The notes under the pieces are model-generated. The model worked only from the letters and a program-made list of their open reading frames with translations, was not told the origin of the DNA and did not search any database. From the NCBI RefSeq assembly GCF_019469265.1, contig NZ_CP048268.1, forward strand, positions 2,001,001-2,065,000: DNA of 64,000 nt, read 5' to 3'. The position numbers were made by a program, and so were the translations under genes. Positions 1 to 64,000 of this stretch are shown here, one piece after another (position 1 is the first letter of the stretch; each line of letters begins with the position of its first letter). This DNA comes from Lactobacillus panisapium (GTDB lineage Bacteria; Bacillota; Bacilli; Lactobacillales; Lactobacillaceae).

Positions 1-10
1 GTGACAAGGA

Positions 11-50
11 TGTGTTATATTAACCTTGATATCGATATCAATATATTAAC
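11..50 (+). promoter_or_regulatory. Promoter and 16-bp palindrome of the first helveticin-like gene
   Basis: An extended -10 (TGTTATATT, hexamer 16-21) is followed at once by the perfect palindrome TTGATATCGATATCAA (26-41) and then TATATTAACTTGTTT. The same arrangement occurs at 2819-2880 before the second helveticin-family gene. The palindrome sits near the expected transcription start, so it could be an operator or a 5' RNA hairpin; the -35 region is too close to the window edge to judge. Confidence 0.6.
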
Positions 51-85
51 TTGTTTTTAATTGACTTCTGAAAGGGAGAAATATC

Positions 86-811
86 ATGAGTAATGCATTA
101 ATTATTCCGAAATATAGCATAAGCAAATCCTTATATAGTAAATCTTTTACTAAAGGGCTTAATGCTACCAACTTTAATGAATACGATTCACAAATTATTT
201 TAAGTGAACTAATAAATTTAAATTATGCAGGAGATTTCAAATTATCTGAAACCAATATAACTGAGTCTCGAATAACAATTGCACCTGATTACGGAACTTT
301 TTTATTATTAATCATAGATAGTAGAGGTAACGCTTACTTTATTTTATATGATCTAAATGAATTTAATGATTTGTTGGATCAAAGTAGCAATAACTTTCTT
401 AGTCTTAAAGAAATAGACTATTTAAGTGAATTTAAGATAACTGACTTTAAAAATATTGTTGGCTCTTTTCAAGGATTTGGTATTGATAATGATCTAAATA
501 TATATATTTCTAGCGAATATCCACCTACAGTAAAAAGTTATTTTTCTCATGATAGAAAGATAATAAAAATATCCTGGAATCGAAATGAACCAAGTGACTG
601 GAGAATTCTAGACTTATCTAGCGATAATGCTTTGGATCATGAACATTGCACTACTGAATTTAAAAATATTCAGGTCATACATGAAAATGATCTTTTTCTA
701 ACAGTTGCCTATTATAAACTTAAAATTGATGAAAAATTGAATAGATTTGTTGAACAAATTTGTAACGGGGTGTTTGAAATTAAATGGTATACAAATGCAG
801 ACATTTTTTAA
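86..811 (+). CDS. Short helveticin J-family protein (C-terminal half only)
   Basis: A 241-residue protein related to helveticin J-type class III bacteriocins. From about residue 35 it aligns with the C-terminal two thirds of the 320-residue protein encoded at 2913-3875: shared features are APDYG/SPDYS, YLYDL-like, the SFQGFGIDND / SIQGYDLDNY stretch, IYISS, and a final LTVAYY...EIKW. The conserved N-terminal block of the family (QKGNVGSKY and the GQWFIG-like segment) is absent. The start is ATG at 86, with the strong ribosome site GAAAGGGAG just before it, so the shortness is not an annotation error. No signal peptide is seen, as in helveticin J. Its promoter is shared with the full-length relative. 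It may be a truncated bacteriocin, a companion subunit or an immunity-like derivative; the family is confident, the role is not. Confidence 0.75.
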   Translation: MSNALIIPKYSISKSLYSKSFTKGLNATNFNEYDSQIILSELINLNYAGDFKLSETNITESRITIAPDYGTFLLLIIDSRGNAYFILYDLNEFNDLLDQSSNNFLSLKEIDYLSEFKITDFKNIVGSFQGFGIDNDLNIYISSEYPPTVKSYFSHDRKIIKISWNRNEPSDWRILDLSSDNALDHEHCTTEFKNIQVIHENDLFLTVAYYKLKIDEKLNRFVEQICNGVFEIKWYTNADIF

Positions 812-873
812 CTTACTTATTTAATTAAATATAATGACTAAAAAGTAATTCATAAAATATTTTTTATTTCCTT

Positions 874-914
874 AGGACTAATTTTCAAAATTCAATTGGC
901 ATTAGTCCTTTTTT
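874..914 (+). terminator. Rho-independent terminator after the short helveticin-like gene
   Basis: AGGACTAAT pairs with ATTAGTCCT across an 18-nt loop and is followed by a run of T. It lies about 60 bases after the stop codon. Confidence 0.8.
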
Positions 915-1132
915 ATACATTAATCTTAAAATTTAAGCTAATTTATATTTTCTTATTCCGTTATCTACTTAATTATCCGGCTAACTACTATTTATTCTTA
1001 TAATACAAGTTATGTTAATAAAAATCCCTGATTTTAACTTGGCGTTTGCAGATTTTATTGCTCAAAAGATCCATACAAAATATGTTTTAATTCTATTTAT
1101 CATTTTTAATAATCTTATTTCTTGCATTGGTG

Positions 1133-1170
1133 TATAATGTTCCCAAGTAAACGATTATATTGAGGTGATT
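1133..1170 (+). promoter_or_regulatory. Promoter and ribosome site of the SLAP-repeat gene
   Basis: A TATAAT hexamer at 1133-1138 lies about 35 bases before the ATG, with GAGGTG as the ribosome site. No convincing -35 is visible. The rest of 915-1130 is AT-rich with no gene. Confidence 0.5.
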
Positions 1171-1172
1171 TT

Positions 1173-2654
1173 ATGAATCTAAATAAAAAAATAGTGTTCG
1201 GTTCAGTCGCAAGTATTTTAGCGCTGGGCTCAGTAGTACCGATAATTCAAAGTTCAAATCTATCAACTGTATCTGCTAAATCAGCAACTATTACTTTAAA
1301 TCATAATTCCTACATTTACAGCTCTAATGGCAAGCGTACTTATTTTAATGGTAAAAAGACCTTAAAAACAGGTACGGTTGTAAATTCAAACGGAAAGATT
1401 TCAACTATTAATGGTAAGAATTATTATTCCATTACTAACAATGCTTATATTAAAGCTAGCAATGTAGGGATGATTGATGATCAAGTCCAAAAAGGCAATT
1501 TGCAGTTAAATTATAATTCATTTGTCTACGACAAAAACGGCAAGCGTTTATCTACATACCGTGGGAGTAAATCTAATACCCATATCAAAAAAGGCACTCC
1601 TTTAAAATATGCCACTTCTATTGAGCCTGTTGATCGAAATAGTAAACATTTTTATCTTTTAAATGACGATGGTTACAATCAATCTTGGCTACCATATGAA
1701 AAAATCGGTAATAAATATTACTACAATATTGGTGCTGGAGGCTATATCAATGCTTCGAATGTAGATAAAATTGACAATAAGCCCCTATACACTACTGAAA
1801 CTTCTGTTACAATTGAAAACTCAAATATTAAGCAGCCATTTACGATTGGTACTGGCAAAGACAAAACAGAAATACAGAATGGTAAGACTTACAACGTTGA
1901 CAGGATTACAGGTGTAACCGCTGATCCATCTAGTCTTACAGAATATCGTATCAGCGGTACTACCGATGCCTTTATTAGTTCTAACCTTGTCAAAACTAGG
2001 CCTCGTCAAAGATTAGAAATATATACGTATGCCACATATGTAAGTTTTAATAAAGCTACAGGTACATATGACGCACACGGAAAGGCCCTACATATTGAAG
2101 GTACCCATTCTACTTTTAATAAAAATGATAAATATCCGGTTGAGGATTTAACATACATTTGGATTCCTGAAGAAAATAAGGCTGAACTATTTTACTTACT
2201 ACAATATTCTTGGACTAAAAATGGTATCAAAAATAGTATACCGGGTAACTTTGTGAATGAGAGTTATCAAGGACTTATCTACGTTAAAGCATCTGATGTA
2301 AATTACTGTTCTGGACCTTATCTGAAACCAGATAATTCTCCTGAGCAGGCAAAAGCAGATGCTAACGTGGCCAAGGAAGCTGATAAAAAAGAGCTTCAAA
2401 ACTTAATTAGTCAAGAAAATACGATAGTTGCCTATAAGAAGGATAATGTTATCAGATTTTGTGACGTATATTATAGCTATGCCTTAAAATTTGCTAAGAG
2501 CATAAATGACTCAAATACTGCAAGTATAGCAGAAGTTAAAAAAGCCACTTCATTATTATCTACAGCTCAAAAAGCAGTAATTAATAGTACTCCTGAACAA
2601 GACCAAATAGATAATATTTTGATAAATACTAATCCCTATCTTTATATAAAATAG
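1173..2654 (+). CDS. Secreted SLAP-repeat cell-surface protein
   Basis: A 493-residue protein with a signal peptide: a KK start, a hydrophobic stretch at about 8-30, and a probable cut after VSAKSA. The mature part is a series of repeats of S-layer associated protein (SLAP) type, rich in Asn, Tyr and Lys. Hallmarks are N-SYIY...NGKR, YYSI...YIKASNVG (about 38-98), SFVYDKNGKR...YINASNVDKID (about 112-195), a more diverged copy (about 200-285), and a fourth copy ending IYVKASDV (about 288-385). The last 90 residues are a helical region resembling the FIVAR type. SLAP repeats are known to hold proteins on the cell wall under the S-layer in the acidophilus group. The gene lies between two helveticin-family genes, has its own promoter and terminator, and resembles the relic at 4392-4757. 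Its specific role is unknown. Confidence 0.85.
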   Translation: MNLNKKIVFGSVASILALGSVVPIIQSSNLSTVSAKSATITLNHNSYIYSSNGKRTYFNGKKTLKTGTVVNSNGKISTINGKNYYSITNNAYIKASNVGMIDDQVQKGNLQLNYNSFVYDKNGKRLSTYRGSKSNTHIKKGTPLKYATSIEPVDRNSKHFYLLNDDGYNQSWLPYEKIGNKYYYNIGAGGYINASNVDKIDNKPLYTTETSVTIENSNIKQPFTIGTGKDKTEIQNGKTYNVDRITGVTADPSSLTEYRISGTTDAFISSNLVKTRPRQRLEIYTYATYVSFNKATGTYDAHGKALHIEGTHSTFNKNDKYPVEDLTYIWIPEENKAELFYLLQYSWTKNGIKNSIPGNFVNESYQGLIYVKASDVNYCSGPYLKPDNSPEQAKADANVAKEADKKELQNLISQENTIVAYKKDNVIRFCDVYYSYALKFAKSINDSNTASIAEVKKATSLLSTAQKAVINSTPEQDQIDNILINTNPYLYIK

Positions 2655-2684
2655 AATAGCAATAATCAAAGCTAATACAGTTTA

Positions 2685-2722
2685 AAGCTTCATTTCGATA
2701 CTTAATCGGAATGAAGCTTTTT
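2685..2722 (+). terminator. Terminator of the SLAP-repeat gene
   Basis: AAGCTTCATT pairs with AATGAAGCTT, the inner part TTCGAT/ATCGGAA can extend the stem, and a T run follows. A degenerate copy of the whole element occurs at 4190-4235. Confidence 0.85.
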
Positions 2723-2818
2723 AGTTTAGTCTTGTATATAACATTTACTACTCAATGGCATTTTGATAAGTCTTTCAAATTTTGATGTATACATTTTTTA
2801 TTTTCATCGAACATCAGT

Positions 2819-2880
2819 TTGCTTTTTGCGAACATATGTGCTATATTAATCATGATCTCGAGATCATATTAACTTGTTTC
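2819..2880 (+). promoter_or_regulatory. Promoter and 16-bp palindrome of the helveticin J-like gene
   Basis: TTGCTT (2819-2824), a 17-base spacer and the extended -10 TGCTATATT (hexamer 2842-2847) form a good promoter. The perfect palindrome ATGATCTCGAGATCAT (2852-2867) follows, then ATATTAACTTGTTT. The palindrome differs in sequence from the one at 26-41 but keeps perfect symmetry. Confidence 0.7.
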
Positions 2881-2912
2881 TATCAATTATTTTTCGAAAG
2901 GACTATATAATT

Positions 2913-3875
2913 ATGAGTAAAAAATCTTACGCATCAACTACATTGATGTACACATTAGATGAATATAACAATGGACTATATCAAAATGTCGTTCAGAAAG
3001 GAAATGTTGGATCAAAATACTGTTATGCACTTCAACTACATGGCGGTAAAAATGGCTCAAATTACGTTTTTAGAACGCCTATACAAGCAGACATGAATTT
3101 TAATAAAAATTGTGTTCTAATATTATCTGGAACAGCATGTGGACACACACAAACCTTTGAATATTCTGGTCAGTCTGGTGCTTGGTTCATTGGTACTAAA
3201 GGAAAGTTTTCAGATGCTGATTCAAAAAAATATAAATGGGCTTCTCAAATAGCTCGTGTCCAAATTCCTGGCGGATCATTTTCTTCCAACACGCAGTTAC
3301 CCAGATTTTCTTGCTTAAATCGAGCCGGTGATGGTACTAAAATTGATGGATCTACTTTTGCTGGTACTGATTTATATCGTTCAGAAGCAGCAGTTTCTCC
3401 AGACTATAGTAAGTTTTTATTAGCAACTATTGATACTAATGGAAATGGTTACTTCTATTTATATGATTTAGACGAAATTAACCAAGCGCTAAACGATGCA
3501 GGAACTACTGATGTTGATATTGGAACTATTCCATGTCTAGAATCATTTGCCATCCCTAGCATAACCAATGAATATAATTCCATTGGATCAATTCAGGGTT
3601 ACGATTTAGATAATTACAATAATATTTATATTTCAAGTCAGTATTCTGGGAAGTCTAACCGTAATATTTATAAAATTCCATGGGGAGCAAGTGATCAATC
3701 ACAATGGGATCAAATCTCTCTAACCAGTGAATCGGCTTTAGATACATCAGGTTATTACACTGAATTAGAGAGCGTCCAAGTCCTCAGTGAAAACGATCTT
3801 TATTTGACTGTGGCTTACCACCGAAATTCCGATAACGCCACAACAAGAAATCGTATTTTTGAAGTACAATGGTAA
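2913..3875 (+). CDS. Helveticin J-family class III bacteriocin
   Basis: A 320-residue protein close in length and plan to helveticin J (about 333 residues), a large heat-labile bacteriocin that kills related lactobacilli. Recognisable family blocks in order: VVQKGNVGSKY (about 21-31), GGHTQT-like GHTQTFEYSGQSGAWFIG (about 84-101), WASQIARV, RFSCLNRAGDG, EAAVSPDYSKFLLATID, SIQGYDLDNYNNIYISSQ, and LESVQVLSENDLYLTVAYH near the end. The ATG at 2913 is chosen over an upstream in-frame ATG because GAAAGGA lies 10 bases before it. There is no signal peptide, as in helveticin J. It has its own promoter and terminator; no dedicated immunity gene is obvious next to it. Confidence 0.9.
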   Translation: MSKKSYASTTLMYTLDEYNNGLYQNVVQKGNVGSKYCYALQLHGGKNGSNYVFRTPIQADMNFNKNCVLILSGTACGHTQTFEYSGQSGAWFIGTKGKFSDADSKKYKWASQIARVQIPGGSFSSNTQLPRFSCLNRAGDGTKIDGSTFAGTDLYRSEAAVSPDYSKFLLATIDTNGNGYFYLYDLDEINQALNDAGTTDVDIGTIPCLESFAIPSITNEYNSIGSIQGYDLDNYNNIYISSQYSGKSNRNIYKIPWGASDQSQWDQISLTSESALDTSGYYTELESVQVLSENDLYLTVAYHRNSDNATTRNRIFEVQW

Positions 3876-3963
3876 GTATAATTTGTTCTTTAAGATATCG
3901 GAATAACAATAATTACTATAATTAGCTCTTTAGCATTTGAATATATTTAGCTCTATATGATAG

Positions 3964-3997
3964 AAAGAAAGATTGAAAACTTCAATCTTTCTTTTTT
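3964..3997 (+). terminator. Terminator of the helveticin J-like gene
   Basis: AAAGAAAGATTGAA pairs with TTCAATCTTTCTTT around a 3-4 nt loop and is followed by T residues. Confidence 0.9.
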
Positions 3998-4391
3998 ATT
4001 ACCAAAATGTTCTAATGATATAAAGTAATCAAATACTACTTTGTATTAAAGCATTTTACTAGTTTCATTTTATATGTGACATCTAACTTGGATTACTTTG
4101 AACTTGAATTAATAAATTTCGCAAGTTCTAAACTCTTATTTAGTTGAATCAAATCACAAGTAACTTCTTTAATTTTAATATTCAAAATTAAGACTTGATT
4201 TCGATATTCAATCGGAACGACTTTAGGATTTTCTCTCAATTTACTTCATTATAAATTAATAATTAAAATCGTTTATATTGTCTCCCCCTACATTACATCT
4301 TTATGTTAAGGAAAATGCGGTTTAAAACCTTTCAGTCAAAAAATGTTTAGCATTTCTCATAGACTCTTTAGACTTTATTTTTGTTTATCGC
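3998..4391. other. Gene-free stretch with a degenerate terminator copy
   Basis: No open reading frame of note. At 4190-4235 the sequence around TTTCGATATTCAATCGGAA closely follows the SLAP-gene terminator at 2685-2722 but with broken outer pairs. It lies on the 3' side of the minus-strand SLAP relic, so it is probably that gene's decayed terminator. Confidence 0.5.
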
Positions 4392-4757
4392 CTAATTTGT
4401 TTTATCCTGGTGGGCTTGCTTTTCTGCATCTTGGGCAGTATTGCTCGGCTTTAACTTAATCCCGTAAACGAACTTTACTTCGCTACTTTTAACATAAGCA
4501 TCGCCAACATCAATTTTTTCGCTAACATCCGGCTGAGTAGCATAGAATGGATGACCTTTAAGGTGATAGATAGAATAATTCTGCCTTATTTTCAGCAGGT
4601 ACCCAAAGATATAGCAGCTTATCTACTTTAATGAATCCACCCTGTTTTCTGATTCTTTGACCGTGATGGTCTTGCATAGTGCCGTCTGCATTATAAACAT
4701 CTACGTCTTTAGTAAACTTGATGTACGAAAAAGTCTCAAAGCCTTTTAACTCTTGAG
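4392..4757 (-). pseudogene. Relic of a SLAP-repeat surface protein gene (C-terminal part)
   Basis: Read on the minus strand, about 4757-4572 encodes a segment with SYIKFTKDVDVYNADG and KLLYLWVPAENKAELFYL. After a single frame change near 4568 it continues with HPFYATQPD, DAYVKSSEVKFVYG and KPSNTAQDAEKQA to a stop at 4392. These blocks line up with YVSFNKATGTYDAHG, YIWIPEENKAELFYL, IYVKASDV and KPDNSPEQAKADA of the intact SLAP protein at 1173-2654. The 5' part of the gene is missing. It is a frameshifted, truncated paralogue on the opposite strand. Confidence 0.8.
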
Positions 4758-4845
4758 ACTTACTGCAAATTTAACAAACAGTAATGTCGTGAAATACATG
4801 TCCCTCAAATATTTTGTGGTTAACTTACAACCCATTTCTTATAAA

Positions 4846-5187
4846 TTAATTTTCCAAAAGGCTAACGTCGCGTACGCTAATTTTAAAAATTGGCTTTACA
4901 TCGTAATTTACAACACAGTGCTTATGATTAATTATTCCATCATATTCAAGTATATTACCAGTACTTTGATTCTCACTAGTTATCTTAAAATGCCTGTCTT
5001 TACTTTTTTTCAATACATCATATGTTTTCTGATCATATGAATAATACCCAAGACTGCGTTCATTTTTAAAAGCGTTATAGGCTATTGTTTCCAAAGAAAA
5101 ATGATATAAGTTGATACCCATATTTAGGATAAAATAAAATACAATAGCAGCTACAATAAATTTTTCAATCCGCTTAAAGAAATCCAC
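4846..5187 (-). CDS. Small membrane-anchored protein of unknown function
   Basis: A 113-residue protein with a GTG start at 5187 preceded by GAGGAAATAATC. One hydrophobic segment (about residues 11-30) follows a short basic N-terminus, and the remaining 80 residues are polar, so the likely form is an N-terminal anchor with an exported tail. I do not recognise the family. It sits directly upstream of the SLAP relic on the same strand and next to decayed toxin-antitoxin genes. It may itself be a remnant of a longer gene, but the good ribosome site argues that it is expressed. Confidence 0.45.
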   Translation of the reverse strand: MDFFKRIEKFIVAAIVFYFILNMGINLYHFSLETIAYNAFKNERSLGYYSYDQKTYDVLKKSKDRHFKITSENQSTGNILEYDGIINHKHCVVNYDVKPIFKISVRDVSLLEN

Positions 5188-5619
5188 GATTATTTCCTCA
5201 TAATGCCATAATAATTTTGATTATAACTATATTCTACATCAGTTAAATCTTTATCCAAATCTTCCTGTACTTGCTTTCTGTGCTTAAACTATAATATTTT
5301 TAACAATAGTAAAACCCTCTAAATTTCTTTTTATTTTCAATCTAGGGGGCTTACATTATAAATTTATAGTCCATTAAGAAACTGTAAATGCTTCTTGTAA
5401 AGACAATGTGTAGATTTTCGCTTTATGGAGGAAAAGTAGCAAACGATAATATTAAAACTAGATATTTTGAAAAATTGAAGGATCTAACAAACTAAAATAC
5501 ACGGCTCCAATTAAATATCGAAGTCGTGCGTTAGTTCTTGCTTAATAATAAAGTGTCTATTTTTTAGTTGCAATTCAATTTCAGGGTTTTAGTTTAGGAT
5601 AAGCAATATTTTGACAAAA
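5188..5619. other. Gene-poor stretch with a possible coding relic
   Basis: No confident gene. On the plus strand 5406-5495 is a 29-codon frame containing FSLYGGKVANDNIKTRYF and then EKLKDLTN before a stop. The composition looks protein-like but there is no ribosome site and I cannot name a family. The rest is AT-rich. Confidence 0.3.
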
Positions 5620-5989
5620 TTAACGCTTATCTAAAATTTGATATGCTCTAGATAGTAAGTTATCCAAATCTTTGTCACTAACATGGCCAACAATTCTACC
5701 ATGTCGACCGAAAAAATCATAATTAGGCATGAAAAAAGTAATTATACTACCAGATACTCCACTATTAATGTCAGCAAAATGATAGTATAGCTCACCCTTA
5801 TCTTTATTAAGGCCATGTGAGAGAGGCATACAGATAACTAATTCCGTTTTTTGATTATATTGCATTATTTGATATAACTATTACTGGTCTCTGAATATTG
5901 CCTGATTGGAAACTATGCCCACCTTCTTCTCATCCTGCATGAGGTTCAGCATCTATCCAAATAATATCTCCTTGTTTGGGCGCTACCAC
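5620..5989 (-). pseudogene. mazF/pemK-type toxin gene, broken by a stop and a frameshift
   Basis: The reading frame opens with GTG at 5989, overlapping the antitoxin stop by 7 bases and preceded by AAGGAG. It gives VAPKQGDIIWIDAEPHAG, a typical MazF/PemK start (PKxGDIxW). The next codon is TGA where the family normally has Arg (GREEGGH), consistent with a CGA to TGA change. After EEGGHSFQSGNIQRPVIVISN the frame shifts by one base, and the rest (QYNQKTELVICMPLSHG ... LLSRAYQILDKR) continues to a stop at 5620. With two lesions the RNase toxin should be inactive, while the cognate antitoxin frame is intact. Confidence 0.85.
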
Positions 5990-6240
5990 GATATGTTCTC
6001 CTTACCAACCTGCATTGTATCAGGATTGCCTACTTTTTCAATTTCTTTTTTAAAGTCAATATCATCATATTCCCCATTAAACCACGGATTAGAGCCAATA
6101 GCCTTATAGATTAAAGTGCCATTATTTTCTTGGGTCAATTCAAATCGTTGACCCAGTTTAACATCTGCCTTACTCGGAATCGTGAGAACAGCAGAATTAC
6201 CAACTTTTTTAACAACAAAGCTACCTAATTTCTTTTCCAT
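5983..6240 (-). CDS. MazE/PemI-type antitoxin
   Basis: An 85-residue protein with the AbrB/MazE-type swapped-hairpin start: GSFVVKKVGNSAVLTIP then a KLGQRFEL-like segment. The second half (NPWFNGEYDD, then an acidic stretch) fits a toxin-binding tail. The ATG at 6240 is preferred to the one at 6249 because of the spacing to GAGATGAT. In intact systems this protein neutralises MazF and represses its own operon. The adjacent toxin frame is broken, so the gene is now an orphan antitoxin. Its reading frame remains undamaged, which may mean recent toxin loss or retention for protection against related toxins. Confidence 0.8.
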   Translation of the reverse strand: MEKKLGSFVVKKVGNSAVLTIPSKADVKLGQRFELTQENNGTLIYKAIGSNPWFNGEYDDIDFKKEIEKVGNPDTMQVGKENISW

Positions 6241-6506
6241 TAATATCATCTCATTAGTTCATTTTATTATAGGTATACACGATTTCTAAAAAGATTGCAA
6301 TTATATCTTTACAAAGTCTAAGCAATATATTATTAGCAATTATTTAACATAATTTAATAGATGTTATAGTAATTTTACACAAGATTATTTAAACATCTCT
6401 CTAATTTAATTATGATATTATATGCTTTGTTAGGTATTATATTTTTTATCTTAAATTATCTCTAATTATATATTGATACTTTTCGTGATCTAAAAGTTAT
6501 CATGGT

Positions 6507-6770
6507 CTAATCGTTTTCTTCATAATGTGTTTTACAAGCTACAATAATTAAATGACCTTTTTTTGTAGTATAAACTAAACGATCTTGATTGTTAATTCTC
6601 CTTGACCAACCATTCTGATACTTCAAACGCTCCGGCTTGCCCAACCCATTTGCTAAACCATCCCGCTGGATTGATTTAATTAACTTATTTATTCGCTTTA
6701 AGGGCTTTCGATCTTGACTTTGCCATGAAAGATATTCATCCCATGCCTTATCTAAAAATTCAACTGACAT
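6507..6770 (-). CDS. yoeB: YoeB-family toxin (ribosome-dependent mRNA endonuclease)
   Basis: An 87-residue protein matching YoeB/Txe toxins along its whole length: AWDEYLSWQSQDRK near the start, KRINKLIKSIQRDG, GKPERLK, GWSRRI, DRLVY and a final ACKTHY. The residues that correspond to the E. coli catalytic set are present (Glu47, Arg64, His82, Tyr83). YoeB binds the 70S ribosome and cuts mRNA in the A site. It lies 2 bases downstream of its antitoxin gene on the minus strand, the usual antitoxin-first order. It is the one complete toxin-antitoxin pair in the window. Confidence 0.92.
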   Translation of the reverse strand: MSVEFLDKAWDEYLSWQSQDRKPLKRINKLIKSIQRDGLANGLGKPERLKYQNGWSRRINNQDRLVYTTKKGHLIIVACKTHYEEND

Positions 6771-6772
6771 AA

Positions 6773-7048
6773 TTAATTTTCATTATCTAACAGCTGATGG
6801 GAATGCACATCACGATAACTTTCAACCTCTTTAAAACGCTTATTAAGTTCAGTTTGATTTGTTTCACTATAAAATGGATCTTTGACATCAAAGGGTAATC
6901 CACCTTCAGATATACTCTTTTTGATAAAAATATTAACTGCTGTGGAAAGGTTCAGACCTAAACTATCAAACAATTCAGCTGCTCGCTTTTTATCAGATGA
7001 ACTTACCTTAATTGAAATAGAAACTTTCTTTTTTACAGTATCTGACAT
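6773..7048 (-). CDS. RelB/DinJ-family antitoxin
   Basis: A 91-residue ribbon-helix-helix protein: VKKKVSISIKVSSSDKKRAAELFDSLGLNLSTAVNIFIKKS contains the beta strand and two helices typical of RelB/DinJ, followed by GGLPFDV and an acidic, flexible C-terminal tail that would wrap the toxin. It is expected to repress the shared promoter and neutralise YoeB. The ATG at 7048 follows GAGGTGATTAGTG. A DinJ-like antitoxin with a YoeB toxin is a mixed but common pairing. Confidence 0.9.
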   Translation of the reverse strand: MSDTVKKKVSISIKVSSSDKKRAAELFDSLGLNLSTAVNIFIKKSISEGGLPFDVKDPFYSETNQTELNKRFKEVESYRDVHSHQLLDNEN

Positions 7049-7154
7049 CACTAATCACCTCATAGAGTTTGTATCACACAGTGCATACATTGTATAGTCA
7101 TTAGATTACTATCAACAGGGAAGCAATTCAATACTTACTAAAAAGTAATATAAA

Positions 7155-7187
7155 AATCCTCCAAATTGGGCTACAATTCGGAGGATA
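7155..7187 (-). terminator. Terminator of the galactitol-type PTS operon
   Basis: ATCCTCC(G)AATTG pairs with CAATT(T)GGAGGAT. On the minus strand it is followed by T residues, and it sits about 50 bases after the hexuloisomerase stop codon. Confidence 0.8.
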
Positions 7188-7235
7188 ATTTTTAACTATT
7201 AGGTCAAAATCTTAGAAAGTCTTTTAAATAAATTC

Positions 7236-7775
7236 TTATTCGATGTCTGCATGATTTTTACGCATTGAAGTTTCATCTATACCAGTAATTTTCATCAATT
7301 TAAGCGAAATTGCATCAAATAATAATAATGACATCTGTTCAAATAATGAACCCATTGGTTGCAGAGAAGTAGTTTGTGAAACTTTAGATTGCGCAGCAAT
7401 CTTAACTACTGTATCTGCTACCTTAGCCAAGGGAGAATGCACATCAGTAGTAATTATTACTACCTTAACGCCATTACTAACAGCAACTTTAGCTTGTGCT
7501 AACAATTGCATTGAGCATCCCGAAGCTGAATTAATTATTAACAAATCGCCCGGTTGAGTGTGGGGCTCACTAATCTCACCAACCACACTAATAGTGAAAC
7601 CTAATTGCATCAACCGATTAGCAAACGCTCGAATCATTAATCCTGAGCGGCCCGCACCAGAAAGATAAATGCGCTTAGCATTACGGATTAACCGGATCAA
7701 TTCACTAACTTCCTTACTAGCTAAAGGATCCGGAACATGTGCTAACTCATCTAAAATTACTGCTAACTCACTCAA
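7236..7775 (-). CDS. hxlB: 6-phospho-3-hexuloisomerase-like SIS-domain protein
   Basis: A 179-residue single SIS-domain protein that looks like HxlB/PHI, which interconverts 3-hexulose 6-phosphate and fructose 6-phosphate. Visible marks: SGAGRSGLMIRAFANRLMQLG (about 40-60), INSASGCS (about 80-87), IITT, PMGSLFEQ and the typical end NHADIE. It starts with TTG at 7775 within a TTGA overlap with the upstream EIIA stop, preceded by AGGAAA, so translation is coupled. It is the last gene of the PTS operon. No hexulose-6-phosphate synthase is present, so its substrate is probably a product of the PTS sugar and not formaldehyde-derived. Confidence 0.82.
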   Translation of the reverse strand: MSELAVILDELAHVPDPLASKEVSELIRLIRNAKRIYLSGAGRSGLMIRAFANRLMQLGFTISVVGEISEPHTQPGDLLIINSASGCSMQLLAQAKVAVSNGVKVVIITTDVHSPLAKVADTVVKIAAQSKVSQTTSLQPMGSLFEQMSLLLFDAISLKLMKITGIDETSMRKNHADIE

Positions 7776-8242
7776 TTTGTCATTTCCTTTCCTGTCAATT
7801 TATCCGTTAAATTAGCAGCTAAATTAGCTAATGGTAGATTAGCCAAATCGTGGATAAATTCTTCTGATTGGAATAACTTCATTAAATTGCGAAGCATTGT
7901 CAGATGCTGCTCACCTTTAGCCAAAGCCAAGTTAAACAAAAACTTACATTCAACCTGCTTTTTAGCATCTTCCATTAGTCCGAAACTTACAGGCTGAATT
8001 AAGCGAACAAAGCTAATACTACTTTTTTTAACTAAATTTGAATCACCATGTGGAATCGCAATGCCTGTCCCATCAGCCAGCCTGAGGCCAGTGGGAAATT
8101 GCTTTTCACGATCAATACAAGCTTGTGAAAAAGCTGGGGTAATTGCATCTTTTTTCAGCATTGCCTGACCAGCAAATTTGATCGCTTCCTGATAAGTTAA
8201 AATATCTGGGGTTCCTTCATTTACAAAAATCTCAATGTTCAT
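7772..8242 (-). CDS. PTS EIIA component, galactitol/fructose type
   Basis: A 156-residue EIIA of the mannitol/fructose fold. The phosphorylated histidine is His65 in GIAIPHGD, and FLFNLALAKGEQHLTMLRNLMKLFQ is the usual C-terminal block. It would pass phosphate from HPr to the EIIB gene product encoded just upstream. It lies second from last in the operon, with a 4-base TTGA overlap to the isomerase gene. The sugar cannot be named; Gat-type systems also import sugars other than galactitol. Confidence 0.88.
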   Translation of the reverse strand: MNIEIFVNEGTPDILTYQEAIKFAGQAMLKKDAITPAFSQACIDREKQFPTGLRLADGTGIAIPHGDSNLVKKSSISFVRLIQPVSFGLMEDAKKQVECKFLFNLALAKGEQHLTMLRNLMKLFQSEEFIHDLANLPLANLAANLTDKLTGKEMTN

Positions 8243-8252
8243 TGCATGCCCT

Positions 8253-8537
8253 TTATTTAGTTAATTCATCTTTAATTTGCTCTAAAACTTCGTCTTCATT
8301 TATCCCAGTTAACAATGCTGATCCAACAATTACTGGCGTTTTTACGCCTGGACGATCAAGCTTGGTTGAAGAAACGATTAAATCCTTACTATTAAAAGTA
8401 TCATCCGTACAGTCCATGAGTGAAGCTTTATCAAGTTCTGCCTGTACTCCCTGTTCATCTAAATAATCTTTTAATCCGGCCAACATAATTGATGATGAGG
8501 CAATGCCATTACCACACACTACTAAAACTTTTTTCAT
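8253..8537 (-). CDS. PTS EIIB component, galactitol type
   Basis: A 94-residue EIIB with the phospho-Cys loop VVCGNGIASSSIM; Cys8 is the phosphorylated residue. Length and fold type fit GatB. It lies between the EIIA and EIIC genes with short spacers (10 and 32 bases). Confidence 0.9.
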   Translation of the reverse strand: MKKVLVVCGNGIASSSIMLAGLKDYLDEQGVQAELDKASLMDCTDDTFNSKDLIVSSTKLDRPGVKTPVIVGSALLTGINEDEVLEQIKDELTK

Positions 8538-8569
8538 TTTTATTCCTCTTTTCGTTATCTTATTACCTA

Positions 8570-9940
8570 TTAATTAGCGGTAGAATTATCAATTTCAATT
8601 TGTTTTCGTTCCCGCTTTTTTAGCCAGTAACCGAATAAAATTACGATGGCTGCAACTGCTAAATAACCAAAAATTCCTACGTGTGAAACTGCAGCAAATA
8701 ATCCAGTTAAAGGATTTGCTGATGGGTTTAATGACGAATACATTACGCCCTTTTTTGCACCAGCACCAAATTGCTGAAATACCTGGTTTGTAGCTGGTGT
8801 CATCCAGGAAGCAATATATAATCCTCCACCAAACAAGAATACAGAAGCAAGCCAAGTTCTAATAATATTGCCTTTAAAGACTGGAACCATTGCGGCAATA
8901 AAGAAAACAAATTGGGATAAATCACCCATTGGCATAACTTTGTTACCTGGAAGAATAACTGCTAAAATCACAATAATTGGAATCAGTAATAAAGCAGGTG
9001 CAATTACCGCTGGATTACCAATAATTAAAGCAGTATCCATTCCGACAGTGATTTCACGATCTGGAAAACGTTTGACCATTTTTTTACGAACAGCATTGGA
9101 TAAAGGAACTAATCCTTCCATCATAATCGAAGTCATCTTCGGCAGTAATAGCATTACAGCTGCTAAGTACATCCCTAATTGCAGGCTGCTAATAATTGCA
9201 TGGTATGGATTGCTCCAACTATAACCAACTAGTCCCAAGCAAACCCCAATTAAAAAACCAACCATTGTCGGATCACCGAAAATACCAAATTTTTTCTGTA
9301 TACTTTCAGCCGTAGCATTCCAGTGACGGACACCAGGAATGTGATCAAAAAGCCAGTTAAACGGGTACGCAAAGAATAAATAAGTATTAGCAACAGGGTG
9401 CGAAATTGAGACCCCTTTTGGCAAATTGTAAAATTCATTATTATTTTTGGCACCCAAATCGGCTCCAATTAAGGCAATCATGTGAAAGATTGCTGCAGTC
9501 AATACACCATAGAGAAAATTGCCTGAATAGGCATAGACAATTGCACCCATTGATGCGTTTTGGTGTAAGTTGAAAACATCCACATTAACACAATCTGTTA
9601 GTCGCAAAACTAACATAATTATATTAGTGGCAACACAAAGTGGAATGATAATGGCACCCATACTAGAGCCAAATCCCATTACTGCTGTTGCGGCACCACC
9701 AACATCAATTGCAGATAGCGAGGAGCCAGTCTTAGCTGATAAGCCCTTGATTGCTGGTTGCATCTTTTCGAGCATGAATGTTACTACCATGCTTAAAGCG
9801 ATAAAACCAATCCCAACTTTCATTGCTGATTGGGTCGATTCTGCCCAAGACCGCCCAAGCAGTTTCATTAATAGTAAGAAAATTACGGGAATAAAAATAA
9901 AATTCCCAATATCATTAATAAACTGAGTAATAATCGCCAT
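8570..9940 (-). CDS. PTS EIIC component, galactitol type (sugar permease)
   Basis: A polytopic membrane protein of 456 residues with about ten hydrophobic segments, of GatC type (FNLHQNASMGAIVYAYSG and GFLIGVCLGLVGYS are visible). A TTG at 9949 is in frame and overlaps the upstream stop, but the ATG at 9940 has better spacing to GAGG. It forms the membrane channel of the Gat-type EII complex and brings in a polyol or hexose with phosphorylation. The gene follows the LacB-like isomerase with almost no spacer. Confidence 0.88.
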   Translation of the reverse strand: MAIITQFINDIGNFIFIPVIFLLLMKLLGRSWAESTQSAMKVGIGFIALSMVVTFMLEKMQPAIKGLSAKTGSSLSAIDVGGAATAVMGFGSSMGAIIIPLCVATNIIMLVLRLTDCVNVDVFNLHQNASMGAIVYAYSGNFLYGVLTAAIFHMIALIGADLGAKNNNEFYNLPKGVSISHPVANTYLFFAYPFNWLFDHIPGVRHWNATAESIQKKFGIFGDPTMVGFLIGVCLGLVGYSWSNPYHAIISSLQLGMYLAAVMLLLPKMTSIMMEGLVPLSNAVRKKMVKRFPDREITVGMDTALIIGNPAVIAPALLLIPIIVILAVILPGNKVMPMGDLSQFVFFIAAMVPVFKGNIIRTWLASVFLFGGGLYIASWMTPATNQVFQQFGAGAKKGVMYSSLNPSANPLTGLFAAVSHVGIFGYLAVAAIVILFGYWLKKRERKQIEIDNSTAN

Positions 9941-9945
9941 CAGAA

Positions 9946-10473
9946 TCAAGCCTCACAATCGTCTTCAAAACCCATATTCCATGCTACAAAATCCGGTTTA
10001 GACAATAGCCGATTATCATCAGCTTTCGCTTCCAATAGGTTCTTTTTTGAATTTTCACGAGCAGTTCTAAAATCAAACGGCTCATCCAAAAAGGCATCCA
10101 GAATCATTTCATGGTAAGGTAAACCATTAACTCTCATCCCTAAGCCAATAATTTGAACGTTGTTACTAAGCCGCGCCCGTTTAGCTGAATACGGGTTAGT
10201 TACGGCAGTTGCTCTAATTCCCCAATGCTTATTGGCTTGCATTGTAAATCCAATACCTGTCCCGCAAATATAAATTCCTAAGCGACATTGATCTCGCTGA
10301 ATTACTTCAGCCATTTCATCTGCTAATTTAGCATAAGTGTTTTTGCCATCTTGAGGTACTTTAACAGGATCAAAAACTATTTCATATCCCTTAGTATTCA
10401 CTAAGTAATCCTTCAGTTCCTCTTTTCGGGTAAACCCAATATCATCACAAGCAATTGCAATTTTCTTTTTCAT
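9946..10473 (-). CDS. RpiB/LacAB-family sugar-phosphate isomerase (LacB-like)
   Basis: A 175-residue isomerase with the family's catalytic loop ICGTGIGFTMQANK (about 69-82) and NPYSAKRARLSNNVQIIGLGMRV. A C-terminal extension after residue 140 (ending in an acidic tail) makes it closer in length to LacB (about 171) than to RpiB (about 150). The HND motif of RpiB reads SNN here, also as in LacB-type chains. LacB normally works with LacA, and no lacA is present. It is the first gene of the operon, ribosome site GAAAGGATG. It probably converts an aldose 6-phosphate to a ketose 6-phosphate; the true substrate is open. Confidence 0.78.
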   Translation of the reverse strand: MKKKIAIACDDIGFTRKEELKDYLVNTKGYEIVFDPVKVPQDGKNTYAKLADEMAEVIQRDQCRLGIYICGTGIGFTMQANKHWGIRATAVTNPYSAKRARLSNNVQIIGLGMRVNGLPYHEMILDAFLDEPFDFRTARENSKKNLLEAKADDNRLLSKPDFVAWNMGFEDDCEA

Positions 10474-10501
10474 CTAATCATCCTTTCACAAAACCAACTA
10501 A

Positions 10502-10603
10502 ATAATCCGCTTTCATTGATTAAAACCAATTATAAACTTTGTTTTTATTGTTTTCAATTGCTTTTTTATTGTTTTTTAGTCAAAAAACCAATTTTAAAAT
10601 TGG
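10502..10603. promoter_or_regulatory. Divergent control region: DeoR-type direct repeats and a palindrome
   Basis: The 13-mer TTTTTATTGTTTT occurs at 10542-10554 and 10563-10575, exactly 21 bases (two helical turns) apart. A perfect palindrome CCAATTTTAAAATTGG lies at 10588-10603. DeoR proteins often bind direct repeats on one DNA face. A partial cre match (TGAAAGCGGATTAT on the minus strand, 10502-10515) adjoins the PTS operon start. Confidence 0.6.
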
Positions 10604-10701
10604 TAATAGTTTGTAGTTATGGCTTAAACTACTTTTTAATTATTAGTGAACAGCTTTTTAGTGGTATCATAATTACATGTTTAATAAATCGAGGTAAAAT
10701 C

Positions 10702-11457
10702 ATGAAGTTAATGGCCGATCGCCGCAATAATATCTTGGAAGAAGTCTTAAAAAAAGGGACTGTTTCCGTCCATGACTTAGCGCAAAAATTTGGCGTTTCT
10801 TATGAGACAATTCGGAAGGATTTAACTTATTTAGAAAGCCAAAAGCTGATCATCAAAGGTCATGGTGGAGCAACTTCAATTCAAAATAACGTTGAAAACC
10901 CCTTTAATGTTCGTTCAGAAGAAAATATCGAGTTAAAACAACAATTGGCACAATCTGCTATGTCCTTAATTCCAAATGGAGCAACTGTTATGCTAGGAAC
11001 AGGCAGTACAGTACTGGAACTAGCTAAACTGCTAATTATGCGTGATGATTTAAAAATATTCACCAACTCTTTGCCTGTTGCCACTTATCTATTAAGTTCA
11101 AACAGTGAGTGTTATTTACTTGGTGGTAAATTGCGCTCAAAGAGTTCCTCTGTTTACGGCGGTTGGACAGAGAGTCTGCTTAAGCAAATTCAAGTTAGCA
11201 TTTGCTTTTTAGGATCTGATGGTTTTTATAATTTTGCGGGCCCAACCAGTCCATCATATTCAGATGCTTCAATTGATGCCGTGATCTTGCAGCAAGCACG
11301 GAAAAAATATATCTTAGCCGATAAGACTAAGTTCAAACGCACTAGTCTCTATCAAATCACCCAGTGGAGTAATATCACTGGCTTAGTTACCAATAAAAAT
11401 GCCGAAGAAGATCTGTTAGCTAAAGTTAAACAGCAAACGGTAGTAATCACAGCCTAA
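10702..11457 (+). CDS. DeoR-family transcriptional regulator
   Basis: A 251-residue regulator with the classic DeoR plan: ADRRNNILEEVLKKGTVSVHDLAQKFGVSYETIRKDL (winged helix, residues 4-40) followed by IIKGHGGAT and a sugar-phosphate sensing DeoRC domain (ATVMLGTGSTVLELAKLL, YLLGGKLR, FLGSDGF, ILADKTKF). The ATG at 10702 with GAGG 8 bases upstream is chosen over the much longer open frame, whose first 60 residues look like translated intergenic DNA. It is divergent from the Gat-type PTS operon and most likely controls it in response to a phosphorylated intermediate. Confidence 0.9.
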   Translation: MKLMADRRNNILEEVLKKGTVSVHDLAQKFGVSYETIRKDLTYLESQKLIIKGHGGATSIQNNVENPFNVRSEENIELKQQLAQSAMSLIPNGATVMLGTGSTVLELAKLLIMRDDLKIFTNSLPVATYLLSSNSECYLLGGKLRSKSSSVYGGWTESLLKQIQVSICFLGSDGFYNFAGPTSPSYSDASIDAVILQQARKKYILADKTKFKRTSLYQITQWSNITGLVTNKNAEEDLLAKVKQQTVVITA

Positions 11458-11492
11458 CGATTACACTGTTTAAATTAATTTGAACACCAAAA

Positions 11493-11524
11493 AACCCCTA
11501 ATTAGCACTTCTAATTAGGGGTTT
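11493..11524. terminator. Bidirectional terminator between the DeoR gene and nagA
   Basis: AACCCCTAATTAG pairs with CTAATTAGGGGTT, with A and T runs outside, between two convergent genes. Confidence 0.9.
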
Positions 11525-11550
11525 ACTTTTAATTATTTAAATGAATTAAA

Positions 11551-12711
11551 TTACTTTTTTGCCTGATAGCGTGACTTACCGTTCAAGTAAGTTTCGCTCA
11601 ATGTCATATCAGGGTTCAAAACGATAAAGTCAGCAGGCTTATCAGGAGCAATTGAACCACATTTATCTAAGATATTTGCGCTTTTAGCTGGTACATATGA
11701 CGCCATCATAATTGCTTCTTCTGGGGTAGCAGCATTCCAGTCAACCACATTCTTAATAGCGACATTTAACTGCAAGATACTACCGGCAAGGTTATCGCCG
11801 TCCTTAAGACGGGCCATGCCATCTTTGACGTAAACTGGCAATTCACCAAGCATATAGTCACCATCTGGCATCATTCCCGCTTCCATACAGTCAGTGATTA
11901 AACAAATATGTTCTGCACCCTTAATCTTAATTAATGACCGAACCAATTCTTTTTTCACGTGGTGCCCATCACAAATCAATTCATCAGTAACATTATGCAA
12001 GTCCATTGCTGCATTTGAAATTGATGAGTCATGGTGTGACGGATCAGGCATGCCATTGAAAGTGTGCGTAAACATGGTTGCACCTGCTTCAACACCAGCT
12101 TTAGCTTGTGCGTAAGTTGCACTTGAATGGCCCAAGGAAACGACAACGCCCTCTTTAACAACAGTACGAATGAATTCCTTCGCACCCTTTCTTTCAGGTG
12201 CAAGGGAAATTTTGTTAAGTAAACCTTCTGATTGATCACGCCAGTCATTAAATTGCTTAATGCTTGGATCTAGCAAGTACTTCGGGTTCTCAGCACCAGC
12301 ATGTTCTGCAGTAAAGTATGGACCTTCAAAGTGCAGCCCCTGAATCTTAGCACCAGTTTCTTCACCCTTACGGGCACCGAACATTTGACAAATTCTAGTT
12401 AAAGTATTTTCGTCCGCAGTATAAGTAGTAGGCAACCAGCTAGTAACGCCTGAGCGCAAAAAGCCTTCAGACAAACGGTTAATGCCATCCCATTCGCTTA
12501 CCATTACATCTTCTTTTAAAGAACCGTGAACATGCGTATCAACCAATCCGGGTGCAATCCATTTACCAGGATAATCAACAATCTTACCTGTTGGGGTTTC
12601 GTTTTCAGGGTAGTAAAAACCAAACTTGCCATCATCTTGAACTTCAAGGTAACCGCCATCTTCAGTTACATTTTCAAGAAAAAACTTGTCAGCATGAATA
12701 TAATACGTCAT
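11551..12711 (-). CDS. nagA: N-acetylglucosamine-6-phosphate deacetylase
   Basis: A 386-residue amidohydrolase that removes acetate from GlcNAc-6-phosphate in amino-sugar breakdown and wall recycling. Metal and catalytic landmarks are in place: GLVDTHVHG, LHFEGPYF, SLGHSSATY, FTHTFNGM and the catalytic Asp in LITDCMEAG. Length is normal for the family. The start is ATG with AAAGG upstream. It is monocistronic here, with the terminator at 11493-11524, and a GntR/NagR-like operator at 12774-12789 upstream suggests control by amino-sugar phosphates. Confidence 0.95.
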   Translation of the reverse strand: MTYYIHADKFFLENVTEDGGYLEVQDDGKFGFYYPENETPTGKIVDYPGKWIAPGLVDTHVHGSLKEDVMVSEWDGINRLSEGFLRSGVTSWLPTTYTADENTLTRICQMFGARKGEETGAKIQGLHFEGPYFTAEHAGAENPKYLLDPSIKQFNDWRDQSEGLLNKISLAPERKGAKEFIRTVVKEGVVVSLGHSSATYAQAKAGVEAGATMFTHTFNGMPDPSHHDSSISNAAMDLHNVTDELICDGHHVKKELVRSLIKIKGAEHICLITDCMEAGMMPDGDYMLGELPVYVKDGMARLKDGDNLAGSILQLNVAIKNVVDWNAATPEEAIMMASYVPAKSANILDKCGSIAPDKPADFIVLNPDMTLSETYLNGKSRYQAKK

Positions 12712-12773
12712 AATTTTTGCCTTTCACTTAAAAACTCGAACTTTGTCTTTATAAGTCCATTTTAGCTTAATGC

Positions 12774-12789
12774 ACTGGTCATTACCAGT
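12774..12789. promoter_or_regulatory. NagR-like inverted-repeat operator upstream of nagA
   Basis: ACTGGT-CATT-ACCAGT is a perfect inverted repeat, about 60 bases before the nagA start and close to the -35 of a minus-strand promoter with TATAAA near 12750. GntR-family NagR sites have the same TGGT...ACCA form. The regulator is not in this window. Confidence 0.6.
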
Positions 12790-12827
12790 TGAATTACAAA
12801 TAGTACGGAAAGTTTTGTTTTTTTAGT

Positions 12828-12860
12828 TATAATAGGTATAGGTAGACTATATAGGAAGCA
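12828..12860 (+). promoter_or_regulatory. Promoter region of the GH31 gene
   Basis: TATAAT at 12828-12833 lies about 33 bases before the ATG at 12866, with the ribosome site AGGAAG. No clear -35 is seen. Confidence 0.45.
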
Positions 12861-12865
12861 AAATC

Positions 12866-15859
12866 ATGATACAAGACACGCAAATAAATAGACATCAATT
12901 AGGGGCATTGACCGGTGCAAGTAAGTGCGATAACTATTATGAGTTGCACTTTGCAACTGGTGAAGTGGCGCACTTCTACATTTTGGCCGATGGAATTTTT
13001 CGTCTAATCCTTGATCCCGAACAAAATTTCACTGAACAGCCAGCTTCATTTATTCAGCTAGCTAAATTTGATAACAATGCTTTTGAGCGTTCACAGGTAC
13101 GGGCAACTAACGACTCATTAATTATTCACTCGGGTAATTACCAAGTTATTTTTTGGCAAAAGCCGGCTATTATGAGTATCTTCGATGAAACTTTGCACCG
13201 AACGAGAATGTCGCAATCTAGCCCATTAGAGCTTGGTACTGAGCAAACTAGCGAATTTTTAGTCCAAAATAAAAACGAATTTTACTTTGGTGGCGGTTTA
13301 CAAAACGGCTATTTTAGTCACAAGGGCCGGAAAATTCAAATTAAGCATGACCAGATCACAGGCGACGGCGGGGTTGTCACGCAAGTACCATTCTTCTGGT
13401 CCAACGCAGGCTATGGTGAATTACGTAATACTGTTCAAAGCGGTACATATGATTTTGGGCAGAAAAATCACAGCGTCACTACGTTGACACACCAAGATCA
13501 ACTTTTTGACAATTTTTACCTGGTGGGCAACACCCCGCAGGAACTTCTTGCTAAATTTTATCAGCTAACCGGAAAACCCGTCCTATTGCCTAAATATATG
13601 CTTGGCTTAGGACATCTAGGCAATTTTTGTACCACTCTTTGGCAGCCTAGTGCAGCATCAGTTCGCAACGCAACAAAAATTAACAATAATTTTTATCTAC
13701 GGACGCGCAATGAAAATTCTGCCTCGGGAAAAGCATCACTTAACGGTGAAGAAAATTATCACTTTTCAGCAAGGGCAATGATTGACCGTTATAAAGCCAT
13801 GCACATCCCATTAAGCTGGTTTGTACCCAATTACGGCGTTCAAGCAACTAATGAGCAAGCTCTCGCCTTTTTTAACGATTATGCGTTAAATCAGGGCGTT
13901 CATCCCGGCTTATGGCATGAAGAAGACGCAACTTTACCAGCAAAAACTGCCTTTACTTACAGTAATAACCCCAACTTAACTGCTTCGGATACTGAGAAGC
14001 TGAAAACAGAACTGCAACGTAAGCGGCCACTGGTCTTAAGTAACTCCGGCTTTGCCGGCATGCAAAAAGACGCCGCCATAATCTATGGTGATGTTGGGGG
14101 TAATTGGGAGAGTATCGCCACTCAAGTTGCCGGTTTAGTAGGTTCTAATTTATCAGGACAACCACTTGCTGGAGCGGCAGTTGACGGCCTTTTAGGCGGT
14201 GGCAATGCGCAAATTAATGTTCGCGACTTCGAATGGAAAGCATTCACACCCCTTCTTTTCAACATTGATGACCAAGGTGATTTTAGCAAGACACCGTTTG
14301 CTTACAATCGTAAAATTACGGAAATTAACCGCGCCTATTTGCAGTTGCACAGCCGTCTGAAAAATTATTTATACACGCTTAATGCACAGGCACGCGAAGG
14401 CAATCTTATCTTGCAGCCACTATTTATTGCTTTTCCAGATGAACGGACTAATTACACCGAACAATTCGGTACCGAGTTCATGCTAGGCAACAATTTGTTA
14501 ATTGCACCTATTACTAATGGCCGCGAAGATGAAGAAGGCAATTCCCGCAAAGACAATTTATACCTGCCGGGTAAGCACACGATGTGGATTGATCTTTTTA
14601 CCGGCGAAAAATATGCTGGTGGTCGTGTTTACAATAACTTAACCTACCCAACCTGGCATTTGCCAGTCTTTGTCCGTGGTGGCAGTATCTTTGATTTTGG
14701 CAAGCGTGACTATGTCATTTATCCGCAAGGAAACAGCCAGGCAGAAATTTACGACGATGATGGCTTAACCGATTTTGAACATAACTATTGCAAGACTCAG
14801 GTTACCAGCAAGCTTGATGAGGAAAAGTTGACAGTTACTATTAATCCGGTTAAAGGCGAATACCCTGATCTGGAAGCAGAGCAAGCAACCAATTTAACTT
14901 TATTATGCGATTCTTATCCTGATAATGTTATTGTTAAAATAAATGACCAAATTGTTCCGCTCCAAGTCTACGGCTCGCTTGATGCCTTTAACCTAGCACA
15001 CGAAGGGATTTTTTATAATACTAACTATTCCTTAGCTGAATTTGATCAATATCATGACCAAAAGCAAAAGGCCCTCCAAATTAAGCTTGCTAGCCGTGAA
15101 ATTGCAACTACCAAAATTGAAGTGACGGTGCGTAACTTTACTTACAGCAGCAAAGTCATGGTTCATTCAATTACCAGTGGGATTATTCCCTCACCGAAAC
15201 TTCCTTCAGTTGATTCCAGCAAAATCACAGCTCATTCATTTGAACTCGCTTGGTCGCAAGCTGACGAAGTTCAAGTTGAAATTAACAATATCCTGTACGA
15301 AGGAATTAAGGGTAATAGTTTTACGTTCCATGAACTGACGCCTAATACCCGCTATATCATCCGAATGCGCTATGTTGTGGGCAATCGCGTATCAGAATGG
15401 TCTGATCTTTTCGGCGTAATTACTAAGCACGCAGCCGAGGACTATGCAATTCAGGAGATTACCGTTTCCAGCAACTGCGATAGCAAGCCGCACCATCCAC
15501 TCGCATACTTGACCGACCTCAAGATGGCCAGTGAATGGCAAACTGAGCAGAGTATTGCGCCTGATAAGCCTCTGGAATTAACTTTTACCTTTAATGATAT
15601 TGAAAAGTTAAGTCGGATGACTTTTGTTCCCCGTAACATTGATCACGAAGGCGACCCAACAGATATCAGTCTTGCTGTTTCAACTGATGGTGAAAATTAC
15701 AACTTGTATGCCGAGCACCTAAAATGGCGAGCCGACAGTAAAAATAAAGTAGTTGGCTTACGTGATGTGCGGGCAAAGGCCGTTCGTCTCACCATTTATC
15801 AAAGCTCAGGACCTTTGGTTGCTGCGCGTGAAATCATTTTTTTCAGAGCTAAACGATAA
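12866..15859 (+). CDS. Large GH31-family protein with C-terminal FN3 and F5/8-type domains
   Basis: A 997-residue cytoplasmic protein (no signal peptide). Residues about 1-240 form the GH31 N-terminal beta domain (FYFGGGLQNGYFSHKG). The barrel follows, with SNSGFAGMQKDAAIIYGDV and GNW (residues about 391-415), which carries the general acid/base Asp, and the LSGQPLAGAAVDG segment. The canonical nucleophile block (WxDMNE) is not visible; between LWHEED (about 350) and the acid/base there is only an unusual linker. The C-terminus adds an FN3-like domain (about 770-860) and an F5/8C (discoidin) domain (about 862-995). It may be a divergent alpha-glucosidase or transglucosidase. It stands alone behind its own promoter. 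Confidence 0.82.
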   Translation: MIQDTQINRHQLGALTGASKCDNYYELHFATGEVAHFYILADGIFRLILDPEQNFTEQPASFIQLAKFDNNAFERSQVRATNDSLIIHSGNYQVIFWQKPAIMSIFDETLHRTRMSQSSPLELGTEQTSEFLVQNKNEFYFGGGLQNGYFSHKGRKIQIKHDQITGDGGVVTQVPFFWSNAGYGELRNTVQSGTYDFGQKNHSVTTLTHQDQLFDNFYLVGNTPQELLAKFYQLTGKPVLLPKYMLGLGHLGNFCTTLWQPSAASVRNATKINNNFYLRTRNENSASGKASLNGEENYHFSARAMIDRYKAMHIPLSWFVPNYGVQATNEQALAFFNDYALNQGVHPGLWHEEDATLPAKTAFTYSNNPNLTASDTEKLKTELQRKRPLVLSNSGFAGMQKDAAIIYGDVGGNWESIATQVAGLVGSNLSGQPLAGAAVDGLLGGGNAQINVRDFEWKAFTPLLFNIDDQGDFSKTPFAYNRKITEINRAYLQLHSRLKNYLYTLNAQAREGNLILQPLFIAFPDERTNYTEQFGTEFMLGNNLLIAPITNGREDEEGNSRKDNLYLPGKHTMWIDLFTGEKYAGGRVYNNLTYPTWHLPVFVRGGSIFDFGKRDYVIYPQGNSQAEIYDDDGLTDFEHNYCKTQVTSKLDEEKLTVTINPVKGEYPDLEAEQATNLTLLCDSYPDNVIVKINDQIVPLQVYGSLDAFNLAHEGIFYNTNYSLAEFDQYHDQKQKALQIKLASREIATTKIEVTVRNFTYSSKVMVHSITSGIIPSPKLPSVDSSKITAHSFELAWSQADEVQVEINNILYEGIKGNSFTFHELTPNTRYIIRMRYVVGNRVSEWSDLFGVITKHAAEDYAIQEITVSSNCDSKPHHPLAYLTDLKMASEWQTEQSIAPDKPLELTFTFNDIEKLSRMTFVPRNIDHEGDPTDISLAVSTDGENYNLYAEHLKWRADSKNKVVGLRDVRAKAVRLTIYQSSGPLVAAREIIFFRAKR

Positions 15860-15876
15860 CTAAATAGCGGTAAAAC

Positions 15877-15957
15877 AAAAAGAAGAGTCTGAGTAGAAAC
15901 TAGCTCTTTGAATAAAGAAACAGGCAAAACACTTTTTTCAGTGTTTTGCCTGTTTTT
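15877..15957 (+). repeat. 3' structured module, copy 1 (after the GH31 gene), including its terminator
   Basis: An AAGAAGAGTCTGAGT...AACTAGCTCTT stem-loop region (15880-15909) is followed by a strong terminator hairpin, CAGGCAAAACACT / AGTGTTTTGCCTG plus T run (15920-15957). The same two-part module, in inverted orientation, follows the immunity-like gene at 16577-16660. Confidence 0.75.
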
Positions 15958-15971
15958 TACTTATAGATAAT

Positions 15972-16086
15972 TTATTTAAACAATTCACTATGCGTACCTA
16001 TTCCAGACTGAATGCCATTTTGAGTCCTGTCTTCGTTTCTTTAGCTGTTTTTTAAATACTTTAGTATATTTGATTGTTTTCATCAT
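15972..16086 (-). pseudogene. YafQ/RelE-family toxin gene with a large internal deletion
   Basis: Starting at ATG 16086 (or 16083) the frame reads MKTIKYTKVFKKQLKKRRQD, the typical N-terminus of YafQ-like toxins. A few codons later, in another frame, the sequence GIGTHSELFK leads to TAA at 15972; this is the usual C-terminal block (G-THSxLF). The whole middle of the toxin is missing. It lies 18 bases downstream of an intact antitoxin gene. The toxin must be inactive. Confidence 0.8.
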
Positions 16087-16104
16087 TTATCTCGCAAGCT
16101 CCAG

Positions 16105-16371
16105 CTATTCATCCGAGTTGAGCATTTCTTCTAATTCTTCAAAACTATGAGCCTCTGGCAGCTTCTTTTTCCCAGCTAAATCATCGGTCACTTTTTGTAA
16201 AGAGTCGCTTAGCTCTTGGTTAGGAAAAGAATAGTATTTAGGTAACCCATTGTTAGCTACAGTAGTAACTATCATTCGAACAAATTCAGAAATAGTCAAA
16301 CCATGATTAGCAAGTACTGCTTTTGCCTTATTTTTAGTTGCTGAATCAATTCTAGCTTCAATTCTATCCAT
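16105..16371 (-). CDS. RelB/DinJ-family antitoxin (orphan)
   Basis: An 88-residue ribbon-helix-helix antitoxin: MDRIEARIDSATKNKAKAVL, then HGLTISEFVRMIVTTVANNGLP, then a charged tail ending FEELEEMLNSDE. The ATG at 16371 follows GAGGTGG with ideal spacing; the open frame continues 16 codons further but without a ribosome site. It belongs to the toxin remnant downstream and remains intact. It may still repress its own promoter. Confidence 0.85.
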   Translation of the reverse strand: MDRIEARIDSATKNKAKAVLANHGLTISEFVRMIVTTVANNGLPKYYSFPNQELSDSLQKVTDDLAGKKKLPEAHSFEELEEMLNSDE

Positions 16372-16576
16372 ATTTACCACCTCATTGTTACTGTACGCCA
16401 AAAGTCGTACAAAAGTCATTATATAGTTTTAATCAATGATATTAAGAAGCGCCACTTTTTTAATTTAGCAGTTCTAGAGAACTAATTTCTACTTATGAGA
16501 TACTTAGTCATTCAACATATTTATTACAGAAAAAATCACATGAATCAAGGTAGAAAAATTAAAAGCTGTAATCAAG
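16372..16576. other. Intergenic stretch upstream of the orphan antitoxin
   Basis: AT-rich; apart from the antitoxin ribosome site, nothing convincing is seen on either strand. Confidence 0.4.
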
Positions 16577-16660
16577 AAAAAGCAGAAAAAACACTAAAAA
16601 ATGTTTTTCCCGCTTTATTTTAGTTTAAAGAGCTAGTTTCTTGCCAAACTCTTCTTTTTT
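16577..16660 (-). repeat. 3' structured module, copy 2 (after the immunity-like gene)
   Basis: On the minus strand, downstream of the immunity-like gene, AAGAGTTTGGCAAG...AACTAGCTCTT is followed by a terminator-like hairpin (AAAGCGGGAAAAACA / TGTTTTTTCTGCTTT). The arms differ from copy 1 at 15877-15957, yet both stems remain pairable. The segment GAAACTAGCTCTTT is identical in the two. Confidence 0.7.
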
Positions 16661-16681
16661 GTCTCTAAAAACTTAGTAAGC

Positions 16682-16930
16682 TTAAAACCAGGTAGTCGAA
16701 GATAAAGCAATATCGTCATTTTTATCTGGCTGATTTAACTTAGTAAGCAGGTCAATGCCCTCCTTAGATAGCGTCATGCTTCGAGCAAGCTCACTTAATT
16801 TGATTAATAACCTGCTTCGTACCTGATACTCATTTTCATGTTGCTTTAATTGCGAAATTGCGGCAGTAATTAAAGCTTGTTCATTTTTCTTGGGTAAGTT
16901 CTGCTTTTCTAATAACTTCAGTAAATTCAT
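16682..16930 (-). CDS. Bacteriocin immunity protein, enterocin A-immunity type
   Basis: An all-helical protein of about 82 residues that fits the pediocin-like (class IIa) immunity family: LLKLLEKQNLPKKNEQALITAAISQL, then EYQVRSRLLIKLSELARSM, then LSKEGIDLLTKL. Such proteins protect the cell from class II bacteriocins at the membrane. The ATG at 16930 is chosen; upstream in-frame starts (16963, 16942) are possible and ribosome sites are weak for all. No bacteriocin gene lies next to it, so it may be an orphan immunity gene that guards against bacteriocins of neighbours. Confidence 0.65.
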   Translation of the reverse strand: MNLLKLLEKQNLPKKNEQALITAAISQLKQHENEYQVRSRLLIKLSELARSMTLSKEGIDLLTKLNQPDKNDDIALSSTTWF

Positions 16931-17060
16931 TTTTACTACCATCTTTTCGATACCTAATAACATAGTATTTTAGGACTAGTTTGCCCTAATCATAGCAGTT
17001 TTAATTTTAATATATAACCAAAATTCTATCATGATTTCAAGCTAATGATTCATCAAAAAA

Positions 17061-17543
17061 TTAACTCTTGAACTTAATCGTTTGAATTTCTTGTCCGTGT
17101 TCGACTTCACCAGGTGAAATTGGTGAAATAGAATCAATAATATCCATATTAGTATAAACAATAATCACCGTATCATCATAATTTGCTCCAGTAATTGCCG
17201 CTGTGTCCATCTCAGCCAGCGGGGCACCTTGTTTAACTGAATCACCCTCTTGGACAAAGACATTAAAAGGTTCTCCCTTTAATTCAACCGTATCAATCCC
17301 CAAATGAACCAATATTTCCAAATTATTCTTTGCCGTGATTCCGATAGCGTGCTTGGTGGGAAAAACAGTAGTAATTTTACCTGCAATTGGAGCATAAATT
17401 TTCCCATCTGTTGGCTTAATCGCAAAGCCGTCTCCTAACATTTTAGTCGAAAACACTTCATCCTTGACTTCTGTGAGTGGCAACAATTCACCGTCTGCCG
17501 CCGCACTTACCGTAAAATCTTTCTTTTTAAATAAATTAAACAT
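17061..17543 (-). CDS. PTS EIIA component, glucose (Crr) type
   Basis: A 160-residue free-standing EIIA(Glc): AAADGELLPLTEVKDEVFS at the start, His65 in TKHAIGI and the phosphorylated His80 in LVHLGID. It is the last gene of the alpha-glucoside operon and supplies the EIIA that the EIICB protein at 18915-20534 lacks. It would phosphorylate the EIIB Cys of that transporter and could serve other glucose-superfamily permeases as well. Confidence 0.92.
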   Translation of the reverse strand: MFNLFKKKDFTVSAAADGELLPLTEVKDEVFSTKMLGDGFAIKPTDGKIYAPIAGKITTVFPTKHAIGITAKNNLEILVHLGIDTVELKGEPFNVFVQEGDSVKQGAPLAEMDTAAITGANYDDTVIIVYTNMDIIDSISPISPGEVEHGQEIQTIKFKS

Positions 17544-17556
17544 TTGTTATCACCTT

Positions 17557-18048
17557 TTACTTCTTACTACTTAACCAAATGGTCAAAATTAAACACAAGC
17601 CAAATATAAGCAGAAAAATTACTGAAGCTCCCCGAATCAGTTTATTATTACTCTGCTCTTTCTGGTTTATACCATTTGTGCGAACAAGTCCACCCATAGC
17701 CAATAATACGCAAATAAAATTGCCCGCCATGACTTGACCAATTGCCTGGTACAGCATAAAAAAGCGGTAAGTAGGTAAATCGGCTAAAATTTTTTCCTTA
17801 TTTAGCCACAAATAATAGCCAAAGATAAAGTTGATAATCATCATAACCATGTCAACCGCAATTATCGGAGTTGCCGTTAAGATCGCGGCTAAACTTTGTG
17901 CAGTTAAACTGGCTTCATAAGTAACAAAGCCGGCAAAAAATAGCGGTATGATAATTAAAGCAGCAATATAAGTGTTTAAAATTTTGCCGGTATCTAAATG
18001 TGCTCTATCTAAAAGTCTAATAACAAAATTGTTCGTTTTACTTATCAT
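17557..18048 (-). CDS. Four-helix membrane protein of unknown function in the alpha-glucoside operon
   Basis: A 163-residue protein with about four hydrophobic segments (starting near residues 25, 60, 100 and 140 from the ATG at 18048) and short polar links. The start chosen overlaps the end of the RpiR gene by 11 bases, so the two are probably translated together; a longer frame from 18081 exists. I do not recognise the family. Its fixed position between the regulator and EIIA suggests a link with the transport system, but that is inference only. Confidence 0.6.
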   Translation of the reverse strand: MISKTNNFVIRLLDRAHLDTGKILNTYIAALIIIPLFFAGFVTYEASLTAQSLAAILTATPIIAVDMVMMIINFIFGYYLWLNKEKILADLPTYRFFMLYQAIGQVMAGNFICVLLAMGGLVRTNGINQKEQSNNKLIRGASVIFLLIFGLCLILTIWLSSKK

Positions 18049-18829
18049 TTTGTTCACTTTTTTCTTTCCGCCAAATATCAAACTTATTTACCAAAAAATC
18101 AACTAATGAATAAGCCATAATAAATGAGGCGTTTTTAGTAGTAGTAAATTTAATTGTAGGATAGTAAAAATTATAATCAGAAAGCGAAGCAAGTTCGTTC
18201 TGCTTTAAGTCCGTGAAAGAAACGTAACGTAACTTATTATTAACTAATTCAAACTTCGTTAGTTCGTCATTAATTTCTTTATTATCGCCTGTGTATGAAA
18301 TAATAAACAGCATATCCCCTTTTTGCGCAATTTTACCCACCATTTCCAACTCGCTAATCGCGGCAGGCAGTACAATCGAAGAAATACCAAAAAGTAACAA
18401 TTCATGCGATAAATAATTGGATAACATTTGCTGAATCCAGCCTGTTGAATAAATATAAACGTTACTAGCATTGCTTAGCTCAGTATAAAATTTGGCTAAA
18501 TCAAGCGAGTCAAAGTATTTACGTAAATTCTCAGTTTCTTTTTCCAGATCTGCTCCAAAGTTATTGGCAAAGTTCATTTTATTGTTATTCTGCTCATTTT
18601 CTAAGCAAACCTCATTTAAATAAAATTTTAATTCGGTATAGCCACTTAGACCAAGATGCTTACACAAACGAAAAATTGCCGATCTCGAAACATACAATTT
18701 TTCTGCTAATTCGGAAAGACTCAAGTTCTTACACAATTTAGCATTGTCTAGAACAAATTGAATGATCCGTATTTCAGAATCATTCAACTTGCTACTATTT
18801 TGATAAATTAGGGATTTTAATTTTGACAT
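18038..18829 (-). CDS. RpiR-family regulator of the alpha-glucoside operon
   Basis: A 263-residue regulator: N-terminal HTH_6 domain (LNDSEIRIIQFVLDN, LSLSELAEKLYVSRSAIFRLCKHLG, residues about 16-60) and a C-terminal SIS domain (about 110-240; YIYSTGWIQQ, IISYTGDN) that would bind a phosphosugar. It lies downstream of the EIICB gene in the same direction, with a small gap (86 bases) holding a possible promoter. The palindromes at 22018-22063 upstream of the GH4 gene are the likely operators. Confidence 0.88.
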   Translation of the reverse strand: MSKLKSLIYQNSSKLNDSEIRIIQFVLDNAKLCKNLSLSELAEKLYVSRSAIFRLCKHLGLSGYTELKFYLNEVCLENEQNNNKMNFANNFGADLEKETENLRKYFDSLDLAKFYTELSNASNVYIYSTGWIQQMLSNYLSHELLLFGISSIVLPAAISELEMVGKIAQKGDMLFIISYTGDNKEINDELTKFELVNNKLRYVSFTDLKQNELASLSDYNFYYPTIKFTTTKNASFIMAYSLVDFLVNKFDIWRKEKSEQNDK

Positions 18830-18882
18830 TAATACGCTCCATATAAAATAGTTACTAATTCATTATACTTAACTTTTAATTA

Positions 18883-18896
18883 TAAAAGCGCTTTAA
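18883..18896. promoter_or_regulatory. cre-like site before the RpiR gene
   Basis: TAAAAGCGCTTTAA is a perfect palindrome and differs from the ideal CcpA site TGAAAGCGCTTTCA at two symmetric positions. It lies between the EIICB gene and the regulator start. Confidence 0.45.
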
Positions 18897-18914
18897 AGTC
18901 ATTGAGCTTTAATC

Positions 18915-20534
18915 CTAATTAAGATCGTTTTTCATTAATTCTTGCATAGCTTCAAGAACTTGAGCAACATCTAGCCCCACAATAACTTGGATGGCTTTGC
19001 CATGATGCACAACGTTGATTGCTTTCGCCTCTTTAAACTGGTCATCGGAACCCATTTTAGTGGGATCCTTGACCGATACTCGCAAGCGGGTCGCACAAGA
19101 ACTTAATTCAGTAATATTTGCGGAACCGCCTAGCAAGTCGAGAAAGGCCGTAGCCCTAGTAATGTAGGGATCACTTTCCACCGCATTATCTGAAGTTTGA
19201 GCCTGCTGTTTGGCCTTTTTAGCTTGATATTCTTTCTTATTTAACAAATGAACATCTTCGTCGTCTTCTTCTCGGCCGGGAGTAATATAATTAAACTTTT
19301 CAATCATAATCTTAAAAACAAAGAATGTGATAACGGCAAAAACAATACCGACAAGAAACTCAACCAAATAGGTTTGCCAGTGATTATTCCATAACGGAAT
19401 CCAATTTTCTGCGGCAATATCAATTGCACCGCCAGTCATGTTACCTACGACACCGAGACTAAACATAATCGTATTCATTGTCGCTGAAAGTAAAGAATAA
19501 ATAATCCATAATACTGGTGCAGCAAAGAGATAAGTAAAATCAATTGGCTCTGTGATACCTGCAAGAAATGAAGTTAAAGCGGCTGGTATTAGCAATGCCG
19601 AAGTTTGCTTTTTCTTATTCTTTTTGGCAGTAGCATAAAATGCTAAACAAATGACTGGTGCAAGAAAGATTTTTTCATTGCCATATAATTGGAAGCCTAA
19701 TTGCGGAGCCAATTGTTTCAGTGGATGAGTGCTTAAAGCAAATTGCGTTAGGTGCTTTAACCAATAAGGCTGCAGTCCCCCAGCAACAACTGCAGGTCCA
19801 AACTGAAATGGAATATAGACAAGATGGTGTAGCCCAGTAGGAATCAAAACCCGGTTTAAAAAGTTGTAAATCCAAATACCAACAACACCGCTATTTACAA
19901 TAAAATGCTGCATCCCCGTAATGCCTAACTGTACTTTCGGCCAACCCCAGCAAGTTAAAAGTGCTAATGGGATCATGACAAAGAAGCCAAGAATATAGAC
20001 ATATGTTGAGCCTTGAAAAGTACCAAGCCATTCCGGTAATTTTTTATCAAAATAGCGGTTGTGCAGCCAAATTACAATTCCGGCTACAATTAAGGCACCA
20101 ATAATACTGGTATCGAGCGTTTTAATTCCCGCTATTTCTGTCAAACCATGGTTGGTGGAATTCTCCACAATCTGAATCTTGTTAAAATTCGGAATGCCAA
20201 AGCTTGCTCCCCAGTGACTTAAGATAGCACCGACAAAATAGTTATAGGTTAGATAGGTAATTACCGCCTCCATAGCGGCTCTTCCTTGCGATTTATTAGC
20301 AAGGCCTATCGGTAATCCAACTACGAATAATAATGCCTCTTGCTTGAATACCGTCCACCCACCGGCGTTAATTGTATCCCAAACTGAATTCCACGTAGTT
20401 CCTGGGTTTGCCAAAGAGCCAAAAACGGCTTGATTGGTAAATAAACTGCCTAAAGCGACCACGATTCCCGCAAATGAGAATAGCAGCACCGGAACAAACA
20501 TGGCAGCACCAAATTTTTGGAATTTCTGCATCAT
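18915..20534 (-). CDS. Alpha-glucoside PTS EIICB permease
   Basis: A protein of 539 residues with a glucose-superfamily EIIC domain (about residues 1-420, ten or so membrane segments, with TEPIDFTYLFAAPV as the sugar-binding region) joined by a charged linker to an EIIB domain. The phosphorylated Cys is in LSSCATRLRVSV. There is no EIIA domain; that is supplied by the gene at 17061-17543. Partnership with a GH4 6-phospho-alpha-glucosidase points to maltose, trehalulose, isomaltulose or similar alpha-glucosides as substrates. The start is set at ATG 20534 behind AGGGGGG. Confidence 0.92.
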   Translation of the reverse strand: MMQKFQKFGAAMFVPVLLFSFAGIVVALGSLFTNQAVFGSLANPGTTWNSVWDTINAGGWTVFKQEALLFVVGLPIGLANKSQGRAAMEAVITYLTYNYFVGAILSHWGASFGIPNFNKIQIVENSTNHGLTEIAGIKTLDTSIIGALIVAGIVIWLHNRYFDKKLPEWLGTFQGSTYVYILGFFVMIPLALLTCWGWPKVQLGITGMQHFIVNSGVVGIWIYNFLNRVLIPTGLHHLVYIPFQFGPAVVAGGLQPYWLKHLTQFALSTHPLKQLAPQLGFQLYGNEKIFLAPVICLAFYATAKKNKKKQTSALLIPAALTSFLAGITEPIDFTYLFAAPVLWIIYSLLSATMNTIMFSLGVVGNMTGGAIDIAAENWIPLWNNHWQTYLVEFLVGIVFAVITFFVFKIMIEKFNYITPGREEDDEDVHLLNKKEYQAKKAKQQAQTSDNAVESDPYITRATAFLDLLGGSANITELSSCATRLRVSVKDPTKMGSDDQFKEAKAINVVHHGKAIQVIVGLDVAQVLEAMQELMKNDLN

Positions 20535-20556
20535 AAGCAATCATCCCCCCTAACAA

Positions 20557-21918
<1,362 letters not shown>

Positions 21919-22017
21919 TCAAATTGCCCAATTTGAGCTGTCTTCATAAGCTAGCTTATTTATATTTATATCAGATTTTGCTCATTTTGTATCCGCTTTC
22001 TGAAAAAGCGAATAAGT

Positions 22018-22063
22018 ATTTCATAACTTGAAATAAGCGTTTCGCGCGCTGAAATATATTTCA
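22018..22063. promoter_or_regulatory. Two palindromes upstream of the GH4 gene, probable RpiR operators
   Basis: ATTTCATAACTTGAAAT (22018-22034) and TGAAATATATTTCA (22050-22063) are both inverted repeats of the half-site TGAAAT, with centres about 30 bases apart. RpiR-family operators are commonly such repeats. Confidence 0.6.
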
Positions 22064-22094
22064 AAAAGAATTATCCCAAGATCCAGTTGTACTA

Positions 22095-22131
22095 AAAAAG
22101 CACTGTAGTTACTCACCTACAGTGCTTTTAA
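22095..22131 (-). terminator. Terminator of the 310-residue membrane protein gene
   Basis: AAAGCACTGTAG pairs with CTACAGTGCTTT around an 8-nt loop, followed on the minus strand by T residues. A second inverted repeat (TTTTTAACTGGC 22152-22163 / GCCAGTTAAAAA 22210-22221) lies between it and the gene. Confidence 0.8.
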
Positions 22132-22235
22132 AATGATTTTTAAAGTTAAAGTTTTTAACTGGCAAAAACAATTTTTCTATTACTTTAAAGCCAAAATTAT
22201 TATTAACGAGCCAGTTAAAAATGATTAAATCTTGG

Positions 22236-23168
22236 TCACTCAAACCGGTCTTTCTTAATTACACGATAAATGGAAATGACCAACACTAAGATTGCACAGA
22301 GCATGGCAACGTATGCCATAGGACCAACACTAATTGCAGCTTGTGCTTGCTGACTAGCCATTCGGTTTTCCACCGCGTATTCCACAATCCATTTACGCAA
22401 TAACCGTGGAGTCAAAATAAAAGTTACGGTAGCAATGACTGATGCGACTAGTGCCGTATTTCGTGAATAAGGCTCACGGAAAAACTGTGCCATGACGCAG
22501 AATGCTGGTGCTATCATCAACACAAGAACCCAAATAATAATCAATCTGCCGGCGCTGCTATTCATCATTTGCGCACTATTAGTCGCATAGCGGTACTTGC
22601 CCCAAAGCTGTCCCCCAGTAAAAGTATTGAGCAAGCTAAGAATATATGAGCCTTGTTGCCCATAAACACCGCCACGATTCGATAAAACGCCTTGGATAAC
22701 CTGTAAGCCATCGGTAGAGCCTGCTTCTGGGAAATTAACAGTGACAACTTTTTTCATATAAGTTGCTAAAAACATGAGAATAGAGCCACCGAATTGCAGT
22801 GCACGCAGCATATTAAGCTTTCTGGAAGCCTTCATTTTAAATTCCAAGCTGAGAACACGATCTGGGTGATGGCTATGACCGATGATGAAAATGCCGACAG
22901 CCACTATTATTGCTAATAACAGTAACAACCACCATAATTTAGCCATCACAAAAAAGATGGCTAATACAACAATCGCCACTGCAACATAAGGTCGATCAGA
23001 AAAGATTTCCCAAAAGTTTAGTTTAAGGTGACGGTAATCAGCACGCGTTGATCCAGCCGGATTTTCTTTAACGGGCCTTTGGGTAGCAGCAGGACTAACC
23101 GTTTCATCATTTTCACTCGCATACTTTTTGCGATATTCACGTCTGGTCATATGTGAATCCTGACTCAT
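22236..23168 (-). CDS. Membrane protein of unknown function
   Basis: A 310-residue protein. The first 55 residues are charged and cytoplasmic-looking (REYRKKY, many Glu and Pro); then come two close hydrophobic segments (about 60-95) and at least three more (about 120-140, 215-240, 245-305). Between them lies a Gly/Ser/Asn-rich loop (about 145-205) that is probably outside. The ribosome site GGGAGGG is strong. I cannot assign a family. It is divergent from the MFS gene at 23314 and has its own terminator. Confidence 0.7.
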   Translation of the reverse strand: MSQDSHMTRREYRKKYASENDETVSPAATQRPVKENPAGSTRADYRHLKLNFWEIFSDRPYVAVAIVVLAIFFVMAKLWWLLLLLAIIVAVGIFIIGHSHHPDRVLSLEFKMKASRKLNMLRALQFGGSILMFLATYMKKVVTVNFPEAGSTDGLQVIQGVLSNRGGVYGQQGSYILSLLNTFTGGQLWGKYRYATNSAQMMNSSAGRLIIIWVLVLMIAPAFCVMAQFFREPYSRNTALVASVIATVTFILTPRLLRKWIVEYAVENRMASQQAQAAISVGPMAYVAMLCAILVLVISIYRVIKKDRFE

Positions 23169-23313
23169 ACAGCACCCTCCCTTTCAGAAACAATATCCTA
23201 TCACGTTTTGGAGCTAAGTTTACCTTTTTTTGCAAATTCTTAGCAATTTTATTGTGCTAGAATAAAAAAGATAATGTTTTTGTTAAAAATTCAAACGGAA
23301 AGATGAGGATACT

Positions 23314-24552
23314 TTGAAAAGTTCAGATAAGTTGCCAGCTGGATGGCACAAAGCCTTTTATACCCTATGGCTAGGTTGTTTCATTACGGGAATGGGTTAC
23401 TCAATGACAATGCCCTTTATTTCACTGTTTATTGCCGACCTTGGTCATTATAGTCAATTACAAATCAGTCTTTACTCAGGCTTGGCCTTTGCGATGACAT
23501 TTATTGCCCAGGCAATAGTTTCACCTTATTGGGGCAATTTAGCTGACCGTAAGGGCCGCAAATTGATGTGTATGCGTGCTTCAGGCGTAATGGCTCTGAC
23601 CATCACAGCTACTGGGTTTGCTCCCAATGCAATTTACATCATTGTCATGCGGTTTATTCAGGGAGCTTTTTCTGGCTACATTAATAATGCTACCGCATTG
23701 ATTGCTGGTGAAACTCCTCATCAAAAAAGCGGCTGGGTTATGAGCCAAATGATGACCGCCGGAACTGCTGGCAACCTAGTTGGACCTTTACTTGGCGGGG
23801 TTTTGTCTAACTTCTTTGGTAACTGGCTTGGCGGAGCCTGGGGATACCGGATTCCCTTCTTCATCACTGGATTCTTAATGGTGTTAGTCTTCTTTGGCTC
23901 AACTTTCTTAGTTCACGAAAAATTCACCCCAGTTTCGCGTGAAGAAATGAAACCAATGAAAGAAATTATGCATACTTTGCCTAATGTTAAGTTAATTATT
24001 GCGATGTTTGCAACAACGCTGTTAGTTCAAGCCGCCAACATGTCAATTGACCCGATTGTTTCACTTTACGTCAAATCAATGATGCCCAACAGTAAAAATA
24101 TTGCCTTTGTTGCTGGTGTCGTTGCTGCAACACCGGGGCTTGGTACGTTGATTGCCGCTTCCAAAATCGGCCACAAAATGGACGAAATTGGTCCGCTAAA
24201 GATTCTTCGCGTTGGGCTAATTGTTGGCGCCATCCTCTTTGTTCCAATGGCACTCACACATTCACCGTGGGTATTAGCTGGATTGCGCTTTTTGCTGGGA
24301 ATTGCCAGTGCCGCAATGCTGCCGGCAGCGCAGACGGTTTTAACTCTTAACACGCCACCAGAAAGCTTTGGTCGCATTTTCAGTTACAACCAGTCCTTTC
24401 AGGCGGTCGGATCAGTCTTTGGTTCACTAATGGGGTCAACCATATCCGGAGTATTTAATTATGCGACTGTCTTTTGGACTACTGGCCTAACTTTATTGAT
24501 AAACTTTATTTTGATTATCTTCTTTAGTTTTCACCAACCCAAACGGCAGTAG
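23314..24552 (+). CDS. MFS drug-efflux-type transporter
   Basis: A 412-residue protein with 12 predicted membrane helices. The motif between helices 2 and 3 is GNLADRKGRKL, and helix 5 carries the drug-antiporter-like GNLVGPLLGG. It resembles the PmrA/multidrug MFS group of lactic acid bacteria. The start is TTG at 23314 with GATGAGGATAC before it. It stands alone and ends in a bidirectional terminator shared with the next gene. The substrate is not predictable. Confidence 0.85.
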   Translation: MKSSDKLPAGWHKAFYTLWLGCFITGMGYSMTMPFISLFIADLGHYSQLQISLYSGLAFAMTFIAQAIVSPYWGNLADRKGRKLMCMRASGVMALTITATGFAPNAIYIIVMRFIQGAFSGYINNATALIAGETPHQKSGWVMSQMMTAGTAGNLVGPLLGGVLSNFFGNWLGGAWGYRIPFFITGFLMVLVFFGSTFLVHEKFTPVSREEMKPMKEIMHTLPNVKLIIAMFATTLLVQAANMSIDPIVSLYVKSMMPNSKNIAFVAGVVAATPGLGTLIAASKIGHKMDEIGPLKILRVGLIVGAILFVPMALTHSPWVLAGLRFLLGIASAAMLPAAQTVLTLNTPPESFGRIFSYNQSFQAVGSVFGSLMGSTISGVFNYATVFWTTGLTLLINFILIIFFSFHQPKRQ

Positions 24553-24583
24553 ACAATAACTATTAAAAAAGCAAATAAAAACT

Positions 24584-24624
24584 AAAGGACTAGTTCGAGC
24601 TATTAGCTTAGAACTAGTCCTTTT
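24584..24624. terminator. Bidirectional terminator between two MFS genes
   Basis: AAAGGACTAGTTC pairs with GAACTAGTCCTTT around a 14-nt loop, between convergent genes. Confidence 0.9.
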
Positions 24625-24656
24625 AGCTTGTTCTTAAATTCAGTAAAAAACCGGAC

Positions 24657-25886
24657 TTAATTTTCTTTGGTTTTAATCATAACCACAACCGTAATACTGA
24701 AAACTATAATACTGGTAATCAGCATCCCTATCAGCGCAACGTTAGCATTTGATGCCGCTGAAATACTAGTAAACAGGATTGTCATTAATGGTGTAATCAC
24801 TAACAAAATTGTATTTAACAGGCCAACTGATGATGACAAAATCTTGCGGTCAACCGTTGCAACCAGCCACTGCGTTAACTTCGGACTAGCTGTTCCTACA
24901 AAAAAGCCTAATAAGGCATAAGTAACTAAACAAAAAATTATTTGTTTACTCATCGTGGAAACGAGAACGCAGGCTGCAGAGAATAAAGCCAGTAAGACGA
25001 TCACATAGACCGAAACCTTTTTGAAAATCATTGTTCCGACAATACTACCTAAAGCGGAGCCCACCGCTGCTGCCGCGCCAATAACTGCAATTGTGAAAGT
25101 ATAGGTGCCAATGACCATTATACTTTTATTGCCGGCAACGACAATCGATAATATTGGCTCAATTGTACTCAAGATACCATTCATTAAGGCAATAACCATC
25201 ACGGTAGTTAACAGGCCACTCGCCTTTTTAACCTGGCGAAAAGACAAGGCAAGCGTACTTAAAAAGCTCTGCTCATCAACATCTTGATTAATTGCTGCAT
25301 CCTTATTTTTACGGGCAATCGACAAATAAATTAGGCCAGCAGCAATGAAAGTTAAGCCGTTAATAACTGCTAGAGTTGAATAAGACATGAACAATAACAG
25401 GCCTGAGCCGACAAACTGGGCAATGGTCGTAATCACCTGGGAAACGCCGCTTGTAAAACCCGTTGCCTTGGCAACTTGGTCTTCTTCCACTAAATCAACT
25501 ATTAAAGGTGTGGACAGTCCGCTTGAGTATGTTCCGGCTGTATCAGAAATGAAGTTAATAACGATAACCATCATTACCAGATTCCAACCGGCAATATTTT
25601 GACTAAAAAGAAAACCAACTAATAAATAGAGTGCCCCCCTAATCATTGCAAGCCAAACAATCTTTTCGTATTTGTTATGCGTCCGATCGGCAAGATAGCC
25701 CCCGACACTTGAAAGCAGTCTAGGTACCGACTCGGAAATGGCAATCAGTGAAAGAGCTAATGAGTAATTTTTTAACTTACTAGCATAAGTCATCAAGGCT
25801 AAGTAAAAAAGAATATCGCCAGCACTTGATAGGATACTAGCGATTGAAAATCGGCGATAATATTTATTTTTGAAAAATATGTCCAT
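24657..25886 (-). CDS. MFS transporter, Rgg-linked
   Basis: A 409-residue transporter with about 12 helices; the helix 2-3 loop reads GGYLADRTHNKYEKIV. It is of the MFS_3/macrolide-efflux-like type. The ATG follows GAGGGAG. It is divergent from the Rgg-like regulator at 25996, with a 109-base shared control region. Such pairs often form a unit in which the regulator responds to a peptide and the transporter is its target; that is an inference from context. Confidence 0.82.
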   Translation of the reverse strand: MDIFFKNKYYRRFSIASILSSAGDILFYLALMTYASKLKNYSLALSLIAISESVPRLLSSVGGYLADRTHNKYEKIVWLAMIRGALYLLVGFLFSQNIAGWNLVMMVIVINFISDTAGTYSSGLSTPLIVDLVEEDQVAKATGFTSGVSQVITTIAQFVGSGLLLFMSYSTLAVINGLTFIAAGLIYLSIARKNKDAAINQDVDEQSFLSTLALSFRQVKKASGLLTTVMVIALMNGILSTIEPILSIVVAGNKSIMVIGTYTFTIAVIGAAAAVGSALGSIVGTMIFKKVSVYVIVLLALFSAACVLVSTMSKQIIFCLVTYALLGFFVGTASPKLTQWLVATVDRKILSSSVGLLNTILLVITPLMTILFTSISAASNANVALIGMLITSIIVFSITVVVMIKTKEN

Positions 25887-25995
25887 GAATTAATTTACTC
25901 CCTCTATTTATTTACTGATAACATAATTATATTTGTGTTAAAATTTTAAATAGTGAAAGTGTCATATATGAAACTAATTTTTCGGAGAAATTTTA

Positions 25996-26847
25996 ATGAC
26001 TATTGGAAGCTTACTACGGCAATATCGACAAGAAGCAGGTAAGACGCAGCGGGCATGGATCGGTGATATTGTTAGCCCCTCGTTTTATTCTAAAATTGAG
26101 AAGAATACTACTAGGATTTCTGCTCAGGATTTGATTGAAATACTGCGCTTTAACCATATTGATCTTGCTAGTTTTTTTAGCAAATTAGATTACCGGTCAA
26201 AATCTGAAGATGAACTCAAGAAAAACGTAATTTCAAAATCAATTGATGCCTATTATAAGTTCGATATCGACCAGCTCTCCGCTATTAAAGATGCCATCGC
26301 CAAAAGTGCTGTGCATAACAAAGAAGACCTGATTCTTAAGCTTAACACCTTAATTTATACTGCAAACAGTTCACCTGAAAAACTCAGTTTAAAAGAAAAG
26401 CAGCAGTTGAAAAATAAGTTCTACAATGAAGATAATTTGGACCAAGAATCCCTAAAAAATTTCTGCAATTACATGTATTTTTTTGACTTTACCAGTAATT
26501 TAACGATTACAAAAAAGATTTTCAAAAAATTCAGTAGAAGCAATGATGAAAAGATTCAATTTTTAGTTCTCGGTATTTTAATTAACATGATTGGTATCAG
26601 CATTAAGCATCAATCTTATGAAAATGCCACACAAATGATCAAAATGTCGAAGAAAGTGCCTACTAAACCCAGTACATGTTTTAGTAAAATGGTGCTCTTC
26701 TTACTGGAAAATTTAATTAGTTATCACTATGAGCCACTACAAGTTTATCTTGATAATTGTGAAATGCAGGTTAAGCAGCTTTCCTTAATCGGAATGGAAA
26801 AATTCAGTCAGCACTGTCAAAAACTGATCGATGAAAATACCAACTAA
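25996..26847 (+). CDS. Rgg/MutR-family transcriptional regulator
   Basis: A 283-residue regulator: N-terminal XRE-type HTH (IGSLLRQYRQEAGKTQRAWIGDIVSPSFYSKIEKNTTRISAQDLIEIL, residues about 3-50) followed by an all-helical repeat domain (about 70-280) as in Rgg, GadR and MutR. ATG with CGGAGAAA upstream. Rgg proteins are often peptide-responsive; I searched the flanks and found no convincing short hydrophobic peptide gene. The divergent MFS gene is its most likely target. Confidence 0.85.
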   Translation: MTIGSLLRQYRQEAGKTQRAWIGDIVSPSFYSKIEKNTTRISAQDLIEILRFNHIDLASFFSKLDYRSKSEDELKKNVISKSIDAYYKFDIDQLSAIKDAIAKSAVHNKEDLILKLNTLIYTANSSPEKLSLKEKQQLKNKFYNEDNLDQESLKNFCNYMYFFDFTSNLTITKKIFKKFSRSNDEKIQFLVLGILINMIGISIKHQSYENATQMIKMSKKVPTKPSTCFSKMVLFLLENLISYHYEPLQVYLDNCEMQVKQLSLIGMEKFSQHCQKLIDENTN

Positions 26848-26863
26848 CCGCTAATTTGGGGTT

Positions 26864-26895
26864 AAAAAAAAGCGTGATTTAAAATCACGCTTTTT
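26864..26895. terminator. Bidirectional terminator
   Basis: AAAAAGCGTGATTT pairs with AAATCACGCTTTTT between convergent genes. Confidence 0.9.
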
Positions 26896-26912
26896 CTAAT
26901 ATTAGCTAAACT

Positions 26913-27722
26913 CTATTTTTGGCCAGCATTGTAATACTTCAAACTGCCGATTTCGCCGACTAAGTTAAATTTACCCTTTTGGTAAACTAATTTAGTAACT
27001 GAGTCATTCGCAAGGCCAGTCCCTTGAAAAGCAGGATAGTTTTGCGTCGACAAGAAGAGATTAATTGCCATCCCAGAGCTCACAACTAAGACGTTTCCGC
27101 CTTTGTGTTGACTTTTTGCAATTTTCGTCAATACCGCCGTCATTCGCTTTTGAACAGCTTCAGTACTTTCCGCACGGTATTGTGCTGGTAAGCTGGTATT
27201 TAACTTATTTTCCTGGTCTAAGGCATAATAACCGTCTTGCATCTTATTTTGAAATAGTTTGCCAGTCTTAGCTTGAAAATCAGCAATACTATCATAACCA
27301 AAGTATTGGGCAATTTCTGGTACATTCTGCGCAACATCAGGGCGGCCTTCATAACTACCGTAGTTACATTCACGCAAACGCCAATCAATTTTTAGTTTAA
27401 CTTTTTGATTGCCAGAGTATTTTAAGGCTCCTTGCGCAGTCTTTTCCTGTCTTGTTAAGTCACCGGAATAAGCCGCTTTAAACTTAATTCCTTTCAGCCC
27501 TTTACCAAGATACTCGGCACCCTTTACACCATTATCAGTTAGAGTATAATCGCTCCAGCCTTGAGCAAGGTGCATCACATTAGCAGTAGTTTCGCCATGA
27601 CGGGTCAAATAAATCGTCACCGGTTTATTATTACTTTTTGCCTCGGCTTGATTAGTGCCAATTGTGACTGCTCCGATAAGACTTGCTAATGCTAGCAAGA
27701 ATTTTGTCACACGCCGTTTCAT
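26913..27722 (-). CDS. Secreted histidine-phosphatase-superfamily protein
   Basis: A 269-residue protein with a signal peptide (KRRVTKFLLALASLIGAV..., probable cut after QAEA) and a histidine-phosphatase domain opening with IYLTRHGETTANV, which holds the phospho-His. Further family marks are SGDLTRQEKTA, WRLRECNYGSYEG (catalytic acid region) and VLVVSSGMAI; the last usually reads SHG, so the second catalytic His appears replaced by Ser-Gly. ATG 27722 is preferred to a GTG at 27734 because of the spacing to GGAG. Being exported, it would act on extracellular phosphate esters if active at all. Confidence 0.85.
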   Translation of the reverse strand: MKRRVTKFLLALASLIGAVTIGTNQAEAKSNNKPVTIYLTRHGETTANVMHLAQGWSDYTLTDNGVKGAEYLGKGLKGIKFKAAYSGDLTRQEKTAQGALKYSGNQKVKLKIDWRLRECNYGSYEGRPDVAQNVPEIAQYFGYDSIADFQAKTGKLFQNKMQDGYYALDQENKLNTSLPAQYRAESTEAVQKRMTAVLTKIAKSQHKGGNVLVVSSGMAINLFLSTQNYPAFQGTGLANDSVTKLVYQKGKFNLVGEIGSLKYYNAGQK

Positions 27723-27753
27723 TTTCTTACTCACTCCAAGTTATTCCCTAAAT

Positions 27754-31326
<3,573 letters not shown>

Positions 31327-31338
31327 CGTTTAAACTAA

Positions 31339-32232
31339 TTATTTTTCATCGGCTGGAATTTGCTTTGCTTCCGAATCAGTACCATCTTTTTGTCTATGCG
31401 TTACCCGCCAGACATGGAGCGTCAGATAGACCTCATCATCAGGTTGCAATTTCCAACCAGCCTGTTTAGATAAATAAGTGCCGATTTTTAAAACCGTCTC
31501 GTATGCTTTCTTGTACTTGACCTTCATTAATTCGAGCAATGAATTATCAAGTTCGCTGCCGCTATCTTCATCACCAATTTCATACAGGTGCCGCACCATG
31601 AACGAACGTAAATGCGTCATAAACCGATTGAAATTAAATGATTCCGGATCAAGCTGCATCCCGTACTGATATTCAATGATTTCAATTACACCATGAATTA
31701 ACTTGGTGATTTTGATTGTATCTTGAAGCTTAGTTTGATCAGAACTAGCATTGATAAAGTGATAGGTCAGATAAACAACTTCTGAATTGGGAAAGGTTAG
31801 CTTAGTCTTTTCCTGAAGCAGCTTCAGCGCATCTTTCGCAGCTGAATATTCTTTAGGAAATAACTTCTTTAATTCCCATCCCACAGTACCTTGGCCTAAT
31901 TCAAAGCCTTCATCGGTTCTTTTAAGCATAAAATCGATGTGATCAGCTAAAACCAAGTACTGATAATCAGTAAAATTAACGCTTAGTCTCTTTGAAACAA
32001 GATTGATTACATCAGTTGTCAGAGATAAAGTACGTTTATCAATATCCCTAACACTGTCAATCATCTTGATATTCTTTTCGACAGCAACAAAACGACGAGT
32101 AATTTTTGTTTCATCAATTGGATCATTGGGCTTTTTCCCAAAACCAATTCCGTTTCCAATTACTACCCAATCAACACCAGATTCATCCGACACTAAAGCA
32201 GCATTGTTGTTAAAATTTTTAATAAATTTCAC
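31339..32232 (-). CDS. licT: LicT/BglG-family transcription antiterminator
   Basis: A 297-residue regulator: an RNA-binding CAT domain (residues 1-55; FNNNAALV, VIGNGIGFGKKP) and two PRD domains (about 65-170 and 171-280) with the phosphorylatable His residues in LADHIDFML, LTYHFIN, MTHLRSFMVRHL and LTLHVWRV. It binds the RNA targets before bglP and before its own gene, in response to EIIB-dependent phosphorylation and HPr. The start is GTG at 32232 with GAGGAG upstream. It is first in the beta-glucoside operon. Confidence 0.94.
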   Translation of the reverse strand: MKFIKNFNNNAALVSDESGVDWVVIGNGIGFGKKPNDPIDETKITRRFVAVEKNIKMIDSVRDIDKRTLSLTTDVINLVSKRLSVNFTDYQYLVLADHIDFMLKRTDEGFELGQGTVGWELKKLFPKEYSAAKDALKLLQEKTKLTFPNSEVVYLTYHFINASSDQTKLQDTIKITKLIHGVIEIIEYQYGMQLDPESFNFNRFMTHLRSFMVRHLYEIGDEDSGSELDNSLLELMKVKYKKAYETVLKIGTYLSKQAGWKLQPDDEVYLTLHVWRVTHRQKDGTDSEAKQIPADEK

Positions 32233-32253
32233 TCAGCAAACTCCTCTTTTCAA

Positions 32254-32324
32254 TAAAAAAACCTATGAGCAACACTAAAGCCTTGTTGTTCATAGGTTAA
32301 TGCCTGATCGAATCAGTAACACAC
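32254..32324 (-). promoter_or_regulatory. RNA antiterminator and terminator in the licT leader
   Basis: GTGTGTTACTGATTCGATCA then GGCATTAACC (32295-32324) is a second LicT-type target, overlapping a terminator made of ACCTATGAACAACA / TGTTGCTCATAGGT plus seven T (32254-32297). It implies positive autocontrol of the antiterminator. Confidence 0.88.
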
Positions 32325-32353
32325 TTATTTACTCTTAAGATTATAAAACAGTG

Positions 32354-32367
32354 TTAAAGCGATTTCA
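32354..32367. promoter_or_regulatory. cre-like CcpA site upstream of licT
   Basis: TTAAAGCGATTTCA matches the 14-base cre pattern TGNNANCGNTNNCA at all but one fixed position and lies just upstream of the licT leader, where catabolite repression of a beta-glucoside operon is expected. Confidence 0.55.
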
Positions 32368-32493
32368 ATAGTTATTTGAAGATTTTTTATCAGTGTTTCT
32401 AGTTATTTCTCAAATAATTAGGCATTTTACCAATTTATCATTAAAATAAGAGGTAATTTGAATAACTTTCGCAAAATCAGAGGACAAATAGCA

Positions 32494-33444
32494 ATGGCAA
32501 CTAAAAAGCAAAATTTAACCACCAAGCAAAAAATCGGGTCTACAATCCAGGTTCTATTTATAGGTATACTTTTTTACTTAGGGGTAACACTTATTTTCTT
32601 CGGTTCTGGTTTCGGTGACTCCTACCTTGTCCAGCAAAACGCAGAGCAAGCTTCTTCAGGATTAACACCTAAAAAAGCAGATCAAAATAAGCACCGAAAA
32701 ACAACTTATGACGCTAGTAAGACCAAGTCAATTAGTACAACGCGGATTTTAAGGTCAAAGAAAATTAAGGCTTATGCTATTGGGCGAATTTCGCTTCCAG
32801 CCGTTAACATTCACAATCCGCTGTTTGCCGGATATGGCAGTGAAAACCAAAACTTGGAATACGGCGTTGTTACTTGCCTCCCGGATCGTGTAATGGGCGG
32901 AGCTAATAACTATGTTCTGGCAGGACATTATATGGGCGCATATGGCCCTGCTGTATTAGACAATTTACACTTGGCAAAACGGGGTGACTTAATCTATGTG
33001 ACCGATCTTCATCACATTTATGCTTACGAAGTTAAAAGAATTTCTTTTGCAATTAAACCAACACAAGTTGAAGTCGAAAACAACATAAAGGATAGAAGTA
33101 TGATTACCTTAATTACATGCTCAGACTTTAACACTTCGAAATACGGGTATGGGCAGCACCGCACAGTTGTGCAGGGTGATTTAATCAGCAAAATTAAGGC
33201 AACCAACAAGAATTTATCTGCGACTGAATTAACTGCTAATTTTTCTGCAAAAAAAGGCCAAAAAAAGGTCGCTTTACCAACCAAAAAGGGACGGCATACT
33301 ATTAAAAAGAGCCAACAAATTCGCGCGAAAGCTCAGCCTAAGTTTTTCCAAAACATGACTCTTATTAAAGCTGCCATTATTATTTTTAACGTTATCTTCT
33401 TTCTAATTATTGTCTGGCGTCTAGTTAAAATTTGGCGCTCATAA
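32494..33444 (+). CDS. srtA: Sortase (class A-like)
   Basis: A 316-residue membrane enzyme that joins LPXTG proteins to the cell wall. An N-terminal membrane segment (about residues 17-40) is followed by a sortase domain with the catalytic set His145 (LAGHYMG), Cys209 (TLITCSD) and Arg223 (GQHRTVVQG). A second hydrophobic segment near the C-terminus (about 283-308) is unusual for class A and more like class C. The ATG at 32494 has AGAGGA upstream; a TTG at 32458 is in frame but has no ribosome site. Four LPXTG genes follow downstream, its probable clients. Confidence 0.93.
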   Translation: MATKKQNLTTKQKIGSTIQVLFIGILFYLGVTLIFFGSGFGDSYLVQQNAEQASSGLTPKKADQNKHRKTTYDASKTKSISTTRILRSKKIKAYAIGRISLPAVNIHNPLFAGYGSENQNLEYGVVTCLPDRVMGGANNYVLAGHYMGAYGPAVLDNLHLAKRGDLIYVTDLHHIYAYEVKRISFAIKPTQVEVENNIKDRSMITLITCSDFNTSKYGYGQHRTVVQGDLISKIKATNKNLSATELTANFSAKKGQKKVALPTKKGRHTIKKSQQIRAKAQPKFFQNMTLIKAAIIIFNVIFFLIIVWRLVKIWRS

Positions 33445-33480
33445 CTAGAGCGTAACACTAATTTAATTCGCTCATTATTA

Positions 33481-33520
33481 AGTCGTAATTGGCACTATTT
33501 TTGCCAGTTACGGCTTTTTT
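33481..33520 (+). terminator. Terminator of the sortase gene
   Basis: GTCGTAATTGGCA pairs imperfectly with TGCCAGTTACGGC and is followed by six T. Confidence 0.85.
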
Positions 33521-33973
33521 GCTTAGGTTTGCTTTTTGTGATAAAAAATCGTCTTTAATTTGTAGTGCACCAAATAACTACATAATTATTAAAATCAATA
33601 ATGCTAAATAAGGTATAAGTCATTTTTAAATACCGGTAAATACACCGATTGAATTAAGAAAGTCAATTTGATGCGATAGCAAAAATATACGTTATTAAAT
33701 TATTAATTATTAATAACAAAATTACAAATTTTGGTAAAACTAAGTTATGTTATCGCTCTACTCCTAAAGCCTTTCTAAAATTAAATATTATTAAAATAAC
33801 AAATATCAATATTAAAATGCTATTTCTGCGCATTATGTTATGCTACACATCAAGCTATACATATGGTATGATTAGTGCGGAGAAATTCCTAAGGTTATAA
33901 AAGTATCTTATGTTATGTTTTTTAGATTATAGTTATATATTTTTAGAAATTATAAGCGTAGAGGGGGAGAATA
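33521..33973. other. AT-rich gap before the first LPXTG gene
   Basis: No reading frame. It must hold the promoter of the gene at 33974; the ribosome site GAGGGGGAG is just before the ATG. A lone ATACCGGTAAA at 33633 resembles part of the maltose operator but lacks its outer bases. Confidence 0.4.
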
Positions 33974-34840
33974 ATGAATAAATTTGTCAGCAAACATCCC
34001 ACTGCTGGGAAAATTTTATTTAGTGCTATTACAATGACTTCTTTGGGTCTAATGTGTGCTAATGCCAAATCCGCTAAAGCCGCTACTTTATCATCTACAA
34101 GTCACTTATTGGCTAAAAAAGATAAATTGAAAAAAGCGGTTAAAAAAGTAGCAAGCAAATCATTTTCAGACATTGCTACTAGTGGACGTTCTTCAAGTAG
34201 TGCTGCCGTTGTAGCAAGCGCATCACAAAATCAAGAATCAGTGGGTTCAACTATTAATAATCAAATAACAATTCATTACGTAGACACAAAAGGTAATGTA
34301 ATTGCTCCAGACAAAGTTATCAGCGGTAATGTTGGTGAAAAATATACTACTTCACCAAGAGAATTTACCGACTATGTGCTAGATTCACAACCTAAAAATG
34401 CAACCGGCACTTTTAGCAATGATAAGCAAAACGTAACTTATGTTTATCACAAGATGACCCCTGCTGAAGCTGCTAAACAAGCGGAGCATTTTCCAGGAGA
34501 TGGAAATGATGTAGTTGGGATTGGCATTGACGAAAGCGGAGCTGGCGTAATTGCCGATGATGTCGCTGCCGGCAAGCATGCTCCCCATAAAAAGGGACAC
34601 AAAAAGCATCGGGCAGCGAGTAAGGCTAAAAAGGCGATTCAAAAAATCAAAGTAAGTAATCATACTCGTGCTTTTGGCGTAAATTCACCCTCCTCTACTC
34701 AAAAAAATAGTAGTTCAGTGCAAGAATTACCTCATACGGGCACTAATGATCACTCCAAAGCAATCGCAATGGGGCTTGGATCGGTTGCAATAATTGGAAG
34801 TCTTGCTGGGGGCTGGTATACCCGCAAGAAAATCATGTAG
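33974..34840 (+). CDS. LPXTG-anchored surface protein with one MucBP domain (A)
   Basis: A 288-residue protein. The signal peptide carries the motif TAGKILFSAITMTSLG and probably ends at AKAA. One MucBP-type domain spans about 95-158 (ITIHYVDTKGNVIAPD ... NVTYVY). Next come the short motif VGIGIDESGAGV (about 180-191), a Lys/His-rich basic stretch (about 200-230) and a C-terminal sorting signal LPHTG (about 255) with a hydrophobic segment and RKK tail. MucBP domains bind mucin-like glycans in related proteins. It is the first client after the sortase and is paralogous to the gene at 35510. Confidence 0.88.
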   Translation: MNKFVSKHPTAGKILFSAITMTSLGLMCANAKSAKAATLSSTSHLLAKKDKLKKAVKKVASKSFSDIATSGRSSSSAAVVASASQNQESVGSTINNQITIHYVDTKGNVIAPDKVISGNVGEKYTTSPREFTDYVLDSQPKNATGTFSNDKQNVTYVYHKMTPAEAAKQAEHFPGDGNDVVGIGIDESGAGVIADDVAAGKHAPHKKGHKKHRAASKAKKAIQKIKVSNHTRAFGVNSPSSTQKNSSSVQELPHTGTNDHSKAIAMGLGSVAIIGSLAGGWYTRKKIM

Positions 34841-34896
34841 CCTTACGCTATACTAATACCACTTTTCAAAACTATCTTAAAACGAACTAATTAATG

Positions 34897-34936
34897 CACG
34901 TACATTCAATGAAAAATTGAGTGTACGTGTTTTTTT
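34897..34936 (+). terminator. Terminator of surface protein gene A
   Basis: CACGTACATTCAAT pairs with AATTGAGTGTACGTG and is followed by eight T. Confidence 0.9.
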
Positions 34937-35509
34937 GCCTATTTTTTCTTCAACTACGAGGTAATTTGGCTAAATTTGCCTCCAGAAAAAATTTTTTAAA
35001 ATAACTTTTGTTTTTATTCGTTAAAATAATTAGGTATTAGACAAAATTAACCAAAATTTCAATTACTTTTTCCATTTATCTATATGTGAACATAAATTGC
35101 GTCACAATCTCGAACTATATTTTATATAAATAACACTTCTACTAATTAAATTAACAGTTTCACAAAGTCTACAAAATGAAAATTCGTATTTTCCGCTTTG
35201 CTGAGCCTTATTAAGGATAACGCCAATATTGTTTTCACTTGTAAAGTAAGATAAATAAGTTTTATAGTGAATGCGTTTCATAAAAAAACAATTTAGATCA
35301 ACAGGCAGTGGTATATACCGCTATTACCAGCAATTCGTTAAACTTTTAATAACATAAGCTATTTATGTTAAATAAATAATTATAATTTTCTGTTAGTTTA
35401 TACTATACTTTTGGTCATAAAAATGCTAAAATGAATTCATCATAAAGTTAATTTATATGACAAGTGTTTCTTGATTATTCGAAAGAAATAGAGAAGTAAA
35501 GTATATAAA
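34937..35509. other. AT-rich gap before the second LPXTG gene
   Basis: Over 570 bases with no reading frame. TATACT near 35401 and further AT-rich boxes could be promoter elements. No hairpin or repeat stands out. Confidence 0.35.
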
Positions 35510-36373
35510 ATGAATAACAAAATAACTAAATATCAACAAACGGGAAAATTACTACTTAGTGCTGTTGCGATTGCAACTTTAGGTGTATCTTCAATTAACG
35601 TGACTTCCGTTAAAGCTGATACTGCAGCTCCAAGTCACTTAAAAGCTAAAAAGTCCTTAGGTCCGACTGCATCAAAAACTTTTGTTTTAAAAGCTGCTCC
35701 TGAAGACTTTGCCGTTTCAAAGGCTGCTAGCACCGCTTCTGCTGGTACGAAAAAGAAAAAAGCCAATAAAAAAGGTCCCAAAACAGCCTCCAAAACCTTT
35801 GTTTTAGAAGCTGCTCCTGAAGATTTTGCTGCTTCAACTGTCTCCTCTGCTCCTGGTAATGTTGTTGTGCATTACCGTGACAGTATCGGTAAAACCTTGG
35901 CACCTGACCAATTTTTAAAAGGTAAAGTGGGTGCTAACTATACTGCAACTGCACAAAATATCGCAGGCTATATTCTAACTACTAAGCCAAGTAATGAAAC
36001 TGGCATCTTCACCGATAAATTGCAAAATGTAACTTATGTCTATGACATTGACGGCGCAATTGTTGATGGTGATGCAATTGGTATCGGTCTTGCCGAAGCT
36101 GGTGCTGGAGTTAAAGTTGATCCAGAAACAAAAGTAAGTAAGACTGCTGCAGCTATTGGTAAAAAAGTAGCTAAGTCTGCTCCTGTTGCAAACTTTAAGG
36201 GTAAGAATGCAACGCAAAAAGCAGCTGTAATTGCAGGTAACGATTCAGAACATCGTTTGCCACAAACTGGTGCAGACAACAGTTCACATGCGGAAGCGTT
36301 AGGACTGGGATTCCTATCAATATTTGGAGGTTTGATAGGTGCATGGTTCAGTCGAAAGGGAAAAACTGAATAG
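35510..36373 (+). CDS. LPXTG-anchored surface protein with one MucBP domain (B)
   Basis: A 287-residue paralogue of protein A. The signal peptide has QTGKLLLSAVAIATLG and probably ends at VKAD. Residues about 50-66 and 92-108 are an internal duplication of TASKTFVLxAAPEDFA separated by a Lys-rich linker. A MucBP-type domain follows (VVVHYRDSIGKTLAPD ... NVTYVYD, about 118-180), then IGIGLAEAGAGVKV, and the sorting signal LPQTG with a hydrophobic tail. The start codon is the ATG at 35510, with a weak ribosome site (GAGAAG). No known enzyme domain is present. Confidence 0.87.
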   Translation: MNNKITKYQQTGKLLLSAVAIATLGVSSINVTSVKADTAAPSHLKAKKSLGPTASKTFVLKAAPEDFAVSKAASTASAGTKKKKANKKGPKTASKTFVLEAAPEDFAASTVSSAPGNVVVHYRDSIGKTLAPDQFLKGKVGANYTATAQNIAGYILTTKPSNETGIFTDKLQNVTYVYDIDGAIVDGDAIGIGLAEAGAGVKVDPETKVSKTAAAIGKKVAKSAPVANFKGKNATQKAAVIAGNDSEHRLPQTGADNSSHAEALGLGFLSIFGGLIGAWFSRKGKTE

Positions 36374-36534
36374 GTAGCCAGTATATTTTTATGATATTGA
36401 TGGAGTAAAAAAATTAACTAAACAAAATATCTTATTAACAACTGGCTGCTTAGTTTTCTTTTTTACATAGCTTCCTTAAGACTAGATGAAAGATTTTATT
36501 CTACGTTCTACACTAGGATACTCATCCATGAATT

Positions 36535-36572
36535 CAAAAAGCGATTTATCACTAAGATAGATCGCTTTTTTT
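36535..36572 (+). terminator. Terminator downstream of surface protein gene B
   Basis: AAAAAGCGAT pairs with ATCGCTTTTT across a 15-nt loop, T run after. It is 160 bases past the stop codon. From 36573 to 36883 the sequence is AT-rich with no gene and must contain the promoter of the next gene. Confidence 0.75.
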
Positions 36573-36883
36573 ATGCACAAAAAAGCTAGTTAATCTATAA
36601 TTGTAAATTTACTTAAATTAACTATATGTATTATATTATCAATATAATTAATGTACAATTCAATAAAACGTATACCTTTTGTATAAAAACAGGATTAATT
36701 CTGATTATTGTTATTTAAAATAGCAAATCACCTTAAGACTAGTTCAACAGTATTAAGCGTTTCTTTGTGATTTTAAAAACAAATAGTTTGATGCTATAAA
36801 TTATTTTTATTTTTAATATTGATTTCGCTTATATGCAAATATATAATGCTCATTAAATATAAACTAAATATGAGGTACATTAT

Positions 36884-39034
36884 ATGAAAAAGTCAAATAA
36901 TTTGTACGGTCAAAAAGGCAAAGTCTTGTTCACAAGTGCTGCTGCCATCGCACTCAGCCTTGTTGCTGCTAATCCCGATAAAGTTAGCGCTGCAACACAA
37001 CCTACTAATCAAGCTGCTAAAAAGACCGTTAATATAGCTAAAAAACGAGTTACCAAGAAAGCTGCTATTCAACCCACAACTTTAACTACAGAAAATTATT
37101 CTGAAGCTGTGCCGAACGATTCTTCTAATGAGGAAGAAAATAGTCTTGCCACCGACAAAAATGAAGTTGATTCTAGTAGCGACCTTTCAGCTACAGAACC
37201 TAATGATACGCCCGCTAAGATTGAAAAACGCGACAGTGCTCCTGCAGAAAGAACTGTTTCGGGGCAAGTCCATGGTCTTAACTTAAGCTATAACCAAGAT
37301 ACTGATGAGTTATCAATCAATGGTGGTTCTGTTACAGCAAGAATTGTTACTAGCGATGGAAGAAATACTAGCGGAATTAGCAAGTGGATAATCACTGGTA
37401 ATGATGGAACAAATATTCCTCTCGCAAAAACTAAAAAAATAAGTATTACTGCCAAAACCCAGTTGAGTAACAGTGCTCCTGAGAGTCTGTTCAGCAATTT
37501 CACAGAATTAACCGAGATTACTGGTCTGAATCTGCTCGATACTTCCCAAGCAACCAATATGTCAAACATGTTTGCCAATTGTTCCAACCTCACCAGCCTT
37601 GATTTATCCAGCTTAGATACTTCAAATGTTGTATACATGGACGGCATGTTTTATGGTTGCTCTGGCCTTAAGCAAATTAATTTGAAAGGCTTTAATACTG
37701 AGAAAGTAACCAGTATGCTTAGTATGTTTGAAGGTGACTCTTCGTTATCAACCATCAATTTATCTGATTTTAAGACACCAAAGTTGGAAAGTACTCAATC
37801 AATGTTTACAGGATGCAAGGGATTAACTGAATTTACCTTTCCTTCTATCACTCCTAATCTAATGGGTGTAGGAGAAATGTTTAATGGTTGCACTAGTCTC
37901 AAAAAACTAGACATTAGTAGAATTGATCTAGTTACTCAGAAACTTTACGGCAACAATAGCTGTCTTGGCATGATATCCAACTTAACGAGCTTGAATACAT
38001 TAGTTCTTGGTAAAAAAACAGCACTTTCTAACTTTTGGTATGACTCATTTCATGGTGATGATGGATTTAATTGTGGATTTGATAACGAAGGACCTTGGCA
38101 ACAAGTTGATGCTACTCACGGTGGAACCATCAATAATCCAAAGGGCCAAAAGAATTTATCAAATACAGACATCATGGACATTTACCAATTTTTTGGATAT
38201 CGGGACAGTGATGCAAATCCGCACACACACGAGAAAACTAAAGATTTTCCAGAAGATACTTATGTCCGCCTTGGTGAACCAATTACTTTGCAACACGTTG
38301 ACGAAAGTGGCAAAGCTATCCCCGGCGTTGAAGATACTAAATTCTATGGTCCAATCGGTGACGACTACACTCTTTCACCAGACCAAGTTCCCGGCTATAC
38401 CCTTAAGGCTGGACAAGATCCGTTTACGGGAACTTATGGTACAGGCAGATCTGTAACTGCTATTTATATCAAGAACCCTACAGCTCCGACTCCTGTAACC
38501 CCTACTCCAGTCCAAGCTGCTGATGTAACTGTCCATTATCAAGATGAAAATGGTAAAACCATTGCCCCTGATGAAGTACTTAAAGGTAATGTTGGCGATG
38601 GCTACATTTCAATGGCCAAGACCGTTTCTGGTTATACGTTAAAGGCCCGTCCAGACAATGCTACTGGCTTCTTTTCTGCTAGTCCGCAGTCAGTAACCTA
38701 CGTTTATGCTCAAGAAGGTACTGCCGGCGCAGCTGAAATTGCCTCAAACGGTAAAGGTAAGAACAGTAAAAATGGCAAGAATGGTAAAACCTTAAACAAT
38801 AAACCAACTGCTAAAGGTAAAACCAATTCACACCTCGGTCTTGTACCAACTGGCGTGACCAAACAAACCTCTTCCGCTAGTTCCTCCCAAGCTAGCGCGG
38901 CGGACAGTTCTGACCCTGGTCACCTACCGCAAACAGGTACTGATAAAAAGACGCAAATTGCCGTCATTTCGGCTGGTGCGGCATTATTGCTCAGCAGCTT
39001 AGCAGGCATTTGGTTTAGTCGCAAGAAAAACTAA
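36884..39034 (+). CDS. LPXTG surface protein with BspA-type leucine-rich repeats and MucBP domains (C)
   Basis: A 716-residue protein. Signal peptide (GKVLFTSAAAIALSLVAAN, cut near VSAA), then a Lys- and acidic-rich linker (about 40-125). Residues about 190-350 are BspA/DUF285-type repeats of 23-24 residues with the pattern L-x-x-I-x-L-x-x-(F/L)-x-T-x-x-V-x-x-M-x-x-M-F-x-x-C. A pseudo-MucBP segment (LQHVDESGKAIPG, about 465-525) and a full MucBP domain (VTVHYQDENGKTIAPD, about 547-612) follow, then a Gly/Lys/Asn-rich spacer, LPQTG and a hydrophobic tail. BspA-like proteins are known adhesins. Ends are almost identical to the next gene. Confidence 0.9.
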   Translation: MKKSNNLYGQKGKVLFTSAAAIALSLVAANPDKVSAATQPTNQAAKKTVNIAKKRVTKKAAIQPTTLTTENYSEAVPNDSSNEEENSLATDKNEVDSSSDLSATEPNDTPAKIEKRDSAPAERTVSGQVHGLNLSYNQDTDELSINGGSVTARIVTSDGRNTSGISKWIITGNDGTNIPLAKTKKISITAKTQLSNSAPESLFSNFTELTEITGLNLLDTSQATNMSNMFANCSNLTSLDLSSLDTSNVVYMDGMFYGCSGLKQINLKGFNTEKVTSMLSMFEGDSSLSTINLSDFKTPKLESTQSMFTGCKGLTEFTFPSITPNLMGVGEMFNGCTSLKKLDISRIDLVTQKLYGNNSCLGMISNLTSLNTLVLGKKTALSNFWYDSFHGDDGFNCGFDNEGPWQQVDATHGGTINNPKGQKNLSNTDIMDIYQFFGYRDSDANPHTHEKTKDFPEDTYVRLGEPITLQHVDESGKAIPGVEDTKFYGPIGDDYTLSPDQVPGYTLKAGQDPFTGTYGTGRSVTAIYIKNPTAPTPVTPTPVQAADVTVHYQDENGKTIAPDEVLKGNVGDGYISMAKTVSGYTLKARPDNATGFFSASPQSVTYVYAQEGTAGAAEIASNGKGKNSKNGKNGKTLNNKPTAKGKTNSHLGLVPTGVTKQTSSASSSQASAADSSDPGHLPQTGTDKKTQIAVISAGAALLLSSLAGIWFSRKKN

Positions 39035-39118
39035 AGTTTTGGAAAATTACCATAATAATTAAATGGAACGTCAACTTTATCTAAACTTACATAATATAAA
39101 TTATCTATGAGGTACTTC

Positions 39119-41236
39119 ATGAAAAAGCCAAATAATCTAACACACACGAAAGGCAAAGTCTTGTTCACAAGTGCTGCTGCCATCGCACTCAGCCTTGTTG
39201 CTGCTAATCCCGATAAAGTTAGCGCTGCAACACAACCTACTAATCAAGCTGCTAAAAAGACCGTTAATATAGCTAAAAAACGAGTTACAAAGAAAGCTGC
39301 TATTCAACCAACAACTTTAACTACAGAAAATTCTTCTGAGGCTGTGCCGAACGATTCTTCTAATGAGGAAGAAAATAGTCCTGCCACCGACAAAAATGAA
39401 GTTGATTCTAGTAGCGACCTTTCAGCTACAGAACCTAATGATACGCCCACTAAACGCGACAGTGCTCCTGCAGAAAGAACTGTTTCGGGGCAAGTCCATG
39501 GTCTTAACTTAAGCTATAACCAAGATACTGATGAGTTATCAATCAATGGTGGTTCTTATGACACTCAGCAATATGTGAATGATGTCCTTGCTACGTGGAA
39601 AATCGCTGGCAGCGATGTTTCACTTGCAAAAGCTAAAAAAATAAAAATTACAGCTGCAACTAAACTGAGCGGTAACGCTACAAGCGGATTTTTCAGTAAT
39701 TTTGCGGAATTAACTGAGATTACTGGTCTAAAGCTGCTCGATACTTCGGAAGCTATTTATATGGGTAGTATGTTTGCCAATTGCCCTAAGTTAACTAGCC
39801 TTGATCTCTCCAGCTTAGATACTTCAAATGTTGTATACATGGACGGCATGTTTTATGGTTGCTCTAGCCTTAAGCAAATTAATTTGAAAGGCTTTAATAC
39901 TGAGAAAGTAACCAGCATGTCTACTATGTTTTATGGTTGCTCTTCGTTATCAACCATTGATTTGTCTAGCTTTAAGACACCGGTGTTGGAAAGCATTCCA
40001 TCAATGTTTGAAGGGTGCACGGGATTAACCGAATTTACCTTTCCCTCTACTACTCCTAAATTAGCTTATACTGCCCGTTTGTTTTACGGTTGTACTAACC
40101 TAAGAAAGCTTGATCTGAGTTATTTTGACTTAGTGTCCTCGAAATTAGCTAAAGGTGATAACTGTGTTGATCATATGCTCGGGGGTCTATCTAACCTCAG
40201 TACTTTAGTTCTTGGCCCTAAATCAGCGTTAGCAGCATTTGCTGGCCTTACTCATTATACTGACGAACAATGGGAGCAAATGAGTGAAAACTTCGCATTT
40301 GATAAAGCAGTTAAAGAACCTTGGCAACAAGTTGATGCTGCTCACGGTGGCACTATTTTTAATCCCAAAGGTAAGCAAAAATTATCACCCCTAGACTTGT
40401 TAAAAACTTATTATTATGATTATGAAGCAACAAACACAGAAGATCTTCCTACCGATACTTATGTCCGTCTAAGTGAACCAATTACTTTGCACCACGTTGA
40501 TGAAAGTGGCAAACCTATCCCTGGTATTGATGATACTAAATTCTGTGGTCCAATTGGTGACAGCTATAATCTTAGTGCAGACCAAATTCCTGGCTATAAC
40601 CTTGTGGGCGGTGATAAAACTTTTTCCGGCAACTATAATACGTCCCGTGAAGTTACTGCTGTTTATGCGAAAATTCCTGCATCTACTGCAGCTGTTACTA
40701 CCCCAGTCCAAGCCGCTGATGTAACTGTCCATTACCAAGATGAAAATGGTAAAACCATTGCGCCTGATGAAGTACTTAAAGGTAATGTTGGCGATGGCTA
40801 CATTTCAATGGCCAAGACCGTTTCTGGCTATACGTTAAAGGCCCGTCCAGACAATGCTACCGGTTTCTTTTCTGCTAGCCCACAATCAGTAACCTATGTT
40901 TATGCTCAAGAAGGTACTGCTAGTGCGGCTGAAATTGCCGCAAACGGTAAAGGTAAAAGTAAGAACAGTAAAAATGGCAAGAATGGTAAAACCCCAAGCA
41001 GTAAACCAACTGCTAAAGGTAAAACCAATTCACACCTCGGTCTTGTACCAACTGGCGTAACCCAACAAACCTCTTCCGCTAGTTCCTCCCAAGCTAGCAC
41101 GGCAAGCAGTTCTGACCCTAGCCATCTACCGCAAACAGGTACTGACAAAAAGACGCAAATTGCCGTCATTTCAGCAGGTGCGGCATTATTGCTCAGCAGC
41201 TTAGCAGGCATTTGGTTTAGTCGCAAGAAAAACTAA
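39119..41236 (+). CDS. LPXTG surface protein with BspA-type leucine-rich repeats and MucBP domains (D)
   Basis: A 705-residue tandem paralogue of the gene at 36884. The first 130 residues and the last 180 are nearly identical to it at both protein and DNA level, while the middle (BspA repeats, about 180-345, and the following 100 residues) has diverged in sequence and in loop lengths. It ends in LPQTG and a hydrophobic RKKN tail. The ATG at 39119 uses the ribosome site TGAGGT; an in-frame ATG at 39107 lies inside that site and is rejected. Only 84 bases separate it from the preceding stop, without a clear terminator, so the two may be co-transcribed. Confidence 0.9.
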   Translation: MKKPNNLTHTKGKVLFTSAAAIALSLVAANPDKVSAATQPTNQAAKKTVNIAKKRVTKKAAIQPTTLTTENSSEAVPNDSSNEEENSPATDKNEVDSSSDLSATEPNDTPTKRDSAPAERTVSGQVHGLNLSYNQDTDELSINGGSYDTQQYVNDVLATWKIAGSDVSLAKAKKIKITAATKLSGNATSGFFSNFAELTEITGLKLLDTSEAIYMGSMFANCPKLTSLDLSSLDTSNVVYMDGMFYGCSSLKQINLKGFNTEKVTSMSTMFYGCSSLSTIDLSSFKTPVLESIPSMFEGCTGLTEFTFPSTTPKLAYTARLFYGCTNLRKLDLSYFDLVSSKLAKGDNCVDHMLGGLSNLSTLVLGPKSALAAFAGLTHYTDEQWEQMSENFAFDKAVKEPWQQVDAAHGGTIFNPKGKQKLSPLDLLKTYYYDYEATNTEDLPTDTYVRLSEPITLHHVDESGKPIPGIDDTKFCGPIGDSYNLSADQIPGYNLVGGDKTFSGNYNTSREVTAVYAKIPASTAAVTTPVQAADVTVHYQDENGKTIAPDEVLKGNVGDGYISMAKTVSGYTLKARPDNATGFFSASPQSVTYVYAQEGTASAAEIAANGKGKSKNSKNGKNGKTPSSKPTAKGKTNSHLGLVPTGVTQQTSSASSSQASTASSSDPSHLPQTGTDKKTQIAVISAGAALLLSSLAGIWFSRKKN

Positions 41237-41249
41237 ATATTAAACTAAG

Positions 41250-41285
41250 AAAGCCAATTTCTATGACGAATTTGGCTTTTTTCTT
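41250..41285 (+). terminator. Terminator after the tandem surface protein genes
   Basis: AAAGCCAA pairs with TTGGCTTT, with an inner TTC/GAA, followed by T residues. Confidence 0.85.
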
Positions 41286-41375
41286 TTCTCATATAAATTT
41301 TAAAGTCTTTCATTAATTTAACCTTAAGCTTAAAATAAGATATTAATTACAATTTATAGTATTAAAGGAGATACC

Positions 41376-42449
41376 ATGGGACTTAACAAACCACTTTTAT
41401 TTGCGCTTAGTGATGCACCGACCGGACAGCGAAATCTAATTACCGATGTGGCTGGCGTGACCGTTGGCCATAAAACAATTGTTACTGATCGTTTGCAAAC
41501 AGGTGTAACCGTCATCAAGCCTTGCCAGGATAATATTTTTCGTGAAAAAATGCCGGCAGCTGCGCATGTTATCAACGGCTTTGGTAAAAGCACTGGTTTA
41601 GTTCAGATAGAAGAACTGGGTACAATTGAAACACCGCTAGTCTTAACTAATACTCTAAGTGTCGGAACCGCCACTACTGCTTTAGTGAAAAGAATGCTTG
41701 CTGAAAATCCAGAAATCGGCCTGACAACGGGTAGTGTTAATCCGATAGTAATGGAATGCAATGACAGTAGTATTAATCATATTCGCGATTTAGGCGTTAC
41801 TGAAGAAGACGTTAACGAGGCCTTTGCGGCTGCTTCGTCTGAATTTGCTGAAGGTGGCGTAGGCGCTGGTACTGGAATGCGCTGCTATGAACTTAAAGGC
41901 GGTATCGGTTCTGCTTCACGCAAAATTAAAATTGATGACCAGACTTTCACAATGGGCGCTTTAGTCATGTCTAATTTTGGCCTCAGCACCGACTTAAATA
42001 TTTACGGCCGAGCAATTGGCAAAAAGATTGTTGATAATAAAGATAGTAAAGAAAAAGGTAGTATTATCACGATTATTGCAACGGATATTCCATTTAATTC
42101 GCGTCAATTAAAAAGAATCGCTAAACGTTCTAGTATCGGCATTACTCGCAGCGGTTCATTTAGTGGCAATGGCAGTGGCGAAATTACACTAGCCTTTTCA
42201 ACTGCAAACCGGATTAGTCATTTTCCTGAACATGAATTGAGTTCGATTCAAGCAATTACTGATGATAAGATTGACCGCTACTTCAGAATTACTGTCGATA
42301 TTGTTAATGAAGCTATCCTAAGCTCACTAGCTCATGGCAAAACCACGCCAGACCGTGATGGTAAACCGCTATTAGGCTTAAAAGATGCACTTGCTCAATT
42401 AGGTAACGATCAAGATGCGCTAGCTTTGCGCAATGAATTAGGGCTTTAA
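41376..42449 (+). CDS. P1 family (DmpA-type) self-processing aminopeptidase
   Basis: A 357-residue member of peptidase family S58 (L-aminopeptidase/D-esterase DmpA). These Ntn-like enzymes cut themselves before the nucleophile. By spacing to the known DmpA residues (Ser250, Ser288, Glu290), Ser229 after Gly228 in EKGSIITIIATD is the expected nucleophile and GSGE (Ser267, Glu269) the supporting pair. That would give alpha and beta chains of 228 and 129 residues. GVGAGTGMRCYELKGGIGSAS is also typical. ATG with AAAGGAG upstream. It is monocistronic or read with the GH13 gene 90 bases downstream. Confidence 0.9.
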   Translation: MGLNKPLLFALSDAPTGQRNLITDVAGVTVGHKTIVTDRLQTGVTVIKPCQDNIFREKMPAAAHVINGFGKSTGLVQIEELGTIETPLVLTNTLSVGTATTALVKRMLAENPEIGLTTGSVNPIVMECNDSSINHIRDLGVTEEDVNEAFAAASSEFAEGGVGAGTGMRCYELKGGIGSASRKIKIDDQTFTMGALVMSNFGLSTDLNIYGRAIGKKIVDNKDSKEKGSIITIIATDIPFNSRQLKRIAKRSSIGITRSGSFSGNGSGEITLAFSTANRISHFPEHELSSIQAITDDKIDRYFRITVDIVNEAILSSLAHGKTTPDRDGKPLLGLKDALAQLGNDQDALALRNELGL

Positions 42450-42451
42450 TT

Positions 42452-42465
42452 AGATACCGGTAACA
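42452..42465. promoter_or_regulatory. Maltose-type operator upstream of the GH13 gene
   Basis: AGATACCGGTAACA, one change from the palindrome TGATACCGGTAACA. The same site occurs at 52543-52556 and 56050-56063 in front of two maltose-cluster promoters. It is centred about 35 bases upstream of the -10 at 42490. Confidence 0.75.
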
Positions 42466-42489
42466 AAATCTACTGAAGCTGCACCATGT

Positions 42490-42524
42490 TATAATTTTAC
42501 TAGCATCTCAAGTTAACGCTTACA
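42490..42524 (+). promoter_or_regulatory. Promoter and cre site of the GH13 glucosidase gene
   Basis: The extended -10 TGTTATAAT (hexamer 42490-42495) is followed by AGTTAACGCTTACA (42511-42524). On the other strand this reads TGTAAGCGTTAACT, a near-perfect cre. A cre just downstream of the start of transcription fits CcpA repression. GGGAGG is the ribosome site. Confidence 0.78.
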
Positions 42525-42539
42525 AGTGGGAGGAAAAAT

Positions 42540-44156
42540 ATGACACCTTGGTGGAAAAACGCAGTTATCTATCAAATTTACCCTAAATCATTCCAAGACA
42601 GCAATGGTGACGGTATTGGCGACCTAAACGGGATTATTAACCGCCTAGATTATTTACAAAAATTGGGAATTGATGCCATCTGGCTCTCACCCATTTATCA
42701 GTCACCTGGCGTTGATAACGGTTATGATATTTCTGACTATCAGGCCATTGACCCGCAATATGGGACCATGGCGGATTTAGACAGGCTGATTGCAGAAGCC
42801 AAAAAAAGAAATATCCGCATTATTATGGATCTCGTGGTTAACCATACCTCTGATCAACACCAATGGTTTATCGAAGCACGGAAAAGTAAAAATAATCCTA
42901 AGCGTGATTTTTACATTTGGCGTGATCCTATCAATAGGCACGAGCCTAATGACTTAACTTCTAATTTCTCTGGTTCTGCGTGGCAATATGATCAGACAAC
43001 TGGCCAATACTACCTCCACTTTTTTGCTCCTGAGCAGCCTGACTTAAATTGGCAAAATCCTGAATTACGACAAAAAATTTATGAGATGATGACTTTTTGG
43101 CTTGATAAGGGCATTGGCGGTTTTCGCATGGATGTAATTGAGCTAATTGGTAAAGAGCCTGATCGCAAGATTGGCGCAAACGGACCAAAATTGCATCCCT
43201 ACTTGCAAGAAATGAACCAGAAAGTATTAGCCAATCGTGATATCATGACCGTTGGCGAAACATGGAGCGCCGATTTAGAAACAGTTACTAAGTATTCAGA
43301 TCCAGCACGGCATGAGCTTTCAATGGTCTTTCAGTTTGAGGATCAGCAAGTTGACCAGCAGCCAGGCAAAGAAAAGTGGGATCTTGCCCCCTATCGACCA
43401 GCTGCTCTTAAAAAGATTTTGCTTAAATGGCAAACGCAGCTAGACTACCGCCATGCTTGGAATAGTCTTTTTTGGGAAAATCATGATCTTCCCCGTGTCA
43501 TCTCGCGCTGGGGCAGCGACACTACTTATCGCGTGCAATCAGCGAAGATGTTCGCAATTGCCCTCCATTTAATGCGCGGCACACCTTATATTTATAATGG
43601 TGAAGAAATTGGGATGACTAATTATCCGGTTAAAGATATCACTGAAGTTGCAGACCTTGAAAGCATCAATATGTATCATGACCGACTTCAAAAGGGCTAT
43701 TCTAAACAAGAGCTCCTTAAGGCAATTAATGCCAAAGGTCGCGATAACGCTCGGCGGCCAATGCAATGGTCGGATCGGCTGCAAGCCGGTTTTACCAGTG
43801 GTGAGCCTTGGCTTAAAGTTAATCCCAATTACCAGCAAATTAATGTTCAAGCCGCTTTAGCTGATCCTAATTCTATTTTTTACACTTACCAAAAACTAAT
43901 TCGTTTGCGCCATGAAAACGAAATTGTTGTTACGGGCTCATTTAAGCCGCTAACAACTTCTGCTGATGTCTTAGCATATTACCGCGAATTAGGCGATCAG
44001 CGCTGGCTAATTGTCGCTAATCTTAGTGAAAATAAAGCGCAATTTACTGCACCAGATCAGCTTAAACAGGTTTTACTCAGTAACTATTGCGCTCCGCAAA
44101 CTTTACAGGCACTTACCTTAAAGCCATATGAAGCCTTTGCTGCAATTGTTAACTAA
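42540..44156 (+). CDS. GH13 alpha-glucosidase (oligo-1,6-glucosidase / dextran glucosidase type)
   Basis: A 538-residue cytoplasmic enzyme of subfamily GH13_31 type. It opens with WWKNAVIYQIYPKSFQDSNGDGIGDL. Conserved regions: DLVVNHTSDQH, GFRMDVIEL (nucleophile Asp), VGETW (acid/base Glu) and ENHDLPR (third Asp). The Val in DLVVNH next to the catalytic region, and the QPDLNW block, fit alpha-1,6-acting enzymes such as DexB or MalL that degrade isomaltose, panose or short dextrans. It is outside the main maltose cluster and on the other strand but shares the same operator type. Confidence 0.9.
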   Translation: MTPWWKNAVIYQIYPKSFQDSNGDGIGDLNGIINRLDYLQKLGIDAIWLSPIYQSPGVDNGYDISDYQAIDPQYGTMADLDRLIAEAKKRNIRIIMDLVVNHTSDQHQWFIEARKSKNNPKRDFYIWRDPINRHEPNDLTSNFSGSAWQYDQTTGQYYLHFFAPEQPDLNWQNPELRQKIYEMMTFWLDKGIGGFRMDVIELIGKEPDRKIGANGPKLHPYLQEMNQKVLANRDIMTVGETWSADLETVTKYSDPARHELSMVFQFEDQQVDQQPGKEKWDLAPYRPAALKKILLKWQTQLDYRHAWNSLFWENHDLPRVISRWGSDTTYRVQSAKMFAIALHLMRGTPYIYNGEEIGMTNYPVKDITEVADLESINMYHDRLQKGYSKQELLKAINAKGRDNARRPMQWSDRLQAGFTSGEPWLKVNPNYQQINVQAALADPNSIFYTYQKLIRLRHENEIVVTGSFKPLTTSADVLAYYRELGDQRWLIVANLSENKAQFTAPDQLKQVLLSNYCAPQTLQALTLKPYEAFAAIVN

Positions 44157-44163
44157 GTTAAAT

Positions 44164-44231
44164 AAAAACTCGTGAACTTGATAAAAACCGTCTACTAGTT
44201 AGCGGACGGATGAGCATTCACGAGTTTTTTT
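44164..44231. terminator. Bidirectional terminator
   Basis: AAAAACTCGTGAA pairs with TTCACGAGTTTTT across a 40-base loop that holds its own small stem (CCGTC...GACGG is partial). It lies between convergent genes. Confidence 0.8.
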
Positions 44232-44730
44232 ATTTGGCTAGTTCTTTTTGATAAAGCTGAAATGTTGCGTTGTCAAAAGCACACATCGTAACTTCCATCT
44301 TAGCTGAAGGATTTTGCTTTAACCAGTCTTTTACTGCTGCAAATGCAATTTCAGCCGCCCTTTTTGCAGGAAAACCGTAAGCACCAGTTGAAATAGCCGG
44401 AAAGGCAATACTGTGTAAGTTATTCTGCTTGGCTAAAGATAGCGAATTAAGGTAACAAGCGCGTAAAAGCTGGCTATCGGTAGATGAACCTGAATAAACC
44501 GGGCCAACTGTATGAATCACATGCTTAGCAGGCAGGCGATAGCCCCGGGTAATTTTTGCTTGACCGGTCTCACAACCGTGAAGTTCGCGACATTCCTGAA
44601 GTAAGTCGGGGCCAGCTGCTTGATGAATTGCGCCATCAACACCAAGACCGCCAAGAAGTGAATTATTGGCAGCATTAACAATTGCATCTACGACTAATTT
44701 GGTTATATCTCCCTGAATAATTTTAATCAT
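44230..44730 (-). CDS. Macrodomain protein (ADP-ribose / O-acetyl-ADP-ribose handling)
   Basis: A 166-residue single macrodomain: IIQGDITKLVVDAIVNAANNSLLGGLGVDGAIHQAAG forms the ADP-ribose pocket, with HTVGPVYSG and ISTGAYGFP as the phosphate loops. Relatives deacetylate O-acetyl-ADP-ribose or remove ADP-ribose from proteins. Ribosome site GAAGGTGAG. It lies between the GH13 gene and malG, without obvious functional connection, and there is no sirtuin neighbour. Confidence 0.92.
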   Translation of the reverse strand: MIKIIQGDITKLVVDAIVNAANNSLLGGLGVDGAIHQAAGPDLLQECRELHGCETGQAKITRGYRLPAKHVIHTVGPVYSGSSTDSQLLRACYLNSLSLAKQNNLHSIAFPAISTGAYGFPAKRAAEIAFAAVKDWLKQNPSAKMEVTMCAFDNATFQLYQKELAK

Positions 44731-44787
44731 TAGCTCACCTTCTTTTTTAGTTATATTTTACCGCAATTAAAAATCTTGGACGTAAAC

Positions 44788-44818
44788 AAAAAAGTGCGAC
44801 TGCTTATGGTCGCACTTT
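44788..44818 (-). terminator. Terminator of the maltose ABC operon
   Basis: AAAGTGCGAC pairs with GTCGCACTTT around a 7-nt loop; the minus strand ends in T residues. It lies just after malG. Confidence 0.9.
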
Positions 44819-44835
44819 GAACTTTTTGCCGTAAA

Positions 44836-45693
44836 TTAACCTTTTTCGGCACCGGCGGTAATGCCATTAACATAAAATTTTTGCATGAAGATAAACAAAA
44901 TTGTAATTGGAATAGCAATAATAACACAGCCAGCGACAAATTCCGCAAAGAACTGGGTCGCATTGCCCTTGGTATTATGCACCATGTTGTACAAACCATA
45001 GGCAATTGTATATGTTTTGGGATTCCCCGAAGTCGATAAGATAATGCCAGAGAAAATGAAGTCAGTCCACGGAGCAATAAATGCCGTCAAAGCGGTGTAG
45101 ACAATCATTGGTTTTGCTAAAGGTAAATCAACGTTAGTAAAAATCTGCCACTTAGTTGCCCCATCAATTTCAGCTGCTTCATCAATTGAAAACGGCACCG
45201 TATCGAAGAAGCCCTTGGCAACATAGAATCCTAGTCCGGCACCACCGACATAAACTAGCAATAATCCGCCCAGATTGAGCATGTTGAGTCCCTTTAAAAT
45301 ATAGTAAAGAGCAATCATTGACATGAACCCGGGAAACATTCCCAAAATAAGGGCAATTTGCATAAACGGTTTACGAAACGAAAAGCGCAACCGCGATAAG
45401 ACATATGCCACTGAAATAGTTAAAAAGGTTGAAATAATCATTGATAAAATTGAGATGATCAACGTATTAATAATCCAATTAACTAATGGATACTGGGAAT
45501 TGGTAAAAATACCAATATAATTATCAAACGTGAACTTATCTGGCCAAAAAGTCGAAACAAAGCCAGTATCATTGTATGAGAAACTCGCTAAAATAATCCA
45601 AATGATTGGTAAAATCCAGACAATTGCCAAGATAATTAATAAAAGATAACGGAAAAATAGCGAAAGGCGTTTTTGATTTTGATAAGATTTCAT
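44836..45693 (-). CDS. malG: Maltodextrin ABC transporter permease MalG
   Basis: A 285-residue permease with six membrane segments. The EAA loop that contacts the ATPase reads EAAEIDGATKWQIFTNVDLPLAKP (about 174-197). It pairs with MalF, encoded 2 bases upstream, to form the channel for maltose and maltodextrins. Ribosome site AAGGAGGG. It is the last gene of the operon. Confidence 0.95.
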   Translation of the reverse strand: MKSYQNQKRLSLFFRYLLLIILAIVWILPIIWIILASFSYNDTGFVSTFWPDKFTFDNYIGIFTNSQYPLVNWIINTLIISILSMIISTFLTISVAYVLSRLRFSFRKPFMQIALILGMFPGFMSMIALYYILKGLNMLNLGGLLLVYVGGAGLGFYVAKGFFDTVPFSIDEAAEIDGATKWQIFTNVDLPLAKPMIVYTALTAFIAPWTDFIFSGIILSTSGNPKTYTIAYGLYNMVHNTKGNATQFFAEFVAGCVIIAIPITILFIFMQKFYVNGITAGAEKG

Positions 45694-45695
45694 CT

Positions 45696-47054
45696 TTAGC
45701 CCTCCTTAAAAGCATTGGTATGACGATAGGCCAGCAGCGAAAAGACGGCACTAATGATAAAGATTAAAATACCTAAAACTGCCGAGGCATTGTAGCGCTG
45801 CTCTTGACCAAATGTCAGATTGTACAGCCAAGTTACCAGCAAGTCCGTTGAACCTGCCCCGTTATAGCGATTATTCATTGGTGCACCACCAGTTAGCAGG
45901 TAAATGACATTAAAGTTATTAATATTGCCGATAAATTGCTGAATTAAGGAAGGAGCCATCACGAAGAGAATCTGCGGAAAAGTAATTGATTTAAAAATCT
46001 GCATTGCGTTAGCACCGTCCATTTTAGCAGCCTCAATTTGATCTGTCGGCAGGTTTTGAATAATAGCAGTGGATACTAACATTGAAACTGGAATACCAAT
46101 CCACATGTTAACGATAATAACCGTAATCCGCGCTACTAAGGGCGAAGCCTGACTATCAATGAAATGAATTGGGTGAGCTATCATGCCAATATTCATCAAG
46201 ATATTATTGAGCGCACCCTGATAATCAAGAAATTGTGCCATCATCAGTAAAGAAACAAATTGTGGCACAGCCCAAACAATTACAAAAATTGTCCGCCAAA
46301 AGCCTTTATGCTTAATGCCCTTTGATTCAATTAACAGCGCCAATAAAACGCCAAAGAAGAAAGTCGTCGCTGTAGCGGCTATTGCCCAGACAATTGTCCA
46401 GCCTAAAACTGGGAAAAAGGTACCGGATAAGTCCCCGCTAATCACACTTCCAAAAGCCTGGAAACCAGTCCAAGAAAAAGCAATGGGATGCTGCCGGTCA
46501 TAGTTCGTAAAAGCCATTGAAATCATAAAGATTGTTGGCAAAATAGTAAAACACAGAATTCCTAAAATAGGAAAAGCCATTAACGTATCGTGCAACCGGG
46601 AATCAAACAAACTTGCTAGCTCTTCTTTATTACTTAAAATGTGTTTGCCATCACGACTCAAGACGTAATTCTTTCTGGTCGAGCGCAAGTTAACGATATA
46701 AAGATAAATCATTGCAATACAGATAATGACAGCAAGAAGGCCAAATAACAGAATTAACACCGAATTTGACGGCTGCTTAGTGATATAAACGCCTTGGGCA
46801 CTATCATAAACCACTTTTTTGGTTTTATTTTCTCCCAGAGTAGTCAGCATACTAATTGCCGATATTCCGCTAAAAATAAACCAGATAATAAATGCAACTT
46901 CTGCTAATAACAGTGTTAAGCCCTTAACCCACTGCTTATTCTCAAGGGCATTGCTGCCCATAATAAAGAAGGACAATTTGGTTGCAATACTGCCTTTAGA
47001 CCAAACCTCACGAAAAGTTGCCTTAACAGCAGCATGCTTTTTCTTTTTAAACAT
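45696..47054 (-). CDS. malF: Maltodextrin ABC transporter permease MalF
   Basis: A 452-residue permease. The N-terminal 150 residues hold two additional helices with a periplasm-facing loop, as in MalF; the transport domain has the EAA loop EAAKMDGANAMQIFKSITFPQI (about 340-360). The partner MalG follows with nearly no spacing. A hairpin between malE and malF (47076-47106) probably lowers expression of the membrane components relative to the binding protein. Confidence 0.94.
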   Translation of the reverse strand: MFKKKKHAAVKATFREVWSKGSIATKLSFFIMGSNALENKQWVKGLTLLLAEVAFIIWFIFSGISAISMLTTLGENKTKKVVYDSAQGVYITKQPSNSVLILLFGLLAVIICIAMIYLYIVNLRSTRKNYVLSRDGKHILSNKEELASLFDSRLHDTLMAFPILGILCFTILPTIFMISMAFTNYDRQHPIAFSWTGFQAFGSVISGDLSGTFFPVLGWTIVWAIAATATTFFFGVLLALLIESKGIKHKGFWRTIFVIVWAVPQFVSLLMMAQFLDYQGALNNILMNIGMIAHPIHFIDSQASPLVARITVIIVNMWIGIPVSMLVSTAIIQNLPTDQIEAAKMDGANAMQIFKSITFPQILFVMAPSLIQQFIGNINNFNVIYLLTGGAPMNNRYNGAGSTDLLVTWLYNLTFGQEQRYNASAVLGILIFIISAVFSLLAYRHTNAFKEG

Positions 47055-47075
47055 AATTTCTCCTCTTCCTGAGCA

Positions 47076-47106
47076 AAAAGGTTGGACGCTGCCTGCCCAA
47101 CCTTTA
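47076..47106 (-). terminator. Intercistronic hairpin between malE and malF
   Basis: AAAGGTTGGGC...GTCCAACCTTT followed by TTGC on the minus strand. Its place directly after the binding-protein gene, within the operon, suggests partial termination or 3' mRNA protection that gives malE excess over malF and malG. Confidence 0.75.
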
Positions 47107-47120
47107 GTGCTTAAGATTAA

Positions 47121-48341
47121 CTATTTCTTTTCAGAAGCCTTGGCCAATTTAGCAAGTTGAGCCTTGTATTGTGCTGGTTTAACTTTGCCATCATAAGCAC
47201 CGTTAACTAGAGGAGGAACATCATTCCAGAAGACTGACATTTGTGGTAATTTTGGCATCAAGACTGAGTTGCCTGGTTTAGACATTTCAATTACCGCATC
47301 AGCCACTGAATCCTTCTTCACAGCTGGATCGTTAATTGCTTCTTTAAGAACTGGAATTTGCCCAGCTTCCTTATGAGCGATTAATTGTGCTTTCTTATTT
47401 GTGATGTAAGCAGCCAATTCTGAAGCAGCTTTTGGATTCTTAGTGTGAGCATTAACTGCAAAACCTTCGATTCCAAGGAATGCCTGCATTTGAACTGACT
47501 TACCGCCAACTTCAATCATTGGATACTTCGCAACCGCAAAGTTCTTGCCTAGAATTTTCTTGATATTGGCAGCATTCCAAGGACCATCTAAAATAGCTTG
47601 CGCATTACCCTTCTTCAATTGGTTTAATGCGTTTGAAGTCTGCATTACGCCCTTGTTATTTCTTTGTTCAGCGTACCATTTCAGTGCATTAACACCCTTT
47701 TGTGAATTAAACGTTGAGCCCTTTAAATCTTCACCGCTGTCACCATACAACTTTGTACCAGCTGAGAAGAAGACTGGCCACATAACATAAGCGTTAGTAA
47801 AGTCCGTTGCAACAACACCTTTAGAAGTTAAGGTTTTCCAATTTTTGACATCATTAGCAGATAACTTAGACTTATCGTAATAAATTGTCTGTGCCTGTTG
47901 TGCGTATGGATAGGCATAAATTTTTCCTTTCCAGGTTACTCCCTTAGCAGCAACGGCAATGTAATTAGCCTTAATATTGCTGGTATCTTTTGGTGAGAGC
48001 GGGTTAATGTAACCTGAGTCTGCCATTTGTCCTAATTGGTCGTTAGGTGCTTCAAAAACATCGGCAGCTTTTGATGGGTCCTTGCCGACATCAGTTTTGG
48101 CATTAGCTGAACCAGTTGGATTTTGCGTAACGCGAACAGTGATATTTTTATGCGATTTAGTAAAATCACTAGCAATTTTCTTATAATATGACACTTGATT
48201 AGTATCAACCCAGAGCGTCAATTTCGTATTTTGGCTGCTATTTCCGCTTGCTGATTTTGAATCATTATTTGAGCAAGCTGCAAGAGACATTGCCGCTAAA
48301 ATTGCTGTACTACCTAATGCTACTTTCTTCCAAATTTTCAT
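47121..48341 (-). CDS. malE: Maltose/maltodextrin-binding lipoprotein MalE
   Basis: A 406-residue solute-binding protein with a lipoprotein signal: KK, hydrophobic core, lipobox SLAAC with Cys23 as the lipidated residue, then a Ser/Asn-rich tether. The body has the family-1 solute-binding fold (KLTLWVDTNQ, PNDQLGQMADSGYI, YAYPYAQQAQTIYYDKS, AFLGIEGFAVNA). It captures maltodextrins outside the membrane for MalFG and the MsmK-like ATPase. Preceded by AGGAGG. Confidence 0.94.
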   Translation of the reverse strand: MKIWKKVALGSTAILAAMSLAACSNNDSKSASGNSSQNTKLTLWVDTNQVSYYKKIASDFTKSHKNITVRVTQNPTGSANAKTDVGKDPSKAADVFEAPNDQLGQMADSGYINPLSPKDTSNIKANYIAVAAKGVTWKGKIYAYPYAQQAQTIYYDKSKLSANDVKNWKTLTSKGVVATDFTNAYVMWPVFFSAGTKLYGDSGEDLKGSTFNSQKGVNALKWYAEQRNNKGVMQTSNALNQLKKGNAQAILDGPWNAANIKKILGKNFAVAKYPMIEVGGKSVQMQAFLGIEGFAVNAHTKNPKAASELAAYITNKKAQLIAHKEAGQIPVLKEAINDPAVKKDSVADAVIEMSKPGNSVLMPKLPQMSVFWNDVPPLVNGAYDGKVKPAQYKAQLAKLAKASEKK

Positions 48342-48413
48342 GTTATTTACCTCCTAATTTAAAACAACATGCTTTTTTATTTTCAGTTCCCATTTGGCAA
48401 CTGAATTTATTCC

Positions 48414-49520
48414 CTAATTAACAATTGCCAGCGTGGTGTCTTGATCAAAAAAGTGGGCCTTGTTGAGGTCAAATCCCATCTTGACTTGATCACCGGGTTG
48501 GTAAAGATCCCGCGCATTAATATTGGCAACGAATTCCGTATTAGCAACTTTTTGGTAAAGCTGAATTGTTGCCCCTAGTAATTCGGACACAACGACCGTC
48601 GAATTAACCACTGCGTTCGGCCAAGTTTCGAGAAACGCTTCTTCAGCGTGAATATCTTCAGGTCTAATGCCCAAAATCAAATCACGGTCGTTATAGCCCT
48701 TCTTTTCGAGCAATTTTGCTTTCCCCTCAGGTATTCCCATGTCAATGCCGCGATTATCAGTCACACGCCCATTATGATAATGGACATTAAAGAAATTCAT
48801 CTGGGGCGAACCGATAAAGCCTGCTACGAATTGATTAACGGGATGGTTATATACTTCTTGCGGGGAACCAATTTGCTCAACTTTACCAACCGACATTACA
48901 ACTACACGGTCAGCTAAAGTCATCGCCTCTGTTTGATCGTGCGTGACGTAAATGGTTGTTGTACCTAAGTCCTGATGCAGCTTGGCAATTTCGGCCCGCA
49001 TTGATACCCGCAATTTTGCATCCAGGTTGGATAAAGGCTCATCCATTAAAAAGATGGGTGCATCCCGCACGATTGCTCTACCTAAAGCTACCCGCTGTCT
49101 TTGACCGCCAGATAGCTCAGCTGGTTTTTTATCCAAGTATTCTTTCAGGTTCAAAATTTCAGCTGCATGTTGCACTCGCTGATCAATTTCGCTTTTCTTA
49201 TAATGACGCAGCTTTAGCCCAAAGGCCATATTGTCGTAAATTGTCATGTGCGGATAAAGCGCGTAGTTTTGAAATACCATTGCAATATGGCGGTCCTTTG
49301 GCGCTACATCGTTCATTACCTGATGATCAATCTCGAGTGTGCCTTTGCTGATATCTTCCAATCCGGCAATCATCCTCAAAGTAGTCGATTTACCACAACC
49401 AGAAGGCCCAACAAAGACGATAAATTCCTTATCTTTGATATGTAAATCAAAGTCCTTCACAGAATACTGGTCATTACCCTCATATTTTTTGCATAGATGG
49501 TTTAAATCAACTTCAACCAT
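48414..49520 (-). CDS. msmK: Sugar ABC transporter ATPase, MsmK/MalK type
   Basis: A 368-residue ATPase. Walker [10 protein letters not shown], signature [16 protein letters not shown], Walker [13 protein letters not shown] and the switch His ([10 protein letters not shown]) are all intact. A C-terminal TOBE-type regulatory domain follows from about residue 240. It energises MalFG here and, as is known for MsmK in Gram-positive bacteria, could serve more than one sugar importer. It lies between pgmB and malE in the maltose cluster. Confidence 0.95.
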
Positions 49521-49541
49521 TCTTTTTACCTACCTTCTTAA

Positions 49542-50204
49542 CTAGCTGTTTATATAAGCAGCCACGATCTTATCTAACTGCAAGTCTTTGGTTGAAGCGA
49601 CAAGATAGTCGGCCTCTTTCAACACGGTGCGGTCGCCAATACCAACGGCAAATTGCCCGGCCGCTTTAATTGCAGCAACCCCAGCTGCGGCATCTTCAAA
49701 ACTGATCACTTCACTCGCCTTTAAGTGCAAAAGTTGTTGCGCCTTTTGATAGATTTCCGGATCTGGCTTGCCCTTGTTAACTGTTGCCGCATCGACAATG
49801 CCAGCAAACTTACTGGCAATCTTCAATTTGTGCAATATTTTAGGCGCATTTTTCGAAGCCGAAGCAATGCACATTTTTAAATTGGCCTCTTGTGCATCCG
49901 CAAGTAGTTGCGGAATGCCAGGTAAAATGTCTTTCGGCGTCATCGTATCTACTTGCTGTAAGAACTTCTCGTTCTTAGCTGCCGCAAACTGCTTCTTCTG
50001 CTGCTCAGTATACTCATTAGTTTGATGACCATATTGCAAGATTAAATCTAGGGAATCCATGCGAGAAATTCCTCGTAACGAGTTCAGTTGCTCGTTTGTC
50101 AGTCTAATTCCTAATTCTTTAGCTAAATCATTCCAAGCGGCTAAATGAAACTTCGCTGAATCTGTCAAAACGCCGTCTAAATCAAAAATCAAACCTTTAA
50201 GCAT
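49542..50204 (-). CDS. pgmB: Beta-phosphoglucomutase
   Basis: A 220-residue HAD-superfamily enzyme. The nucleophile Asp8 and acid/base Asp10 are in FDLDGVLTDS; GISRMDSLDLIL marks the cap domain; SASKNAPKIL, GKPDPEIY and SFEDAAAG complete the HAD motifs. It turns beta-glucose 1-phosphate, released by the maltose phosphorylase, into glucose 6-phosphate. Its start overlaps the end of the phosphorylase gene by 16 bases, so the two are tightly coupled. Confidence 0.96.
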   Translation of the reverse strand: MLKGLIFDLDGVLTDSAKFHLAAWNDLAKELGIRLTNEQLNSLRGISRMDSLDLILQYGHQTNEYTEQQKKQFAAAKNEKFLQQVDTMTPKDILPGIPQLLADAQEANLKMCIASASKNAPKILHKLKIASKFAGIVDAATVNKGKPDPEIYQKAQQLLHLKASEVISFEDAAAGVAAIKAAGQFAVGIGDRTVLKEADYLVASTKDLQLDKIVAAYINS

Positions 50205-52462
50205 GCCACTTCACCTTCTTTCAATTCAACCTGTTGGTCTTTAACCATGACTGTAAGCTGCTTACCACTAATCAAATCAAGCTTAACTTCATCATGGCTA
50301 ACGGCTACTTTAATTAAACGATTACGGTAGTTAAGTTTGAAACTATAATTCTGCCAGTTATCGGGAACGAACGGATTGAACTTTAGCTGCTCTTTGTCAT
50401 AACGCATTCCCGCAAAGCCTTGAACAATTGCAAGCCATGAACCGCTCATTGAAGTTATATGTAGTCCATCGGTAGTATCATTATTGTAGTTATCAAGGTC
50501 TAACCTGGCTGTTCGTTCATAAAGAGCAACCGATTGTTTCTTTTTACCTAATTCAGCCGCTAAAATTGAGTGAACACAAGGCGAAAGAGAACTCTCATGA
50601 ACGGTGAGTGGTTCATAAAAATCAAAGTTGCGCTCCTTTTCTTCTTTAGTAAAGCGATCATCCAAATAGTAGATTCCCTGCAAGACATCTGCTTGCTTGA
50701 TAAACGGTGAACGAAGGATTTTATCCCAAGACCAATGCTGGTTAATTGGACGTTCAGTTGCCGGAATTTCCTTTGCTGGCTGCAAATCTTTGTCTAAAAA
50801 GTCATCTTGCTGTAAAAAGATGCCGCGTTCATGATCTTCCGGCAAATACATATTAGCAATAATGTCCTGCCAGTTAGCTTTTTCCTGTTCACTAACGTGA
50901 ACTCTCTTTTGGGCTGCGGGATCAGCTAGGGGCAGGCGCTCTAAGGTGTATTGCAAAACCCATTGCGCCATCAGGTTAGTAAACCAGTTATTGTTGACAT
51001 TATTCTCATACTCATTCGGCCCGGTTACACCGTGCATGACATACTTTTGCCGCCATTTTGAATAGTGAACCCGATCTGCCCAAAAACGTGCTGTTTCAAC
51101 TAAAACATCCATTCCCTCGTTTTTAACATAAGACTCATCCCCGGTATAACTGGTATAACGCTTAATTGCAAATGCAATATCAGCATTACGGTGAATTTCT
51201 TCAAAGGTAATTTCCCATTCATTGTGGCATTCAAGACCGTTAAAGGTCACCATTGGGAAAAGCGCACCCTTTAACCCAAGATCTTTAGCATTCTGATAGG
51301 CTCCTGCCAGTTGATCGTGCCGATATTGAAGCAGTGCCCTCGTCACGTTTGGCTTAGCCACGCATAAATACATCGGGAAGATAAAGGCTTCAGTATCCCA
51401 GTAAGTCGCACCACCATACTTTTCGCCGGTAAAACCCTTGGGACCAACATTGAGTCGTTTATCTTCGCCATAGTAAGTCATAAACAACTGTAAAATATTG
51501 AACCTAATTCCCTGCTGGGCCAAATCATTACCGGTGATTACCACGTCACTTTTTTCCCACCGTCTTTGCCAGATAGCGGTATGCTCAGCTAGATTTTCGG
51601 CAAAGCTCTTGGCCTGCAAGCGTGTCATCAATTCGGCGGCTTTTTGAGCTTGCATTTCTGGCTCAACATCGCGACTAGTAACAACAATTACGTCTTTTTC
51701 AAGGTTATAGCGATCACCGGAATTGAGGTCAACCGTTAACTTTTCACTGAGCCCAGCTTTAGTTGTTGTGACCATTCCTTTGACAAAATGATTGTTATGC
51801 CGCAATCCCTGCTTTAAGAGAACTGTAAATTGCGGAACTCCATATGGATTGGGGATTGTTTTAACCTGAATCGTGCGCTGATCGCTATCTTCACCGCAGC
51901 TTTGCCAAAAATGCTCATTGTAGTTGCTGTCTTCATTAGTAACCGTGCCATCCAGCGTTGCTGTAAAGGTAATTTTGGCTTTTCCCGTTAAGACTGTCGC
52001 CACAACGTTAATCAGTGCCGCTTCTTTTTGTTTAATATGTAAAAAACGTTGAAATTCAAACCTAACCGTGGTTGTTGTTCCCAAATAAGTAAAGCTCCGC
52101 GTCAAGAGGCCTTGATGCATATCCAGTGAAAAAGAAAAATCTTTGATCTTGCTGGTTGCTAGATCCAGCTTTTCGCCGTTAATATTAATGCCGATGCCAA
52201 TAAAACTGGGGGCATTGATGGACTTGCCAAAGTACTTGGGATAACCATTTTTCCACCAGCCCACTCGTGTCTTATCCGGAAACCAAACTCCAGCCAAGTA
52301 GGTTCCTTGCAAGCTATCGCCTGAATAACCCTCTTCAAAATTACCGCGCATCCCCATGTAATCATTACCAATTGACGTAATGCTTTCCTGCAGACGTTTA
52401 TCTGCCGGATTAAACTCATGCGTAGTAACTTGCCAAGGATTAATCTCAAAAATCCGTTTCAT
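50189..52462 (-). CDS. mapA: Maltose phosphorylase (GH65)
   Basis: A 757-residue GH65 enzyme of normal length. It splits maltose with inorganic phosphate into glucose and beta-glucose 1-phosphate. Landmarks: YMGMRGNFEEGY near residue 40, the barrel block GATYWDTEAFIFPMYL, the catalytic Glu in TGPNEYENNVNNNW (about 485) and a phosphate-binding region SSLSPCVHSI. It is followed by pgmB. It has its own promoter with a cre and a maltose operator upstream (52488-52556). Confidence 0.95.
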   Translation of the reverse strand: MKRIFEINPWQVTTHEFNPADKRLQESITSIGNDYMGMRGNFEEGYSGDSLQGTYLAGVWFPDKTRVGWWKNGYPKYFGKSINAPSFIGIGININGEKLDLATSKIKDFSFSLDMHQGLLTRSFTYLGTTTTVRFEFQRFLHIKQKEAALINVVATVLTGKAKITFTATLDGTVTNEDSNYNEHFWQSCGEDSDQRTIQVKTIPNPYGVPQFTVLLKQGLRHNNHFVKGMVTTTKAGLSEKLTVDLNSGDRYNLEKDVIVVTSRDVEPEMQAQKAAELMTRLQAKSFAENLAEHTAIWQRRWEKSDVVITGNDLAQQGIRFNILQLFMTYYGEDKRLNVGPKGFTGEKYGGATYWDTEAFIFPMYLCVAKPNVTRALLQYRHDQLAGAYQNAKDLGLKGALFPMVTFNGLECHNEWEITFEEIHRNADIAFAIKRYTSYTGDESYVKNEGMDVLVETARFWADRVHYSKWRQKYVMHGVTGPNEYENNVNNNWFTNLMAQWVLQYTLERLPLADPAAQKRVHVSEQEKANWQDIIANMYLPEDHERGIFLQQDDFLDKDLQPAKEIPATERPINQHWSWDKILRSPFIKQADVLQGIYYLDDRFTKEEKERNFDFYEPLTVHESSLSPCVHSILAAELGKKKQSVALYERTARLDLDNYNNDTTDGLHITSMSGSWLAIVQGFAGMRYDKEQLKFNPFVPDNWQNYSFKLNYRNRLIKVAVSHDEVKLDLISGKQLTVMVKDQQVELKEGEVACLKV

Positions 52463-52487
52463 CTGCTTATCTCCTCTTGTGCGGTTT

Positions 52488-52556
52488 TGTTTACGCTTTC
52501 ATTATTCGCCAAAATGGAGCATCTTTGCAATCCAAAATCCTCTGTTAACGGTATCA
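52488..52556 (-). promoter_or_regulatory. Promoter, cre and maltose operator of the phosphorylase gene
   Basis: On the minus strand, in order: operator TGATACCGTTAACA (52543-52556), -35 TTGCAA (52525-52530), 18-base spacer, -10 AATAAT (52501-52506), and cre TGAAAGCGTAAACA (52488-52501) at the start of transcription. The operator lies upstream of the -35, the cre downstream of the -10. Confidence 0.8.
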
Positions 52557-52566
52557 AAATAATTAT

Positions 52567-52605
52567 GAAAAAAGCAGCAGGCTTTCTTTGCCTGCTGCTT
52601 AGATA
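52567..52605 (-). terminator. Terminator of the amylase gene
   Basis: AAGCAGCAGGC pairs with GCCTGCTGCTT around a short loop; six T follow on the minus strand. It separates the GH13 pair from the phosphorylase transcription unit. Confidence 0.9.
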
Positions 52606-54321
52606 TTATTCAACTTCAATTGCAATTCCCTTGGGCTTTAACAATCCATTGGCAAAGTTTTGCTGTAAGATTGCTTGCCCCGTAAGTGCGACATCTTTGG
52701 TAGTTGTGTTGAAATATGCCGTAATTTTGACGTCTTTTGTCCGAACAACTTTAATTAAGCCGGTTGCAGTAACAGTTAAAGATATTTCACCTTGGCCCAA
52801 GGTATCTGCGTATTTTTTCCGAAAGGCAATTAATTGCTGTACTTGCTGCCAAACTGCACTATTTTTCTTACTCCAATCCATCGGCTTACGGCAATCTGGA
52901 TCATTTCCGCCAGTCATGCCCATTTCGGTGCCGTAATAAATACACGGACTGCCAGTCTGCATAAACATAAAGGTTAACGCCTGCAAGGCCAATTCTTGAT
53001 CACCTTGTGCCAGCGTTAAAATTCGGGCGGTATCGTGAGAATCTAGCATATTCATCATGGCTTGGTTAGTGCTATCGCGATACAGCATTAACTGATCAGT
53101 TAGCGCCGCAACCAATGCTTGCGCCGTTTTTGTTTTCTTAAAAAAGTGCTCCTCAATCTGCAAAGTATACGGATAATTCATTACAGCAGTGAACTCGTCG
53201 CCATTTAGCCATGGTCTAGCGCTGTGCCAGATTTCACCAACAATGTAAAAATCCGGCTTAATAGCGGTCAGAGCAGCATGAAATCTGCGCCAAAAATGAT
53301 GATCAACTTCATTTGCCACGTCAAGCCGCCAAGCATCAATGTCGAAATATTTTACCCAGTAAGTGGCAATTTCTAAGAGAAAATCCTGCACTGCCGGGTT
53401 GGCGGTATTAAGTTTAGGCATGCTTGGTTCAAAGGCAAAAGTATCATAATTGGGCATTGCTTTTTGACCAGTTTGATTTGGGTTAACCGGAAATTGATTA
53501 ATGTGAAACCAGTCAGCAAATTTTGATTTCGCACCGTTTTTAACTACATCTTGCCACTGCAATGATTGACTCCCTAGGTGATTAAAAACGGCATCAAGCA
53601 TCACGCGCATCCCCCGCTTATGTGCCTGCTCAACTAGCTCGGCAAAAAGCTGTTTGTCACCAAAAGCAGGATCAATTTCTAAATAGTCAATTGTGTCGTA
53701 TTTATGATTGGAACTTGCCTTAAAAATGGGACAAAGATATAATCCTGTAACGCCCAATTCTTGCAAATAATCTAAATGGTCGATGATTCCCTGCAAATCG
53801 CCGCCATAATAATCTTCTCTTCCGGGATGATCACTAGGCTGCCATTTTTTCGTTCCCTGCGGGTCGTTATAAGTATCCCCGTTAGCAAAACGTTCCGGGA
53901 AAATTTGGTACCAAACCGTCTGCTTTACCCATTGAGGTACCGTTGTCATGTCAATTGTGTGCAAATAGGGTAATTTAAAATAGCTACTGTCAGCGTTCAG
54001 ATTTTGCGAATTAAAGCTGCTAATCCCGCGATCGCCGACGATAACATGGCTGTCGTCTTTACCAATGACTTCAAACGTATACTTAAGGCGCCGGTAAGGG
54101 GCCTTTAAAGTTACACCCCAGTGATCACTCACTTGTCCGTGACCCAGTAATTTTAAGTCCGCTTTTTTATCTGTCTTAGTATCCAGATAATTATCGGTAT
54201 AATGAACAACTACCTTGGCAACATCATTTTTTGCGCTATGAAACCGGATCCGAACGTGGTGCGGACTTATAACAAAGCAATCTTCACTTTCTGTTCGGTG
54301 CTTTAAGGCTGCTAATTGCAT
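52606..54321 (-). CDS. Maltogenic amylase / neopullulanase-type GH13_20 enzyme
   Basis: A 571-residue protein with an N-terminal CBM34-like domain (about 1-125) and a GH13 barrel. Conserved regions: DAVFNHLG, WRLDVANEV (nucleophile Asp), GEIWH (acid/base Glu) and DSHDTAR. The MPNYDTFAFEPSMPKLN-type segment before region II is usual for GH13_20. There is no signal peptide, so it acts on maltodextrins imported by MalEFG or on cyclodextrin-like substrates. It is 13 bases downstream of the other GH13 gene and followed by a terminator. Confidence 0.92.
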   Translation of the reverse strand: MQLAALKHRTESEDCFVISPHHVRIRFHSAKNDVAKVVVHYTDNYLDTKTDKKADLKLLGHGQVSDHWGVTLKAPYRRLKYTFEVIGKDDSHVIVGDRGISSFNSQNLNADSSYFKLPYLHTIDMTTVPQWVKQTVWYQIFPERFANGDTYNDPQGTKKWQPSDHPGREDYYGGDLQGIIDHLDYLQELGVTGLYLCPIFKASSNHKYDTIDYLEIDPAFGDKQLFAELVEQAHKRGMRVMLDAVFNHLGSQSLQWQDVVKNGAKSKFADWFHINQFPVNPNQTGQKAMPNYDTFAFEPSMPKLNTANPAVQDFLLEIATYWVKYFDIDAWRLDVANEVDHHFWRRFHAALTAIKPDFYIVGEIWHSARPWLNGDEFTAVMNYPYTLQIEEHFFKKTKTAQALVAALTDQLMLYRDSTNQAMMNMLDSHDTARILTLAQGDQELALQALTFMFMQTGSPCIYYGTEMGMTGGNDPDCRKPMDWSKKNSAVWQQVQQLIAFRKKYADTLGQGEISLTVTATGLIKVVRTKDVKITAYFNTTTKDVALTGQAILQQNFANGLLKPKGIAIEVE

Positions 54322-54334
54322 CTTTTATTCTCCT

Positions 54335-55987
54335 TTATTTACTTAAAACAACACCAGAATATGGCATCAGCACTAACTCGCCATCAGCCAAATAATATTT
54401 CCCTGCAGTTAATTCTTCATGGTGATAAGCACGCGGAATTCTTATTCTTGTTTTTTGACTACTTAATGAAACAGCAACAAGCGCACTACTATTGCCCAGA
54501 TCACGCTGATAGACATAACTGTCTTGACCCGTTTCCCGTAAATAAAAGCGGCCAGCCTGAAATAATTTTCTTTTCTTCAACGCAATCAGTTGACGATAAA
54601 AATTGAAGATACTGTCCGGGTCTACTACTTCAGAACAAGCATCAACCTTAACCATTTTTTGGCCATCAAGCCACGGCTTTGTGGATGAAAAGCCATCGTG
54701 CGGTTCATCAGTCCACGGCATTACTCCCCGAGCAGGCAATTTATGCGTTGCACTGACCATTTTTAATGCTTCTTGCTCACTTATTCCCATGCTCTTTGCT
54801 TGGGCAATAAATTGGGTAACCGTTTCGTCGGCAAACTCCTTGTCTGAAGTAAAAAGCAAATTTTGTAAACCCAGTTCTTCGCCATAATAAATAATCGGAA
54901 TACCGCGCTGCAAATACATCAGCATTGCTAGGCTTTGGATCTGAATTCTGGTATGCGCCAAACGAGTTGCCATTCTTGGCATATCATGGTTATTCCAGTA
55001 AAGAGTCGGTAACGAAATCTCTGCCAGGGTTTGCTGCCAGATAGCTTGCGTCTGCTTGAAGATTTGCCAGTCAAGCTCTTTTGGCTGATATTGCGCTGGT
55101 AAACGCGGATTAATTTTGCTCTCATCATCCGTGAAATAGCGAAAAGTGATCACGCTATCTAGCAAGCTATTTTTCTTACTTGTATAATCGGCTGCTAAGT
55201 TCACGTTTGCACTTGCTGCTTCGCCCAAGAGCAAGGCGTCAGGAAAGTCACGCTTTATTTGCTGACAAAATGGTTGCAGCCACTCTTGCACTTGGGGCAA
55301 GTTAGCAAAAAACGGTTCAGCAATAACTGGTTCAGCATCATTTGGTGCCGGAAAATTTTGACGCAAGTCAGCCTTGGCGATATGAATAAATGCATCTAAC
55401 CGAAGACCGTCAATTCCTTTAGCCAGCCAATATTCAGCAACTTGGATCATTTCCTGTCTGAGTGCCGGATTTGCCCAGTTTAAATCGGGCATGTGTTTAT
55501 CAAACAAGTGAAAATATGACTGACCGCTATTTTTCGGGTCACTCTCCCAGACACTACCGCCAAAGAAGCTGCCCCAATTATTTGGCCGCTTGTTGTTACT
55601 ACCCGCGAAAAGATAATAATTGCGGTACTTGCTTTTTGGATTATTAATCGCCTTTTGAAACCAAGGATGTTGATCGGAAGTGTGATTAAGTACCAAATCG
55701 AGGATAATTTTAATTTTTTCTTGATGCAGCTGCTTAATTAACTGCTCAAAATCTGCCATTGTTCCCATTGCAGGATCAATCGCAAAGTAATCTGCCACGT
55801 CATAGCCATTATCAACTTGGGGTGAAACAAAGATTGGATTGAGCCACACCGCGTTAATCCCCAGCTTTTTCAAATAAGGAATACGTTGTCTAATCCCATT
55901 CAGATCGCCAATCCCATCACCATTACTATCTTGAAAAGATTTAGGATAAATTTGATAAATTATTGCGTTATCATACCAATGCGTCAT
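54335..55987 (-). CDS. GH13 alpha-glucosidase (oligo-1,6-glucosidase type), first gene of the maltose cluster
   Basis: A 550-residue enzyme starting MTHWYDNAIIYQIYPKSFQD; the ATG at 55987 has GGAGG upstream, while the open frame runs 52 codons further without a ribosome site. Active-site regions: DLVLNHTSDQH, GLRLDAFIHI (nucleophile Asp), LLGEAAS (acid/base Glu) and WNNHDMPR. It is a diverged relative of the enzyme at 42540. It would act on branched or short alpha-glucosides. A maltose operator lies 62 bases upstream. Confidence 0.9.
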   Translation of the reverse strand: MTHWYDNAIIYQIYPKSFQDSNGDGIGDLNGIRQRIPYLKKLGINAVWLNPIFVSPQVDNGYDVADYFAIDPAMGTMADFEQLIKQLHQEKIKIILDLVLNHTSDQHPWFQKAINNPKSKYRNYYLFAGSNNKRPNNWGSFFGGSVWESDPKNSGQSYFHLFDKHMPDLNWANPALRQEMIQVAEYWLAKGIDGLRLDAFIHIAKADLRQNFPAPNDAEPVIAEPFFANLPQVQEWLQPFCQQIKRDFPDALLLGEAASANVNLAADYTSKKNSLLDSVITFRYFTDDESKINPRLPAQYQPKELDWQIFKQTQAIWQQTLAEISLPTLYWNNHDMPRMATRLAHTRIQIQSLAMLMYLQRGIPIIYYGEELGLQNLLFTSDKEFADETVTQFIAQAKSMGISEQEALKMVSATHKLPARGVMPWTDEPHDGFSSTKPWLDGQKMVKVDACSEVVDPDSIFNFYRQLIALKKRKLFQAGRFYLRETGQDSYVYQRDLGNSSALVAVSLSSQKTRIRIPRAYHHEELTAGKYYLADGELVLMPYSGVVLSK

Positions 55988-56049
55988 TTGCTTAATCCTC
56001 CAGCTGTAGTTTAGCGAAGAACTGCGGTTAGTTACAAGACAGTAGTGAA

Positions 56050-56063
56050 TGTTACCGGTATCA
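56050..56063. promoter_or_regulatory. Maltose-type operator of the main cluster
   Basis: TGTTACCGGTATCA, the perfect form of the shared operator, upstream of the first cluster gene (start 55987). No good cre is seen here. The divergent dehydrogenase gene begins 125 bases away on the other side. Confidence 0.78.
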
Positions 56064-56188
56064 AAAAATGGTTTTAGGTGGTAATTAACTATCTGCATAT
56101 ATTTTTTGGGCAAAGTATTGCATTTAAATGTTAAAAAGCTCACAATAACTTTGAAACTATTAAAAAATTATAAGAGGAGGAAATTTTG

Positions 56189-57307
56189 ATGAAGATTAAA
56201 GCAGCTGTCGTTCAAAAAATGGGTAGCCAATTCGAAATTGAAGATGATATCGATTTACACGAAGTTGGCCCAACCGATTTGCAAATCCATATGGTTGCTA
56301 CCGGTATTTGTCACTCAGATGAAGCCTTGCGCAAGGGTGATTCCAGTGTTGGTTATCCCGTAATTTTAGGCCATGAAGGCGCTGGAATTGTTGAAAAGGT
56401 CGGCAATCAAGTTAAAAACTTCAAAGTTGGCGATCACGTAATTTTGTCGTTTTATGCGGACGGAATTTGTGATAATTGTCTCAAAGGTATTCCTACTCAA
56501 TGTCGCCACTACAGTGACTATAACTTATCAGGCGTCCGGGCTGATGGTGAAGATCATTTTCAAAAAAATGGTAAACGAATTTGTGACATGTTTAACCAAT
56601 CGTCCTTTACCACTACTACCGTAGTTGATCAGCGCAATGCAGTTAAAGTTGATAACAGCGTTGACTTACGTAAGGCCGGTCCTCTTGGCTGTGGTTATGT
56701 TACAGGTTCTGGAACCGTCTTTAATACTTTGCAACCTAAACCTGGCGATACAATTGCTGTCTTTGGTACGGGCGCTGTTGGTCTTGCTGCCATGATGGCC
56801 GGCTCAATTAGTGGCTGCACTAAGGTAATTGCAGTTGATGTTGTTCCTGAACGGTTAGAATTAGCTAAAAAATTAGGGGCAACAGCAGCAATTAACAGCA
56901 AGACAGATGACCCAGTTGCTAAAATAAAAGAGCTTACTAATGGCTATGGTGTTGACTGGACCGTTGATACTACAGGAATTAGCGGTGTAATCAAGAATGC
57001 GGTTGATGCCTTAGCACAAGGCGGCACCTGCGCGGCAATTGCAGTTACTGCTCAAAATCTCACTGTTTCTACCTGGAATGATCTATGTGTCGATGATAAA
57101 AAAGTTGTCGGCGTCAACATGGGGGACGCAATTCCACAAGTTGACATTCCACGACTGCTTGAATTTTATCAATTAGGTAAATTCCCATTTGACGAAACCG
57201 AAAAGTTCTACAAGTTTGAAGACATTAATCAAGCAAATGCCGATTCAATTTCTGGTAAGACGATTAAGCCTGTATTAATTATCGATCCAGATTACCAACC
57301 AGAATAG
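56189..57307 (+). CDS. Zinc-type alcohol dehydrogenase (aryl-alcohol dehydrogenase-like)
   Basis: A 372-residue medium-chain dehydrogenase. Catalytic zinc ligands Cys41 (GICHSDE) and His62 (GHEGAG) are present, and the NAD-binding motif is FGTGAVGLAAM (about 192-202). The structural-zinc lobe has Cys94, Cys97 and Cys105, but the first of the usual four Cys is Asp91. The ATG at 56189 follows GAGGAGG. It is monocistronic with its own terminator. The substrate is unknown; the closest group acts on aromatic and short alcohols. Confidence 0.88.
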   Translation: MKIKAAVVQKMGSQFEIEDDIDLHEVGPTDLQIHMVATGICHSDEALRKGDSSVGYPVILGHEGAGIVEKVGNQVKNFKVGDHVILSFYADGICDNCLKGIPTQCRHYSDYNLSGVRADGEDHFQKNGKRICDMFNQSSFTTTTVVDQRNAVKVDNSVDLRKAGPLGCGYVTGSGTVFNTLQPKPGDTIAVFGTGAVGLAAMMAGSISGCTKVIAVDVVPERLELAKKLGATAAINSKTDDPVAKIKELTNGYGVDWTVDTTGISGVIKNAVDALAQGGTCAAIAVTAQNLTVSTWNDLCVDDKKVVGVNMGDAIPQVDIPRLLEFYQLGKFPFDETEKFYKFEDINQANADSISGKTIKPVLIIDPDYQPE

Positions 57308-57330
57308 CTAATCTGTCATATGACAATACT

Positions 57331-57365
57331 AAAAAACGTTGAGAAAAAACTCTCAACGTTTTTTG
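57331..57365 (+). terminator. Terminator of the dehydrogenase gene
   Basis: AAAAAACGTTGAGA pairs with TCTCAACGTTTTTT around a 6-nt loop. Confidence 0.95.
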
Positions 57366-57448
57366 GTTTAGTCTGAAAGATCGCTTTCTCCTCAAATCGA
57401 AATTCATGCATAAACCAAACAAGATGCGGATCAGATCGATTTTTCAAA

Positions 57449-57949
57449 CTATAAATTCAAACTAAATATTAAAGTACGTAATCCCAATAAGAGCAAGAAG
57501 ACTAATACATTCTGTTTAACTACTGACAAGCGATATGTCATAACAAACACTAATACTAACCAGGCTATTATCATTACCAACAATATTAATACTGAACTAA
57601 TAAGATTACTGATATCAAAAGCAGTTAAGTGGACTATGACAAATAAAAGTAAATACGAATATTCTTTAGGAGCTAAGCCCCTTATTAAAGCCTGCAGCTT
57701 GGGTTTACGCACAATAATAAAAGACTCGATTGAATTTCTTTCCATTCGGGGCAGGATAATCGTGACATAATCAAAAACAAAATTATTAGCACTTATTAAC
57801 GCCAGTTTCATTGGACTTCTAATCCAACCAAAACTTGCCTGCACCAATTGAGGTAACTTTAAATATACCGTATTCCAATTTTGCCTAGCCAGCAAAATGA
57901 TTAACGCAGAAATAACGGCATAAATAGTGAAAGAATATTTTTTATTCAT
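57449..57949 (-). CDS. Membrane protein of the immunity-type ABC locus
   Basis: A 166-residue protein from the ATG at 57949, which overlaps the ATPase stop by 8 bases. Hydrophobic segments at about 8-25, 100-118 and 122-165 suggest four or so helices, and a polar basic loop lies at 60-95. No family is recognised. As the last gene of the cluster it could be an additional permease or immunity subunit. Confidence 0.6.
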   Translation of the reverse strand: MNKKYSFTIYAVISALIILLARQNWNTVYLKLPQLVQASFGWIRSPMKLALISANNFVFDYVTIILPRMERNSIESFIIVRKPKLQALIRGLAPKEYSYLLLFVIVHLTAFDISNLISSVLILLVMIIAWLVLVFVMTYRLSVVKQNVLVFLLLLGLRTLIFSLNL

Positions 57950-58541
57950 TAAGCAAAATTCCATTTTGTAGTGTTAAGCCCTGATCATAGTTAATCTCGT
58001 CAATTTGATCATGACTAGCAATGATTACTGTTTTATTTTCCTGTTTCAGTCGATTTAGGAGGGTCAAAAATTGCCCAATGCTTTCTTGGTCAATACCGCG
58101 TGTGGGCTCATCAAGTAATATTATGTTTTGCTCCTCCATTACCGCTTGAATAATACCTACCTTTTGACGCATACCTACCGAATATTTAGCGATAGCTTGG
58201 GAATCATCTGGATCAAGCTCAAATTGTTGTAATAAATTTCTTACCCGCTTTTCATTATAACGATGATTGAGGTTAGCTAGAAAATGCAAGTTTGTCATGG
58301 CAGATTCATATTCTAAAAAACTAGGATTTTCAATTAGTGCCCCTATGACATCACCATGATCTAGCTCTACTTTTCCACTATCCGCTTCTAACAGACCAGT
58401 AACAATTTTAAAAATCGTCGATTTACCTGAACCATTAATTCCCGAGATATGAATTAGTTGGCCCGGTTTAGCAATCATAGATACGTTTTTTAAAACCGAT
58501 TTACGACCAAATGATTTTTTAATTCCTGTAATTTTTAACAT
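57942..58541 (-). CDS. ABC transporter ATP-binding protein (bacteriocin-immunity type)
   Basis: A compact 199-residue ATPase. Walker A GINGSGKST, signature YSVGMRQKVGI and Walker B IILLDEPTRGID are intact, with a His switch (ASHDQ). The short length and YSxGM signature are typical of bacitracin/lantibiotic-immunity-like and ABC-2 exporters, not importers. It is followed and preceded by membrane-protein genes on the same strand, all downstream of an Rgg-like regulator. Confidence 0.88.
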   Translation of the reverse strand: MLKITGIKKSFGRKSVLKNVSMIAKPGQLIHISGINGSGKSTIFKIVTGLLEADSGKVELDHGDVIGALIENPSFLEYESAMTNLHFLANLNHRYNEKRVRNLLQQFELDPDDSQAIAKYSVGMRQKVGIIQAVMEEQNIILLDEPTRGIDQESIGQFLTLLNRLKQENKTVIIASHDQIDEINYDQGLTLQNGILLNE

Positions 58542-58553
58542 TTTGATCCTTCC

Positions 58554-59144
58554 TTAAAAGCCGCCGTATATATGGTGTATAGCACGATAAAGCTCATCAT
58601 ACATGGGACTATAATTTATTAAAAGTTTCTTCTCAATATAGTAGTGATATACCAAATCTAGGATAATCACTAGAGCCAAGAATAAATATGGGTAGCGTGA
58701 ATTATAAGCCCCCACCAATAGCCAAAACAAAAATAATAGGACAGCTATATGGAGTACTATCAGTGCTATACCCAATAACGGATTGCCATACTTAAATAAA
58801 GGATGATCTGAAAAGAAATACGGTACAAACAAGGCTACTAAAAATAGTATGCAATAAACGGTAGCCAAACTTAACAAGCGAATAATCATAAGATTAGTCT
58901 TTTGCCGCACACCAACAAGTAAATTAATTCGGCGAAAAGTGAGCACTTGACTATAGAACAGCGCCAAAATAGCTGGTTGCAAATATAAAGAAATTAAGTG
59001 TGCGTTAAGAAAAGCATTAGGCAATTCCATAGTATTGGGATCATTTCTTAGTAACAGTTCAAAACTTCCTGCTAGTCCAAACAGAATCATTATGAGCCCA
59101 ATTAATATGATACGGCGGTGTATTCGTTTATATTGCAAAGTCAA
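58554..59144 (-). CDS. ABC-locus membrane protein (permease 2)
   Basis: A 196-residue protein with about five hydrophobic segments. It starts with TTG at 59144 inside a TTGA overlap with the upstream stop, so translation is coupled. The family is not recognised, but size and place fit the second permease of a small ABC-2 exporter. Confidence 0.65.
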   Translation of the reverse strand: MTLQYKRIHRRIILIGLIMILFGLAGSFELLLRNDPNTMELPNAFLNAHLISLYLQPAILALFYSQVLTFRRINLLVGVRQKTNLMIIRLLSLATVYCILFLVALFVPYFFSDHPLFKYGNPLLGIALIVLHIAVLLFLFWLLVGAYNSRYPYLFLALVIILDLVYHYYIEKKLLINYSPMYDELYRAIHHIYGGF

Positions 59145-59968
59145 CCCTGCTTTCTTTTTCTTCTATACCATATTTTGATTAAGCTCGCAGCAATTACTAA
59201 ATAGATAATGGCCGCAATGAAAAAAGCTACCAGAGAATTTATTGGTGGTAGTTGCCCAGCAAAAGTATATTGTCCCGGCGCAGTTAAGGTATAAAAAAAC
59301 CAGGAAAATGCGAAGGTGCGCCAGATTAGGCTATTCATATTTCCTAAAACGGCTAATAGTACCAAAGCTAGTCCCAAAACTGGTCCAAGAATCAGATAAA
59401 GCGCATTCTTACGAACAAAAAGTCCCACACTAAAAACTAGCACTGCAAAGACTCCCCAACCAATAGCCGCTAAAATAATGTATAAAATTAAATCAAATAA
59501 TTCATTAGGCGAAAAATACCCTGGTCTATATCCCTGAGCTAATTTTCTAGGGATAGTTTTAAAGACGAAAGGATAGTAAAACCAATTAATTAATCCTATT
59601 TGATATAGATTAGTTATTAGAGAAACGCTCATAGCGCCGAAAAAAGTGGTAACAACACCTTTTTTCAAAAAGGATTTATAACCAATTCTTTGTTGAACAG
59701 CACTAAACATATTATTATTTTTTAAGTAAATGAAAAGACCCGAGCCTAAAGTTGGCGCTAATGCCATCATAATAACAGCTGCAATAATATTTTCATCAAC
59801 TCCTTTGGGTTGTAATGCAAAGAAGAGATTTATAGAAACATCAGATACTCTGTTACCTGATGGAAGAATTCCTTGGTAGTCTCTAATACCAGCAAAAGCT
59901 CCCCAAGTAATCAGTGATAAATAAAATATCATAGTCACAACAGAAAAAATTTTTGTTCGTTTTAACAT
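59141..59968 (-). CDS. ABC-locus membrane protein (permease 1)
   Basis: A 275-residue protein with six predicted helices (first at about 8-25, last at about 245-265) and a basic end RRKRKQG. It begins with ATG after AAAAAGGAATAATA. It has the form of an ABC-2 type permease. It follows a terminator hairpin at 60050-60072 and a decayed peptide gene, so it may be served by read-through or by its own promoter in 59970-60045. Confidence 0.7.
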   Translation of the reverse strand: MLKRTKIFSVVTMIFYLSLITWGAFAGIRDYQGILPSGNRVSDVSINLFFALQPKGVDENIIAAVIMMALAPTLGSGLFIYLKNNNMFSAVQQRIGYKSFLKKGVVTTFFGAMSVSLITNLYQIGLINWFYYPFVFKTIPRKLAQGYRPGYFSPNELFDLILYIILAAIGWGVFAVLVFSVGLFVRKNALYLILGPVLGLALVLLAVLGNMNSLIWRTFAFSWFFYTLTAPGQYTFAGQLPPINSLVAFFIAAIIYLVIAASLIKIWYRRKRKQG

Positions 59969-60049
59969 TATTATTCCTTTTTACTATATGTGGTTATATG
60001 GTTTTAATTTAGTATTCATTAAAGCAATATATTCCAATAAAATTAAAAA

Positions 60050-60072
60050 AAAGGGGAGAATAACCCCCCTTT
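60050..60072 (-). terminator. Hairpin between the peptide relic and the ABC genes
   Basis: AAAGGGGGGTTATTCTCCCC then T run on the minus strand. In a bacteriocin locus such a site would allow much peptide mRNA and little transporter mRNA. Confidence 0.75.
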
Positions 60073-60108
60073 CTAGATTCAGTTATCTCTAAGATAATAT
60101 TACGCAAT

Positions 60109-60351
60109 TACTTTGTATCAGCACTAAAGTGGAGTTTAGGTGTAGCTTCACCATTAAATGGAGCATAATTACCATTTTTTTAAAATCGGACTTAGTATCT
60201 TTGCTCCCAAGTGCAGCCGCCATATACTTTCACATTGTCAGTGTTAGTAGTTGCTTCTGTATCATTATCTATTCCTGTAGCAGCGGTTACTACCCCAAAA
60301 ATATTTTTAATCCATGCCACTTGATAATCTTAGTTTACAACAGGAAAAATT
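60109..60351 (-). pseudogene. Decayed small secreted peptide gene, possibly of lactococcin 972 type
   Basis: On the minus strand the frame reads WIKNIFGVVTAATGI (like a bacteriocin signal start), then TEATTNTDNVKVYGGCTWEQRY and a stop. In another frame NGNYAPFNGEATPKLHFSAD continues to TAA at 60109. The GG-TW element after the putative leader recalls the start of mature lactococcin 972-family peptides (GGTWxYG). There is no proper start codon or ribosome site and at least one frame change. The position between an Rgg-like regulator and an immunity-type ABC set supports a bacteriocin origin, but the family call is tentative. Confidence 0.45.
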
Positions 60352-60360
60352 GATTTTTTC

Positions 60361-61266
60361 CTACTTTTCCCAAATTTGAGAATCAAATTCTATATTTTTA
60401 TAGAGTTTTGTTAATATCATTATATTGTTTTCTAAATGATATTTGAGGTCTTTCATTTCCAGATAATCTAACACATTGTAAAGGGCTTTTAATTCTGCTG
60501 TCTCATCTTCCTCAATAAATTTGATTGCAGAATCTAAAAAACTAATTTCAATTTTTTCTAGTGAGTCATAATCAGAAAAAATCAGTGATTTTACCTCAAA
60601 TAAGATTTTTTTGGCATAGATAATATTTTTTCTTATTAATGCATTTGTCGTTTCAAGCAGTGCTTGTAATACTATATGGCGAAAACTGCTCTGTTCAAGA
60701 CTTTCTTGTTTTGCATAGTCAAGTAAATCATAAGCAAACATATAAGCTTCTTTTCCCTTTAAAAGCATTACGATATTTTTAAAGAAGAAAATATTTTTAT
60801 AGTTCCAATAATCATTTTCAGCAATGATATTAGAAAAATACAATCTGAGTTTTACTTGTACACGCTTTGGACAAATGCTTTTATTTGTGTGTTTTTTATA
60901 GAGGTCACATGCAACTGCCGCCTTAAAGAAAACTTTTTCATTTAACGGATCTAATTTACAAGATTTCAAAGCATCAAGCGCATATTTCTTCAAAAGAGAA
61001 GTTTGTCCACGAACAAAAGCACTCTGAATCGCTTTAATATTTACTCCTAAATAAGAAGCCTTACTATTTTCTATAAATTCAACCGGATATATGTTATTTT
61101 GATCAAGTAGTTTTAGAACATTTCCCCAAGATAGATTATCGTAGCCTAATTCCCAGCGTGCTAGGCTTGATTTTGAAATTACTCCAGTAGAAGCTTTAAC
61201 CAAGCTTAAGCGTTTAAGCTTTCTGATGCGTCTGAACTTCTTTCCATAAGTCTCATCTCTCATCAA
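60361..61266 (-). CDS. Rgg-like transcriptional regulator
   Basis: A 301-residue protein with an XRE-type HTH at the N-terminus (GKKFRRIRKLKRLSLVKASTGVISKSSLARWELGYDNLSWGNVLKLL, about 8-55) and an all-helical domain from about 75 to the end, as in Rgg/MutR proteins. It shares plan but little sequence with the Rgg-like protein at 25996. It lies directly upstream of the peptide relic and the ABC genes on the same strand, the common setting for bacteriocin control by Rgg-type proteins. Confidence 0.8.
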   Translation of the reverse strand: MMRDETYGKKFRRIRKLKRLSLVKASTGVISKSSLARWELGYDNLSWGNVLKLLDQNNIYPVEFIENSKASYLGVNIKAIQSAFVRGQTSLLKKYALDALKSCKLDPLNEKVFFKAAVACDLYKKHTNKSICPKRVQVKLRLYFSNIIAENDYWNYKNIFFFKNIVMLLKGKEAYMFAYDLLDYAKQESLEQSSFRHIVLQALLETTNALIRKNIIYAKKILFEVKSLIFSDYDSLEKIEISFLDSAIKFIEEDETAELKALYNVLDYLEMKDLKYHLENNIMILTKLYKNIEFDSQIWEK

Positions 61267-61393
61267 TGTACCTCACTGTTAGTTCATATTTAACGAATTG
61301 CTTTATAAGATATATATTAGCGTATATACAAAATCATTGCCATCATTTATAACAATTTTGTAATTTTCTAATAATTTTATACTGAATAAAAAA

Positions 61394-61422
61394 TAGCTAA
61401 AAGTATTAATGCACCTTTAGCT
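61394..61422 (-). terminator. Terminator of the LacI-family gene
   Basis: TAGCTAAAGG pairs with CTTTTAGCTA and is followed by six T on the minus strand. Confidence 0.75.
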
Positions 61423-61439
61423 ACTTTATTTTTTAATTT

Positions 61440-62390
61440 TTACCTCGTTGACTGCCTGCGAATCAACTTAGGCTTAAGCATTGCCTCCCCTTGGGGTGAG
61501 CCGTCCTGCTCAATTTTTTGTAACAGCATCTTAGCCAATAATTCACCCATCGCAAAAATTGGTTGCTTGACCGTTGTTAATTTTAAATTTGAAACCTGAT
61601 CTAAAAAGACCCCATCATAGCCGATTACGCCAAAATCTTCGGGTACCTTGGCCCCTTCGTTCAGTAGTTGGCGTACAACACCAATTGCAATCCGATCGCT
61701 GGCACAAACAAAGCAAGTATCGTGATGGAACTTACCTAAATTTTCCTTGATTATTTTCTGGGCCGCATGGCTATGATTAGGTATCCTGTATATTTGCGGA
61801 ATCAATTTATTTTGCTGTAATGTGTTAACATAGCCTGTTTCACGTGAAACTTCAAACGGCTCCCGGACATCGATACCAATAAAGATAACATTGCGATATA
61901 AACGCGATAAGGCATATTTAGTAGCAATTTCGCCACCGAGCTGATTATTGTTATCAACAAAATCAAAACCGCGGTGATTTTCACCAAAAAGAACGAACGG
62001 CTTAGCTAGTTCGTCAAACAAACTATAATCAGATGACCGCGCGCCAGTAATTAAGTAACCATCAAAATTACCTTCTTTGATTTGCTTGCGATCAGTGACT
62101 AGCTGAATAGCGTATTGCTTTTTAGATAAACCTTGAGCAATACCGAAAAGCAGGTTCATGTAATAGGGCTCAGTTGTATCAATATCTTCAAGCGTAACGA
62201 ACTTAACGACATTAGTCCGGTTATTTACTAGGGCTTGTGCAACATAATTCGGTTGGTAATTTAATTCCTGCATGGCCTGTTCAACTAATTCACGTAATTC
62301 ATCTGTCACTTGTTCGGGGTGATTAATGACTCGCGAAACCGTCATCTTTGAAACATTGGCCTTTTTAGCGACATCAAGCAAAGTTACCAC
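61440..62390 (-). CDS. LacI-family regulator, candidate MalR
   Basis: A 316-residue LacI/GalR regulator: HTH TLLDVAKKANVSKMTVSRVINHPEQVT (residues 3-30), hinge NYQPNYVAQAL, then a sugar-binding periplasmic-binding fold (NHRGFDFVDNNNQLGGEIA, FVCASDRIAIGV, VIGYDGV). GTG start at 62390, ribosome site AGGGG, 12 bases after the phosphatase gene. It is the only LacI-type gene in the window and lies near the maltose cluster, whose TACCGGTA-centred operators are typical for the family, so it is a candidate MalR. This is inference from context. Confidence 0.88.
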   Translation of the reverse strand: MVTLLDVAKKANVSKMTVSRVINHPEQVTDELRELVEQAMQELNYQPNYVAQALVNNRTNVVKFVTLEDIDTTEPYYMNLLFGIAQGLSKKQYAIQLVTDRKQIKEGNFDGYLITGARSSDYSLFDELAKPFVLFGENHRGFDFVDNNNQLGGEIATKYALSRLYRNVIFIGIDVREPFEVSRETGYVNTLQQNKLIPQIYRIPNHSHAAQKIIKENLGKFHHDTCFVCASDRIAIGVVRQLLNEGAKVPEDFGVIGYDGVFLDQVSNLKLTTVKQPIFAMGELLAKMLLQKIEQDGSPQGEAMLKPKLIRRQSTR

Positions 62391-62402
62391 TGATTTATGC
62401 CC

Positions 62403-63185
62403 CTATTCTAAATACATTTGCCTTAATCTTGCCAAGTCGGCATCATTAAAGCCCAATTCTTTTTTAAAAAAGGTATCAAAGTCGCCCCAGCCACCACGGA
62501 CAGTCTCGGTAATGCCACGAATAGCGATCCCTTCGCCTTTGGTTACATTCATTTTGGCAACCATCTGTGAAATTTCGTCATTGCTTGGCAATTGGCGTGA
62601 AACGGCGAAGTCATATAATTTGTTAGTTAATAAATAGTCACGGGCAATTGTATCGTCATCAACACCTAGTGCCATTAAAATCAAAGCAGAAACCATCCCC
62701 GTTCTGTCCTTACCGGCACTGCAATGATAAACAAGAGCTTCGTTAGCAGGCATTGCTAGTAATTCACTAAAAATGCGAGCAAACATCTTACGACTATGCT
62801 CACTAAGCAAAGTCTGTTGGTAAATTTGACCAATAAAATTATTGCTTAAATCCGGAATATGATGAAGAAAACGATAAATTTTGTGACCATTGGGTCGGTC
62901 CTCAGGGTTTTCTGAATAAACCGGTAAATCAAGATAATGAACATTTGGCCATGCTTTGTCCGGTGAAGAATGTTTTTCGTATTGTGAACGTAAATCACAA
63001 TCAATTGTGACATGCAATTCCGTCAGTTTTTCTTGATCAGCTTCCGTTAGGGTACTAAGTGAATCGGAGCGATAAATTTTATTCCACTTTATCTTTTGGC
63101 CATTTTGATTTTGGTAGCCACCAACATCCCTAAAATTTAACGGACCATCTAATTTAACAATTCGATCATGTGCCAATTTTCTCAC
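62403..63185 (-). CDS. Tyrosine/serine protein phosphatase (PTP-superfamily)
   Basis: A 260-residue cytoplasmic phosphatase with the P-loop HCSAGKDRTG (Cys at about 155), plus LNFRDVGGY and YRSDSL near the start that are usual for the bacterial LipA/Y_phosphatase3 group. Relatives dephosphorylate proteins or phosphoinositide-like substrates. The start is GTG 63185 or TTG 63176; both fit the GAGGTGAG site. It sits between glpK (23 bases upstream) and the LacI-family gene (12 bases downstream), so the three are likely co-transcribed. Confidence 0.88.
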   Translation of the reverse strand: MRKLAHDRIVKLDGPLNFRDVGGYQNQNGQKIKWNKIYRSDSLSTLTEADQEKLTELHVTIDCDLRSQYEKHSSPDKAWPNVHYLDLPVYSENPEDRPNGHKIYRFLHHIPDLSNNFIGQIYQQTLLSEHSRKMFARIFSELLAMPANEALVYHCSAGKDRTGMVSALILMALGVDDDTIARDYLLTNKLYDFAVSRQLPSNDEISQMVAKMNVTKGEGIAIRGITETVRGGWGDFDTFFKKELGFNDADLARLRQMYLE

Positions 63186-63208
63186 CTCACACTACTGTAT
63201 TCGCACTT

Positions 63209-64000
<792 letters not shown>

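Follow-up and report, generated by a model that had tools for sequence, protein, structure and literature searches.

A conserved Gat-type PTS operon with two sugar-phosphate isomerases as a candidate route from an uncommon hexose to fructose 6-phosphate

The operon examined here, which we call cassette A, resembles several described systems, each in part. With the E. coli Gat operon it shares a Gat-type EIIABC in which A, B and C each have their own gene, and galactitol models come nearest for IIA and IIC; however, its IIA, IIB and IIC all score below the galactitol-model cut-offs, and it has two isomerases instead of the GatD, GatY and GatZ of E. coli K-12. The PF02502 isomerase recalls the LacABCD pathway, but there is a single subfamily member rather than a LacA-LacB pair, the LacB models fail, and neither LacC nor LacD is encoded in the operon. 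An HxlB over the cut-off is the likeness to the HxlA/HxlB ribulose monophosphate pair, the enzymes known to use 3-hexulose 6-phosphate; unlike that pair, the cassette lies in a genome with no HxlA over the cut-off, and its HxlB falls in a separate tree group. The E. coli D-allose pathway (RpiB/AlsE/AlsK) has, like the wider system described below, an RpiB-type isomerase and a phosphoketose epimerase, but it uses an ABC transporter and a kinase where a PTS is found here, and in our system the sister epimerases score as Rpe and HxlB is added. As we propose here, the B. methanolicus D-arabitol operon atlABCD has a Gat-type PTS for a substrate other than galactitol, but it carries polyol-phosphate dehydrogenases, of which cassette A has none (PMC6685057). 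PMC10101011 describes tagatose use by other means. No description of the operon was found in the literature searched, most subscription papers lying outside its scope.

Within the window, that is, the whole 64,000-nucleotide stretch of Lactobacillus panisapium DNA analysed, the cassette comprises five genes:

9946..10473, minus strand: sugar-phosphate isomerase of the RpiB/LacAB superfamily, assigned to a separate subfamily, 175 aa (PF02502, subfamily residues, AlphaFold model)
8570..9949, minus strand: PTS EIIC, Gat type, 459 aa (PF03611, EIIC-GAT; TIGR00827 338.2 bits, below the cut-off of 542)
8253..8537, minus strand: PTS EIIB, 94 aa (PF02302, PTS_IIB)
7772..8242, minus strand: PTS EIIA, fructose/galactitol type, 156 aa (PF00359, PTS_EIIA_2; top NCBIfam match galactitol IIA, below cut-off)
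7236..7775, minus strand: HxlB-type SIS isomerase, assigned to a PTS-linked group, 179 aa (SIS; TIGR03127 190.5 bits, above its cut-off of 160; trees)

From the isomerase to HxlB, successive genes are joined by a 4-base overlap, a 32-base gap, a 10-base gap and a 4-base overlap. The ORF coordinates, profile matches and conserved order confirm that the five genes are a real, single operon, as the first-pass annotation had proposed, and its assignments of EIIC, EIIB, EIIA and HxlB are matched by PF03611, PF02302, PF00359 and TIGR03127. A profile and ORF check found no kinase, aldolase or dehydrogenase in the operon or its divergent neighbours, and the galactitol-operon set of dehydrogenase, kinase and tagatose-bisphosphate aldolase is absent between the operon ends and in those neighbours. 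The annotation's statement that there is no aldolase or epimerase holds within the operon but not genome-wide, where LacA, LacB, LacD and three Rpe-family proteins occur; LacA and LacB exceed an equivalog cut-off and LacD a subfamily cut-off, each falling below at least one other model's cut-off. The annotation had named galactitol induction together with the missing enzymes being encoded elsewhere as grounds against its own route; of this pair the second half holds, an aldolase and an epimerase being encoded elsewhere in the genome. The neighbouring nagA and GH31 genes are taken as unrelated to the operon because tblastn (1e-5) found no NagA or GH31 relative in 11 loci (L005-L015, flanks mostly 7 kb).

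The first gene had been called LacB-like, an identity that model scores and residues rule out, since RpiB models score better. The protein reaches 119.7 bits with PF02502 (cut-off 24.7) and 95.6 with the broad RpiB/LacA/LacB model TIGR00689 (cut-off 88.3), and passes no equivalog: the RpiB models give 121 and 102 bits (equivalog 102.3, below 138.65) and the LacB models 56.9–78.4 bits against cut-offs of 234–325, with no LacA partner in the operon. By score and fold it thus belongs to the RpiB/LacA/LacB superfamily, and to neither RpiB nor LacAB within it. Its AlphaFold model is nearest to E. coli RpiB (2vvr; TM 0.79/0.93), and its identity to the host's own LacA, LacB and RpiB is 24–29% over aligned columns. 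Across an alignment of 113 subfamily members, the position of E. coli RpiB His99, which we take to be the ring-opening residue, is Ser in 113/113, and that of His10, presumably a phosphate-side residue, is Asp in 91, Asn in 15, Ser in three, Glu in two, Lys in one and a gap in one; the catalytic Cys66 and Thr68 are kept in all members and Asp9 in 111, with gaps in two. On these comparisons we assign the protein to an RpiB/LacAB subfamily of its own, closer to RpiB than to LacB.

HxlB exceeds the TIGR03127 cut-off in 8/8 cassette-bearing genomes searched (a count covering cassette genomes only), in three of them outside the cassette. HxlA exceeds its cut-off in just two of the same eight. In the host genome the best match of the HxlA profile search scores 128.4 bits, below the threshold of 200, so the ribulose monophosphate pathway is not assigned, and the best HxlA-like candidate is UlaD-type (276 bits, above 250); the first-pass annotation had remarked that the formaldehyde-fixation partner is missing from the operon. 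In the HxlB tree a branch supported at 98/99 has 19 PTS-linked HxlBs on one side and, on the other, seven HxlA-linked proteins together with the HxlB of the Gilliamella cassette, so that 19 of 20 PTS-linked proteins are separated from the HxlA-linked ones. On the trees we assign the cassette HxlB to a PTS-linked group distinct from the formaldehyde-fixing HxlBs. The Gilliamella protein looked as if it had been recruited separately from the formaldehyde type, but we make no such claim, the AU test (p 0.318) not rejecting a single PTS-linked clade.

The neighbourhood survey that the annotation had suggested covered 19 loci (18 plus the window, several being close relatives of one another) and bore out the gene set. 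The order isomerase-IIC-IIB-IIA is kept in 18/19 and a divergent DeoR-type gene in 17/19; after IIA stands HxlB in 11 loci, a KdsD/GutQ-like SIS gene in three, no SIS gene in three and a shortened HxlB frame in one, the odd locus L039 having none. With the DeoR-type gene and the TTGGYTTT boxes described below, the cassette occurs in other Lactobacillus, Enterococcus, Gilliamella, Klebsiella and Enterobacter plasmids, and E. coli, where 233 of 5426 complete genomes carry it (~4%); cassette and boxes are thus conserved across phyla. The bee gut is home to L. bombicola, L. kullabergensis and Gilliamella. We regard the cassette as mobile, horizontally spread and probably DeoR-controlled; DNA nearly identical to the operon was not found in plasmids. 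Five cassette EIICs, from Lactobacillus, Enterococcus, Gilliamella, E. coli and Tetragenococcus, are 70–86% identical and therefore probably have one substrate. The EIIC trees gave no pointer to it, the EIICs of cassette A and of the sister operons B1 and B2 each being separate. A cassette common to lactobacilli, enterococci, Gilliamella, enterobacterial plasmids and about one in 23 complete E. coli genomes would define a new isomerase subfamily and an HxlB role outside formaldehyde metabolism. In a Tetragenococcus-type genome (G659), a second member of the isomerase subfamily, at L039, instead has as neighbours a UlaA-type PTS and a true HxlA (262.8 bits, above 200).

B1 (IIA-IIB-IIC-Rpe-SDR-HxlB) and B2 (IIA-IIC-IIB-YjbQ with Rpe) also have Gat-type PTSs, and one or both adjoin the cassette in 8/19 loci (the L007 stretch ends before the HxlB position); entry into these operons is via a dehydrogenase or the YjbQ protein. 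A sister Gat-PTS operon encoding an Rpe-type epimerase and a further HxlB lies elsewhere in the host genome (G000:C1:319.8-326.2 kb). The cassette and its adjacent operon seem to share an HxlB, since in all four loci without an intact SIS gene after IIA (L022, L028, L037 and L094; L039, a different operon, left out) the adjacent operon has an intact HxlB. All eight PTS-linked epimerases score higher with the Rpe model (206–234) than with the AlsE model (165–178, below its cut-off of 271), and so are not assigned to the AlsE type of the D-allose/allulose pathway; the Rpe score alone does not tell the two apart, as the control E. coli AlsE (428 as AlsE) reaches 212.4 with the Rpe model. At 186.7 with the AlsE model, the host epimerase encoded next to RpiB likewise stays below the cut-off. 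The solved relatives closest to the SDR belong to the general FabG type and give no pointer to a substrate; among solved YjbQ relatives, almost every one is labelled hypothetical or uncharacterised.

A motif scan bracketed the operon with a promoter-like site and a terminator-like stem, and the following elements surround it:

10529..10557, minus strand: promoter-like site TTGAAA-17-TATAAT before the isomerase gene (11/12 matches)
7156..7186, minus strand: terminator-like hairpin after the last gene, 13 pairs (13-bp stem) with a T-rich tail
10702..11457, plus strand: divergent DeoR-family regulator (PF00455, PF08220; divergent neighbour in 17/19 loci)
10584..10591, minus strand: TTGGTTTT box, putative operator of the DeoR-type regulator (boxes in 17/17 DeoR-bearing intergenic regions)
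10522..10529, minus strand: TTGGTTTT box touching the -10 hexamer (box scan and promoter-like site)
10490..10497, minus strand: TTGGTTTT box (box scan)

On its own the promoter match is weak evidence, because the region has fewer promoter-like sites than its shuffles (nine versus a mean of 13.5); terminator-like sites are in excess (six versus 2.7). The regulator frame is open from 10516, and its start at 10702 was set by comparison with L. bombicola. Since TTGGYTTT boxes are present in all 17 cassette-locus intergenic regions with a DeoR-type gene, they are likely to be its operators. None occurs in the 172 bases scanned of the regulatory region of the host's B2 operon, and the intergenic regions of four lactobacilli contain no cre site.

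Gat-type EIIABC systems import their sugar as the 6-phosphate. We tentatively favour, as a fair way from assured, a catabolic route in which an uncommon aldohexose, most likely of the D-series at C5, would enter in this form, the RpiB-type isomerase would shift the carbonyl from C1 to C2, the HxlB-type isomerase would work the C2/C3 pair via a 3-ketohexose 6-phosphate, and an Rpe-type epimerase, from a sister operon or the housekeeping set, may complete the path to fructose 6-phosphate. On this route no dedicated kinase or aldolase would be needed. The annotation's proposal, an isomerase route to this product without a dedicated aldolase, is supported in part: the conserved two-isomerase operon with no local kinase, aldolase or dehydrogenase and the PTS-linked HxlB speak in favour; epimerases are nevertheless present, and the aldose-to-ketose step is an assumption, since the isomerase comes from an RpiB-type subfamily whose active site is altered. 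The route is favoured by the conserved cassette and boxes, the EIIC identity, the sister operons and shared HxlB, the distribution of HxlB and HxlA, the tree split and the Rpe-like epimerases. It is weakened by the absence of a sister operon from the stretch retrieved at 11/19 loci, whose flanks differ, by the KdsD/GutQ-like SIS genes in the HxlB place at three loci, by the loss in 113/113 members of the ring-opening His, odd for an aldose isomerase, by the setting of L039, by the restriction of the HxlB count to cassette genomes and by the overlap of Rpe and AlsE scores. For an allose- or altrose-series sugar HxlB would be superfluous, because one 3-epimerase would suffice, and a galactose-series route would be redundant in the host, which has LacA, LacB and LacD.

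A bolder version, which we consider doubtful, is that HxlB and an Rpe-type enzyme, working in concert, amount to a 4-epimerase for ketohexose 6-phosphates. Acting on tagatose or sorbose 6-phosphate, HxlB would move the C2 carbonyl to C3, the Rpe-type enzyme would invert C4 of the 3-ketohexose 6-phosphate, and HxlB would shift the carbonyl back to give fructose 6-phosphate. Rpe-type enzymes could do so because a 3-ketohexose 6-phosphate is ribulose or xylulose 5-phosphate extended distally by one carbon, the carbonyl-phosphate spacing being unchanged. Aldoses might enter via the cassette A isomerase and polyols via the B1 SDR, in the galacto, talo, gulo or ido series. If so, such sugars would reach glycolysis with neither a second phosphorylation nor a dedicated aldolase, and isomerases with an epimerase would suffice to turn rare hexoses into fructose 6-phosphate, a conversion also useful for rare-sugar manufacture.

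The nearness of the isomerase to RpiB and the Rpe-like sister epimerases would suit a pentose route, in which the PTS takes an aldopentose such as D-arabinose or D-ribose and the RpiB-type and SIS isomerases interconvert pentose 5-phosphates, which pass via Rpe and xylulose 5-phosphate to phosphoketolase. KdsD/GutQ-like SIS proteins that replace or accompany HxlB fit this scheme, as do the host's phosphoketolase-family match and its Rpe. We know of no HxlB role with pentoses, however, and HxlB is over the cut-off in every cassette genome searched; the missing His99 and the altered His10, given their presumed roles, also speak against ribose 5-phosphate. We consider this route unlikely; in its favour, Gat-type pentitol PTSs do exist, as for B. 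methanolicus arabitol (PMC6685057).

The lost ring-opening His would fit import of a 2-ketohexose such as D-allulose, which the RpiB-type enzyme would convert to 3-hexulose 6-phosphate and HxlB to fructose 6-phosphate; the subfamily also adjoins HxlB in 11/19 loci and the true HxlA in L039. This ketose entry is rather unlikely, since known RpiB/LacAB family members act on C1/C2 and we know of no 2,3-isomerase among them, G659 has an HxlB elsewhere, so that the HxlA neighbour in L039 needs no such product, and a single AlsE-type epimerase would do the same job.

LacA, LacB and LacD in the host, LacD-sized PF01791 frames in 8/8 cassette genomes and the Gat-type EIIC would accord with ordinary galactose or galactitol catabolism, in which the isomerase makes tagatose 6-phosphate, a kinase and LacD elsewhere finish the path, and HxlB is incidental. 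We hold this to be quite improbable: LacA and LacB have their own Gat-type PTS and regulator (G000:C1:450-465 kb), the cassette isomerase is far from both and fails the LacB models, HxlB would be purposeless, and the sole PfkB-type kinase beside LacD scores as 1-phosphofructokinase (324, above 292) and not as tagatose 6-phosphate kinase (149, below 469). Formaldehyde handling by HxlB in a ribulose monophosphate shunt, for which family membership speaks, is very improbable given the HxlA scores in the host, whose best candidate is UlaD-type, the rarity of HxlA among the cassette genomes and the tree separation of PTS-linked from HxlA-linked HxlBs. PMC9478171 no more than lists L. pentosus alsE and hxlB in a table.

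Profile searches confirmed the five minus-strand genes of cassette A at 7236..10473, each matching its family: an RpiB/LacAB-type isomerase, Gat-type EIIC, EIIB and EIIA, and an HxlB-type SIS isomerase. The host genome (G000) is closed at 2.19 Mb, with the window at chromosome positions 2001001-2065000, and the nearest named relative at this locus is Lactobacillus bombicola (isomerase 89% identical). A DeoR-family gene diverges from the operon, which is bracketed by a promoter-like site and a terminator-like hairpin.

Sites flanking cassette A
10591-10584, TTGGYTTT box
10557-10529, promoter-like site upstream of the operon
10529-10522, TTGGYTTT box touching the -10
10497-10490, TTGGYTTT box
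7186-7156, terminator-like hairpin downstream of the operon

The 64 kb window contains 29 TTGGYTTT boxes, which predicts about 0.1 in the 225-base intergenic region, where three are observed. Boxes on either strand were found in all 17 DeoR-bearing intergenic regions (1-4 per region), with single-base shuffles of 15 of the 17 giving means of 0.01-0.05; the Tetragenococcus-type cassette with no DeoR gene has none in the 56 bases that precede it. Since the same box is present in Lactobacillus, Enterococcus, Gilliamella and Enterobacteriaceae, these results suggest that regulator, predicted operator and genes travelled together.

A scan of species genomes for the isomerase returned 12 loci, 11 of them true relatives at 69-89% identity (Lactobacillus, Enterococcus, Gilliamella, Tetragenococcus); the twelfth, from Bacteroides, was set aside with an isomerase match of only 35% identity. 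The isomerase was also found at 60-80% identity in 39 plasmid records (Klebsiella 29, Enterobacter 9, Escherichia 1), and the five-gene form on one E. coli plasmid. The isomerase-IIC-IIB-IIA stretch was matched in 255 of 5426 E. coli genomes, always on the chromosome and in 233 over at least 80% of its length; a separate count for the sister operon gave 231 genomes, 223 over at least 80%. In all three cassette-bearing E. coli chromosomes examined, both operons lie in an island between a tRNA-Asn gene and ldtA; in K-12, asnV and ldtA are adjacent with nothing between them. In overlapping random draws, the isomerase was detected at E 1e-40 in 2/397 family and 4/395 order genomes (G000 counted in both) and in 3/105 genomes of the Enterococcus family; the EIIC was detected at E 1e-150 in 6/75 genus genomes, including G000. 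Given this rarity and spread, cassette A is both accessory and mobile.

Gene order was compared in the window and 18 further loci, several of them near relatives of one another. The order isomerase-IIC-IIB-IIA is kept in 18 of the 19, and a divergent DeoR gene in 17, the exceptions being L038 and L039, both of a Tetragenococcus-type genome. The gene behind IIA is an HxlB in 11 loci and a KdsD/GutQ-like SIS gene in three (L007, L038, L059); three have no gene of SIS kind there (L028, L037, L094), L022 has a shortened HxlB frame, and L039 is arranged differently.

The first-pass annotation had called the isomerase LacB-like. RpiB models fit it better: PRK05571 scored 121 and TIGR01120 102 bits, against at most 78 for LacB models, and the one cut-off it exceeds is the broad RpiB/LacA/LacB one. 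Within G000 the isomerase is 29% identical over aligned columns to RpiB, 27% to LacB and 24% to LacA, and its AlphaFold model (pLDDT 93.8) is closest to E. coli RpiB 2vvr, with LacB 4lfk_B at rank 11. Judged by sequence, RpiB-like is the better name. We aligned 113 members (120 listed of 131 matching proteins, less nine of <160 aa, plus two other rows), with residue roles presumed from family knowledge of RpiB-type isomerases. In E. coli RpiB numbering, Cys66, Gly67, Thr68 and Gly69 do not vary and 111/113 retain Asp9, the remaining two rows being gapped there; His99 is replaced by Ser in all 113, and at the place of His10, 91 members carry Asp and 15 carry Asn. Arg133 and Arg137 have no aligned counterpart in a stretch where the alignment is unsure, and a conserved Arg139/Lys143 pair there may substitute for them. 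Members share a new conserved tail, KPxxVAWNMGF.

Cassette A adjoins one or both of two sister Gat-type PTS operons in 8/19 loci (L007, L022, L024, L028, L037, L059, L062, L094). B1 (IIA-IIB-IIC-Rpe-SDR-HxlB) was seen in Klebsiella, E. coli, Pantoea and Enterococcus, with the SDR of Klebsiella 94% identical to that of an Enterococcus; B2 (IIA-IIC-IIB-YjbQ with Rpe, HxlB and/or a KdsD-like SIS) was seen in Enterococcus, L. kullabergensis and G000. All four loci that have no intact SIS gene behind IIA (L039 excluded) carry an intact HxlB in the neighbouring operon. From this neighbourhood we infer that cassette A is an aldose operon and B1 a polyol operon, converging ahead of a common HxlB/Rpe stage. 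In L062 (750-5198; genome G731, of Enterococcus raffinosus type), genes upstream of the cassette that by eye resemble a mannose-type PTS adjoin a mannitol-dehydrogenase-type protein and what by eye is probably a HAD phosphatase; together they may give the same pathway another entry for polyols. A YjbQ-family protein is present in all five B2-type operons examined (L034, L059, L007, L037, L026), suggesting a role for this family in sugar-phosphate metabolism; that of L034 (10735-11259) scores 66.2 bits, just below the TIGR00149 cut-off of 67.75.

With the Rpe model all eight PTS-linked epimerases (five B1, three B2) reach 206-234, above their 165-178 with AlsE (cut-off 271). Six exceed 212.6, the cut-off of the Rpe model TIGR01163; those of G000 and L. 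kullabergensis fall just below it (206.5 and 209.5). Since the control, E. coli AlsE, reaches 428 with its own model and also 212.4 with Rpe, it is the low AlsE score that discriminates. These scores fit a ribulose-like substrate (pentulose 5-phosphate or 3-ketohexose 6-phosphate) better than allulose 6-phosphate.

HxlB exceeded its cut-off in 8/8 cassette genomes searched and HxlA (3-hexulose 6-phosphate synthase) in 2/8; the top HxlA candidate of G000 is UlaD-type (276 over 250). In trees of 34 SIS proteins, and of 27 after removal of six KdsD-like rows and one other, 19 PTS-linked HxlBs separate from seven HxlA-linked ones (branch support 96/98 and 98/99, respectively); the cassette HxlBs of L011, L013 and L063, near copies of included rows, were left out. 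The Gilliamella cassette HxlB sits on the HxlA side, and an AU test does not reject its union with the other PTS-linked HxlBs (p 0.318).

The absence of aldolase and epimerase stressed in the first-pass annotation holds for the operon and not for the genome, since LacD and Rpe-family genes lie elsewhere in G000. Whole-genome searches returned three Rpe-family proteins in all and a phosphoketolase-family match.

Related loci in G000
319.8-326.2 kb, sister operon B2
456.8-457.7 kb, LacA/LacB, beside a regulator and Gat-type PTS of their own
471.5 kb, LacD

For the allose/altrose/allulose series HxlB would be idle, because a single 3-epimerase already reaches fructose 6-phosphate. Structural reasoning predicts a use for HxlB if C4 needs inverting, which is worth testing: HxlB would convert the 2-ketose to the 3-ketose, the Rpe-type epimerase would invert C4, adjacent to the C3 carbonyl, at a carbonyl-phosphate spacing equal to that in ribulose 5-phosphate, and HxlB would shift back, yielding fructose 6-phosphate. 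Against this, LacA, LacB and LacD may already handle tagatose 6-phosphate in G000, and in the Tetragenococcus-type genome an isomerase relative occurs alongside HxlA and a UlaA-type PTS. The gene-level observation stands and the isomerase route is partly right, its substrate and steps being a proposal; we read cassette A as a PTS operon whose outlet would run through isomerases alone.

In that Tetragenococcus-type genome (G659), L039 8032-11350 encodes a divergent isomerase-subfamily member (about 63%), a true HxlA (262.8 over 200) and an EIIC that by eye is of UlaA type, and is by its gene content a PTS operon with a predicted 3-hexulose 6-phosphate synthase. Another HxlB setting is a shortened 109-aa HxlB-like frame between PfkB kinase and KDPG aldolase genes in G000 (L033 4492-4821; 341.5-341.8 kb), with a comparable kinase-HUMPS-HxlB-aldolase set on a Loigolactobacillus plasmid (L071). 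Elsewhere in G000 (L051, 272-290 kb), a PTS operon of UlaA type that includes KDPG aldolase, KdsD-like SIS and DapA-like genes adjoins an ascorbate-type operon; the UlaD-type protein was checked by model, the rest by eye. Directly downstream of the terminator of cassette A lie YoeB-type toxin and RelB-type antitoxin genes (6507-7051, minus), then two short frames (5620-6249, minus) that match nothing in Pfam and by eye are a putative MazE-type antitoxin and the end of a MazF-type toxin. On the other side are NagA (11551-12711, minus), over the TIGR00221 cut-off, and a GH31 protein of 997 aa (12866-15859, plus) that also carries F5/8-type and fn3 domains, its barrel matching only Pfam profile positions 200-328 of 328.
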